From positions 1-31,647 of the IMG/VR virus record IMGVR_UViG_3300049432_000057: a stretch of 31,647 bases of DNA; one strand, 5' to 3'. How positions within the stretch are numbered: position 1 is the first letter of the stretch; each line of letters begins with the position of its first letter. The notes below the pieces were generated by a model. It did no database searches. It was not told the origin of the DNA and saw only the letters and a program-made list of their open reading frames with translations. The stretch is from a virus. This document shows positions 1-31,647 of the stretch, piece by piece. The translations under genes and the position numbers were made by a program.

Positions 1-388
1 ACACGCGGGCTGGCGCGGACGGCAGCACCACGGCTGGCGCTGCTGGTTTCGGGTTATCGACCACTGCCGCAGGGCGCCCCGCAGGGCCTCCGACCAGTTG
101 GAGAGCCGCTTGAAGCGGAGGCAGCAACGGCGATGCGGTTAAGCGTACCGAGTTCCGTTGAGGATTTTTTTTTTGGAGATGCGCCTGGTACTCCTCCTCC
201 GTGATTCGCGTGATGCCCGACTTGGGTTTGAAGACCAACTCGTCCAGCCCCGCGATGGTCTTTGGATCTTCCACGGCGGCGATGCCCAGCCATGACCCGG
301 CGAACAGCTTGTAAACATCAAACGTCACCCGCCGGCCATCAGCCAGCTTCGTGCTCCGGCTGGCGTTGGCTGTGTGGTAAAACGTCAT
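1..388 (-). CDS. Phage protein of unknown function, partial (runs off the left edge)
   Basis: An open frame starts at the ATG at 388 and stays open to the window edge, so the C-terminus is missing. The protein begins [20 protein letters not shown], then has a compact region of about 75 residues and a Pro/Ala-rich tail. I recognise no family. The start overlaps the stop of the upstream AP2-HNH gene (CCATGA), suggesting translational coupling. A run of ten A on the coding strand (165-174) sits inside the frame near codons 72-75. The two other frames after that run give a quick stop or a different basic tail. Its place downstream of the capsid fits a virion or host-interaction protein, but nothing in the sequence shows this. 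Confidence 0.55.
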
Positions 389-879
389 GGCAACAATCCC
401 ATCATCTGGTTTGTGAGAGCAAACTCGCCGAAGTATTGAATGGCAGCTTGATCGTAGGCGCGTGCGGCTTCTTCTGGAGTATCGAATGTTCCAAGATACA
501 GGTTTTTGCCGTTAAAACCGATGAACGCTTGAAACTTTCCAGACCTGTAAAGGCGAACGTTTTTGAAACCCGTCGTGTTTTTTATATTCAGACCACAGTT
601 GGCCGCGTTTTGAGACTTCGTGCAAACTCTCAAATTGGATTTCTGGCAATTGAGGCCGTTTCTATCGGCATGGTCAATCAGAATAGGTGGCGCGGTATGG
701 AGGACAAAATGATGCAGGTAAAGATCGCGCCTTGTACTTTTCGATCCTAAAGTCTGGCTTTTCGCATAGATCAAGCGCGAACTATGACGCAATGCGTACC
801 AAGGGCGAGTGATGATCGAATCATAATCCTCATCGTCCACAAATGCCACATGGCCTTGCGTGAGTTCAATTGTTCTCAT
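385..879 (-). CDS. Free-standing HNH homing endonuclease with AP2 DNA-binding domain
   Basis: 164 residues. The middle carries an HNH signature: LHHFVLH, then [10 protein letters not shown], then [13 protein letters not shown]. The C-terminal third is an AP2-type domain ([20 protein letters not shown], then [18 protein letters not shown]). HNH-AP2 proteins are mobile homing nucleases common in phages. They cut a cognate site lacking the element and spread by repair. The start overlaps the upstream methyltransferase gene by 14 bases and the stop overlaps the next start (ATGA), so it is threaded into the operon without breaking a neighbour. Confidence 0.9.
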
Positions 880-1555
880 GCGAACTTTTCTCCGCGATCA
901 CGAAAATGTTTTCCCCACGAAGCTCAGTCGGATAGTGGCTGGCCTTGATGAATTGGGCAATTCTTTTGTGTTGCTCGTCACTGATCGCGTTTCTCCACGA
1001 ATCGACGGTTTCCCTTTTCAATATCGTGAAGCCTGATTGCTGAACCAGCATGTCCAACTCGTACACCGAGAACTCTCGAACGTGCGGTCGGTACAGCATT
1101 GCGGCCCGATGGCTCAAGCAATGGTGCAAGCTGGTGATTGAGGCGCAGTTCGGAGAAGTCAGAAACAGAATTCCTTTTTCCTTCAAGGACAGATGGCAGG
1201 AGGCCAGCATCTTGAGAACTCCGGAGTTCGTCCACTCGGTTGAAATCTCATCGGTTTCCCGATCATGGATATGTTCCGCAACCTCCATTGCGAGGATCAA
1301 ATCCACTGGCTCTTTCAAATCGAATCCGTTCTTCAGATCGCCACCGTAGTAAGGCACCAGTTTTCCAGGCCAGCGTTTTCGGATGATCTCCGTGAACGGG
1401 CTTTCGCCGCCAACGTCCAGGATGCGCTCGGCTTTATCCGCAAGGTCGGCAATCCAGAGCAGGCTTTGCTCGTAACGTTTCGAGTGAACGGCGTTGTAGT
1501 CTTCGGCGGGAGTCATTGTTTTGCAGGGCGTCAGCGTATCACTTTCCGGCTTCAT
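866..1555 (-). CDS. Class I SAM-dependent methyltransferase
   Basis: 229 residues from the ATG at 1555 ([12 protein letters not shown]). The frame opens seven codons earlier at a GTG, and an ATG at 1516 is also possible. Motif I is [14 protein letters not shown], the glycine-rich SAM loop of Rossmann methyltransferases. [14 protein letters not shown] fits the post-motif acidic strand and [15 protein letters not shown] the later beta strand. This pattern belongs to the Methyltransf_11/23 type, which act on small molecules, sugars or proteins, not to DNA methylases, since no DPPY-like motif is present. It overlaps the end of the GH130-like gene by 17 bases. Their pairing suggests modification of a glycan, which is inference. 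Confidence 0.75.
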
Positions 1556-2684
1556 AATCCCTGAAGACGCGTTCACTTATTTCTCTGCTGTCCTTCCTGG
1601 ACTCGATGAGCGAGATAAGGTTCGGATCGCTCGTTGCCATGTAACCGCGCGCCGGGTAGAATGGCGATCGGAGTTTCCGCAGCTTCCAATACGCCACCTG
1701 ACCGCGCACAAGGATCGGCAGCGGGCCGTTGTCCGCCTCAAAGTAGCGCACCTGCGGCTTTGAGTACACGCCGGGGGCCTGCCAGTCAATTTTTTCGATC
1801 CCGGCCAGCGCGTCAAACGAATCGTTCACACCGAGCGCGACGGTGAACTCGGCATCGCCTCCGTCATGGTTCTGCCAACAACCGACCGGGAATATCGTGA
1901 TCGGATCCCAGTCCGGCACGGAAGGATTTGGCAGCGTCACGTCCTGTTCGCTCGCGCGCAGTAGCACCGGGCTGATTGCCGTGATCTTGAACGGCGGCTT
2001 GGCGTCGAACATGTACGCCCCCATCGCGTAGCGGCGATGCCTCTGCCGGTGCGCCGCGTGGCTGTGGAAGAATGTGAGGTAATTCTCGCCGACGCGGATC
2101 GGCGGTGTTCCGCCTCGAAGAACTTCTCCGCCAGGCCAGTTCAGCGGCGTGTCCGATCGGTACTCGTTCAGCGGCGTCTTCAGATCAGTGCTCAGTGAAA
2201 CGACGATGTGCGGTACGATTGAATAAACGAAATGCAGCCGGCCTTCGTGGGAAAAGAACTGCCAGTTCTTCTCGGACTTGGTTCCGTTCTTGCCGTACTT
2301 GATCGTGATTTTCTCCTCCGGCTGCCAGTCGGGACCGAGCACGGCGATCTGTTGAATCGACAGGAACGGCGTCCGGTCATAGATGCCCTCCGTGAACGCG
2401 ATGTGGTTCCTGCCATCGTGTTGGAACACACGCGCGTCCTCAAAACTTCCGTTGCCGGGAATGTCTAGCGGTTCCTCCGCGATGAGTTCGTTGTCGATCC
2501 TCCGTTGCCAGATAAGTCGGCTGCGTTTCTGGTCAGGATCGTAGGCCCTGCTGCAGAACCGTTTCCCGTCGGAGCTGCCGGAGTTGTAGGAGTGAAACGC
2601 GGAGATGAGCGGCCTTGCCTGAATACCCTGGTTGGTGATGGATGGAATGGGATCCACAGAGCGGTTGTGATATGGGAACCCCAT
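1539..2684 (-). CDS. GH130/GH43-like five-bladed beta-propeller glycan-active protein
   Basis: 381 residues from the first ATG in frame (MGFPYHNRSV). The frame also opens 18 codons earlier at a TTG that lies within the tRNA-like sequence, so I prefer the ATG. Recurring propeller signatures are SFEDARVFQHDGRNHIAFTE, EKNWQFFSHEGRLHFVYS and GGTPPIRVGENYLTFFHSH, followed by a YAMGAYMFDAKPPFKI blade. These recall GH130-type phosphorylases and related propellers acting on mannosides or other oligosaccharides. Substrate cannot be read from the sequence. In a phage, a role in host surface glycan or virion decoration is plausible. A 10-bp hairpin covers the chosen start codon. Confidence 0.65.
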   Translation of the reverse strand: MGFPYHNRSVDPIPSITNQGIQARPLISAFHSYNSGSSDGKRFCSRAYDPDQKRSRLIWQRRIDNELIAEEPLDIPGNGSFEDARVFQHDGRNHIAFTEGIYDRTPFLSIQQIAVLGPDWQPEEKITIKYGKNGTKSEKNWQFFSHEGRLHFVYSIVPHIVVSLSTDLKTPLNEYRSDTPLNWPGGEVLRGGTPPIRVGENYLTFFHSHAAHRQRHRRYAMGAYMFDAKPPFKITAISPVLLRASEQDVTLPNPSVPDWDPITIFPVGCWQNHDGGDAEFTVALGVNDSFDALAGIEKIDWQAPGVYSKPQVRYFEADNGPLPILVRGQVAYWKLRKLRSPFYPARGYMATSDPNLISLIESRKDSREISERVFRDYEAGK

Positions 2685-2689
2685 ATCAC
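2667..2689 (-). promoter_or_regulatory. Perfect 10-bp hairpin over the GH130-like start codon
   Basis: The arms GTGATATGGG and CCCATATCAC are exact complements around a 3-base loop. The ATG at 2684 lies in the first arm. In RNA this would hide the start codon; in DNA it is a 23-bp palindrome that could be an operator. Confidence 0.4.
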
Positions 2690-2702
2690 TCGCAAGAAAA
2701 AA

Positions 2703-2779
2703 TGGATGCGGAGCCGCAGAATCGCACTGCGCTACCAAAGTTTATGAGACTTTGTCGGACAACTAGCCCGCCGCCCGCA
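2703..2779 (-). tRNA. Atypical tRNA-Met-like gene (anticodon CAU)
   Basis: This 77-base stretch on the minus strand folds into a cloverleaf-like form by eye. The anticodon arm is AAAGT-CTCATAA-ACTTT, with U33, anticodon CAU and A37. The variable loop is five bases (GGTAG). The T arm is CGCAG-TGCGATT-CTGCG. The acceptor TGCGGGC pairs with GCTCCGCA with one G-U and one bulged base, and TCCA followed by six T ends the gene. Departures from a normal tRNA are G in place of T55, a missing second G of the D-loop GG pair, a three-pair D stem and two bases before the anticodon stem. It could be tRNA-Met, tRNA-Ile2 (CAU) or a decayed relic. Confidence 0.4.
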
Positions 2780-2783
2780 ATCA

Positions 2784-2818
2784 AGAAAACGGCCCGCACG
2801 CGAGACGCTGCGGGCCGT
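2784..2818 (-). terminator. Leftward terminator hairpin
   Basis: The 10-bp perfect stem ACGGCCCGCA / TGCGGGCCGT, extended by an inner GCG/CGC, is followed on the minus strand by TTTTCTTGA. It lies second in line after the capsid gene and only a few bases before the tRNA-like gene. Confidence 0.55.
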
Positions 2819-2906
2819 CACCAAGGAGACACCAAACATGACGGTCGGTGTACCAAGCCGCCGCCTGAACGGTTGAATCATCCGCCCGTCACCGGACAAG
2901 CGCAAG

Positions 2907-2941
2907 GGAAAAGAAAACGGCGCACCCGAAAGTGCGCCGTT
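2907..2941 (-). terminator. Leftward terminator after the capsid gene
   Basis: The perfect 10-bp stem AACGGCGCAC / GTGCGCCGTT with a 6-base loop is followed on the minus strand by TTTTCTTTTC. This is a classic intrinsic terminator about 100 bases after the capsid stop codon. Confidence 0.75.
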
Positions 2942-2988
2942 AACCAGAATCATTTTACTCTGCAACTGGTAATGATTGTTTCAATCCG

Positions 2989-3008
2989 CGCCCCGAGTTA
3001 CCGGGGCG
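2989..3008 (-). other. Small GC-rich hairpin just after the capsid gene
   Basis: The 7-bp arms CGCCCCG / CGGGGCG enclose a 6-base loop, 36 bases past the capsid stop. No T-tract follows, so it may stabilise the 3' end of the message and not terminate it. Confidence 0.3.
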
Positions 3009-3044
3009 AAGGCTGTATCATGCCGAATCAGCAGCCAAAGTCAA

Positions 3045-4700
3045 TTACGAAGCGGCAGTACACGGGGTCGCGGTCAACGTCGCGCACTCGTCAGAGAAGT
3101 TCTCGATCGACAAATGCCGGTTCGGATCGCCCAACTGGGCCTGGATCATTTTCGATTGGAGTTGGTAGTGATTCACGTTCGGCTGAATCACGCAGTTGTA
3201 GAGATTGTCCGCGACGTTGGTCTGCCGGTTGACCGACCGCGTGTCCGCCAGCGCGATATTGAAATCGCTCCAGTCCGGGAAGAGAAGCTGCCGCCCGCGG
3301 CTCTTGATCGCGTCGGGGAACGCGGCCAGGTGATCGTCGAAATAATCATCGTGGAAGAAGTTGATGATGATGCCGTCTTCGGGGAACTCGAACTTGTCGT
3401 AGTTCCAGAGGACTTGGTTCTGGAAGGTGAGCTTCTGGCCGGGCGTGTAGAACCGGGTTGTCTCCAACCCGTAGCGGTCCTTCACGTAGGCCAGAAACGC
3501 CGTCTGGAACAAAACGTATGTGAACCGGTCCCCAAAGCAGTCAATCTCCACCATGCCGTCCAGACCGCGATGGCGCCGGAGGGCGTAGAGGAGCGCCTTG
3601 ATCATGTCGATGTCCAGCGCGGCTCCCTGCATGTCGATGACACGGCCGCACTCATTGAGTTGCGTCCGGTACCCGAGCGTGTTCGCTTTGTACTCCAACA
3701 CGCAGTCCGTGTTCGCCGGGTCCACCACTTGTGGCAGGTCGGTGTAACCATTGCTGGTCTGCTTCTCGTTGATGCGCTGGCCGTAGAACAGCGTGTTGTA
3801 GAAGTCCCTCTCCTCCTGCTCTCCCTGTCGTTTCCGCTGATCGGCCAAAGGCAAGGTACGGAACTTCTGGAAGAACGTCCCGGTGAGCGGGGCCTGCAAC
3901 GCCTTCACGTACTCATCGTTGTAGCACCATGTCGAGCGCACCGTCTGCCACCAGAAATCGCGCAGCTTGAGCGTGTTCTCGGCCGGGTACTGGTAGCACC
4001 AGGACTCGTAATTCGAGACCGAGTTCGCCAGGTTGATGACCACGCCGGTCTCCGGCGCGAACACGTCCTGTTCATCGCCCGACAGCCCCGCCCAACCCGC
4101 CGCGGAGTACGGCGGTTCAACGTCAACATTCGCCTTGCTGTTTCCGCCTGCGTCGGCGTTTGCGCTGCCCAATACCTTGAATTGCAGCGTCCGCGTCACG
4201 CCGCTGACCGGATCCAACGTCAGCACGGTGATGAACTTGCCGGGCAGGAAATACTTCTCGATGTGAACCAGCGACGTGGCGAATGAGCCAGCCGAGTTGA
4301 TGACCTTCAGTCGCAAGGCTCCGGCGTGCTGTGGGACGTATGTGGCACCCGGCGTTGCCGACGATGATTCGACCGTGAAATAGTTCGAGTTCACCACGCT
4401 GCGCTGCGGTACCAGCGAGAACGGGGCGATGATTGACCGGTTGTGCTGGTCGGTCCCGAGCACACCCTGTTTGCCAGGGCGGAACCGGCTCATCAGCAGG
4501 TCGGTCAAGGCGCGCTGACGGACCCCGGTCATCCTTAATTCCTTGGTTTGAGCTATGATCCGGTCCATGCCGACTTCCTTTAGGCCAAGGCTCTCAACGT
4601 CCTCGGCTGTCCAGGCTGTGATGGAGGCTCTGGTGAGAGTGCATCCGCAAGAATCGTCCACGGTAATCAGCCGCGGGTTACAATTATCGAGTAAGCTCAT
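3045..4700 (-). CDS. Putative major capsid protein
   Basis: 551 residues from the ATG at 4700 (MSLLDNCNPRL), which has GAAGGA just upstream. An in-frame TTG twelve codons earlier is less likely. I call it capsid from position: it follows the portal and scaffold-like genes and is closed by a strong terminator. It is also long, soluble and rich in aromatic beta-type segments, for example WWQTVRSTWCYNDEYVKALQ and the LNECGRVIDMQGAALDIDMI stretch. No single motif proves the HK97 fold. An HNH gene sits directly upstream. A large structural protein other than the capsid is the main alternative. Confidence 0.6.
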   Translation of the reverse strand: MSLLDNCNPRLITVDDSCGCTLTRASITAWTAEDVESLGLKEVGMDRIIAQTKELRMTGVRQRALTDLLMSRFRPGKQGVLGTDQHNRSIIAPFSLVPQRSVVNSNYFTVESSSATPGATYVPQHAGALRLKVINSAGSFATSLVHIEKYFLPGKFITVLTLDPVSGVTRTLQFKVLGSANADAGGNSKANVDVEPPYSAAGWAGLSGDEQDVFAPETGVVINLANSVSNYESWCYQYPAENTLKLRDFWWQTVRSTWCYNDEYVKALQAPLTGTFFQKFRTLPLADQRKRQGEQEERDFYNTLFYGQRINEKQTSNGYTDLPQVVDPANTDCVLEYKANTLGYRTQLNECGRVIDMQGAALDIDMIKALLYALRRHRGLDGMVEIDCFGDRFTYVLFQTAFLAYVKDRYGLETTRFYTPGQKLTFQNQVLWNYDKFEFPEDGIIINFFHDDYFDDHLAAFPDAIKSRGRQLLFPDWSDFNIALADTRSVNRQTNVADNLYNCVIQPNVNHYQLQSKMIQAQLGDPNRHLSIENFSDECATLTATPCTAAS

Positions 4701-4767
4701 ATCCTTCGATTCTTGAGCAGGATCGAAGGAAGGCAACGGAGGCGGGCGATTTTCTTGGAATTATTTT

Positions 4768-5199
4768 TCAGGCTTCCGACGGCTGCTGAACATTTGACAA
4801 ATCGCAAAATGCCGAAGGCAACAGAGAGAAAAATCCAGCATGAACTCCGCCGTGATGTTTTGGGCAGAGGAAAGCCACGAGAAATGGCTTTGAATAATCT
4901 GGATGGTGGGCATGTGATACAGGATTTCCACAGATGACGCAAGGCGGTCTCTGGATGTTGGCCGACTTCAACCTTCTGCGTGCCTTATGTTCAGCGTTCC
5001 ACTTCTCATGGTTGTTGGCCAGCCATGTCTTGAAGTGCAATCTGTCATTCACGCCTTTTCGTCTTGGCAGCGTTCTAAAGTATTCATTTTGGCACTCTTT
5101 ACACACGCGGCGGACGCCAATTTTTCCACGGTCAACGCGCATGGCGAAGTGCTCAAGATTCTTGGTTTGGCCACAAGTTCTGCAAACTCTGGTATCCAT
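4768..5199 (-). CDS. HNH-type nuclease with N-terminal zinc ribbon
   Basis: 143 residues from an ATG preceded by GGAG. The N-terminal ribbon is CRTCGQTKNLEHF followed by CKECQNEYF. A second Zn/HNH-like module is CVICGNPVSHAHHPDYSKP then FLCPKHH. Such small proteins are free-standing, usually mobile nucleases in phages. It separates the scaffold-like gene from the capsid gene, a frequent place for homing nucleases. About 130 bases of leader precede it; there I see only a short AGCGG/CCGCT hairpin and no clear promoter. The catalytic asparagine is not obvious, so activity is uncertain. Confidence 0.75.
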   Translation of the reverse strand: MDTRVCRTCGQTKNLEHFAMRVDRGKIGVRRVCKECQNEYFRTLPRRKGVNDRLHFKTWLANNHEKWNAEHKARRRLKSANIQRPPCVICGNPVSHAHHPDYSKPFLVAFLCPKHHGGVHAGFFSLLPSAFCDLSNVQQPSEA

Positions 5200-5331
5200 C
5201 CGATGTCTCCAAAGCTCCGCCCGATCAGGAGTTTAGCCGCGGTGAAAACTAGGAACCGCCACCTAACCGAGCGGAGAGAGCGTCGTTTTCGTTTTGTAAG
5301 CGGGGCTAAATCCGCTGTGTAACCTATTGCA

Positions 5332-6945
5332 TTACGTTGTTTTACGCGGGATTCCAAGTATAGCAAGCTCGTTGTCACCAAGCGCGTATTGCTGCGCCAC
5401 GCCACCACTTCCCTGGCCTGGGGCCGAGCTTACGCCAGCTTGCGGTGAACCGACCGGTTGAGGCGGCGGGGCAGCCGGGGCAGGCGCTCCGTTTGGAGCC
5501 GGTGGATTTGGCGTTCCTGAAACCGGAGCCGCTGCGGGTGCCGTTCTTACGTAGCCCGCCTTGGCCAAACGGTCGGTCTCATCCTTCACCAGGGCCGAAA
5601 TGTGGTCCTTGGTGTTGCGTTCGAGCATCTGCAGCACGTCTTCATCGGAGAAAGTCCAGTGTTTCTCGGATTCAGCCGGATTGTTCCGGCGCAGCTCGTT
5701 GTACTTTCCGCGCGGCAGGAAAGTCTTGCTGGTGCCGTTGTCGGTTCTCACACGCCGGTCACCGCCCTTCTCGGCGAACACTTCGCCCGACCTGCGAATG
5801 AAGCGAATCAGCCAATCCTGGACTTGATTGTCCGGGGAATATGCCTTCACGCCATTGCTCATTGCCAGGAACTCAGCCGCGGCGACTTCACCGTGGTTGT
5901 AGGCTGTGACGACAATCGGCGTGAACAATGGGTCAGCTTCGATCGCTTTCTCGACGCCATCGGTGCCGATCTTCTTTGCTATCTCCGCCAGCGGTGACGC
6001 CGCGTCCGCCGTCATCAGCTTTCCGATGTTATCCCTGAACGCGTGGAGACGGCCCTCGATGATCGGGCGTTTCTCAAGCAAAGTCTGCCGCTCCTTGAGT
6101 TCTTCGTTCTCGCGCGAGAACCTTTCCGAGACGGCCTTGGTGGTGCGCTCTTCGACCTGTGCGACAAGCCGGTCGGTCTTGAGCCGTTCCCACTTGGAGG
6201 GTTCCACCTCCGGGCGCGAGGATTGAACGAAGGACTGGAACGCTTCATCGTCATCATCGAACTTCCGGTTCGGATCCTTGGCGCGTTCCGCCGTGATGTA
6301 TTGATCGACGGCCTTGTAGAACCCAAGGAACTTTCCGGACAACCCTTGGCCCTTGTATTCGGGCACGTTTTCCTCGGCCCACTTCGCCAGTTCGTAGGCT
6401 TCCTTCTCCTCGGGCACCATCGTTGCCAGGAACGGATCCTCGGCTGGCGGCGGGGCGTGGGTCGGCGCCGGAGCCGCCAGGGATGGAGCCGCCGGTTGGG
6501 GACTTTCACCCATTACTTTCCGCAGAACTTCCTCGACCACCTTCGCAATGGGCTTTTCCCGGCGCACAGTGACGCCGGGGGGAGGCGTTTGGGTGCCGGG
6601 TGGTGTTCCGACAGGGGGCAGAGCGCCTGGCGGGCTTCCAGGGGGTGCTGGAGCCGGGCCGGGTGGAGCCACGGCGGCTCCGCCCGGCGGCGTTCCATGA
6701 GGCTGCGCGGGCGGGGCACCAGCCGGGGCGGGCGGCGGGGCGGGAGTTCCCGTCGCTGCTGGCGCAGGCGCGGCCGACGAAGGAGTTTCCAAAACGACGC
6801 CGAGATCGTCAAAGATGGATTTGAGCTGCGGGTCCTGGGCACCGGTCTCAGGCGCGGCGGGAGCGGCGGGTGCGGCGGGCGGAGGGACTGCCGGCACGGC
6901 TGCTGGGGCCGGGGCTGGCGGAGGGGCTGCGGCGGGTAAGCTCAT
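5332..6945 (-). CDS. Scaffold-like head assembly protein, Pro/Ala-rich
   Basis: 537 residues from the ATG at 6945 (MSLPAAAPPPA), which overlaps the stop of the upstream gene (ATGA). Residues 1 to about 165 are low-complexity Pro/Ala/Gly. The middle has charged helical segments likely to form a coiled coil (KWERLKTDRLVAQVEERTTK, then ERFSRENEELKERQTLLEKR). The C-terminus returns to Pro/Ala repeats and ends IPRKTT. Position between portal and capsid, the helical acidic core and disordered ends fit a capsid scaffolding protein. No protease catalytic motif is evident. Function is inferred from context. Confidence 0.55.
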   Translation of the reverse strand: MSLPAAAPPPAPAPAAVPAVPPPAAPAAPAAPETGAQDPQLKSIFDDLGVVLETPSSAAPAPAATGTPAPPPAPAGAPPAQPHGTPPGGAAVAPPGPAPAPPGSPPGALPPVGTPPGTQTPPPGVTVRREKPIAKVVEEVLRKVMGESPQPAAPSLAAPAPTHAPPPAEDPFLATMVPEEKEAYELAKWAEENVPEYKGQGLSGKFLGFYKAVDQYITAERAKDPNRKFDDDDEAFQSFVQSSRPEVEPSKWERLKTDRLVAQVEERTTKAVSERFSRENEELKERQTLLEKRPIIEGRLHAFRDNIGKLMTADAASPLAEIAKKIGTDGVEKAIEADPLFTPIVVTAYNHGEVAAAEFLAMSNGVKAYSPDNQVQDWLIRFIRRSGEVFAEKGGDRRVRTDNGTSKTFLPRGKYNELRRNNPAESEKHWTFSDEDVLQMLERNTKDHISALVKDETDRLAKAGYVRTAPAAAPVSGTPNPPAPNGAPAPAAPPPQPVGSPQAGVSSAPGQGSGGVAQQYALGDNELAILGIPRKTT

Positions 6946-7364
6946 CCTGATCCTGTGAGTCTCCTGCCGTTGTTCTCGTCGTTGACGACCGTCACACCGG
7001 GAACGAAGCAGACGGCCTCCGCTACAACGTAGCTGCCGTCGGGGTTCCTCTGTTGAGTCGTGACCTGGACCAAGCAGCCTCCGGGCACTTCCATCGCCTT
7101 GGTGGACTTCATCCAACCTTCCTCTTGGCTGGACGCTTTGCACAGGAGTTTCCAGGAATCGCCGTTGCCGACGACCTTGATGTCCGGAACGTTTACGCGG
7201 GCACCTGCCACGTCCGAGTTGTGGAGCGTTTTTGGCTTTGGTGCCTTGGCGTTCACTGCTTCATCCGCTTGTGTTGCATTCATACGTTTTCTTTCTTCTT
7301 CGCCGAGAGCTTCGATTTGTTCCTTCGTCCATCTCATAGTTCTTGAACGAATCCCGAAGCGCAT
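6942..7364 (-). CDS. Small head-region protein of unknown function
   Basis: 140 residues if the ATG at 7364 is used; it follows the upstream HNH stop immediately (TAAATG). MRWTKEQIEALGEEERKRMN, nine codons in at 7337, looks more like a native N-terminus, and the extra residues may reflect the HNH insertion upstream. The N-terminal third is charged and helical. The rest looks like a beta-rich domain (WKLLCKASSQEEGWMKSTKA, then GGCLVQVTTQQRNPDGSYVV). I do not recognise the family. The gene sits between the portal/DHH group and the scaffold-like gene with an ATGA overlap, so a head-assembly role is reasonable. Confidence 0.6.
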   Translation of the reverse strand: MRFGIRSRTMRWTKEQIEALGEEERKRMNATQADEAVNAKAPKPKTLHNSDVAGARVNVPDIKVVGNGDSWKLLCKASSQEEGWMKSTKAMEVPGGCLVQVTTQQRNPDGSYVVAEAVCFVPGVTVVNDENNGRRLTGSG

Positions 7365-7991
7365 TTAGGGAATGAATCCGCATTCGGCCATGATGGTGTC
7401 AAGCGGTCTGTTGAATCGCAACTTTTTGCGCAGCTTGTCTTCGGGGAGATTGAGGTACTTTTCCCAATCGGCAACGCACATCGTCATTCCGGCAAACGAG
7501 ATCATCCTGAGATTCGTACGATTCGAGTTGTTCTGCTTTTTGGTCAGCCATCGGCAATTCTCCGGAGAGTAACCCTTCGTGCCGTCCCTTCGATCAAGCT
7601 CCATCCTCTTGTCTGGTGGCTCGCCCATGTCGGCTTTGAAGTTTTCAAAGATTCTCCATCGGTCACATACACCGATGCCTCTGGCCAAGTAAGATTCGTC
7701 ACTGTTTACTCGACGAATCATGTTCACCCATGCTTTGTAAGTCGAGCTTGATTTTGAAATGTCGGAGCCAGCCTCGCCGTGGCGTGTCGCAATTCGACGG
7801 CAATGACAGGTCTTACATACACCACCAGTCCCGCAGTTCAAATGGGATAGCCTAACCCATGCCTCGTGACCGGCATCGCATCTGCAAAGAATATAGCGAA
7901 GCGAGTTGCGCCCGCGTCTCAGCGGCCCGAGAACACTGCGCTCTCCAAATGTGCGTCCGACATATCCTTCCAGAACTTGTTCGTCCGTCAT
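7365..7991 (-). CDS. HNH homing endonuclease
   Basis: 208 residues from the ATG at 7991 (MTDEQVLEGY). The frame is open further upstream but would overlap the DHH gene. An internal zinc-binding region (CRCDAGHEAW, then CGTGGVCKTCHCRR) precedes the hallmark C-terminal core of phage HNH proteins: TYKAWVNMIRRV, RGIGVCDRWRIFENFKADMG, ELDRRDGTKGYSPENCRWLT and KKQNNSNRTN. The last 60 residues may be a DNA-binding module (MTMCVADWEKYLNLPEDKL). It lies between the DHH phosphoesterase and the small head-region gene and is probably a mobile insertion. Confidence 0.88.
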   Translation of the reverse strand: MTDEQVLEGYVGRTFGERSVLGPLRRGRNSLRYILCRCDAGHEAWVRLSHLNCGTGGVCKTCHCRRIATRHGEAGSDISKSSSTYKAWVNMIRRVNSDESYLARGIGVCDRWRIFENFKADMGEPPDKRMELDRRDGTKGYSPENCRWLTKKQNNSNRTNLRMISFAGMTMCVADWEKYLNLPEDKLRKKLRFNRPLDTIMAECGFIP

Positions 7992-8029
7992 GCCTGCATT
8001 GAGCAGACATTCCACAGGCGCGTCAAGTA

Positions 8030-9055
8030 TTACTTTAAGAACGTCGGGAATGTCGTTGTAAAACCTGCCGCGCCTCTGTGACCTCCCCCACCGTGCTTCA
8101 CTGCGATCTTTGATAGGTCGAGGTCCGTGCGGTGTGCAGCGTGATAGAGCGATACGGTCCAAACTTTGCCGTTGAAGTAAAAACCCATCAGTGCGTCGTG
8201 GCCGGTTTCAGGAACGTCCTTGGCCGCGAAGGTAAGCGAGTTGCAGCGCGCCGTCGTGAGAGCAAGGAACTTCAACCCTTCCCACTCGACTATGAAACTG
8301 CGCCCCATTGCGCTCTTGTCGTTTCGTTGCTGGTAGGTTTGGAGCAACGCTCCATCCCGGAGCAACCCATCCACTGTTGAAATGGATTCGTCAACCGTGC
8401 CGTCAGGTCGAAGCTCTATCGGATGCCCGACATCAATCATCCGCTCAATTTCTTCCACCGTCGGCTTCCGGAAATTCCCAAGCAGAATTTGCCAGTCATG
8501 GGTTGAGAGTTCGCGCGAGCGTAATCCGAACTGAAAAACGTCAGCGCGTGGGTCTCGCTTGTCCCAGATGTCGTACTCGCCAGCGAGGCGCACAGCCAGA
8601 GGCTCGGCGACTCGGCGTTCAACGAAATCTTCTTTGGACGGCATCGTTCGCTGGTCGCCTCCACGATTCGCAAAGTTTGGCGGTTCCCCGGCAAACCACT
8701 GCCAGGCCAGTCGGCACGCCGCAACGCCGTCGATGCGGTAGCCGGGAATGCTTGATGGGTGACTCGCTATACTTGAAGCGTGATGGTCGATCCAAATGAT
8801 GTTCGTTGCGTTCCCGATTCGATTTCCGTACTTCGCTTTGGCTTCTGAATCCTTGATGAGTTCCTCGAAACGAAATCCGAATGGGCGGTCCAACGGAAGG
8901 TCCAGAACGTAAAGAGTATCTCCTATGGTTTCGAGATTGATCGGCGCATCCGCAAAATCCCAACCGATGAGTTCTGCGTCCGGCAGAAACTTGCGGGCAA
9001 TTTCCCGGCAAAAAACACCGTCCATGTCGGCGGAATGATGCACCACAGTTGTCAT
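8030..9055 (-). CDS. DHH/DHHA1 family phosphoesterase
   Basis: 341 residues. Motif I is HHSADMDG (residues 6-13), motif II includes LDLPLD near 51-56, the signature IDHHAS is at 89-94, and the DHHA1 motif HGGGGHRGAAGF closes the protein at about 321-332. The family hydrolyses phosphodiester bonds with Mn2+ and includes RecJ, NrnA oligoribonuclease and cyclic-dinucleotide phosphodiesterases. There is no membrane or sensory domain, so the protein is cytoplasmic and NrnA-like in layout. Its site, between portal and scaffold-like genes, is odd for a metabolic enzyme. Substrates could be short RNA or a defence signal nucleotide; the sequence does not decide. Confidence 0.88.
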   Translation of the reverse strand: MTTVVHHSADMDGVFCREIARKFLPDAELIGWDFADAPINLETIGDTLYVLDLPLDRPFGFRFEELIKDSEAKAKYGNRIGNATNIIWIDHHASSIASHPSSIPGYRIDGVAACRLAWQWFAGEPPNFANRGGDQRTMPSKEDFVERRVAEPLAVRLAGEYDIWDKRDPRADVFQFGLRSRELSTHDWQILLGNFRKPTVEEIERMIDVGHPIELRPDGTVDESISTVDGLLRDGALLQTYQQRNDKSAMGRSFIVEWEGLKFLALTTARCNSLTFAAKDVPETGHDALMGFYFNGKVWTVSLYHAAHRTDLDLSKIAVKHGGGGHRGAAGFTTTFPTFLK

Positions 9056-9065
9056 AATCTTTCCT

Positions 9066-9100
9066 GCGGAGCCGGCCCGCGCGGATCGAGCCGGCCCCGC
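9066..9100 (-). other. Strong hairpin between portal and DHH genes
   Basis: The 11-bp stem GCGGGGCCGGC / GCCGGCTCCGC has one G-U pair and a 13-base loop, and ends 10 bases before the DHH start codon. AGGAAAG follows as a weak ribosome site. There is no T-tract; it may attenuate or process the message. Confidence 0.4.
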
Positions 9101-9204
9101 GTCACGGGATCACTTGTCGCGGGTAGTTGGGTGAGTCCTGTCGCCATTGCCTTTCGGCGCAGAGAACGATAATCAGATGAACGTCTTGCAAGCAATCGAA
9201 TAAA

Positions 9205-11532
9205 TCATCGCATCGGCGGCCCCATAGGCATCACCGCAAGTCTTCCGGCATGAGGCGCAGGCGGAGCGCCATTGCCGCCTCCGCCTGCCTTCGCCAAAGC
9301 CTGTTCAAGAGCGGCGATTTGTTTCTGCTGAGTCTCAAGGGTTGAAGTGATCTGCTCGATCGCCTGCGTGAATTGTTCACTCGCGGCCGGCGCCATCGGC
9401 GCGTTGCCCTTCGGATCATCGTCGGGAAGTTTCAGGTCGAAGGCACCGGACAACCGCGCCATCTCGTTGATGATGCCGGCCATTTGGTTTTTCGTCATCG
9501 TCTCCTGCACGGCGGGAATGGGCAGGATGGATTTGAGCAGTTCCCCGAGCGACTGCGCGGCCTGATTATTGGACGCGCGCTCCGACCCGTCGCGGCTGGT
9601 GAAAATATAATCGTGCTCCAGGTTTTTTTTCGCCCCGATGATCGTCCCGGTGTACCGGCCGAACTCCTGCGAAGCCTCCGCTTCGTCCATGTCGCCCACC
9701 TGCAACCCGGCCTTGGTAATCGTCGCCGGATCGTATCGCCCAACGACCGGCACTTTGAAATTCTGCTCACCGAACGCCATGTAGGAATCGTAGATGATCC
9801 GCTTCTTCGCGGCGCGGAATTCGTCGATGGCATCGGAGATGAAGTTGTAAACACTTTCGGTGGTGCCGGCGATGAGGTTGGTCTCCGTCGCCGAGATTTC
9901 GCGCGGCGCCGGCTGGCCCTGCTCCTGCGGCGACAACGCCATGATGCGCTCCATGAGGCTCATCATGCGGAGGATCGCATCGAAGATCATCGTGATCTGC
10001 GCGCTTGAACGCGTCTCGATGAGCTGCACGACGGTTTCCAGTTTGATGCCCAGCGCGTCGAGCTTCTGGCGCGACACTTCCAGCACCGTCGTTTCGCTCC
10101 GCCAGTTCTTTCCCTCCGCGCGTTTCCGGAACTCGGTGAGCTGCTCGGGCGACAGCGCGTCGATGTCGAGCACCAGGACCTTGTGATTGTCCCCGGAGAG
10201 GGCCAGGAGCAGATAGGACACAAGGTTGGTGACGTGATCCTGCCAGGAAAGCAGTTCGTGCCCGACGCCCAGGTTCACCTGACGATCGTCACGTTCGTTG
10301 TAGCTGAGCACCGCCCCGGCCGAGGATGGGAGAATCTCCGCGTAGATGACCGTGTTCCATCCGGCGACGATGAAGCGCACCCAGACCGGGTAAGGATAGC
10401 TGCCGAAACCCCATTCGCTGGGCACCAGCTTCTCGTAGTAGTTGGCGTACACGACGGACGTGTCGTTCTGCTCCCCGGAGTAAACCCCGATTTGACTCTG
10501 CCGATCGTTGCCGCTGGTCGCGTCGGCAAAGCCCGCGGGCGCCGGTGGTTTGATCGTCGTGTAATACTGGTTCCAATACTGGGAGTAGGTCGCGAACAGC
10601 GAAAGGTAAACCTGGTTGTAGCCGATCTCCGTCCGGTTCCAGTAGGCCGGGTTGCTGTTGATGTCTCCAAAGCGCATCACGTCCCAGAAACCGATGTAGC
10701 TGCAACCGGAGTCGGAGTTCAACGACGGCAGCGGATGGGCGTTGTCCCAGAACACGCGCGAGGGATGGGGCGTCACCCAGGCCAGCCCCTCGCGGGTAAC
10801 CACCGCTTCGAACTTCGGCTCGCTGGTGTCTCCTGGTGCCTGTTGTTTGGGCGCCCATTGAATGTCGCGCTCCCAGGCGCACCGGATGAAATCGACCGAG
10901 TGGCCGTACATCAGCCCGTCGCGGTACACCTGCGTGTCGTGGTGCCGATAATCGAACTGGTCGGCCATGATGTCGGTGCGCTGCGACATGATGTCCGCGC
11001 GCAGCTTGCCGACCTGGGACGTGGACCGGCTCTCGTATTTGAAGTAGGGAAAAAGGTTGTTGTACTTGTTGGACTGCGCCGCCAGCCGCCGCGTGATCAT
11101 TGAGCGAACCAGATTGATCGACACGTCGAAGAAACGCGGGGCGTCGATCCCGGTGATGTTCCCCTTCTCATCTTTCTTCACGAACTCATCGGCGCATTTG
11201 AGAGCCGTGAGTTGATTCGCGCAGGAAGCAACGTCGATGCGGTTCTGCGCGTAGAGCACCAGGGGATGAATCTTCTGCGCGAGAGGCGGAGGTTCCCATG
11301 CGAGATCCACGGCGGAATAGAACTGGTAATTTCTCAGGGAGTGGTTGATGTTTTCCATCAATCTGGTGTTGATTCTATCTTCAAACTTCTTTCTGAGTTC
11401 TACGAGCTTGTCCTTTTCCTTTTTTTCTTCCTCCGAAACAGTATCACTCGGAGCGAACGGATGCGCTGTGAAGATTTCTTTCAGTCTCTCATTCGTTGTG
11501 CCTACCGATTTTAATGCGTCGAACGAGATCAT
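9205..11532 (-). CDS. Portal protein
   Basis: 775 residues. The size, the early charged helical region, the central domain with a membrane-free mix of aromatic beta segments, and a long helical C-terminal part (EQFTQAIEQITSTLETQQKQ coiled coil, then a Gly/Pro-rich tail) fit large phage portal proteins. Upstream of it lie a possible small terminase, a methyltransferase and the large terminase. Downstream lie scaffold-like and capsid genes, the usual portal position. The portal forms the dodecameric ring through which DNA is pumped. I see no short diagnostic motif, so the call rests on size, composition and order. Confidence 0.7.
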   Translation of the reverse strand: MISFDALKSVGTTNERLKEIFTAHPFAPSDTVSEEEKKEKDKLVELRKKFEDRINTRLMENINHSLRNYQFYSAVDLAWEPPPLAQKIHPLVLYAQNRIDVASCANQLTALKCADEFVKKDEKGNITGIDAPRFFDVSINLVRSMITRRLAAQSNKYNNLFPYFKYESRSTSQVGKLRADIMSQRTDIMADQFDYRHHDTQVYRDGLMYGHSVDFIRCAWERDIQWAPKQQAPGDTSEPKFEAVVTREGLAWVTPHPSRVFWDNAHPLPSLNSDSGCSYIGFWDVMRFGDINSNPAYWNRTEIGYNQVYLSLFATYSQYWNQYYTTIKPPAPAGFADATSGNDRQSQIGVYSGEQNDTSVVYANYYEKLVPSEWGFGSYPYPVWVRFIVAGWNTVIYAEILPSSAGAVLSYNERDDRQVNLGVGHELLSWQDHVTNLVSYLLLALSGDNHKVLVLDIDALSPEQLTEFRKRAEGKNWRSETTVLEVSRQKLDALGIKLETVVQLIETRSSAQITMIFDAILRMMSLMERIMALSPQEQGQPAPREISATETNLIAGTTESVYNFISDAIDEFRAAKKRIIYDSYMAFGEQNFKVPVVGRYDPATITKAGLQVGDMDEAEASQEFGRYTGTIIGAKKNLEHDYIFTSRDGSERASNNQAAQSLGELLKSILPIPAVQETMTKNQMAGIINEMARLSGAFDLKLPDDDPKGNAPMAPAASEQFTQAIEQITSTLETQQKQIAALEQALAKAGGGGNGAPPAPHAGRLAVMPMGPPMR

Positions 11533-11587
11533 AGAATTTATGTGCTCCAGACCGGTAAAGAATTGCTCCTGTTTGCGCCGTTAGCCT

Positions 11588-12010
11588 TCACGCGGCTTTG
11601 TCCTCCTCGTTATTCCTGAAGTCCATCGCCTTCACGGCCATCGCGTCCTGGACGTGCAGCCCCGGCAGTTGGAGTTTGAAGCGGATCATCCGGTCCCATT
11701 GAATGGTGAGATACATCGGCCAGCGGTTCGCCGTCCGATATTTTCCGATTCTTGTCCCATCAACTCCGGCAACCGCGGCGAGTTCGCTCAGTGTGCAGTG
11801 GAACAATCGGCAAACCTCATCGACCTTTTCGTTGTCCCACTTGTGGAGTCCGGCCTTGCGATATTCACTCAGGATGCTGGCGCCCCATGCTGTATGCGGT
11901 TTGGCATGACCGGAGTCCGGTGCCAGGCACTTGAGAAACCGATCTTCGTCCTCGGTGCTCGTGATGGCCTTGGCCTTGCGCAACCATGCTCTGTCAGGTC
12001 CTCTGCCCAT
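11588..12010 (-). CDS. HTH-containing protein, possible small terminase subunit
   Basis: 140 residues. A likely helix-turn-helix lies in LFHCTLSELAAVAGVDGTRI, followed by GKYRTANRWPMYL, a pattern seen in XRE-like and some terminase small-subunit DNA-binding domains. The N-terminus is basic (MGRGPDRAWLRKAKAI) and the C-terminus acidic (NNEEDKAA). The gene stands between the terminase group and the portal, where a small terminase or a late regulator could be encoded. I cannot choose between them. Confidence 0.5.
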   Translation of the reverse strand: MGRGPDRAWLRKAKAITSTEDEDRFLKCLAPDSGHAKPHTAWGASILSEYRKAGLHKWDNEKVDEVCRLFHCTLSELAAVAGVDGTRIGKYRTANRWPMYLTIQWDRMIRFKLQLPGLHVQDAMAVKAMDFRNNEEDKAA

Positions 12011-12014
12011 GTCA

Positions 12015-12296
12015 TCAAGGTGCCAGATAAGGCTCCTTCTCGCCGCTTGGTCCTGCGGACATCACGGCCATGACAACCTTCTCGTTGTCGGGCGTCACGG
12101 TGGTCGGCTCCTCCGCCTCCGGTTCCTCCGACGTGACTTCCTTGATTGAAAACTTTGCACCGTCCGGCCCAATTTCGTTGAGCTGCACCTTGATGGTCAG
12201 CTCGTATTCCTCGCCAACGCTCCACGAGCTAATCAGCGCACGCAGGTCCGGAGAGTTCGCAAAATCTACCGAAAGGATGTTCTTCTGGTTGTCCAT
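12015..12296 (-). CDS. Small acidic protein of unknown function
   Basis: 93 residues from the ATG at 12296 (MDNQKNILSVDFANSPDLRA). The frame is open for 80 codons further upstream, but that part is an Arg-rich shadow of the overlapping methyltransferase gene. The protein has a compact beta-like core (YELTIKVQLNEIGPDGAKFS) and an acidic stretch (EVTSEEPEAEEPTT). No family recognised. It ends four bases before the HTH gene starts, so the two are probably co-translated. Confidence 0.65.
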   Translation of the reverse strand: MDNQKNILSVDFANSPDLRALISSWSVGEEYELTIKVQLNEIGPDGAKFSIKEVTSEEPEAEEPTTVTPDNEKVVMAVMSAGPSGEKEPYLAP

Positions 12297-12316
12297 GACG
12301 GAAGGAACAACGATTT

Positions 12317-13039
12317 TCAGGCCAAAGTCAAGCCGGGCGTCACGGCGGCGCAACGTTCGGGTGGCGTGAGTCGCAGGACGCCTTGAGCCAGTCGCCTTGC
12401 AGCCATTTCGCAGAATCGTTCCTCGCGTTCTATTCCAATCGCCGGCAGTCCGTGAGATTTTGCGGCGAGCAGGGTTGTGCCGACGCCGCAAAACGGGTCT
12501 ATCACGCGCTCGTTGGCGAACACCGATACGAGCCATGAGACGTGTTCAAGTCTGCGCGGCGATGGGTGCGGCAGCTTGTCGTATTCGATGCCGTCACTTG
12601 TCCCGTGGCCGCGTCCTGTGTGCCAATCTTTCGTGTCATTCTTCTTTGCCATGCAGCGGCCGGGAAGCACGCGGCGGCCGGGGCGCGACGTTGGCGGAGA
12701 CCCGAAGGCGTAAGCCACATCCGACCCGATTAGGATTCTCCCGCGATATGAGGGCGATGCGTATTCGAGCCAACACGCACGGAGGAACGGGAGTGCGATT
12801 GGAACACCAGCAAGAAAACGGGGGTCGGACGTGCATCCGAGTTGCACGACAAGCCGCTCCACTTTGAGCAAGGCAGCAGCTTCGGAAAATAATTTTGCCG
12901 GGTCTGGGATGTCGCGGAACACGGAGTTTGGCCACACGGGGTCAACGATGCAGGTATCTCCGTGTTCGATGGCAGGCAGTATTGCGCGGCAGTCTCCGTG
13001 ATAAATCGTTACCCCCTCAGTATCGTAATAGGGCTTCAT
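12317..13039 (-). CDS. DNA methyltransferase, beta class, with unusual DPVW motif
   Basis: 240 residues. The order is catalytic motif IV first (VDPVWPNSVF, residues 32-41) and SAM motif I near the C-terminus (VIDPFCGVGTTLLAAKS), as in beta-class N4-cytosine or N6-adenine methylases. YHGDCRAILP at the N-terminus is the typical lead-in. Motif IV normally reads DPPY, NPPY or TSPPY; here the central proline is Val and the aromatic is Trp, so activity or base choice may differ. There is no partner restriction gene, so it is an orphan methylase likely to protect phage DNA or mark it. Confidence 0.8.
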   Translation of the reverse strand: MKPYYDTEGVTIYHGDCRAILPAIEHGDTCIVDPVWPNSVFRDIPDPAKLFSEAAALLKVERLVVQLGCTSDPRFLAGVPIALPFLRACWLEYASPSYRGRILIGSDVAYAFGSPPTSRPGRRVLPGRCMAKKNDTKDWHTGRGHGTSDGIEYDKLPHPSPRRLEHVSWLVSVFANERVIDPFCGVGTTLLAAKSHGLPAIGIEREERFCEMAARRLAQGVLRLTPPERCAAVTPGLTLA

Positions 13040-13046
13040 GTAGGTT

Positions 13047-16034
13047 CTATCCCGCCGTATAAACGCGCGGAATTGCTACTTCGCCGATCTGCGGGCGCAC
13101 CGTGCCGCGGCCGCGCGCCGCGTAATAAATTCTGGCGTATGTTAAACTGTCGAAGGCGTGCCCGAACCTGGACTTGGCCCGTGGCCGCAGCCGGTTGTTC
13201 GGGTCCTCCTCCAGCTTCCGGAACATCTCGCGCGTCTTCAAGCACGTCGCGCTCACCTGCAGGTCCACGTTGGTCAACCCTTCCCGGCACAGGCGCACGC
13301 GCGTCTCGACCGAGTAGGCGCCCTTGGGTGCCGCCACCATTTTGATGACGCCTTTGCTGAGGTCCTCGATGTCCTTCACGTCAAAGGAACCGGTCGCCGC
13401 GCGGTACTGGTTGAACGCCGAATCGTCGGAGATGTAGTTGACTCTGAATTCATGCGCCTGCCGAGCGCGCCAGTAAGCGACTCGCTCCATGACGATGGGG
13501 ACAAGTTTCGGGTAGGCGATGTAGCGGTCGATGAACACGCACTCGTCGAACACTAGCCAGATGAGGCGATCCTTCACCGGGATGAACTGTTCGAACGTCA
13601 CCGACGAGTGCGCGGCTCCAAGGTCCCAGCCCGTGTCGATGGGAATGCCCGGTATCGGGAGAAGTCCAACGTTGTGGATCGCGTCCCCTTTGACGTGCAG
13701 GTTCTCGTTGTAATCGTTCCGGAACAGACCGTCGCCGACCGGCGCCTCGACCCATTCGCCCAGAATCATCCGGCGATACTCCGTGTCGTCGCCCTTGCAG
13801 CAATCCATCACGGTTTCCAGGTAGCCTTCGGGCAGATTGTGTTTGTTGTCAGCGATTGGAAGGTGCAGGACGTAGTAGCTATCGTTCCATTTGCCAGTCT
13901 TCTCATCCACGGGCATCACGAAGAAGCGGTTGTAGAGCCAGTGCGACGGCCCGGCCGGGTTGCAGGTGTAAACGACGGCCTTGTGCGCTATGTGCCGGTC
14001 GCGTCCGAGTTGTTGGACCAGGTGTTTGAAGTAGGTGTCTGATTCCAACACCTGCGCTTCGTCAACGAGGATGAAGCTCGGTTCGATGCCTTTGACGCGC
14101 GGCGCCACGAACCCTTCGTAGGGCATGGAGACAAGAATCACGCGGGACCAGCCGCCGAACTTGTTGGAGATCCAGATGTAGATGTCCTTGTAACGATTTG
14201 AGCGCGGCTCGGTGAACAGGGCGTTGCCGTTGCGCTCGTAATCGTCGCGGATGTCCGTGTTGAGCTTGTGCCACACGCCGCCCTCCTCTGCCTGCCGTCC
14301 GGTCGGGACGATGATCAGCCCACGCGCGTTTCTGTTCTCGCGGCAATGATCCACCAGAGCGAGCAGGCCAAGGTAAGACTTTGCCGAATTGTGATTGACG
14401 ATCCCATTGGCAATGAAGGAATCGGTTTTGGGAACAGTCAAATCACAGAGCGTCGCCTCGGTAGGAGAGGCTGACTCAACCAACACCCACCTGTCGGTGA
14501 AGGTCAACGCATCCAGAGATTCACTGGTTCCGCAGATTTGTTTGAACCGGTTCAATGTTCCCGGGCTTGGAACATTTCCACAGTGAAGAAAGGATTTCCT
14601 CTTGTTATGCCATGCTCGGGTATGCCCTCGCACCTTCGATCGTCGGGCCTGCATCTCCAAAGCAAATTGCTTCGCTTCGCCACGAGATCCGAAAGTCCTG
14701 CAAAAATCCTCTCCGCGAATGTGCCCAGACACGTTCCAAGTAACGGTTCCTTTGAACCTCCGCGTGGAGACAATTTTCTTTACCTTAAACGGTTTCCGGT
14801 GATTTGGTCGCACGCCAAGACAAGCGGTTCCAGGTTTCAAAGCCTTCATCGCGTCACGGATGAACTCAGGGTATCCATAGGCTTTTCGGTTCACGAAGGC
14901 TACGGATGAAACGCCGTGATCGGATTTGCGCTTTATCTCAAACCCGATTTGGTCAATGAACTTTCGACCTTCTTCGCCCATGCAGTAAGTCTTCCAGCAG
15001 CCAGCCTTCTTATTGGGGCTGAACCTTCTGACCGAAAAAATGCCGAGTGCTTGGAGGCAGTCCTGAACATCCTTCGACAATCCTTCACTGGCAGTCGCAT
15101 GGGCAACACAACCCACTTTTTTATCAACGGTTCCATCCGTATCGAACAAACCACGAAGGAAGGATCGAATCACCGGCGCCGGTGATTCGATAATCTGATC
15201 TGGAATTCGTTTGAACTTGGAGAGCGTGGCCATTCCAAGCTGGCATAGAAGCGCCTTCAGATCAGCAGCATTGCAAATACTGAAACTGTATTTGCGCTTC
15301 CCCGCTCGCAATTCGCATCCAATGGCGGCAAGTTCGTGGCGGACGCGATCCACACATTCGGCATCCGCATTTGTGAACTGAAGCATTCCCCCTTTGGCTG
15401 CGCCGCTCAAAGTGCCATCTCCGCACAGGGCGCCAAGCAGATAGCCCGTCCCTTCGTCCAGGCAGACGCCTTCAACTTTCAGGTAACGCGAAGTCACAAA
15501 CTGCGGATACCTGAGCAATGGCACGTACACCTGACGACCGTTTGAGACGATCCCGGCAATGTCCTCAGCTTTCACAAACCCAGTGAATGCCGTGCCGTCT
15601 TCTTTTCGATAAGCGCACCACAATGGGTGCCACGGAGACACCGTGATGTGATTGCCATTGTTGAATTGAAGCCGCAACGCCTGCCTGCTTGTCTCATTCA
15701 GAAAATGGCTGGTCTTGGCGACCACGGATCGGGAACCATCCCAGCTTAAAATCTCATGCTCGAACGGGTGAAAGCCAGGGTCGGTTGACGGGCGAAGCCT
15801 TCGGAATCTTTTCAATCCTCCGTCCACGTAGAGCAAGGCGCCTTCTTCGATGCAATACTTCTCGCCGAAAATGAGATTGTATTTGTGCGTCTTGATCGCG
15901 TCGAAGCCCTGGCTTTGTACCGGGTTCATCGGCGGACGGTAGGGCCGGTAGTGGAGACCGTGAGGCTGGTCAGGAGTGTCGTACTCCTCCGCGTAGGCTT
16001 CTGTCAGGGCGTCTAATTCTTCGTTCGTTGGCAT
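13047..16034 (-). CDS. terL: Terminase large subunit interrupted by an intein
   Basis: 995-residue precursor; after splicing about 506 residues, normal for TerL. The N-extein ends LIFGEKY (residue 60) and the C-extein resumes SAKSYLGLLAL, so the joined ATPase P-loop is GEKYSAKS, with Ala where Gly is usual. Walker B is FILVDEAQ, the coupling region YTCNPAG. The nuclease domain shows DTGWDLGAAHSS, YISDDSAFNQYR and HAFDSLTYA, matching its metal-binding acids. The protein cuts concatemers and drives DNA into the prohead through the portal. Its start lies inside the end of the upstream HNH gene. Without splicing the ATPase site is not formed. Confidence 0.92.
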   Translation of the reverse strand: MPTNEELDALTEAYAEEYDTPDQPHGLHYRPYRPPMNPVQSQGFDAIKTHKYNLIFGEKYCIEEGALLYVDGGLKRFRRLRPSTDPGFHPFEHEILSWDGSRSVVAKTSHFLNETSRQALRLQFNNGNHITVSPWHPLWCAYRKEDGTAFTGFVKAEDIAGIVSNGRQVYVPLLRYPQFVTSRYLKVEGVCLDEGTGYLLGALCGDGTLSGAAKGGMLQFTNADAECVDRVRHELAAIGCELRAGKRKYSFSICNAADLKALLCQLGMATLSKFKRIPDQIIESPAPVIRSFLRGLFDTDGTVDKKVGCVAHATASEGLSKDVQDCLQALGIFSVRRFSPNKKAGCWKTYCMGEEGRKFIDQIGFEIKRKSDHGVSSVAFVNRKAYGYPEFIRDAMKALKPGTACLGVRPNHRKPFKVKKIVSTRRFKGTVTWNVSGHIRGEDFCRTFGSRGEAKQFALEMQARRSKVRGHTRAWHNKRKSFLHCGNVPSPGTLNRFKQICGTSESLDALTFTDRWVLVESASPTEATLCDLTVPKTDSFIANGIVNHNSAKSYLGLLALVDHCRENRNARGLIIVPTGRQAEEGGVWHKLNTDIRDDYERNGNALFTEPRSNRYKDIYIWISNKFGGWSRVILVSMPYEGFVAPRVKGIEPSFILVDEAQVLESDTYFKHLVQQLGRDRHIAHKAVVYTCNPAGPSHWLYNRFFVMPVDEKTGKWNDSYYVLHLPIADNKHNLPEGYLETVMDCCKGDDTEYRRMILGEWVEAPVGDGLFRNDYNENLHVKGDAIHNVGLLPIPGIPIDTGWDLGAAHSSVTFEQFIPVKDRLIWLVFDECVFIDRYIAYPKLVPIVMERVAYWRARQAHEFRVNYISDDSAFNQYRAATGSFDVKDIEDLSKGVIKMVAAPKGAYSVETRVRLCREGLTNVDLQVSATCLKTREMFRKLEEDPNNRLRPRAKSRFGHAFDSLTYARIYYAARGRGTVRPQIGEVAIPRVYTAG
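14388..15854 (-). other. Intein with LAGLIDADG endonuclease inside TerL
   Basis: 489 residues (61-549 of the precursor). It starts at Cys (CIEEGALLYV) and ends FIANGIVNHN before Ser, giving the C1, terminal HN and +1 Ser needed for protein splicing. HITVSPWHPLW matches the block B histidine region. Two LAGLIDADG-type helices are visible: GYLLGALCGDGT and SFLRGLFDTDGT, both with the catalytic Asp, so the homing nuclease looks intact. The splice site lies within Walker A, a highly conserved target that makes precise loss difficult. Confidence 0.93.
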
Positions 16035-16527
16035 GGTCTATGGCGCTGGCTGCGGTTTCATCTTCATGGCACGAATGACACAAGCCGACGCATTCGGCGG
16101 GATAGCTGAAGCCGCGCCTGTTGAAAGTTTCATAGGTCAAATGATGGGCTTCTGTGGCGGGTGACGCGAAGCATTTCTGACAAATCGCGTCCCTTCTCAA
16201 AACCGTGAAGCGGACCTTCTTCCAGTGATCGGATTCCAGATATTCCTTGTACCTCTCCCACCAGTCGCCGGTGTGGTTGCGATAATTTTCCGCCCACTCT
16301 TTCCGCCGCTGCTCGTGGTAGGTTTCCCATTCCTTTTTTTGCTGTGCGTCCCACCGTTCTGCGATCGAGTCGTCAAACCAATCGAGCTTTGCCATTATGC
16401 GTCCGTCCTTCGATACTTCCCGGAGTGCTCTCCCGCACTGCATACATTCAACCGCGATTACAACAATCTGGCCGTGGTTCTTTTTCCTCCGCCGTTCTTC
16501 GGTATTCTGATGCGTGCAGTCGCTCAT
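15970..16527 (-). CDS. HNH endonuclease upstream of the terminase
   Basis: 185 residues from the ATG at 16527 (MSDCTHQNTEE), whose ATGA overlaps the primase-helicase stop. An N-terminal zinc-binding part (SDCTHQ, then CMQCGRAL) is followed by a long charged helix with many Trp/Glu/Arg. The HNH core is VLRRDAICQKC, EAHHLTYETFN and GLCHSCHEDET. The gene overlaps the first 65 bases of terL in another frame. HNH proteins beside terminases sometimes assist packaging; it may equally be a homing nuclease. Confidence 0.85.
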   Translation of the reverse strand: MSDCTHQNTEERRRKKNHGQIVVIAVECMQCGRALREVSKDGRIMAKLDWFDDSIAERWDAQQKKEWETYHEQRRKEWAENYRNHTGDWWERYKEYLESDHWKKVRFTVLRRDAICQKCFASPATEAHHLTYETFNRRGFSYPAECVGLCHSCHEDETAASAIDHANERRIRRPDRSLRGGVRHS

Positions 16528-18434
16528 ATATTCCAATGGTGTTGGGGAACGTCGTCCTGGCTGATTTCACTTTCGCTGGCAAATCGGCATGTGGATGGAT
16601 CGTAATACAACGCGTACTGTTTCTTTTGGATGCGCCGCCCCTTGCGGACATCCATGATGACCTTATTCTCAGCCTCCTTGTTCACCAAAACGATGACGCA
16701 ATGGGCTTCGTGAGAAATGACCCGAGACTCGCGCAAGCGCCCTTCATCGTTAAGTTGGGACAAAACGATGATCGGAATTTTAGCATCCTTGGCCAGCGCC
16801 CGAATGTCCCGGGCGATCTCCGCAACCTGCTGCTCTCGCGGGATAGCGCTGTTTTTCGGCAAAACGATTTGAGCGTAGTCCACGATGGCGAGGTCGATCC
16901 TGCCGTCCCGCTTCAGTTGCAGCACCCGCGCCCGCATCTGGAGGACGTTCATCACCGACTCGTCATAGCTCCAAAACGGCGCGTTTCGGAGCGAGTGAGA
17001 CTGCGACACGATGCGCTCCATTTCCTCCATCGTGAATTCGCCGGTGTTGAAATGGCTGCGCTGAACTTCGGCGCGCATGGCAAACATCAGGTCGGCGATC
17101 TCGTCATTGGACATTTCCAGCGTGAACAGGCAGACGTGCTTCGAAGCTCTCAACGCCGCGTTGGCGATGCTGATGGCGATTGAACTTTTCCCTGCGCCAG
17201 TCTCCGCAGCGATGGCAGTCATCTGACCGGGATGCAAGCCACCGGTGTCTTGGTCGAAATCGGCTATCCCTGTCGGGACGCCGAGTTCGTTCTTGTGTTC
17301 GCTGATGTATTGGTAGCGAACCAGAGCTTCGTCAACGATCCGGCGGAACGGCTTCTCCTCAAGCCGCGGCAGTTCCAATGACTCCTCGAAATACGTCAAG
17401 TCCTGCGCTGACAGTTTGCCTTTGCCTGGATTCAACCAGAGAAGGCATTGGATGCCGTCGCCGAATGCGCCGACCTTTCGCTTTGCGCCTGGCATCCGCG
17501 ACAGGCGTGATGGGTTTTTGTTCTTCGGGTCGATTCCGAACGGAGCAAGCACCGCCAGCAAGCGGCGGACTGTCTCCGAATACTCCTTTGCGTTCGCGGC
17601 GTCCAAGCGGACCCACGCGTGCGCTGATTTGCCGCCAGAAAGGATGACCGCGACGATCGGTAGCAGTTTCCAGCCGGCGAACAAGGCCAGTTGGATCTCA
17701 AGAGGCACAGAATCGCTCTCCAACAGGACGAACCGGTGCGCTACCACATCCGAATCAGTCATGGACCCGTCTTTCCCGCTGCCGGAAGCCAGGCAGGGGT
17801 TTGGCCGGAGCCAAACACCGGACGGAGACGCTGGAATCCCGCGCTCCTGAACGTAGCGCACCCATTGATCGCGGCTTTTTGTCTTCCCTGGACCGTAAGG
17901 GCGGGCTTTGCCGTCTTCTTCCAGGTAAGACCACACAGCGTTAAGGTTATCCGGCCCGTCGTAGAGCATTTCCAGGAACGAGATCAGTGCATCACCCGGA
18001 TTTGTTGGTATCGGCAGTTGGCTTGCTGCCACAAAGTCCTCCTGGGACATGGTTTTACCCGACAACCACCAGGATGCGTGCTCAGATGGCGTTCGTTTAG
18101 GCGTTGTAGATTTGACCGATCCAGAGCCGGAATTCTGGTAGGAATAACTACCGTTCCCATTACCAGACGTAGAGTTACCGATTAAATGTCCGCGCGCTTT
18201 GTCGTGAACCGCCTTCTGGGCGTCCTTGATCTTGTGGTCCAGGTCGAACTCGCTCCAAGGCGGCTGGCACCGTTCGTTGTAACGCTTCAGCCAGAACAAC
18301 GCGGCCGATCCTGAGAGATCGAAGCCGTTGACCAGACTGCACGCCACCGAAAATGTCCGGTTGTGCCCGGCCTGCCCGCTAATCGCCGGATCACAGGCGT
18401 CAACGTAGGCCGCTATGCGCTCATCCAGGGTCAT
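16524..18434 (-). CDS. Primase-polymerase / DnaB-type helicase fusion
   Basis: 636 residues. Residues 1-75 match a helical domain that often accompanies phage primases (AISGQAGHNRTFSVA, then CQPPWSEFDLDHKI). Residues 85-115 are a Gly/Ser linker. Residues 230-330 look like an archaeo-eukaryotic primase fold: LLESDSVP, GGKSAHAWVRLDA with the catalytic His, and NPSRLSRMPGAKR. The C-terminal half is a RecA-like replicative helicase: AAETGAGKSSIAI (Walker A, about 409-421), FTLEMSNDEIADL, IVDYAQIVLPK (Walker B) and PIIVLSQLN. It would unwind and prime at the phage fork, loaded by the initiator encoded three bases upstream. Confidence 0.85.
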   Translation of the reverse strand: MTLDERIAAYVDACDPAISGQAGHNRTFSVACSLVNGFDLSGSAALFWLKRYNERCQPPWSEFDLDHKIKDAQKAVHDKARGHLIGNSTSGNGNGSYSYQNSGSGSVKSTTPKRTPSEHASWWLSGKTMSQEDFVAASQLPIPTNPGDALISFLEMLYDGPDNLNAVWSYLEEDGKARPYGPGKTKSRDQWVRYVQERGIPASPSGVWLRPNPCLASGSGKDGSMTDSDVVAHRFVLLESDSVPLEIQLALFAGWKLLPIVAVILSGGKSAHAWVRLDAANAKEYSETVRRLLAVLAPFGIDPKNKNPSRLSRMPGAKRKVGAFGDGIQCLLWLNPGKGKLSAQDLTYFEESLELPRLEEKPFRRIVDEALVRYQYISEHKNELGVPTGIADFDQDTGGLHPGQMTAIAAETGAGKSSIAISIANAALRASKHVCLFTLEMSNDEIADLMFAMRAEVQRSHFNTGEFTMEEMERIVSQSHSLRNAPFWSYDESVMNVLQMRARVLQLKRDGRIDLAIVDYAQIVLPKNSAIPREQQVAEIARDIRALAKDAKIPIIVLSQLNDEGRLRESRVISHEAHCVIVLVNKEAENKVIMDVRKGRRIQKKQYALYYDPSTCRFASESEISQDDVPQHHWNI

Positions 18435-18437
18435 GGA

Positions 18438-19112
18438 TCAGAATACCGTGGCACTCTTTGGCTGCGGTTCCGGCTCTTTGAACGACAGTCGCGCCCGATC
18501 CAACGTTTTCGACCAGTTGCTAAGCAACGAGTGAATAGAGGTTGGAAAGAATTTTCGCTTCGCCGGTTCTAGTTTTGAACGCCAGTCGAGTATCATTCGA
18601 AGTTCTGGTCCAAGTTTTGGCCGTTCACGGATCAGTTCCGCCAACGTGGACTCCTCCATGTAAGACCACGGACTTTCTGGAGGTCGATAGAAGGCGTCGC
18701 CCAAGAGTTGGCGAATTGTCCCAAAATCAACTTCCAGCGTGTTAGGTTCAATGACTGGTTCAGTACTGACTGGTTTGGGTGTCAGGCTGACACCACCCCC
18801 TGGTGACTGGCTGACACCAGGGTGGTGTCTGGCTGACACCCCCTGGTGACAAATCAATCGGTACAGGTTTGAATCCGGATCGCCTTTGGCGTCAAAACGA
18901 GGAATGATTTCTATGAAGGAACGTTCGGATAAATCCTGCAATCGGCGTTGGACCGTGCGCTCGGACAAGAGAGCTTCGCTGGCTAACCGTCGAACTGACG
19001 GCCAGCAGGTGTTTTCGCTGCCGGAATAATTAGCCAGCAGAAGGAGGATGAGTTTTGATTCGGCATCGGGAGGCGTTTGATCTATCGCCCATGTCATAGC
19101 TTGGAAGGACAT
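18438..19112 (-). CDS. Replication initiator (winged-helix, lambda O-like layout)
   Basis: 224 residues from the ATG at 19112 (MSFQAMTWAIDQ); the open frame before it is leader sequence. The N-terminal domain is a winged helix of the replication-initiator type: TWAIDQTPPDAESKLILLLL, CWPSVRRLASEALLSERTVQ, RRLQDLSERSFIEII. The C-terminal part (LAELIRERPKLG, then LLSNWSKTLDRARLSF) may contact the helicase. The linker (about residues 88-115) is encoded by three copies of a GGCTGACACC repeat. Binding domain, repeats in the linker DNA, then a helicase encoded next is the layout of lambda O and ori. Confidence 0.75.
   Translation of the reverse strand: MSFQAMTWAIDQTPPDAESKLILLLLANYSGSENTCWPSVRRLASEALLSERTVQRRLQDLSERSFIEIIPRFDAKGDPDSNLYRLICHQGVSARHHPGVSQSPGGGVSLTPKPVSTEPVIEPNTLEVDFGTIRQLLGDAFYRPPESPWSYMEESTLAELIRERPKLGPELRMILDWRSKLEPAKRKFFPTSIHSLLSNWSKTLDRARLSFKEPEPQPKSATVF
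18785..18840. repeat. Three iterons within the initiator gene; candidate origin
   Basis: The 10-mer GGCTGACACC occurs at 18785, 18809 and 18831, spaced 24 and 22 bases, about two helical turns. The spacers share CCCCTGGTGA or its near-inverse CAGGGTGGTG. Related GACTGG words precede it at 18753-18772. Phased repeats inside an initiator gene suggest the origin. Confidence 0.55.
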
Positions 19113-19221
19113 AATTTCAGGACTTGAAACGAAATGCCGTCGGTCTCGTGGTGAAAAATGACGCGGCCAAAGGTAGGCGACCGGCCACCCCGAATTACGG
19201 CACAAGACCAGACGGCAAATA

Positions 19222-19230
19222 ATTATATCA
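19222..19230 (-). promoter_or_regulatory. Extended -10 promoter upstream of the initiator gene
   Basis: The minus strand reads TGATATAAT, a perfect -10 with the TG extension, in an AT-rich patch of an otherwise GC-rich 199-base gap (19113-19311). No good -35 lies at the right distance. A second weaker candidate (TTGACG, 17 bases, TAGAAC) lies just upstream. Either would drive the replication and late genes. Confidence 0.45.
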
Positions 19231-19311
19231 GAACTACAGCGCTTTTCACGGCGCAGGTTCGTTCTACCGAATCACTCCCGCGTCGTCAACGGGAACTTCT
19301 TCACATTCTAT

Positions 19312-19512
19312 TCACCGCCAGCATTCCTTGTAAGCCGCGTGGTATCTGAATCTTTTGGAGTTGTTCACAAATCCGCTGCTGGCAATCTCCCAAACCGTGC
19401 GGACATGCACACCGGACCACCCGGCGAGTTCAGCGGGTGTTGCCGCGCCGAAGTTGAGCGCCAGCCAGATGAAATGTTTCTGCGGGACGCTGAGGTGGAC
19501 CGGGCGTTTCAC
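19312..19512 (-). CDS. Small HTH protein
   Basis: 66 residues from a GTG at 19512 that overlaps the stop of the J-domain gene (GTGA). The centre reads AATPAELAGWSGVHVRTVWE, a good helix-turn-helix with Ala at the turn-proximal position, so DNA binding is likely. It ends about 90 bases upstream of the extended -10 promoter and may regulate the replication genes there. The coding sequence is short and I recognise no named family. Confidence 0.6.
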   Translation of the reverse strand: MKRPVHLSVPQKHFIWLALNFGAATPAELAGWSGVHVRTVWEIASSGFVNNSKRFRYHAAYKECWR

Positions 19513-19697
19513 TTCGTCACCTTACTGAGCGCTTGTTCCAGTGCTTCCTGAAGCGTCAACCACCTTTCCTGCGTTCCGCCTTTGTCGGGGTGCTCGGTCA
19601 AAGCCTGGATACGGAAAGCTTCACGGACCTCGACCTCGCTTGCGTCAGACATGATACCGAGAACTTGCCACCAACTCTTGCTATATTCTGAGGCCAT
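19509..19697 (-). CDS. Minimal J-domain (DnaJ-like) protein
   Basis: 62 residues, essentially a bare J-domain: SWWQVLGIMSDASEVEVREA (helix I-II), FRIQALTEHPDKGGTQERW with the diagnostic HPD, then LTLQEALEQALSK (helix III). J-domains stimulate the ATPase of DnaK. There is no Gly/Phe region, zinc finger or substrate domain, so it must act with a partner. It sits between the recombination nuclease and the replication genes. Lambda uses host DnaJ/DnaK to remodel its initiation complex, and a phage-encoded J protein here could do the same. Confidence 0.8.
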   Translation of the reverse strand: MASEYSKSWWQVLGIMSDASEVEVREAFRIQALTEHPDKGGTQERWLTLQEALEQALSKVTK

Positions 19698-19718
19698 GAC
19701 AACGGACTTTTGGTAATC

Positions 19719-20861
19719 TCAGGCATCCTTCTTCCTCACAAGGCTTGGCGCATTCTGGTGTAACTGGATCAGAGCGCCCAACTTGCTGTTGACGATCGCT
19801 TTTGCTTCGCGCTGTGTGATCCGCCCTGATGTGTCCTTGCGAATCCGCCACAGGGTTCCCTCGATCTCCCCAAGAGCTATACGGCAAGCTGCTGAGAATT
19901 GTTGGGCGTTCAGAAGCTCCGACAACGCCAGCCAGGCCGACGGAATGTCAGTGATGTGTCTGACTTCATCCCCATCGCGGAGCACCCAACCTGGCAATCG
20001 CTCCGGATTAGCCGCCTTGATCGACTTGATTTGATCGTGGACGTGTTCAAACCACCGGATCGCTTCTCCACGTCTGGATTCGAACTCATCCATTTGTTCA
20101 TCATTCCACTGGGCGACTGGAAGATGCCGGACTTTCTCAATCTGGCCGATCCACGCCTTGTATTCCGGGCAGAGGACTTTGGCCGGACAAAAACGGCAAG
20201 CGTCCGCAGAAGCGTTCCTGGGCGCCCCTTCCTGGTGTGCTGCGTCCCAGATGCCGTTGATCTCCATGAGGGCCTTGCCGATGTCATCCTCCGTGTAGGA
20301 CACAGGATCCGCTTTCTTGGACGTGCGCGGTTGCACGATCGCGCCGTAAAACGGAAGGATCGAGTTACTGGCCAGGACAAAGTCCAGGAATTCCTTCTCC
20401 ATGCGCTCGGCCTTCTCGACGGTCTCCAACGCTTCCGGGGTCAAATAGTCGCGGGGCGACAAAGGCTCTGCAATGGCTTTATGGAGCAGGGCGCCTTCCA
20501 TCGAGTCTTGTGTCGGTTCGGGATCGGAAAGCCCCTGGACGGTCATCTGGCGTTCAAAAGCCAGGGCACCTGGGCAAAGTTTGAATCGAAGGAGCGAACT
20601 GGGGCGGAAGTGCTCGGAATAACCGTAGGGGACGCCGCCGTCATCGAACTCCGCCACGGGGATCATGCACAAGTAGGCGCGCAACTGCATGTTGATGTCG
20701 GCCGACGGGACTTCCAACCTCCCGAACTTGAAATCTGTTACCACGGTCACTCCCTGTTTTGGGAACCGCAGGACGCGATCCGGAGTCCCGGCAAAGAGCG
20801 GCTTGCCGTCACGGATGTAAAGGTGAAGATGCTCAATGAGTTCGACGTAGGCGGGTATCAT
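19719..20861 (-). CDS. PD-(D/E)XK nuclease (DUF2800/Cas4-like) with permuted domain order
   Basis: 380 residues from the ATG at 20861, which overlaps the upstream stop (ATGA). The catalytic core comes first: FAGTPDRVL (Asp 28), VVTDFKFGR (Asp 43, Lys 45) and NMQLRAYL. The part that normally opens this family then follows: FRPSSLLRFKLCPGALAFER (Cys 96) and SMEGALLHKAIAE. The end is normal: IVQPRTSKK, then CRFCPAKVLC (Cys 222, 225, 231). Four Cys could hold a 4Fe-4S cluster as in Cas4/AddB. The usual order is Cys-N-terminus, nuclease, C-terminus. It probably resects DNA ends for phage recombination. Confidence 0.8.
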   Translation of the reverse strand: MIPAYVELIEHLHLYIRDGKPLFAGTPDRVLRFPKQGVTVVTDFKFGRLEVPSADINMQLRAYLCMIPVAEFDDGGVPYGYSEHFRPSSLLRFKLCPGALAFERQMTVQGLSDPEPTQDSMEGALLHKAIAEPLSPRDYLTPEALETVEKAERMEKEFLDFVLASNSILPFYGAIVQPRTSKKADPVSYTEDDIGKALMEINGIWDAAHQEGAPRNASADACRFCPAKVLCPEYKAWIGQIEKVRHLPVAQWNDEQMDEFESRRGEAIRWFEHVHDQIKSIKAANPERLPGWVLRDGDEVRHITDIPSAWLALSELLNAQQFSAACRIALGEIEGTLWRIRKDTSGRITQREAKAIVNSKLGALIQLHQNAPSLVRKKDA

Positions 20862-21151
20862 AGCGCTCTTTGTGAAAACCTTGTCACGGCTTTGCGGAGT
20901 CCTGCCAGGACGCGGCTCCAACCGGCTTTCGGCAGCCAGGGTTTCCCGTCGATCGTGCAGCGGAATTGATCGACGCGGGCCATGGAAATGAACAAGAGGA
21001 ACGTGTGCGTTTCGCCGGTCAGCAGGTCGCGGTAAATGATTTCGCGCACTGGCTTGGAACAATCCGGTGCGTCGAAATAATCGGGCGGAGGCGATGCGAT
21101 GCGCTTGCGGCGTTTGGCTGCGAGCGCGTTTCTGGAATGCTTTCGATTCAT
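20858..21151 (-). CDS. Small basic protein of unknown function
   Basis: 97 residues, rich in Arg and Lys at the N-terminus (MNRKHSRNALAAKRRKRIAS), with a mid-section YRDLLTGETHTFLLFISMAR and a basic tail WSRVLAGLRKAVTRFSQRAL. No family recognised. It is coupled to the permuted nuclease by an ATGA overlap and lies directly after the methyltransferase cassette, separated by 47 bases. Nucleic-acid binding or a nuclease partner would fit its charge, but this is only inference. Confidence 0.6.
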   Translation of the reverse strand: MNRKHSRNALAAKRRKRIASPPPDYFDAPDCSKPVREIIYRDLLTGETHTFLLFISMARVDQFRCTIDGKPWLPKAGWSRVLAGLRKAVTRFSQRAL

Positions 21152-21198
21152 TGGACTTGATCGTTAATCATTCCTTTCAAGGTTGGTCTAATCCTCTG

Positions 21199-22290
21199 TT
21201 AGACGGCCAAGGGCAACCCCAGTGTTGTGCAACATCTTTGGTCGCTGAGTTTCAGATACGTCGGGTTGAGTTCAATCAGCACGGCCCGCCGTCCAAGTTC
21301 CAAAGCCACCTTGCCAGTTGTGCCGCTGCCCGCGAACGGGTCCAGCACCAGTCCGCCAGCAGGACACCCCGCGAGAATGCACGGCTTTATCAGATCGGGC
21401 GGGAATGTGGCAAAGTGCGCGTCCTTGTAAGACATCGTTGGCACTGTCCAGACGGAGCGTTTGTTGCGACCCGATTCAGGATTTACGAATGTCTTGGCGC
21501 GATACCATGAAGGTTTGTCCTCGCCTGCGTTGTCAGGCGATTCGTCACGATGATATTTGCTCCCGTTCTCGCCTTGCGTGTGCCGCCCCGTGGAGTTACG
21601 GCCATCATTCATCGTGCTTTCAGCAAGCGGTTCTTTGATCGCTTCGTGATCGTAAAAATAGCTCTCCGATTTAGCCATCAGGAAGACGTATTCGTGGCTC
21701 TTGGTCGGACGATCCGTCACGCTCTCGGGCATCGGATTTGGTTTGTGCCAGATTATGTCAGAGCGCAGATACCAGCCATCCGCTTGCAGTGCCAGAGCAA
21801 CGCGCCACGGTATCCCTATGAGATTCTTTGCGGCTAGGTCGCATGGTGGCGCACCATCCCGGTTACGCGGACTTTCGTTGGTCACGATTCCATCAGCGCG
21901 ACCGGACCCGCGCCTTAGTGCGCGCGCGTAGCCTTCCCCGTAACCGTGTTTACCGTTTGGGCCGCTGCCTCCTTTTGTTGGATTGCTTGCGTAAGAATCG
22001 CCGAGATTCAGCCATAGCGTCCCATCTTTGCGGAGCACCCGCCGCACTTCACGAAAGACTTGCACCATCACGCCGACATATTCTTCCGGCGTGCGTTCGA
22101 GTCCGATTTGGTCGGCGTGGCCGTAGTCCCGCAGCCCCCAATACGGCGGGCTTGTCACGCAGCAGTTCACCGAAGCGTCCGGCAAAGACTTCATCACCTC
22201 TCGGCAATCTCCATTCAAAAGCGTGAGGGGTTGGCCGTCTAACCGAGCGCTGCACCGAACGCCGGGATTGCGGTTGGGTTTCAAGATCAT
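21199..22290 (-). CDS. DNA methyltransferase (TSPPY type) carried as a cassette
   Basis: 363 residues. Motif IV is VTSPPYWGLRDYG (about residues 46-58) and motif I VLDPFAGSGTTGK near the C-terminus, the beta-class order; TSPPY is commonest in N4-cytosine methylases but also occurs in N6-adenine ones. The start codon lies in the loop of site A. The first 20 or so residues (MILKPNRNPGVRCSARLDG) are encoded by the left arm of the site, so they are an add-on to the real domain, which begins near LTLLNGDC. The stop TAA is part of the left core GTTAGAC. No restriction partner is present. Confidence 0.85.
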   Translation of the reverse strand: MILKPNRNPGVRCSARLDGQPLTLLNGDCREVMKSLPDASVNCCVTSPPYWGLRDYGHADQIGLERTPEEYVGVMVQVFREVRRVLRKDGTLWLNLGDSYASNPTKGGSGPNGKHGYGEGYARALRRGSGRADGIVTNESPRNRDGAPPCDLAAKNLIGIPWRVALALQADGWYLRSDIIWHKPNPMPESVTDRPTKSHEYVFLMAKSESYFYDHEAIKEPLAESTMNDGRNSTGRHTQGENGSKYHRDESPDNAGEDKPSWYRAKTFVNPESGRNKRSVWTVPTMSYKDAHFATFPPDLIKPCILAGCPAGGLVLDPFAGSGTTGKVALELGRRAVLIELNPTYLKLSDQRCCTTLGLPLAV

Positions 22291-22327
22291 GGTTTATTCC
22301 CCGGCGTCGGTGAGCTTGTCGTTGTGC
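22237..22327. repeat. attC-like site A
   Basis: GTCTAAC (22237) and GTTGTGC (22321) are the outer cores. The inner arms GCTGCACCGAACGCCGGG and CCCGGCGTCGGTGAGC pair with two extra bases (G, A) in the left arm. The loop holds a stop and, on the minus strand, a GGGGAAT-ATG start used by the methyltransferase. Confidence 0.8.
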
Positions 22328-22578
22328 TGCGCTTCGGCCCGCAACGCCTCTTTCATTTCTCTGAATGATGCGTCACAGACCGCCTCAATATCTCCGTATC
22401 CGGCAACGTATGCGTGCTCCACATTCCAGATGAAGTCTTCTACGGCCTGCTGAAGTCTTGGTTTAGCAACGGGCGCAGCACAACCACTCACTGAAGCCAA
22501 CGCCTTCCCGCCCGGTGGTGAGTAGCACTCATGGCATTTGCATATCTGCGTGTCCATCAGACTGTTTTTGCAGATCAT
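22294..22578 (-). CDS. Cassette protein of unknown function
   Basis: 94 residues (MICKNSLMDTQICKCHECYS at the start). It begins with an ATGA overlap in the right arm of site B and ends with TAA in the loop of site A, so both termini are site-encoded. The core, about residues 35-80, is helical: RLQQAVEDFIWNVEHAYVAG then DASFREMKEALRAEAQ. The N-terminus has CxCxxC (ICKCHEC). A second start, MDTQICKC, is possible at 22554. No family recognised. The cassette proper (about 156 bp between sites) is one of the smallest in the array. Confidence 0.55.
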   Translation of the reverse strand: MICKNSLMDTQICKCHECYSPPGGKALASVSGCAAPVAKPRLQQAVEDFIWNVEHAYVAGYGDIEAVCDASFREMKEALRAEAQHNDKLTDAGE

Positions 22579-22605
22579 CGGCGTAGCTTAGTTCGGTCGT
22601 TCGGC
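22478..22605. repeat. attC-like site B (longest)
   Basis: Outer cores GCACAAC (22478) and GTTCGGC (22599) are 128 bp apart. Inner arms GAAGCCAACGCC and GGCGTAGCTTAG pair with extra bases on the left. It is the most divergent site, with a larger loop, but keeps the geometry and polarity of the others. Confidence 0.65.
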
Positions 22606-22889
22606 GGCTCGGTTCGGGTTGGCGTGAGATTTTGCGCAATCAAGCCTCCACGCCGTAGAGCGGTGTCGAGCCTGTCCACAAGTTCGGTGAGCTTTTGGAA
22701 CTCAGGCGTCATTTCTTTCGGATACCCATTCATCCGGCAGAAGGCGCACAGTTCTACAGCAGCGTCCACGACGCTAGTGTTCATTGGTTTGGTCGTGAGC
22801 GAGCCGTCGGGGTTGAATTGTATTTCCCATTTGCCGGCCTTACCGCTCAGAATTTCTTCGAGTTCTTCGATGGTCGGTCGCTTTGTCAT
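22575..22889 (-). CDS. Cassette protein of unknown function
   Basis: 104 residues (MTKRPTIEELEEILSGKAGK), followed by WEIQFNPDGSLTTKP, a central CAFCRMNGYPKEMTPEFQKL and a site-encoded basic tail (NDRTKLRR). IEELEEIL and a charged helical body look like many small phage early proteins. It is coupled upstream to the zinc-ribbon gene (ATGA) and downstream to the next gene (ATGA in site B). Unlike its neighbours its start is not in an attC-like site; the two genes share one cassette. Function unknown. Confidence 0.7.
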   Translation of the reverse strand: MTKRPTIEELEEILSGKAGKWEIQFNPDGSLTTKPMNTSVVDAAVELCAFCRMNGYPKEMTPEFQKLTELVDRLDTALRRGGLIAQNLTPTRTEPPNDRTKLRR

Positions 22890-23068
22890 ACTTCCTCCAG
22901 TCTGTTATGTCCGCAGTTGTAGCAGCCTGCTCCCTCAAACTCCATGCCTCTCCAAAGCGTAGCGCACGAAGGGCAAATGAATCGCTTCCCTATCCGCCGC
23001 CGCCGAACACTGCGCTGCACCGAACCGCCAATTGCGCTTGGTGATTTGCCTTGGAGTTTCTCTTTCAT
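22886..23068 (-). CDS. Small zinc-ribbon cassette protein
   Basis: 60 residues. The start is in the loop of site C, so the basic N-terminal half (from MKEKLQGKSP to VRRRRIGK) is encoded by the site. The real domain is the zinc ribbon FICPSCATLWRGM then GCYNCGHNRLEEV, with four Cys. A shorter product would lack an obvious start, so the site probably supplies translation initiation. Such ribbons are common in small phage proteins; no specific role can be assigned. Confidence 0.6.
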   Translation of the reverse strand: MKEKLQGKSPSAIGGSVQRSVRRRRIGKRFICPSCATLWRGMEFEGAGCYNCGHNRLEEV

Positions 23069-23108
23069 ACGTCAGAGGCTGGCGGTCGGTGAGCTTGGGT
23101 CGTTCGGC
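23002..23108. repeat. attC-like site C
   Basis: GCCGAAC (23002) and GTTCGGC (23102), extended outward to GCCGCCGAAC / GTTCGGCGGC. Inner arms GCTGCACCGAACCGCCA and TGGCGGTCGGTGAGC pair with extra G and A on the left. The loop carries the ATG of the zinc-ribbon gene on the minus strand. Confidence 0.8.
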
Positions 23109-23111
23109 GGC

Positions 23112-23381
23112 TTACTCTTCATACTCGTCGCCTTCGCAGTCGGGGCAGCCGAAGCATTCTACCTCGCCATGCCAGTGACAAACGCAAAAGTCGCCACCGC
23201 AGAGGCACTCGATTGAGCCTTGCCCGCCGCAGCGTGTCGGAAGTGGCGCGTAGTACGGATTCTTCACCCCGCACCAGCACACTTCCACCTTGGTTTCGCT
23301 TTCCACGTCCGCCGCCGAACACTGCGCTGCAGGCGACGGCGGGGAGCCGGTTGAGTCAGGCCTTGGGTCAGGGGTATTCAT
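23112..23381 (-). CDS. Cys-rich acidic cassette protein
   Basis: 89 residues. The first 25 or so (MNTPDPRPDSTGSPPSPAAQ and on) come from site D. The domain is Cys-rich and acidic: CWCGVKNPYYAPL, then CGGQGSIECLCGGDFCVCHW, then ECFGCPDCEGDEYEE. The Cys pairs indicate zinc binding. I recall similar short acidic Cys-rich proteins in phage early regions, without known function. The start ATG overlaps the previous stop (ATGA) in the loop of site D. The stop lies just outside site C. Confidence 0.7.
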   Translation of the reverse strand: MNTPDPRPDSTGSPPSPAAQCSAADVESETKVEVCWCGVKNPYYAPLPTRCGGQGSIECLCGGDFCVCHWHGEVECFGCPDCEGDEYEE

Positions 23382-23420
23382 TTATCAGTTGCCCGCCGCG
23401 CCTGAGCTTGGTAGTTCGGC
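23314..23420. repeat. attC-like site D
   Basis: GCCGAAC (23314) and GTTCGGC (23414). Inner arms GCTGCAGGCGACGGCGGG and CCCGCCGCGCCTGAGC differ from the other sites yet stay complementary, again with extra G and A on the left. This compensatory change argues for selection on the hairpin. Confidence 0.82.
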
Positions 23421-23842
23421 GGAATCTCCAGGCCACGCGAGGGGCGCGGACCCACCATGATCGCCAGAGGGGTCGGCAGCTTTTCCACGAGTGGTCGCCA
23501 GAGATGCAAGCACGCCTGATGATAGTTCACGTATTCGCTTTTGGCGGGGTGGAACTGACAAACCCAGTCCTCCGGTTCCCAGAATAACTCTTTTACCCAG
23601 CACATGAGGCCCCAGCGCGGCGGACTCTTATCCATCTCCACGGATACGGAGACGTGTTGCCATTTGAAACGCTCATCCTCAAAATCTGTTCCATCGCTGG
23701 CGATGCACCGGACTATTTCACCGTCCTTCGGTAGTCGAAAGAGACCGTTGAAGCCGTAGCTGTCGTCCGACCAGTACTGCGGAGGTATCGTCAGCGTTCC
23801 CGCTTTCACACGATGCTTGTTCAGCAATGCCCAGTCGCTCAT
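23378..23842 (-). CDS. DUF7694-like phage protein carried as a cassette
   Basis: 154 residues from the ATG at 23842 (MSDWALLNKHRVKAG). The family signature is clear from memory: KWQHVSVSVE, PRWGLMCWVKELFWEPEDW, VCQFHPAKSEYVNYHQACLH, then LWRPLVEKLPTP. Such proteins occur in phages and prophages; function is not known to me. The last residues (QAQARRATDK) come from site D, where the TGA lies in the loop. Its ATG overlaps the stop of a 21-residue leader encoded by site E. Confidence 0.8.
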   Translation of the reverse strand: MSDWALLNKHRVKAGTLTIPPQYWSDDSYGFNGLFRLPKDGEIVRCIASDGTDFEDERFKWQHVSVSVEMDKSPPRWGLMCWVKELFWEPEDWVCQFHPAKSEYVNYHQACLHLWRPLVEKLPTPLAIMVGPRPSRGLEIPPNYQAQARRATDK

Positions 23843-23904
23843 AAGCAATTCCGCCGAACCACGCGCTGCACCGAACGCCGGGGAGTCGTCTCGGTTGAAG
23901 TCAT
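23839..23904 (-). CDS. Site E leader peptide (21 residues)
   Basis: An ATG in the loop of site E, preceded by GGGAAG, opens MTSTETTPRRSVQRVVRRNC plus Leu, and its TGA overlaps the ATG of the DUF7694-like gene. This is what a leader for translational coupling looks like. It could also be a chance frame through the hairpin arm. Confidence 0.35.
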   Translation of the reverse strand: MTSTETTPRRSVQRVVRRNCL

Positions 23905-23944
23905 AGCGTTTTCTTCCCGGCGTCGGTGAGCTTGGTAGTTAGGC
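23853..23944. repeat. attC-like site E (mixed cores)
   Basis: GCCGAAC (23853) on the left and GTTAGGC (23938) on the right do not fully match each other, but each matches the far end of its own cassette. Inner arms GCTGCACCGAACGCCGGG and CCCGGCGTCGGTGAGC pair with extra G and A on the left. Confidence 0.82.
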
Positions 23945-24217
23945 CAATGCGCCTTTGTATGGTTCAAAGCTCTTACCGAACATCTCGCAACACCAGTTAT
24001 GGGCGGCGACGATGTGCGATGATGGTATTCTTTGACTGCTTGTATCCAGATGGACGAGCCACCAGATTCCAGGGCTTTCGTTGATGTCGTGTGGCCGTTC
24101 AAAAGCGAATTGTGTGTGATGACCATGAATGCAGATTGCTTCATCAAAGATCACTTGGCTGTCGGCGATGGTTACGTTGTAGCCGATGCCAGAAAGGATG
24201 GTTGTTTGTTGTGTCAT
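23939..24217 (-). CDS. Cassette protein of unknown function
   Basis: 92 residues from the ATG at 24217 (MTQQTTILSGIGYNVTIADS), which overlaps the stop of the leader encoded by site F. The protein is compact with several aromatic and His residues (AICIHGHHTQFAFE, SPGIWWLVHLDTSS, AAHNWCCEMFGKSFEPY). The stop TAA is part of the core of site E (GCCTAAC on the minus strand). No family recognised. The frame is open for another 110 codons upstream, but that part only reads through site F and the neighbouring cassette out of frame. Confidence 0.65.
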   Translation of the reverse strand: MTQQTTILSGIGYNVTIADSQVIFDEAICIHGHHTQFAFERPHDINESPGIWWLVHLDTSSQRIPSSHIVAAHNWCCEMFGKSFEPYKGALA

Positions 24218-24276
24218 AATTGGCCTAACCAAGCGCTGCACCGAACGGCGGGATTGCGGTTGGGTTTCAAGATCAT
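24214..24276 (-). CDS. Site F leader peptide (20 residues)
   Basis: The loop of site F offers GGGGAAG and an ATG that opens MILKPNRNPAVRCSAWLGQL; the TGA overlaps the ATG of the next cassette gene. The same opening residues form the fused N-terminus of the methyltransferase at site A, where no stop intervenes. Confidence 0.4.
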   Translation of the reverse strand: MILKPNRNPAVRCSAWLGQL

Positions 24277-24315
24277 GGTTTCTTCCCCGCCGTCGGTGAG
24301 CTTGGGTCGTTCGGC
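24223..24315. repeat. attC-like site F (mixed cores)
   Basis: GCCTAAC (24223) and GTTCGGC (24309) are mixed in the opposite sense to site E, so the cassette between them has matching ends GTTAGGCCAAT / ATTGGCCTAAC. Loop and arms are nearly identical to site A. Confidence 0.85.
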
Positions 24316-24593
24316 TGCGCGGACATGCGCTTTTCCAGTTCGTCGAGTTTTGCGTCCACGTCGTCGCGTTTGTACCACTGCTCGCCTCCGTTCGCGGGAT
24401 GCGTTGGGACGAGGTTGTGTTCGCCTGGATAAACTGACATGGCGTAGGGCTGTATGCCTCTACAGCAGCATCTGGCTCTTTCTCTCGTGCAGATTTCGCA
24501 ATAGTCAGCCTCGGTCGCGTCAGCCGAACCAAGCGCTGCAGCGAACCCGGCATTTGTTTTCGGTTTGGCCATAAGTTTCAGGTGTTTGCTCAT
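24273..24593 (-). CDS. Cassette protein of unknown function (first in the array)
   Basis: 106 residues. Residues 1-28 or so (MSKHLKLMAKPKTNAGFAAA and on) derive from the array edge and half site G, and the last residues (SSPTAGKKP) from site F. Between them are a Cys cluster (CEICTRERARCCCRG) and GGEQWYKRDDVDAKLDELEK, a charged helix. A start at MSVYPGEHN is possible. The ATG at 24593 overlaps the stop of the preceding early gene. Function unknown. Confidence 0.6.
   Translation of the reverse strand: MSKHLKLMAKPKTNAGFAAALGSADATEADYCEICTRERARCCCRGIQPYAMSVYPGEHNLVPTHPANGGEQWYKRDDVDAKLDELEKRMSAQPNDPSSPTAGKKP
24523..24551. repeat. Half attC-like site G, right end of the array
   Basis: GCCGAAC followed by AAGCGCTGCAGCGAACCCGG is a left core and left arm, but no matching right arm or right core occurs in the next 100 bases. 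It is either a site cut by deletion or the natural outer boundary of the array. Confidence 0.6.
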
Positions 24594-25945
24594 TTCCGAG
24601 CCGCCGCCTTCTTGTCCATCCGGACCTGGGCGGCGATGATCTGCGCGTTGTCCAGAAGGTCGGTGAGGATGTCATCCGGTAGCTGAACCAACTGCTCGAT
24701 CTTCGCGTCGCAGATGTCCCGGCGTTTCAGGACGCCAAGTACTTCCTGTTCCGTGACGTTCTGAGCCTTCAACATCTCGTAGGTCTGATCGTGAAGGTTG
24801 GGGACCGGTTGACCACCACCCGGCAACTCAGGTTGTTGCTCCTGCGGGGGCTGGGGCTGTTCGGGTTCGGGTTCCGCTGGTGGCGGTTCCGGTTCCGTGG
24901 GCGGATCGGACATGGCCGACTTCTTCTTACCGATCCCTGCCCGCGCCTTCGCCATTCGTTCCTGCGCCGGGGTCATCCCGGTGACCGCCGCTGGTGTCGT
25001 CACCGTCCCGACCGGATCTGCGGACTTGGTTTCTGCGGGCTTGGTCTCTGCTGGCGCCGTCGTGGTTTGGGTTTCGGCAGCTTTCGCCGGGGCAAGGCCA
25101 GCTTCGGACTCGGCTTTTTCATCCTTCTTTTTCTCCTCCTCCTTCTTCTTCTCATCGAACTTCGCCGGCTTGGGCGTCGCCGTCAGATCAAAGAAGTCTT
25201 CCCTCTTGCCCATGCCGTCCTTCAGGGACGTGTAAATCTTCCGGAGGATGACGACTTCCTGTTCGATCACGGCCTCCAACTTGTGCTGGAGACGGCGCTC
25301 GATCATTTCCATCGTGACGCCCAACTCACCGAATGCAGTCACGATCTTCCGGACCCGGTCGGTGATCGGTTCAGTGTGCCCGGCCTTGAGGGTCTTGTCG
25401 CACTGCTCAAGGGCGGCATCAATCACATCTCGCGGGATCACGGCTTCAAGGCAGGCGCGCTTGCGCCGTGCGGCGAAATTGGCCACTAACTCGTATTGGT
25501 CGCGTGGGTCAGTCAGCTTGGTAACGCCTTCCTTGCTGTAGCGCTCGTGGCGCACCGTGAACGTCTTTGAATCATACACATTCGTCTGAATATCCCATCC
25601 GAAACATTGCACTCGGCTCTCTCCGTTCTCATTGCTCAATTCCACGACGCCCGACTGGATGTTTCCCCACGCGACAGCAACGGCTTCCAGCAATCGGATG
25701 GACGCGCCGGTAATCTGCGTGCCTCCGCGCGAGTAAAGGTAGCTGGCTTCTTCCGCCAAAGTGCGGCGTTTGCACGCTGTAATGACGCGCTGAAACGCCT
25801 CGTGTTCATCACGGGGATACTTTTTTGCCACAACCAGGGCCGCTTGCATTTCCTGCGCGTCCTTGGATTGGGCGACTTGGACAATGGCGTTGGTCGGGCC
25901 TGCTGCAACTGCGAAGGGATTAGATGATGACGGGTGTGTTTCCAT
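24590..25945 (-). CDS. Conserved phage early protein, possible recombination function
   Basis: 451 residues. The N-terminal 200 or so are well ordered: GGTQITGASIRLLEAVAVAW, FGWDIQTNVYDSKTF, VTKLTDPRDQYELVANFAAR and RRKRACLEAVIPRDVIDAAL. I recall this family from many phage recombination regions beside PD-(D/E)XK nucleases, and a strand-annealing role would fit, though I cannot name a domain. Residues 265-370 are a Lys/Glu then Pro/Thr-rich linker. The C-terminal helical domain (MLKAQNVTEQEVLGVLKRRD) may bind a partner. It overlaps the HNH gene upstream by 26 bases. Confidence 0.6.
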   Translation of the reverse strand: METHPSSSNPFAVAAGPTNAIVQVAQSKDAQEMQAALVVAKKYPRDEHEAFQRVITACKRRTLAEEASYLYSRGGTQITGASIRLLEAVAVAWGNIQSGVVELSNENGESRVQCFGWDIQTNVYDSKTFTVRHERYSKEGVTKLTDPRDQYELVANFAARRKRACLEAVIPRDVIDAALEQCDKTLKAGHTEPITDRVRKIVTAFGELGVTMEMIERRLQHKLEAVIEQEVVILRKIYTSLKDGMGKREDFFDLTATPKPAKFDEKKKEEEKKKDEKAESEAGLAPAKAAETQTTTAPAETKPAETKSADPVGTVTTPAAVTGMTPAQERMAKARAGIGKKKSAMSDPPTEPEPPPAEPEPEQPQPPQEQQPELPGGGQPVPNLHDQTYEMLKAQNVTEQEVLGVLKRRDICDAKIEQLVQLPDDILTDLLDNAQIIAAQVRMDKKAAARK

Positions 25946-26462
25946 ATTGCTGTAACTTTTTGAGACGTTCTCGTTGACCTTTCAATCTCCAACGCCGACG
26001 GCGGCAGATCAAGCAATCCCGAGTGCCGTCAGAATTGAAGACAAGATTTTCGCCAGAAAAAGGATGCCCATATTTGCAGTGTGTCTGCCGGGCCTTTTTA
26101 GCGTAAGGGCTTTCGCCCCGCAGCATATTGACCTCGTGGGTAACCGGTTCCAAGTGTTCAGGATTCCAGCAGGCTGGCATCCGGCACTTGTGGTCAAGCT
26201 CCAGCCCGGCTGGGACCGGACCAACAAAAATCTCCCACGCCAGGATGTGGGTGTATTGGACGTAACCGAACACGCCCATCTGTCCGTAGCCAGCCTTCGA
26301 TTTCGCACCTAGCCAGAAGCGGCAGCCGCTCGCAGTTATCAGTGAACGGCTCCAAAGTTTGATGACCGTTTGCAAAAGGTAATCCGGGCCAGCATCGGCA
26401 ACCCCGTCTGGGACGAACTTGCGCACGCCCTTGTAATCCTTGCCGTTCCGATGCGCGTTCAT
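25920..26462 (-). CDS. HNH endonuclease (HNH_3 type)
   Basis: 180 residues. The core is GCRFWLGAKSKAGYGQMGV, then HILAWEIFVGPVPAGLELDH, then CRMPACWNPEHLEPVTHEVN, a typical HNH_3 nuclease. A C-terminal zinc module (CKYGHPFSGENLV, then DCLICRRRRW) ends the protein. It stands second in the leftward early operon, coupled by ATGA to the ribbon-helix-helix gene and overlapping the next gene. Probably a mobile homing nuclease. Confidence 0.88.
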   Translation of the reverse strand: MNAHRNGKDYKGVRKFVPDGVADAGPDYLLQTVIKLWSRSLITASGCRFWLGAKSKAGYGQMGVFGYVQYTHILAWEIFVGPVPAGLELDHKCRMPACWNPEHLEPVTHEVNMLRGESPYAKKARQTHCKYGHPFSGENLVFNSDGTRDCLICRRRRWRLKGQRERLKKLQQYGNTPVII

Positions 26463-26608
26463 CGCGGAATGCCCTTGTCGTTCTTCAACCCGTGCGAGAT
26501 CAGCAAATCGTAAAATTGCTGGAGCTTCATGCCGGTCTTTTCGGCGCGCTTCTTGGCGAGTTCATGGAGGCTCCGTGAAATCTTGATGTTAGCCAAGTCC
26601 CGTTTCAT
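26459..26608 (-). CDS. Ribbon-helix-helix (Arc/CopG-like) regulator
   Basis: 49 residues (MKRDLANIKISRSLHELAKK at the start). ANIKIS is the beta strand, followed by helices SLHELAKKRAEKTG and KLQQFYDLLISHGL, the normal RHH layout. It is the first gene behind the leftward promoter, and the divergent promoter pair next to it offers an inverted repeat (GTCAAT / ATTGAC). It is thus well placed to repress both operons. The stop overlaps the HNH start (ATGA). Confidence 0.7.
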   Translation of the reverse strand: MKRDLANIKISRSLHELAKKRAEKTGMKLQQFYDLLISHGLKNDKGIPR

Positions 26609-26617
26609 CTGTCGCGT

Positions 26618-26647
26618 ATGATTGCGGAGTAGTCCCCGTCATGTCAA
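26618..26647 (-). promoter_or_regulatory. Leftward early promoter
   Basis: Perfect -35 TTGACA (26642-26647), 18-bp spacer, -10 AATCAT (26618-26623). The ATG of the RHH gene starts 9 bases further on, so transcription would begin within a few bases of the start codon. Confidence 0.6.
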
Positions 26648-26669
26648 TAGAATTTTTTCTACTTTCTCA

Positions 26670-26699
26670 TTGACGCCCGCACTCCCCGCGGATTATCGT
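26670..26699 (+). promoter_or_regulatory. Rightward promoter of the RusA operon
   Basis: TTGACG (26670-26675), 18-bp spacer, TATCGT (26694-26699); the first ATG is 7 bases later, so the message would be leaderless. The -35 boxes of the two divergent promoters lie back to back about 22 bases apart. Confidence 0.55.
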
Positions 26700-26706
26700 C
26701 ACTGGC

Positions 26707-26991
26707 ATGACCGACAGAGACGAAACCATCATCAAGAATTCAAGCGTGCAACTCGATTCCTACGGGGACAGGGTCGTTGTCACCCTAGAACTGGGCGCGA
26801 CCGCGACGATCCAGTTGATCGGCCTCTTGCAATTGGTCACACGCCACCCGGAGCTGCCGGAGCGCCAGAGGGAATTCGCGAAGGGGATGGTCGGAAACCT
26901 CTCGCAGGGATTCCGGAAGGAGCACCGGGCGATTGCCGAGTTGATCAAACGCGGCTGGGCGGCTGAACACGACAAGGTGGTGGAGGAATGA
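26707..26991 (+). CDS. Small early protein of unknown function
   Basis: 94 residues (MTDRDETIIKNSSVQLDSYG). A beta-like first half (DRVVVTLELGATATIQLIG) and a helical second half (ELPERQREFAKGMVGNLSQG, FRKEHRAIAELIKRGW). No family recognised. It heads the rightward operon directly behind its promoter and overlaps the next start (ATGA). Confidence 0.7.
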   Translation: MTDRDETIIKNSSVQLDSYGDRVVVTLELGATATIQLIGLLQLVTRHPELPERQREFAKGMVGNLSQGFRKEHRAIAELIKRGWAAEHDKVVEE

Positions 26992-27170
26992 TGACACCCG
27001 AACAACAAACGCTGGCCGACGTGAAGGCCGAGATCGAGAAGCTGACGCCCGAACAACGGGCAGCGGTGATGCGGCATTACCACACGTTCCGGGAATTGAC
27101 TATCGCTGGCGGGGCGCTGGCAGCCATTGCAATCGCATTGATAGGCGCTGAAATGGCCGCAATGGAATGA
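26988..27170 (+). CDS. Small membrane protein
   Basis: 60 residues. A charged helix (EQQTLADVKAEIEKLTPEQR) precedes a single predicted membrane segment (LTIAGGALAAIAIALIGAEM) at the C-terminus, so it would be tail-anchored with a cytoplasmic N-terminus. Two ATGs in tandem begin it, the first overlapping the upstream stop. It is not big enough for a classical holin with several segments but could be a small membrane effector. Confidence 0.65.
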   Translation: MMTPEQQTLADVKAEIEKLTPEQRAAVMRHYHTFRELTIAGGALAAIAIALIGAEMAAME

Positions 27171-27496
27171 ACCCGAACTGCTACGAGTGCATCTACCGTG
27201 GGGACATTCCCGGCGATGCTCATTCCCGGTGCAATCATCCGCTGGTGAAGCAGGACTCCAACGTCTTCGGCGCGCTAGTGGAAATGTTGCAGGGGAAGAA
27301 CGATGCAGCCGTCGCCAAGCTAAAAATCCGAGCGCACCCGCACGGCATCACAAGGGGCTGGTTCATGTGGCCGGCGAACTACGATCCGCACTGGCTGGAA
27401 AACTGCGAGGGCTTCACGCCTGCGAAGCCTACCATCCAAAGCCCTGCCGATCCTCTGGTGGAAGGTTCCGAGAAGCCCAGCACTCCCCGTCCTTGA
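27167..27496 (+). CDS. Conserved phage protein with Cys motifs
   Basis: 109 residues. NCYECIYRGDIPGDAHSRCN gives three Cys and a His spaced for metal binding. The second conserved part is HGITRGWFMWPANYDPHWLE, then NCEGFTP. This pattern is one I recall from hypothetical phage proteins; function unknown. The start overlaps the previous stop (ATGA). Its last 68 bases overlap, tail to tail, the end of the leftward gene at 27429-27764. Confidence 0.7.
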   Translation: MNPNCYECIYRGDIPGDAHSRCNHPLVKQDSNVFGALVEMLQGKNDAAVAKLKIRAHPHGITRGWFMWPANYDPHWLENCEGFTPAKPTIQSPADPLVEGSEKPSTPRP

Positions 27497-27764
27497 GAAA
27501 GAGAGAAACAAATGGCAGGTAGCAGCGACATCCGACCGTTGGAAATCCGGGAGGACCGCAGCGCTTCAGCGCCCGATCCGCAATCGGACACTTTCGGCAG
27601 ATTCTCAATCTGGCTCTCCACTTATCTCGCCCGACGTTGCCTCGGCGACACAGCACCAGAAGCATTTTCCAAAGCAGACCTGGCAGTGAGGATGTCCGCC
27701 GTTCCTCGTCCAGGACCGCCTTCCATTCGCGGAAGCGGGAGGGTTTGAACCCGAATAGTTTCAT
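27429..27764 (-). CDS. Cys-rich phage protein on the opposite strand
   Basis: 111 residues. A basic N-terminal half (FKPSRFREWKAVLDEERR) leads to the conserved part ICRKCPIADRALKRCGPPG, then TVGCRCYLPF, then GECWASRNLP. CxxCP, GCxCY and CW are a known phage pattern with six Cys, so this strand is the likely coding one. The competing rightward frame at 27512-27748 is low in structure. The start lies three bases from the RusA start and pointing away, so each gene's promoter must lie in the other's coding DNA. Confidence 0.65.
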   Translation of the reverse strand: MKLFGFKPSRFREWKAVLDEERRTSSLPGLLWKMLLVLCRRGNVGRDKWRARLRICRKCPIADRALKRCGPPGFPTVGCRCYLPFVSLFLKDGECWASRNLPPEDRQGFGW

Positions 27765-27767
27765 GGC

Positions 27768-28241
27768 ATGAGCGACCCAATCAACCTACTGAATCTGTTC
27801 GTCCCCGGCAAACCAGGCACCTCGGGGAGCAAGCGCGCCTTCATCGTGACGCGCAAGCGCGACGGCAAACAGGTTGCCGTCGTCACCGACGATTCCTCCA
27901 AATCAAAGGACTGGAAGGGCGACGTGAAACGGTTCGCCAACGATGAGTACGCCGGCCCGCTCCTGGATGGGCCGCTCCGTGTCGCTTTCACGTTCTACCT
28001 GGCGCGGCCACAAGGACACTTTAGAAAGAGCTTCGGCAAGCTCTGCGTGAAGGTCTCAGCGCCGGCATTCCCGATCGTGAAGCCGGACCTGCTCAAATTC
28101 TCGCGCGCGGTCGAGGACGCGCTGACTGGCGTGGTCTGGAAGGACGACGCGCAGATCGTCACCGAGGTTCTGATGAAGCGATACGTGGACAGCCCGATGC
28201 AGACTCCGGGCGTCCTGATTCAAGTAAGGAGAGAACAATGA
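27768..28241 (+). CDS. rusA: RusA-family Holliday junction resolvase
   Basis: 157 residues. FVPGKPGTSGSKRAFIV at the N-terminus matches the RusA opening. The metal-binding core is KPDLLKFSRAVEDALTGVVW followed by KDDAQIVTE, with the conserved Asp residues. RusA cuts four-way junctions symmetrically during phage recombination and clears branches before packaging. No ribosome site is visible before the start. The stop overlaps the next start (ATGATG). Confidence 0.92.
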   Translation: MSDPINLLNLFVPGKPGTSGSKRAFIVTRKRDGKQVAVVTDDSSKSKDWKGDVKRFANDEYAGPLLDGPLRVAFTFYLARPQGHFRKSFGKLCVKVSAPAFPIVKPDLLKFSRAVEDALTGVVWKDDAQIVTEVLMKRYVDSPMQTPGVLIQVRREQ

Positions 28242-28492
28242 TGACCACAGGACAACTGGACGTGCTGAATTGCGGGGAGGGCGATATTAAAATCACCTTC
28301 AACGGCGACGATCCGATGGAGATGGCCAGAGCCGAACGGATAATCGTGGATATGTTGAAACGCGGATACGCGATTTTCGTCCACGGCAAGGGTGACAAGC
28401 TCATCCGTGTTCACCGCTTCAAGCCGGGAAAGAATACCTACCTGTTGGCTGACGGCCCGGATGTTCCGCCGGAAGCCGAACCGAAGATATGA
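28238..28492 (+). CDS. Small conserved phage protein
   Basis: 84 residues. GEGDIKITFNGDDPMEMARA, then ERIIVDMLKRGYAIFVHGKG and KLIRVHRFKPGKNTYLL. This looks like one small alpha/beta domain with an acidic tail. I recall similar short proteins encoded next to resolvases in phages, without known function. Coupled on both sides by ATGA overlaps. Confidence 0.7.
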   Translation: MMTTGQLDVLNCGEGDIKITFNGDDPMEMARAERIIVDMLKRGYAIFVHGKGDKLIRVHRFKPGKNTYLLADGPDVPPEAEPKI

Positions 28493-29124
28493 CAGTGGAG
28501 CAGGCAAAGACGGCATTAACACTTGCCCCGTGCGACGGGCTGCTCTCGGCCGTCGAGCCGAATATGAAGCGTCGTGACGTGGTGTATCATGCCTCGCGCA
28601 TACTCAACGCGATCCCGATTACGGTGATTGACGTTCCGACCGTGTTTGCGCGCCACGTCGCCGCAGTTGTTCAGGATTGCGCCGACCCTGTGGAACTCCG
28701 ATTCATCTACGAAGCCGGTGAGATCGTCGTCGGCTGGAACAAAGAGGAAGTGGAGATGCGCAAAGGACTCCGGCCAAAACCAGGCGCCATTCCGCTCGGG
28801 GAACTGATCCGGGCCGGGGAAATCGAACAGCAAAAGGCGATGATGAATTACCAGCCGAACGCGAGCCAGCTTCAGCAGATGGCAGAGTTGCAGCGGAACA
28901 TGAACGCGCAGCAGAGTTTGCACTACTACGAAATGATCAGGGATCAGTTGGCTCGCGCAGCCGGGCCGACGATAGCTCTCACGCTGAATCAACTCGCGGA
29001 TGTGCTGGGCCATTTCGCTCCCAAGGCAGCGCCGGCTGAAAAGCCCGCTCCCGCTCCGCAACCCAAACCCGACAAGGTTGACCCGAGCGATCCCAAGTTC
29101 GTTCTCAAACGTCCCAAGCTATGA
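28489..29124 (+). CDS. Phage protein of unknown function
   Basis: 211 residues. The N-terminal 90 form an alpha/beta domain (NAIPITVIDVPTVFARHVAA, ELRFIYEAGEIVVGW). The middle is a Gln/Met-rich helix (NASQLQQMAELQRNMNAQQS). The tail is Pro/Lys-rich (EKPAPAPQPKPDKVDPSD). No family recognised. It may be an oligomer with a flexible tail, possibly a DNA-binding accessory of the recombination group. Confidence 0.65.
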   Translation: MTVEQAKTALTLAPCDGLLSAVEPNMKRRDVVYHASRILNAIPITVIDVPTVFARHVAAVVQDCADPVELRFIYEAGEIVVGWNKEEVEMRKGLRPKPGAIPLGELIRAGEIEQQKAMMNYQPNASQLQQMAELQRNMNAQQSLHYYEMIRDQLARAAGPTIALTLNQLADVLGHFAPKAAPAEKPAPAPQPKPDKVDPSDPKFVLKRPKL

Positions 29125-29351
29125 AAGCCCACGTTGATCCCAGCGAACCGTCCTTCGGCCCAGGCTCCTGCCATCACGTCTGCCAGTGCTTCCTCTGCCA
29201 GCGCGAACGCCGGTTCCACCGCATCGCCGCTAAGCTCAAGAACCCACGCGACCAATCCTGGATGCTCGGCTTCTACGATTACGTTGTCACCGACCTGGAA
29301 CGCGAACTTGCAAAAACGTGTTCCGTCAAACGAAAGCCCGGACAGCCATGA
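29121..29351 (+). CDS. Small protein with Cys/His cluster
   Basis: 76 residues. CHHVCQCFLCQRERRFHRIA gives four Cys and three His in a short stretch, suggesting one zinc site. A helical region follows (SWMLGFYDYVVTDLERELAK). The start overlaps the upstream stop (ATGA). Function unknown. Confidence 0.65.
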   Translation: MKAHVDPSEPSFGPGSCHHVCQCFLCQRERRFHRIAAKLKNPRDQSWMLGFYDYVVTDLERELAKTCSVKRKPGQP

Positions 29352-29355
29352 GACT

Positions 29356-29580
29356 ATGACCAACGAAACAAAACTCCGCATCCTGGCATCGTGCCTGTTT
29401 GTGGTGCTTTACCTCGGACACTGGCGCGTTCAGAAAGCGAATCAGCGAATCACGTTCCTGGAAGCCCGGTTATCAATCGTCGAGACCAACGCCACCCAGA
29501 CGCTTGCGATTTCAAAGCGCGTGAACGTCGAACGCTACTCAATCGACTATTCGACGAACCGCGTCACAATGAAGCCATGA
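29356..29580 (+). CDS. Small N-anchored membrane protein with coiled coil
   Basis: 74 residues from the ATG at 29356 (MTNETKLRILAS). One membrane segment (LRILASCLFVVLYLGH) precedes a short helix (VQKANQRITFLEARLSIVET) that could form a coiled coil. Layout is like an inner-membrane spanin or a small membrane adaptor, but there is no lysis gene nearby to support this. The stop overlaps the next start (ATGA). Confidence 0.6.
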   Translation: MTNETKLRILASCLFVVLYLGHWRVQKANQRITFLEARLSIVETNATQTLAISKRVNVERYSIDYSTNRVTMKP

Positions 29581-29804
29581 ACGCTCACGATGGATTTCAC
29601 TCAAACTACGACGACCTCCACGCCGAAGTGGAGCGACTGAAGACCGCGTTGGAAGCCGCCAGAGCTGAGGCGGAACGCCTGAAGGCCGAACGCGACTCCT
29701 GGAACGCGAGCTTCCACTCGGCGAACACCGAAAGAATCGCTTTGAAGGCTGCGTCTGACGACCGCCATTGCCCCGCGTGCGGCGTAAAACTCATCGAGAA
29801 ATGA
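29577..29804 (+). CDS. Small coiled-coil protein with CxxC
   Basis: 75 residues from the ATG at 29577. NYDDLHAEVERLKTALEAAR, then AEAERLKAERDSWNASFHSA, is a heptad-rich coiled coil. It ends DDRHCPACGVKLIEK with one CxxC. It is the last gene of the rightward operon and meets the leftward replisome-organizer gene head-on, nine bases apart. Function unknown. Confidence 0.65.
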   Translation: MNAHDGFHSNYDDLHAEVERLKTALEAARAEAERLKAERDSWNASFHSANTERIALKAASDDRHCPACGVKLIEK

Positions 29805-29809
29805 CTGAA

Positions 29810-29867
29810 GCTACTACTCCCCGTTACTACTATCACCAGGATCATCCGGAGTAGTAGGAGTAGTAGC
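29810..29867. repeat. Triplet-rich inverted repeat between convergent genes
   Basis: GCTACTACTCC (29810-29820) is the exact complement of GGAGTAGTAGC (29857-29867), with an extra GGAGTAGTAG at 29848. It spans the end of the leftward gene. It could end transcription weakly in both directions or be low-complexity coding DNA. Confidence 0.3.
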
Positions 29868-30683
29868 AGCCCCAAACGCATCCCTTATCTTGCTAGGTTT
29901 CCTGCTGCTACCAGCCCACGCCTCCTGCGCCTGCTCGGCTACCTCCGCCGCCAGCCGCTTCTTCTCCGCCTCCGCTGCCGCCTCCTCCGCTTCCTTCCTC
30001 TCCCGTTCCTCCTCCTCCAACCGCTGCTCCTCCTCCTTCTCCGCCTTCCTCCGCTCCTTCGCGCTCATCTCCTCCCTGTCCGCCACCGTGAATGGATCCA
30101 ACTCAACCCTTCGCCTCACTATCTCACCAATACTCAGCCCTTCTTCACCAGGCAAAGGCTCCTTCCTCTCCCCGGTAGCCCCAGGATTGAACTTCGCGCG
30201 TACCCCAGCCTCGATCTCCTCCTCACGCGCGATCTTCGCACGTACACGCTCCTGCCGCCGCCGCATCGCCGCCACGTCCAGGTCCGCCTGCCCTGCCTCC
30301 GGCCCAGGCCGCTCCCTTTTCCGAAACCGCGCCTGCGCCTCCCGGTTATACGCCCGCAGTTCCTCAGCGTTGCGAATGGCCATGTATTTCGGCCCAGACA
30401 CCACCCGGTAAACAAACTTCCCGACAGGCACCAGCCGCCGCCCTTCCTCATCCTCACAGAGAGAGTCCGAATCGGGCCGGCAAAGATACTCGATTGCCGC
30501 ACAGATCGCCTCCTCCGTCTCGCCAATGTAAAACGCCAGGTTCGTCGGCCTCAGTTCCACCTGCACACCGACCCCTTTGTCCTCACGCATCGTCGCTATC
30601 ACGTAGCCCCACACCGCAAATACCACCGCCCCTGCCCCGCGCATCGACCCGGTGTAAGTCGTTTCGTAGATTCTACCGTACAT
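29814..30683 (-). CDS. Replisome-organizer-like protein
   Basis: 289 residues from the ATG at 30683 (MYGRIYETTYTGSMRGAGAV). The N-terminal 115 match the winged-helix replisome organizers of phages: VVFAVWGYVIATMREDKGVG, ELRPTNLAFYIGETEEAICA, AIEYLCRPDSDSLCEDEEGR, then VVSGPKYMAIRNAEELRAYN. After residue 130 it is Arg/Glu-rich with a long charged helix (AKERRKAEKEEEQRLEEEER) and a Thr/Pro tail. It would bind an origin or recruit the helicase. A second such protein is encoded at 18.4-19.1 kb, so the two may act at different stages. Confidence 0.6.
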   Translation of the reverse strand: MYGRIYETTYTGSMRGAGAVVFAVWGYVIATMREDKGVGVQVELRPTNLAFYIGETEEAICAAIEYLCRPDSDSLCEDEEGRRLVPVGKFVYRVVSGPKYMAIRNAEELRAYNREAQARFRKRERPGPEAGQADLDVAAMRRRQERVRAKIAREEEIEAGVRAKFNPGATGERKEPLPGEEGLSIGEIVRRRVELDPFTVADREEMSAKERRKAEKEEEQRLEEEERERKEAEEAAAEAEKKRLAAEVAEQAQEAWAGSSRKPSKIRDAFGAATTPTTPDDPGDSSNGE

Positions 30684-31305
30684 AAGTGTTCCAGTAGCGC
30701 TGCTTGAGTTCATCACACAGGTCTCCTAACGCAAGAAATTCTTCGGGTTCCTGCCGCAGAGTCCAAAGGTCCTCTGCTACCTGGCAGGATTCCGCGAAAC
30801 TCATCTCCCCAAAAGTGATCCGGCAGTAAAATCTGACACTCCCTTTGAGCGCCTGACTTATCCAATTCGACGGCCATCCTGACGGATCGTTCCAATCAGA
30901 GTCAGCCAGGTATCCGAGCATCAACTTAACCTCCTCAACTGGCAGCGGTATCTCCCTCACCAGCGCCTTTTCAATTACACGCGCCACGATCTCCGCAGGA
31001 AGTATGACTGGCAGATCGTGCTCAATTCTGTGGCATGACCGGCACAGCGTCTTCAGATCGCCAACCTCCGTCTCCTCCACCCGCTCAGGATACCGCCAGT
31101 GGTGAACCTGTAGCCTCCGCTTTGCACCGCATTCTACGCACTGCCGCTCATCCCGTTCCAACGCCCCTTCCCGTAGCCCTGCCCATTGCTCTGTCTTCTG
31201 CCACGCCGCATATCTCGCTTGCCGCCGCCGTCGTGTGCCATCGCCTTCCATACCCTTGCCGAATCGACCCCAATATCGCCTCGGCGCTTGATAAACGATG
31301 GCCAT
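30673..31305 (-). CDS. HNH endonuclease
   Basis: 210 residues. The HNH core is LERDERQCVECGAKRRLQVH, then HWRYPERVEETEVGDLKTLC and RSCHRIEHDLP. The C-terminal 110 (VEEVKLMLGYLADSDWNDPS and on) are an acidic helical domain I do not recognise. First gene behind the right-end leftward promoter. Stop and next start overlap by 11 bases. As the first gene behind its own promoter it may be a true phage function as much as a mobile nuclease. Confidence 0.85.
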   Translation of the reverse strand: MAIVYQAPRRYWGRFGKGMEGDGTRRRRQARYAAWQKTEQWAGLREGALERDERQCVECGAKRRLQVHHWRYPERVEETEVGDLKTLCRSCHRIEHDLPVILPAEIVARVIEKALVREIPLPVEEVKLMLGYLADSDWNDPSGWPSNWISQALKGSVRFYCRITFGEMSFAESCQVAEDLWTLRQEPEEFLALGDLCDELKQRYWNTYVR

Positions 31306-31315
31306 TTCGCTGGTT

Positions 31316-31345
31316 ATTATGCCGGTTGACTGTCAAGATTGTCAA
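31316..31345 (-). promoter_or_regulatory. Strong leftward promoter
   Basis: -35 TTGACA (31340-31345), 18-bp spacer, -10 CATAAT (31316-31321), five of six consensus. The ATG of the HNH gene is 10 bases away, so the message would be nearly leaderless. A palindrome TTGACTGTCAA lies in the spacer and may be an operator. Confidence 0.7.
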
Positions 31346-31647
31346 TAGGCTTCAACTAAAATCAATCGCTTTTGCCTCAGAGGTACTCTCAGATCCATTT
31401 CTCCGAAAATCGGCCCTTCTTGGCTTTCTCTGGCTTACCAAGGATCGCTCCGGTGTACAGCCGTTTCTCCCACGTTACCCCACGTTACCCCACGTTACAC
31501 GACCCCGCCTTTTCCAGTTCCAGAAATCCAGTGAGTAGAGAAGACACTCCTGTCGTACCGTGGGCGCGCGAGGGCGTGCCCCGGAGGCCCCCCGGCGACT
31601 GAAAAACCCTGTTTTCGCCTGTTTTCGGCATTTTAGAATACCTATTC
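31346..31647. other. Right-end region without a convincing gene
   Basis: About 300 bases hold no credible coding frame. The only structure I see is the tandem repeat at 31469-31498, and a doubled CTGTTTTCG close to the edge. The rest is mixed sequence upstream of the promoter and may be part of a control region continuing beyond the window. Confidence 0.5.
31469..31498. repeat. Tandem 10-bp repeat, three copies
   Basis: CCCACGTTAC occurs three times head to tail with no spacer. One unit per helical turn puts each copy on the same face of the DNA, as for operators or iterons. It lies about 125 bases upstream of the right-end promoter. Confidence 0.6.

Follow-up and report, generated by a model that had tools for sequence, protein, structure and literature searches.

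The locus raises the question of how a putative phage nuclease came to begin with its catalytic segment, and whether a chain arranged in this way is a genuine, working enzyme or an accident of assembly. The window (the whole stretch of DNA analysed, a 31,647-base IMG/VR virus record) encodes on its minus strand a protein of 380 aa, P0001, in an uninterrupted ORF with an ATG start. The initial annotation had described this frame as unbroken and coupled to its neighbour; it is open throughout and its start overlaps the stop codon of the upstream ORF in an ATGA, by which the two ORFs are likely to be translationally coupled. P0001 scored above the curated Pfam cut-offs for DUF2800 (PF10926; 42.9 bits, cut-off 21, in two separate stretches, the best of which covers residues 174-337 only) and PDDEXK_1 (33.2 bits, cut-off 22, in three separate stretches), and it matched the PHROGs exonuclease family phrog_69 in three stretches (2.1e-21). 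By these profiles P0001 is a putative DUF2800-type, RecB/Cas4-like nuclease, and the earlier wording 'Cas4/DUF2800-like' holds to this extent. Cas4 proper was ruled out for P0001, which reached 21.8 bits with TIGR00372 against a cut-off of 65; its relatives L002 and L007 reached 29.4 and 26.6 bits.

The ancestral order of the family would have been A-B-C, with A comprising helices, one Fe-S Cys and the EGxxxH motif, B the GTxD...D-x-K sheet and the QLxxY helix, and C the QPR strand and the CxxCPxxxxC motif. A profile comparison segment by segment, as had been proposed initially, was carried out with P0001 cut into pieces B (residues 1-84), A (85-168) and C (169-380), which fell at phrog_69 positions 201-243, 91-133 and 262-460, respectively. 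The A piece of P0001 alone gave a weak match to phrog_69 (E=0.13), and that of L007 matched phrog_69 at 91-132 (E=1.4e-4) and DUF2800 at 6-51 (E=0.0012). No match was obtained with the A piece of L002 scanned alone, and no phrog_69 match with the B piece of L007 scanned alone. Besides P0001, the B-A-C order was found in L002 (IMGVR_UViG_3300049455_000057; 69% identity to P0001), L007 (3300044983_000233; 55%), L008 (3300048894_000051; 54%) and L139 (3300012208_000177; 60%). Segment HMMs (nA, nB and nC), made solely from 53 normal-order homologues of viral contigs, hit in the order B, A, C in all five permuted proteins, none of which showed the A-B-C order of the family. P0001 scored 21.6 bits with nB (residues 16-64), 15.7 with nA (85-156) and 57.2 with nC (174-322); the ranges over the five proteins were 19.5-23.8, 15.7-31.2 and 57.2-64.1 bits, and the top scores of 100 shuffled controls, derived from the first four permuted proteins, were 3.4, 3.0 and -0.9 bits. 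In pairwise comparisons the segments of the normal-order protein L003 also matched the permuted proteins in swapped order (in P0001, A at 89-143, B at 39-65 and C at 171-354). At the level of sequence the B-A-C segment order is confirmed as real, with chance excluded.

The HMMs agree with the first description of P0001 in that the catalytic segment precedes the usual opening segment, but the term 'circular' has to be abandoned. A circular permutation would be a rotation, B-C-A or C-A-B, and was ruled out because B-A-C is no rotation of A-B-C. Two segments have been exchanged and the third, C, is still last, so by its segment order the nuclease is a non-circular permutation. In the AlphaFold2 model the QLRAY helix (58-65) and the QPR strand (171-176) are joined by a loop that now holds the helical A. 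The argument that closeness of the first and last strands would let a permuted chain fold fits the circular case and concerns a geometry that is irrelevant to B-A-C. In the alpha-beta-beta-beta-alpha-beta core, the start of strand 1 and the start of the last strand share one sheet edge, so that either could serve as the end point of module A.

The probable explanation, in our view, is that a phage DUF2800/phrog_69 nuclease underwent a non-circular permutation specific to this lineage. Module A would now be located inside the B-C loop, so that the protein begins at the first catalytic strand, and B and C would still build the PD-(D/E)XK sheet. A would pack back on the B-C sheet via a linker of about 16-22 residues and a short A-C joint, and C96 would meet C222, C225 and C231 at one predicted Fe-S cluster. 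The enzyme would resect DNA ends in phage recombination or replication, as would its normal-order relatives. The segment order, the conservation of the motifs, the single clade, the purifying selection and a confident B+C model are established by the results below, whereas the native docking of A, the cluster, the nuclease activity and the biological role are inferred.

Features of the permuted nuclease gene and associated ORFs (positions in the window; residues refer to P0001)
Feature	Position	Strand	Basis or remark
Permuted (B-A-C) DUF2800/phrog_69-type putative PD-(D/E)XK nuclease gene, 380 aa	19719..20861	-	ORF, profiles and segment HMMs
ATGA overlap of nuclease start and upstream ORF stop	20858..20861	-	
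Upstream 97-aa ORF	20858..21151	-	No family match in profile scans
Segment B (residues 1-68), middle segment in normal order	20658..20861	-	nB HMM, phrog_69, AlphaFold2 secondary structure
GTPD, residues 25-28, segment B	20778-20789	-	
DFK, residues 43-45, segment B	20727-20735	-	
QLRAY, residues 59-63, segment B	20673-20687	-	
Linker B to A, residues 69-84 (about 66-87)	20610..20657	-	Sequence and length vary among members; model confidence low
Segment A (residues 85-168), all-helical, N-terminal in normal order	20358..20609	-	nA HMM; A piece of L007
C96, segment A	20574-20576	-	
H127, segment A	20481-20483	-	
Segment C, first part (residues 169-236)	20154..20357	-	nC HMM 57.2 bits; DUF2800 176-365
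QPR, residues 177-179, segment C	20325-20333	-	
C222, C225, C231 (CxxCPxxxxC), segment C	20169-20198	-	
C-terminal helical region (residues 237-380), within DUF2800/phrog_69 profiles	19722..20153	-	phrog_69 262-460
J-domain-only ORF (tiny), directly downstream of the nuclease	19509..19697	-	PF00226 1.3e-7
phrog_3657 protein	24590..25945	-	Conserved in the L007 and L008 contigs (225-249 aa aligned at 74-75% identity)

The catalytic GxxD, DxK and QLxxY motifs, the H and the Cys motifs of the family are all present, and E10, D28, D43, K45, Q59, Y63, C96, H127, Q177, R179, C222, C225 and C231 are invariant in the five permuted proteins. The roles of these motifs in P0001 are presumably those of the PD-(D/E)XK superfamily. 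Segment A carries SLLRFKLCPG (residues 89-98) and EGALLH (residues 122-127). The usual C-terminus with three Cys, noticed at the outset, corresponds to C222, C225 and C231 of segment C; the fourth, C96, lies in the relocated segment A, and the Cys order C96, C222, C225, C231 is retained. The Cas4 family likewise has four conserved Cys (PMC5704561).

AlphaFold2 gave a pLDDT of 36.3 with four permuted sequences alone, and a pLDDT of 82.3 and a pTM of 0.63 with an alignment of 70 rows (3 permuted sequences plus, from normal enzymes, 60 B-C pieces and 7 A pieces), with low confidence at residues 1-6 and 83-95. This mix was picked after 43 MAFFT trials since the tested motifs stayed in register; with many A pieces or with separate C pieces, one segment was mis-registered by MAFFT. 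The packing of B on C is partly imposed, because most of the alignment rows are contiguous normal B-C pieces, and the modelled A rests on the 3 permuted sequences and the 7 A pieces. Segment B was modelled with strands at 13-17, 20-25, 29-33 and 38-44 and a helix at 58-65, and segment A with helices at 88-95, 97-108, 118-131 and 142-164. In RecB-type nucleases such as Cas4, AdnA, EXO5 and MGME1, the helical module precedes the sheet. The top structural match in VIA-align was the AdnA nuclease (129 residues, 3.3 A, model 5..234 on chain 890..1039), with a Z of 6.9 that is in the middling range by the program's own grading. Among the 15 best rows were ten chains of AdnA, Cas4, SSO0001, MGME1 or EXO5, each aligned with a model range that ran from residue 1-5 to residue 210-273, spanning B and C. 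B and C superposed in sequence order on AdnA, Cas4, EXO5 and MGME1 with Z 6.9-4.2, an agreement that is partly imposed by the alignment. Since VIA-align is a sequential aligner, an A in its old place would be invisible to it. No PDB entry was matched by Foldseek at E <= 0.001, EXO5 coming closest with 4.8e-3; against viral models Foldseek gave 14 matches at E <= 0.001, several of them named DUF2800, with TM values of 0.26-0.47 by query, which are as low as expected from a sequential aligner. The model supports, and does not prove, a normal B-C core in the permuted nuclease.

The joint between B and A is long, variable and of low confidence and would permit an exchange of A between chains, and the A-C joint is short. 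A domain-swapped oligomer, in which A is contributed to the B-C sheet by a second chain and the order works only as a dimer, is nevertheless unlikely, as even in the absence of a partner chain the predicted monomer is confident over the greater part of B, A and C, and no sequence feature demands a dimer. It would be less likely still that the protein is catalytically dead or repurposed, its fold destroyed and the chain kept for DNA binding or as a partner of the upstream ORF. Such a protein would fit the general expectation that a compact core is usually harmed when it is rearranged; the invariance of the recognised catalytic and Cys positions in 5/5 proteins argues against it. The same holds for the substitution pattern: by the NG86 method dN was 0.27 and dS 1.22 between P0001 and L002, with dS near saturation, and dN was lower than dS in all segment comparisons in which both were computable and non-zero, with dS near or beyond saturation. 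The permuted nuclease is under purifying selection. Also, no second DUF2800 gene was found in the window or in the L002, L007 and L008 records, where a normal-order backup copy is thus ruled out. Because the catalytic and Cys residues are invariant, the gene is the sole DUF2800 gene in these four records and it is under purifying selection, the permuted protein is most likely an active end-resecting phage exonuclease of rewired topology, to judge from its sequence.

DUF2800 has been described as a PD-(D/E)-XK nuclease-like gene of a phage duf2800-gp2.5-polA module (PMC8093625). The normal-order gene of L003 comes after a RecT-family gene; among the scanned ORFs of the window no RecT-like gene was recognised by profile. 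The window also encodes a DnaB-type helicase, a replication initiator, a RusA resolvase and a methyltransferase. Within the replication-initiator ORF, three consecutive 20-bp copies, partly palindromic (GGTGTC..GACACC) and resembling origin iterons, were observed at 18778-18843. By tblastn, the nuclease of L002, L007/L140 and L008 is likewise followed by a J-domain homologue, which in L007 and L008 forms the C-terminal end of a 216-aa protein. L139 has a HerA-like ATPase and a DnaA-C domain gene as neighbours. A further observation concerns the region 22237-24546 of the window, where a 24-bp dispersed repeat occurs five times (83-100% alike), in part inside an 80-bp repeat, among small ORFs; similar peptide strings were also present in ORFs of L002.

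An assembly artefact or a one-off rearrangement, the default expectation for a single metagenome contig, is refuted to the point of negligible probability, as P0001, L002, L007, L008 and L139 agree in segment order and junctions and the four other contigs encode proteins of 54-69% identity to P0001. Since L007 and L008 are 99% alike, the five contigs represent four distinct lineages. Identity between the window and the L007 contig is 67% for the terminase (extein), 87% for a capsid-like ORF and 77% for a portal-like ORF; the terminase of L002 is 68% identical to that of the window. The names 'capsid' and 'portal' are our guesses from gene context for ORFs without a profile match. Because these ORFs are common to the window and L007, and in part to L002, the carriers of the permuted nuclease are, as judged from gene content, partly one phage group and not five unrelated pick-ups. 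The large terminase ORF of the window (13047-16034, minus strand) contains a LAGLIDADG-type intein at about residues 62-549 of the protein (PF14528, Intein_splicing), whereas no insert is present at this site in the terminase gene of either L002 or the L007 contig. A stretch of the DnaB-like helicase ORF of L002 (4171-6624, plus strand) is 32% identical to part of this intein, which suggests that the related phage L002 may have an intein in a different gene, that of the DnaB-like helicase.

The family was surveyed with a QPR...CxFCP DNA pattern that is blind to A and B. It yielded at least 120 loci, of which 107 had a reading frame and 13 were dropped. Among the 107 sampled phage homologues 99 were A-B-C, 7 B-C and 1 C, and none was B-A-C; seven of the eight partial ones lay on frames open at the 5' end of the contig. 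As 53 of the 107 were the HMM-building sequences, which a regex had selected for A-B-C order, and as the survey is a sample, the rarity of B-A-C is an estimate from this sample. The other 54 comprised 46 A-B-C proteins, 7 with B-C or C on open frames, and L050, a divergent B-C protein of 509 aa without an A match. Permuted members were scanned for with exact short peptide patterns, which distant ones may escape. No relative was found in two scans of genome contigs or among plasmids, and the INPHARED phage collection yielded partial matches only. In a C-segment tree (104 rows, quick IQ-TREE, midpoint root) the five permuted rows formed one clade (SH-aLRT 100), which grouped with the normal-order L003 and L005 (SH-aLRT 98), so that on the C segment the permuted proteins descend from within the family. 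Segment B scores against normal relatives were weak for placing the nearest ones. Relatives of the same order, which, it had been argued at the outset, would make the arrangement ordinary, thus do exist, but they amount to a small clade next to a family of normal order.

A single swap inside the normal-order family would be the simplest history. Tandem duplication followed by a new start yields circular permutation and not such an order, as has been argued for RNA (PMC10085705). The B-A-C order may have arisen in one of two ways: either A-B was partly duplicated, after which the first A and the second B were lost, or module A was relocated into the B-C loop. No duplicated-segment intermediate (e.g. 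A-B-A-B-C) was detected among the 107 sampled homologues, in which no second copy exceeded 8 bits.

The normal-order counterpart L003, a DUF2800 (PF10926)/phrog_69 protein of Akkermansia phage DTMo-2021a (L003:2431-3648), is with L005 among the nearest normal-order relatives of P0001 in the C-segment tree. It is homologous to P0001 in all three segments, with like catalytic and Cys motifs, and differs in being A-B-C, so that DUF2800 (5-317) and PDDEXK_1 (3-247) each match it unbroken. Another phage protein in which two of three structural elements have naturally changed places is the BPP-1 major capsid protein, with its non-circularly permuted HK97 fold (PMC3863775). It has a capsid fold and is not an enzyme, and it lacks recognisable sequence similarity to normal-order relatives, whereas for P0001 the homology is direct and the parent family traceable. 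Non-circularly permuted hammerhead ribozymes (PMC10085705) likewise show a non-cyclic reordering of blocks with their motifs kept, in RNA and not in protein. Non-circular permutations are stated to be rare in nature (PMC3863775) and, inside a protein domain, to be even less common than circular ones (PMC10085705), but non-sequential structural similarity was found to be widespread among solved structures in one survey (PMC2213659). Among the papers listed in a literature search none reported a permuted DUF2800 or Cas4-type nuclease, and an earlier mention of permuted members of the PD-(D/E)XK superfamily is possible. We lean, with reserve, towards regarding the present case as the first natural functional non-circular permutation of a PD-(D/E)XK (RecB/Cas4-type) core with a parent family, a single origin and both junctions readable in sequence. 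The first core helix module and its Fe-S Cys would have left their place ahead of strand 1 and would now link the second core helix to the last strand, so that the same active site is built with a new chain topology.

One practical consequence is that annotation by order-dependent profiles can undercount permuted proteins. The ancestry of the BPP-1 protein is obscure, whereas here swapped and unswapped enzymes are recognisably homologous, several diverged members are at hand and the swap looks like one event. The nuclease clade therefore allows direct questions on how a swap arises, which linkers it needs and how far an active site and an Fe-S cluster tolerate rewiring, and it offers a rare natural test of how far the rewiring of a protein chain can go.

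Follow-up and report, generated by a model that had tools for sequence, protein, structure and literature searches.

Genes that run backwards out of integron attC sites in a phage genome and appear to take their start codons from the attC loops

What supplies the start codons of a series of small genes that lie across repeated palindromic sites in a virus genome? The window, by which we mean the whole stretch of DNA analysed, is a 31,647-base IMG/VR virus record (IMGVR_UViG_3300049432_000057) in which genes for the large terminase subunit and for a DnaB-like primase-helicase were recognised; the other genes of its head module have homologues in contig G025. A first-pass annotation, made from the letters alone, had proposed that the loops of these sites act as portable translation signals, an observation that proves largely right and reaches well beyond the window, with an interpretation that is partly supported. 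The key fact it lacked is that the window genes run backwards relative to the sites. In the common view, integron cassettes rely on the promoter of their platform and on ribosome sites of their own, with genes in the usual orientation. What we describe here is a novel form of phage-borne cassette: the genes are reversed and their predicted start codon lies in attC.

The sites are integron attC sites, and recombination at them by IntI is predicted. A covariance model (CM R1) was built from 30 sites and the window scored with filters off, giving 63-94 bits at sites A, C, D, E and F, 34 bits at the weak site B and 20 bits at a half-site:

21198-21204, plus strand: left boundary core GTTAGAC (R'-like), inside a small palindrome at 21186-21204
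22237-22327, plus strand: attC site A; CM R1 73.7 bits; R'' GTCTAAC, R' degraded to GTTGTGC; minus-strand loop ATG 22288-22290 starts the DNA methylase
22478-22605, plus strand: attC site B, weak; CM R1 34 bits, E 2.8e-6; minus-strand loop ATG 22576-22578 starts a 94-aa gene
23002-23108, plus strand: attC site C; CM R1 75 bits; minus-strand loop ATG 23066-23068 starts a 60-aa CxxC...CxxC protein
23314-23420, plus strand: attC site D; CM R1 63.4 bits; minus-strand loop ATG 23379-23381 starts an 89-aa gene
23853-23944, plus strand: attC site E; CM R1 85.2 bits; minus-strand loop ATG 23902-23904 starts a 21-codon leader
24223-24315, plus strand: attC site F; CM R1 93.8 bits; minus-strand loop ATG 24274-24276 starts a 20-codon leader
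24523-24551, plus strand: half attC site (R''-L'' only) at the right array edge; core match, CM R1 20 bits

In the 30-site model the stem has compensatory changes at 9 of 15 pairs, an imperfect palindrome that conserves pairing rather than sequence, and two unpaired (extrahelical) columns, 17 and 24, on the R''-L'' side, that is in the L'' arm; a covarying stem with unpaired L'' bases is as expected for integron attC sites. Set against RYYYAAC...GTTRRRY, the cores are canonical at R'' of A and F and at R' of E, with GCCGAAC or GTTCGGC variants elsewhere and the R' of A degraded. Several sites of the array are degenerate, and some may therefore be relics. The site type is common to Verrucomicrobiota and other bacteria, and 10 of the 11 searched bacterial genomes that have it also have an integron integrase above cut-off. 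The window record itself contains no match to the integron integrase profile TIGR02249 and has six attC sites, where at least two suffice for a CALIN (a cassette cluster without an integrase), so the region is a CALIN in a phage, whose host is probably Verrucomicrobiota-like. Among annotated phages we found no near neighbours of the site, the terminase gave distant matches only, and TJE1, a phage with experimentally tested attC sites, gave no match to the covariance model of the window attC type.

The genes of the array are these:

21199-22290, minus strand: N6_N4 DNA methylase, 363 aa, beginning MILKPNRNPGVRCSARLD; PF01555 2.5e-52 from residue 41, phrog_67 from residue 23
22294-22578, minus strand: 94-aa gene with start in loop B (22578) and stop TAA in loop A (ORF and loop analysis)
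22575-22889, minus strand: 104-aa gene, the second gene of cassette C (ORF list)
22886-23068, minus strand: 60-aa gene with start in loop C, residues 1-22 attC-encoded (ORF and loop analysis)
23112-23381, minus strand: 89-aa gene with start in loop D, residues 1-22 attC-encoded (ORF and loop analysis)
23378-23842, minus strand: DUF7694 gene behind the site-E leader, native start MSDW (PF24746, 7e-21)
23839-23904, minus strand: site-E leader, MTSTETTPRRSVQRVVRRNCL then stop, TGA overlapping the next ATG (sequence)
23939-24217, minus strand: gene MTQQTT... behind the site-F leader, stop TAA in core GCCTAAC (sequence)
24214-24276, minus strand: site-F leader, MILKPNRNPAVRCSAWLGQL then stop, TGA overlapping the next ATG (sequence)
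24273-24593, minus strand: 106-aa gene adjoining the half-site (ORF list)

Most of what the first-pass annotation had read in these loops stands. Sites A, C and D start genes directly with a site-encoded N-terminus (the methylase of 363 aa and products of 60 and 89 aa), and a fourth direct start that it had overlooked lies at site B (94 aa, start 22578). In the methylase, residues 1-18 are encoded by attC A, the attC-encoded N-terminal sequence at the loop ATG being MILKPNRNPGVR. Sites E and F start short leaders of 21 and 20 codons, each with a TGA overlapping the ATG of the next gene. Stops are likewise site-encoded, both in cores (the TAA of GTCTAAC at 21198 ends the methylase and that of GCCTAAC at 23938 ends the site-F gene) and inside loops (at A a TAA that precedes the start; at B, D and F the TGA within ATGA). 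The ATGA of loop B overlaps the stop of the upstream gene 22575-22889, and that of loop D is also the end of the site-E gene. The ATG of the 104-aa gene, which lies in no attC, overlaps the region where the site-C gene stops; the ATG of the 106-aa gene overlaps the stop of the resident gene 24590-25945 and its TGA overlaps the ATG of leader F. The description of the signals as portable fits as well, in that a loop start and its gene lie within the same excisable unit. Sites F and A have nearly identical loops, and the sites are 95% identical over 80 nt. The small palindrome at the left array edge (21186-21204) reads GTCTAATCCTCTGTTAGAC and may mark where the array was first inserted; PMC9892861 describes inverted core motifs at the edges of arrays in other phages.

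Which way do genes usually run through this type of site? In the Verrucomicrobia locus L155, intI reads leftwards, followed by the core and then the attC top strand rightwards, and this layout beside intI fixes the usual attC orientation. The window cassette genes start inside the attC loop and exit through L'' and R'', and the canonical arrangement of a gene running towards its own R'' is not found. When orientation was called with a codon-bias score, viral intervals gave 37 reverse and 4 forward calls (17 of 59 viral intervals being unclear) versus 5 reverse and 45 forward for bacterial intervals (Fisher 2e-15). This score was used because a longest-ORF rule is uninformative in GC-rich viral arrays, where it returned 15 reverse versus 14 forward. 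Mainly forward calls were obtained for L031 and L202 of the viral set, which may be bacterial arrays misfiled as viral.

From the sites, their orientation, in-frame starts beyond chance, an excess of ATGA and the N-termini of homologues, all of them computed, we consider it likely that this is a phage CALIN with reverse cassettes in which the apical loop of attC supplies the start codon. Cassettes would have been inserted with their genes pointing the same way as the phage operon and against the direction usual for attC, and the variable apical loop would then provide the start codon of the reverse gene in one of two ways: 1. the gene would read straight out via L'' and R'', acquiring an attC-encoded N-terminus of about 15-30 residues, or 2. 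a short attC-encoded leader would end at a TGA overlapping the gene's own ATG. Since most loop starts have the form ATGA, a ribosome that terminates in the loop at the end of the preceding cassette gene could begin again on the next one. Between the R' cut and its own attC, a cassette would hold start, gene and often stop as one unit, so that a gene exchanged into the array could arrive with a translation start of its own and be linked to the genes beside it, the exchange being performed by an integron integrase of the host. Ribosome initiation at loop ATGs, the coupling, selection for that coupling and cassette exchange by host IntI are the steps that we infer. More tentatively, and with doubt slightly outweighing confidence, we suggest that phages keep their own pool of reverse cassettes, in which attC serves for recombination and also as start module (loop ATGA), with a coupled operon and attC-encoded N-termini.

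How often would loop starts of this kind arise by chance? Chance was modelled by dinucleotide shuffling (200 shuffles), and the six window sites alone are not decisive (loop ATG in 6 of 6 versus 4.7±0.7 in shuffles). At the other viral sites, 38 of 81 loops have an ATG that opens an ORF of 60 codons or more, compared with 15.7±3.0 in shuffled loops, with a maximum of 24, so the loop ATG does recur in related viral arrays, as the first-pass annotation required of it; the forward-strand control at these sites gave 11 versus 10.1 expected. Chromosomal arrays, where it had also advised looking, do not keep the signal: bacterial loops, whose genes run the opposite way, have no excess of productive reverse ATGs (19 of 196 versus 25.4±4.0 expected). 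A plain count of loop ATGs was weak as a test (55 versus 46.9±3.1), because many bacterial loops hold the ATG of a dead-end frame, MAGFAAAHG followed by a stop, and the test was run on in-frame starts in its place. That one ACG-to-ATG change leads from the bacterial to the viral loop is suggestive only, since strict alignment places it in just 3 viral sites and 3 bacterial sites also have ATG.

Might reverse insertion simply have severed genes from their own starts, so that any upstream in-frame ATG is used and the loop is not an evolved signal? About half of the viral sites (44 of 87) are without a loop start of a long ORF, and two of the three frames on the reverse strand of the GC-rich stems are open, both of which are compatible with such an origin. 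It is also favoured by the absence of Shine-Dalgarno enrichment. Weighing on the loop-start reading itself, some viral cassette genes begin just beyond R'' (9) or further along (9). The first-pass annotation had described a purine-rich GGGGAA or GGGAAG before the minus-strand ATG in most loops, and of this the ATG holds in 6 of 6 loops and the tract only at A, E and F; neither B nor C has it, D has GGGC in its place, and most of its G-run falls within the L' stem. As a ribosome-binding signal the tract is not supported: pairing with the anti-Shine-Dalgarno at or below -4 kcal/mol occurs at 10 of 45 viral loop starts, no more than the background of 20% for all ATGs and no better than other long-ORF starts (23%), and we rejected a Shine-Dalgarno or purine tract as the conserved signal of the viral group. 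Leaders E and F by themselves pair at -4.0 and -5.7 kcal/mol. Four observations argue against a mere consequence of insertion, which we consider unlikely: in-frame starts in shuffled loops reach less than half of the number observed; the loop start is ATGA in 37 of 43 cases (window included) versus 38% among the other ATGs of long ORFs (Fisher 5e-9); an R'' base change to GAAC, which takes a stop out of one reverse frame, is present in 33 of 87 viral versus 23 of 196 bacterial sites (Fisher 1.3e-6); and a top-strand TCAT motif recurs in the loops of several viral contigs. At 19 of the 43 loop starts, the TGA of the ATGA is exactly where the longest upstream open frame of 50 or more codons stops. 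Predicted folds place the loop-start ATG mostly in an open loop (mean unpaired 0.59). A mechanism in which an upstream ribosome unmasks a hairpin start is not supported, as accessibility does not change on removal of the upstream arm (initiation region unpaired 0.47 versus 0.48).

Are the loop starts needed at all? The true starts could be later ATG, GTG or TTG codons, with leaders E and F untranslated and the loop ORFs incidental. Two observations are in keeping with this: the methylase has a TTG at codon 24, and both homologues of the site-E gene, L300 and L301, start MSDWKFLN, which corresponds to the window MSDW behind the leader. Domain searches of loop-started ORFs identified PAPS-reductase, DnaB, MT-A70 and N6_N4 methylase genes, and the MT-A70 gene speaks against later starts: its domain begins at residue 24, directly after 22 attC-encoded residues, and its first 60 codons contain no other start codon. 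In the PAPS-reductase gene (G001) the next start codon comes only behind the SGGKDS motif, and a later start in the site-C CxxC gene would likewise cut domain or motif. Contig G005 and two of the window sites show TTATGA overlaps of leader and gene, which also speaks against incidental ORFs, and we think this alternative improbable. Among the homologues, 43 of 52 methylase proteins with a nearby ATG have it at a position equivalent to window residues 17-23, the attC part being residues 1-18, so the N-termini are consistent with both architectures, a start replaced at A and a leader added at E. The DnaB gene, also counted among those that appear to need their loop start, is a DnaB-type helicase ORF of 838 aa with a LAGLIDADG insert (L188 13812-16328, viral contig G008); a replication gene may thus sit in a cassette there.

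We think it improbable, too, that one ancestral array was inherited in a single phage lineage, with our statistics counting one event repeatedly. In its favour, the sister phage G007 and the window have a common backbone and array position, and some loops are near-identical; against it, loop starts of long ORFs are seen in 13 of 17 viral contigs, the structural genes of G001, G003, G010 and G022 are of other kinds and resemble the window little, and the sets of cassette genes are not the same. G007 has 68% (terminase) and 69% (exonuclease) protein identity to the window, and its array, at the same place, holds different cassettes; inside it only the attC sites align. Hallmark genes mark some of the other contigs as phages, namely those for a terminase and major head protein (G003), a portal and terminase-like protein (G010), a tape measure (G001) and a head-tail adaptor (G022).

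How does the preferred reading, of reverse cassettes started from the attC loop, compare with known systems? Phage CALINs, that is attC arrays without integrase and with methyltransferase cassettes, are described in the accessible parts of Qi et al. (2023; PMC9892861), as are phage attC sites of which some recombine with attI1 via IntI1. The window array is like them in being integrase-less and carrying a methyltransferase cassette; as far as those parts go, their arrays are typically same-direction, with divergent sites in one phage, and reverse cassettes with a start in attC are undescribed. The parallel with ORF-11 of attI1 drawn by the first-pass annotation is a fair one: ORF-11, ORF-17 and ORF-18 are short site-encoded ORFs that aid translation of the following gene through stop-start coupling, and their stop may come from the core site (PMC8876359, PMC4670013), and at E and F too a short site-encoded ORF ends at or near the next start. 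Unlike the window leaders, they lie in attI1, serve the first cassette only, have a real Shine-Dalgarno and are in the usual orientation. Nearer still is the short ORF that has been reported within certain attC sites, which relieves the stem-loop barrier and helps ribosomes to pass (PMC8876359, section 3.2); it likewise leads by termination-reinitiation into the next cassette, but it is in the usual orientation and is not the start or N-terminus of the cassette's own gene. Chromosomal integrons of Verrucomicrobiota and other environmental bacteria share the attC type but have intI and forward genes (45:5). We found no report of reverse cassettes that start in their own attC loop, which is weak evidence because most subscription journals were beyond reach. 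In the window the recombination site appears to supply the start, the N-terminus and sometimes the stop for genes running in the opposite direction. This would account for the use of cassettes by phages that have no integron platform, and for sister phages with unlike cassettes at a single position. The exchange of cassettes into phage operons becomes open to direct test, and starts at attC may be misplaced by gene callers.

Three further observations were made. A 5-kb Verrucomicrobia MAG contig (L041) has, at 3042-3147, a site with a loop nearly identical to that of window site C (MKEKLQG...), as well as reverse loop starts, and may be phage DNA binned with a bacterium. The window terminase ORF (13047-16034, minus strand) contains a homing-endonuclease-like insert (phrog_4645 at residues 197-306, the terminase match running from 550) that is probably an intein; the G007 terminase aligns on either side of it and is itself without insert, and insert-like matches adjoin helicase genes in G007 and G008. 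Lastly, a palindromic repeat, GGTGTC-GGCTGACACC, occurs in three tandem copies at 18777-18843 of the window.
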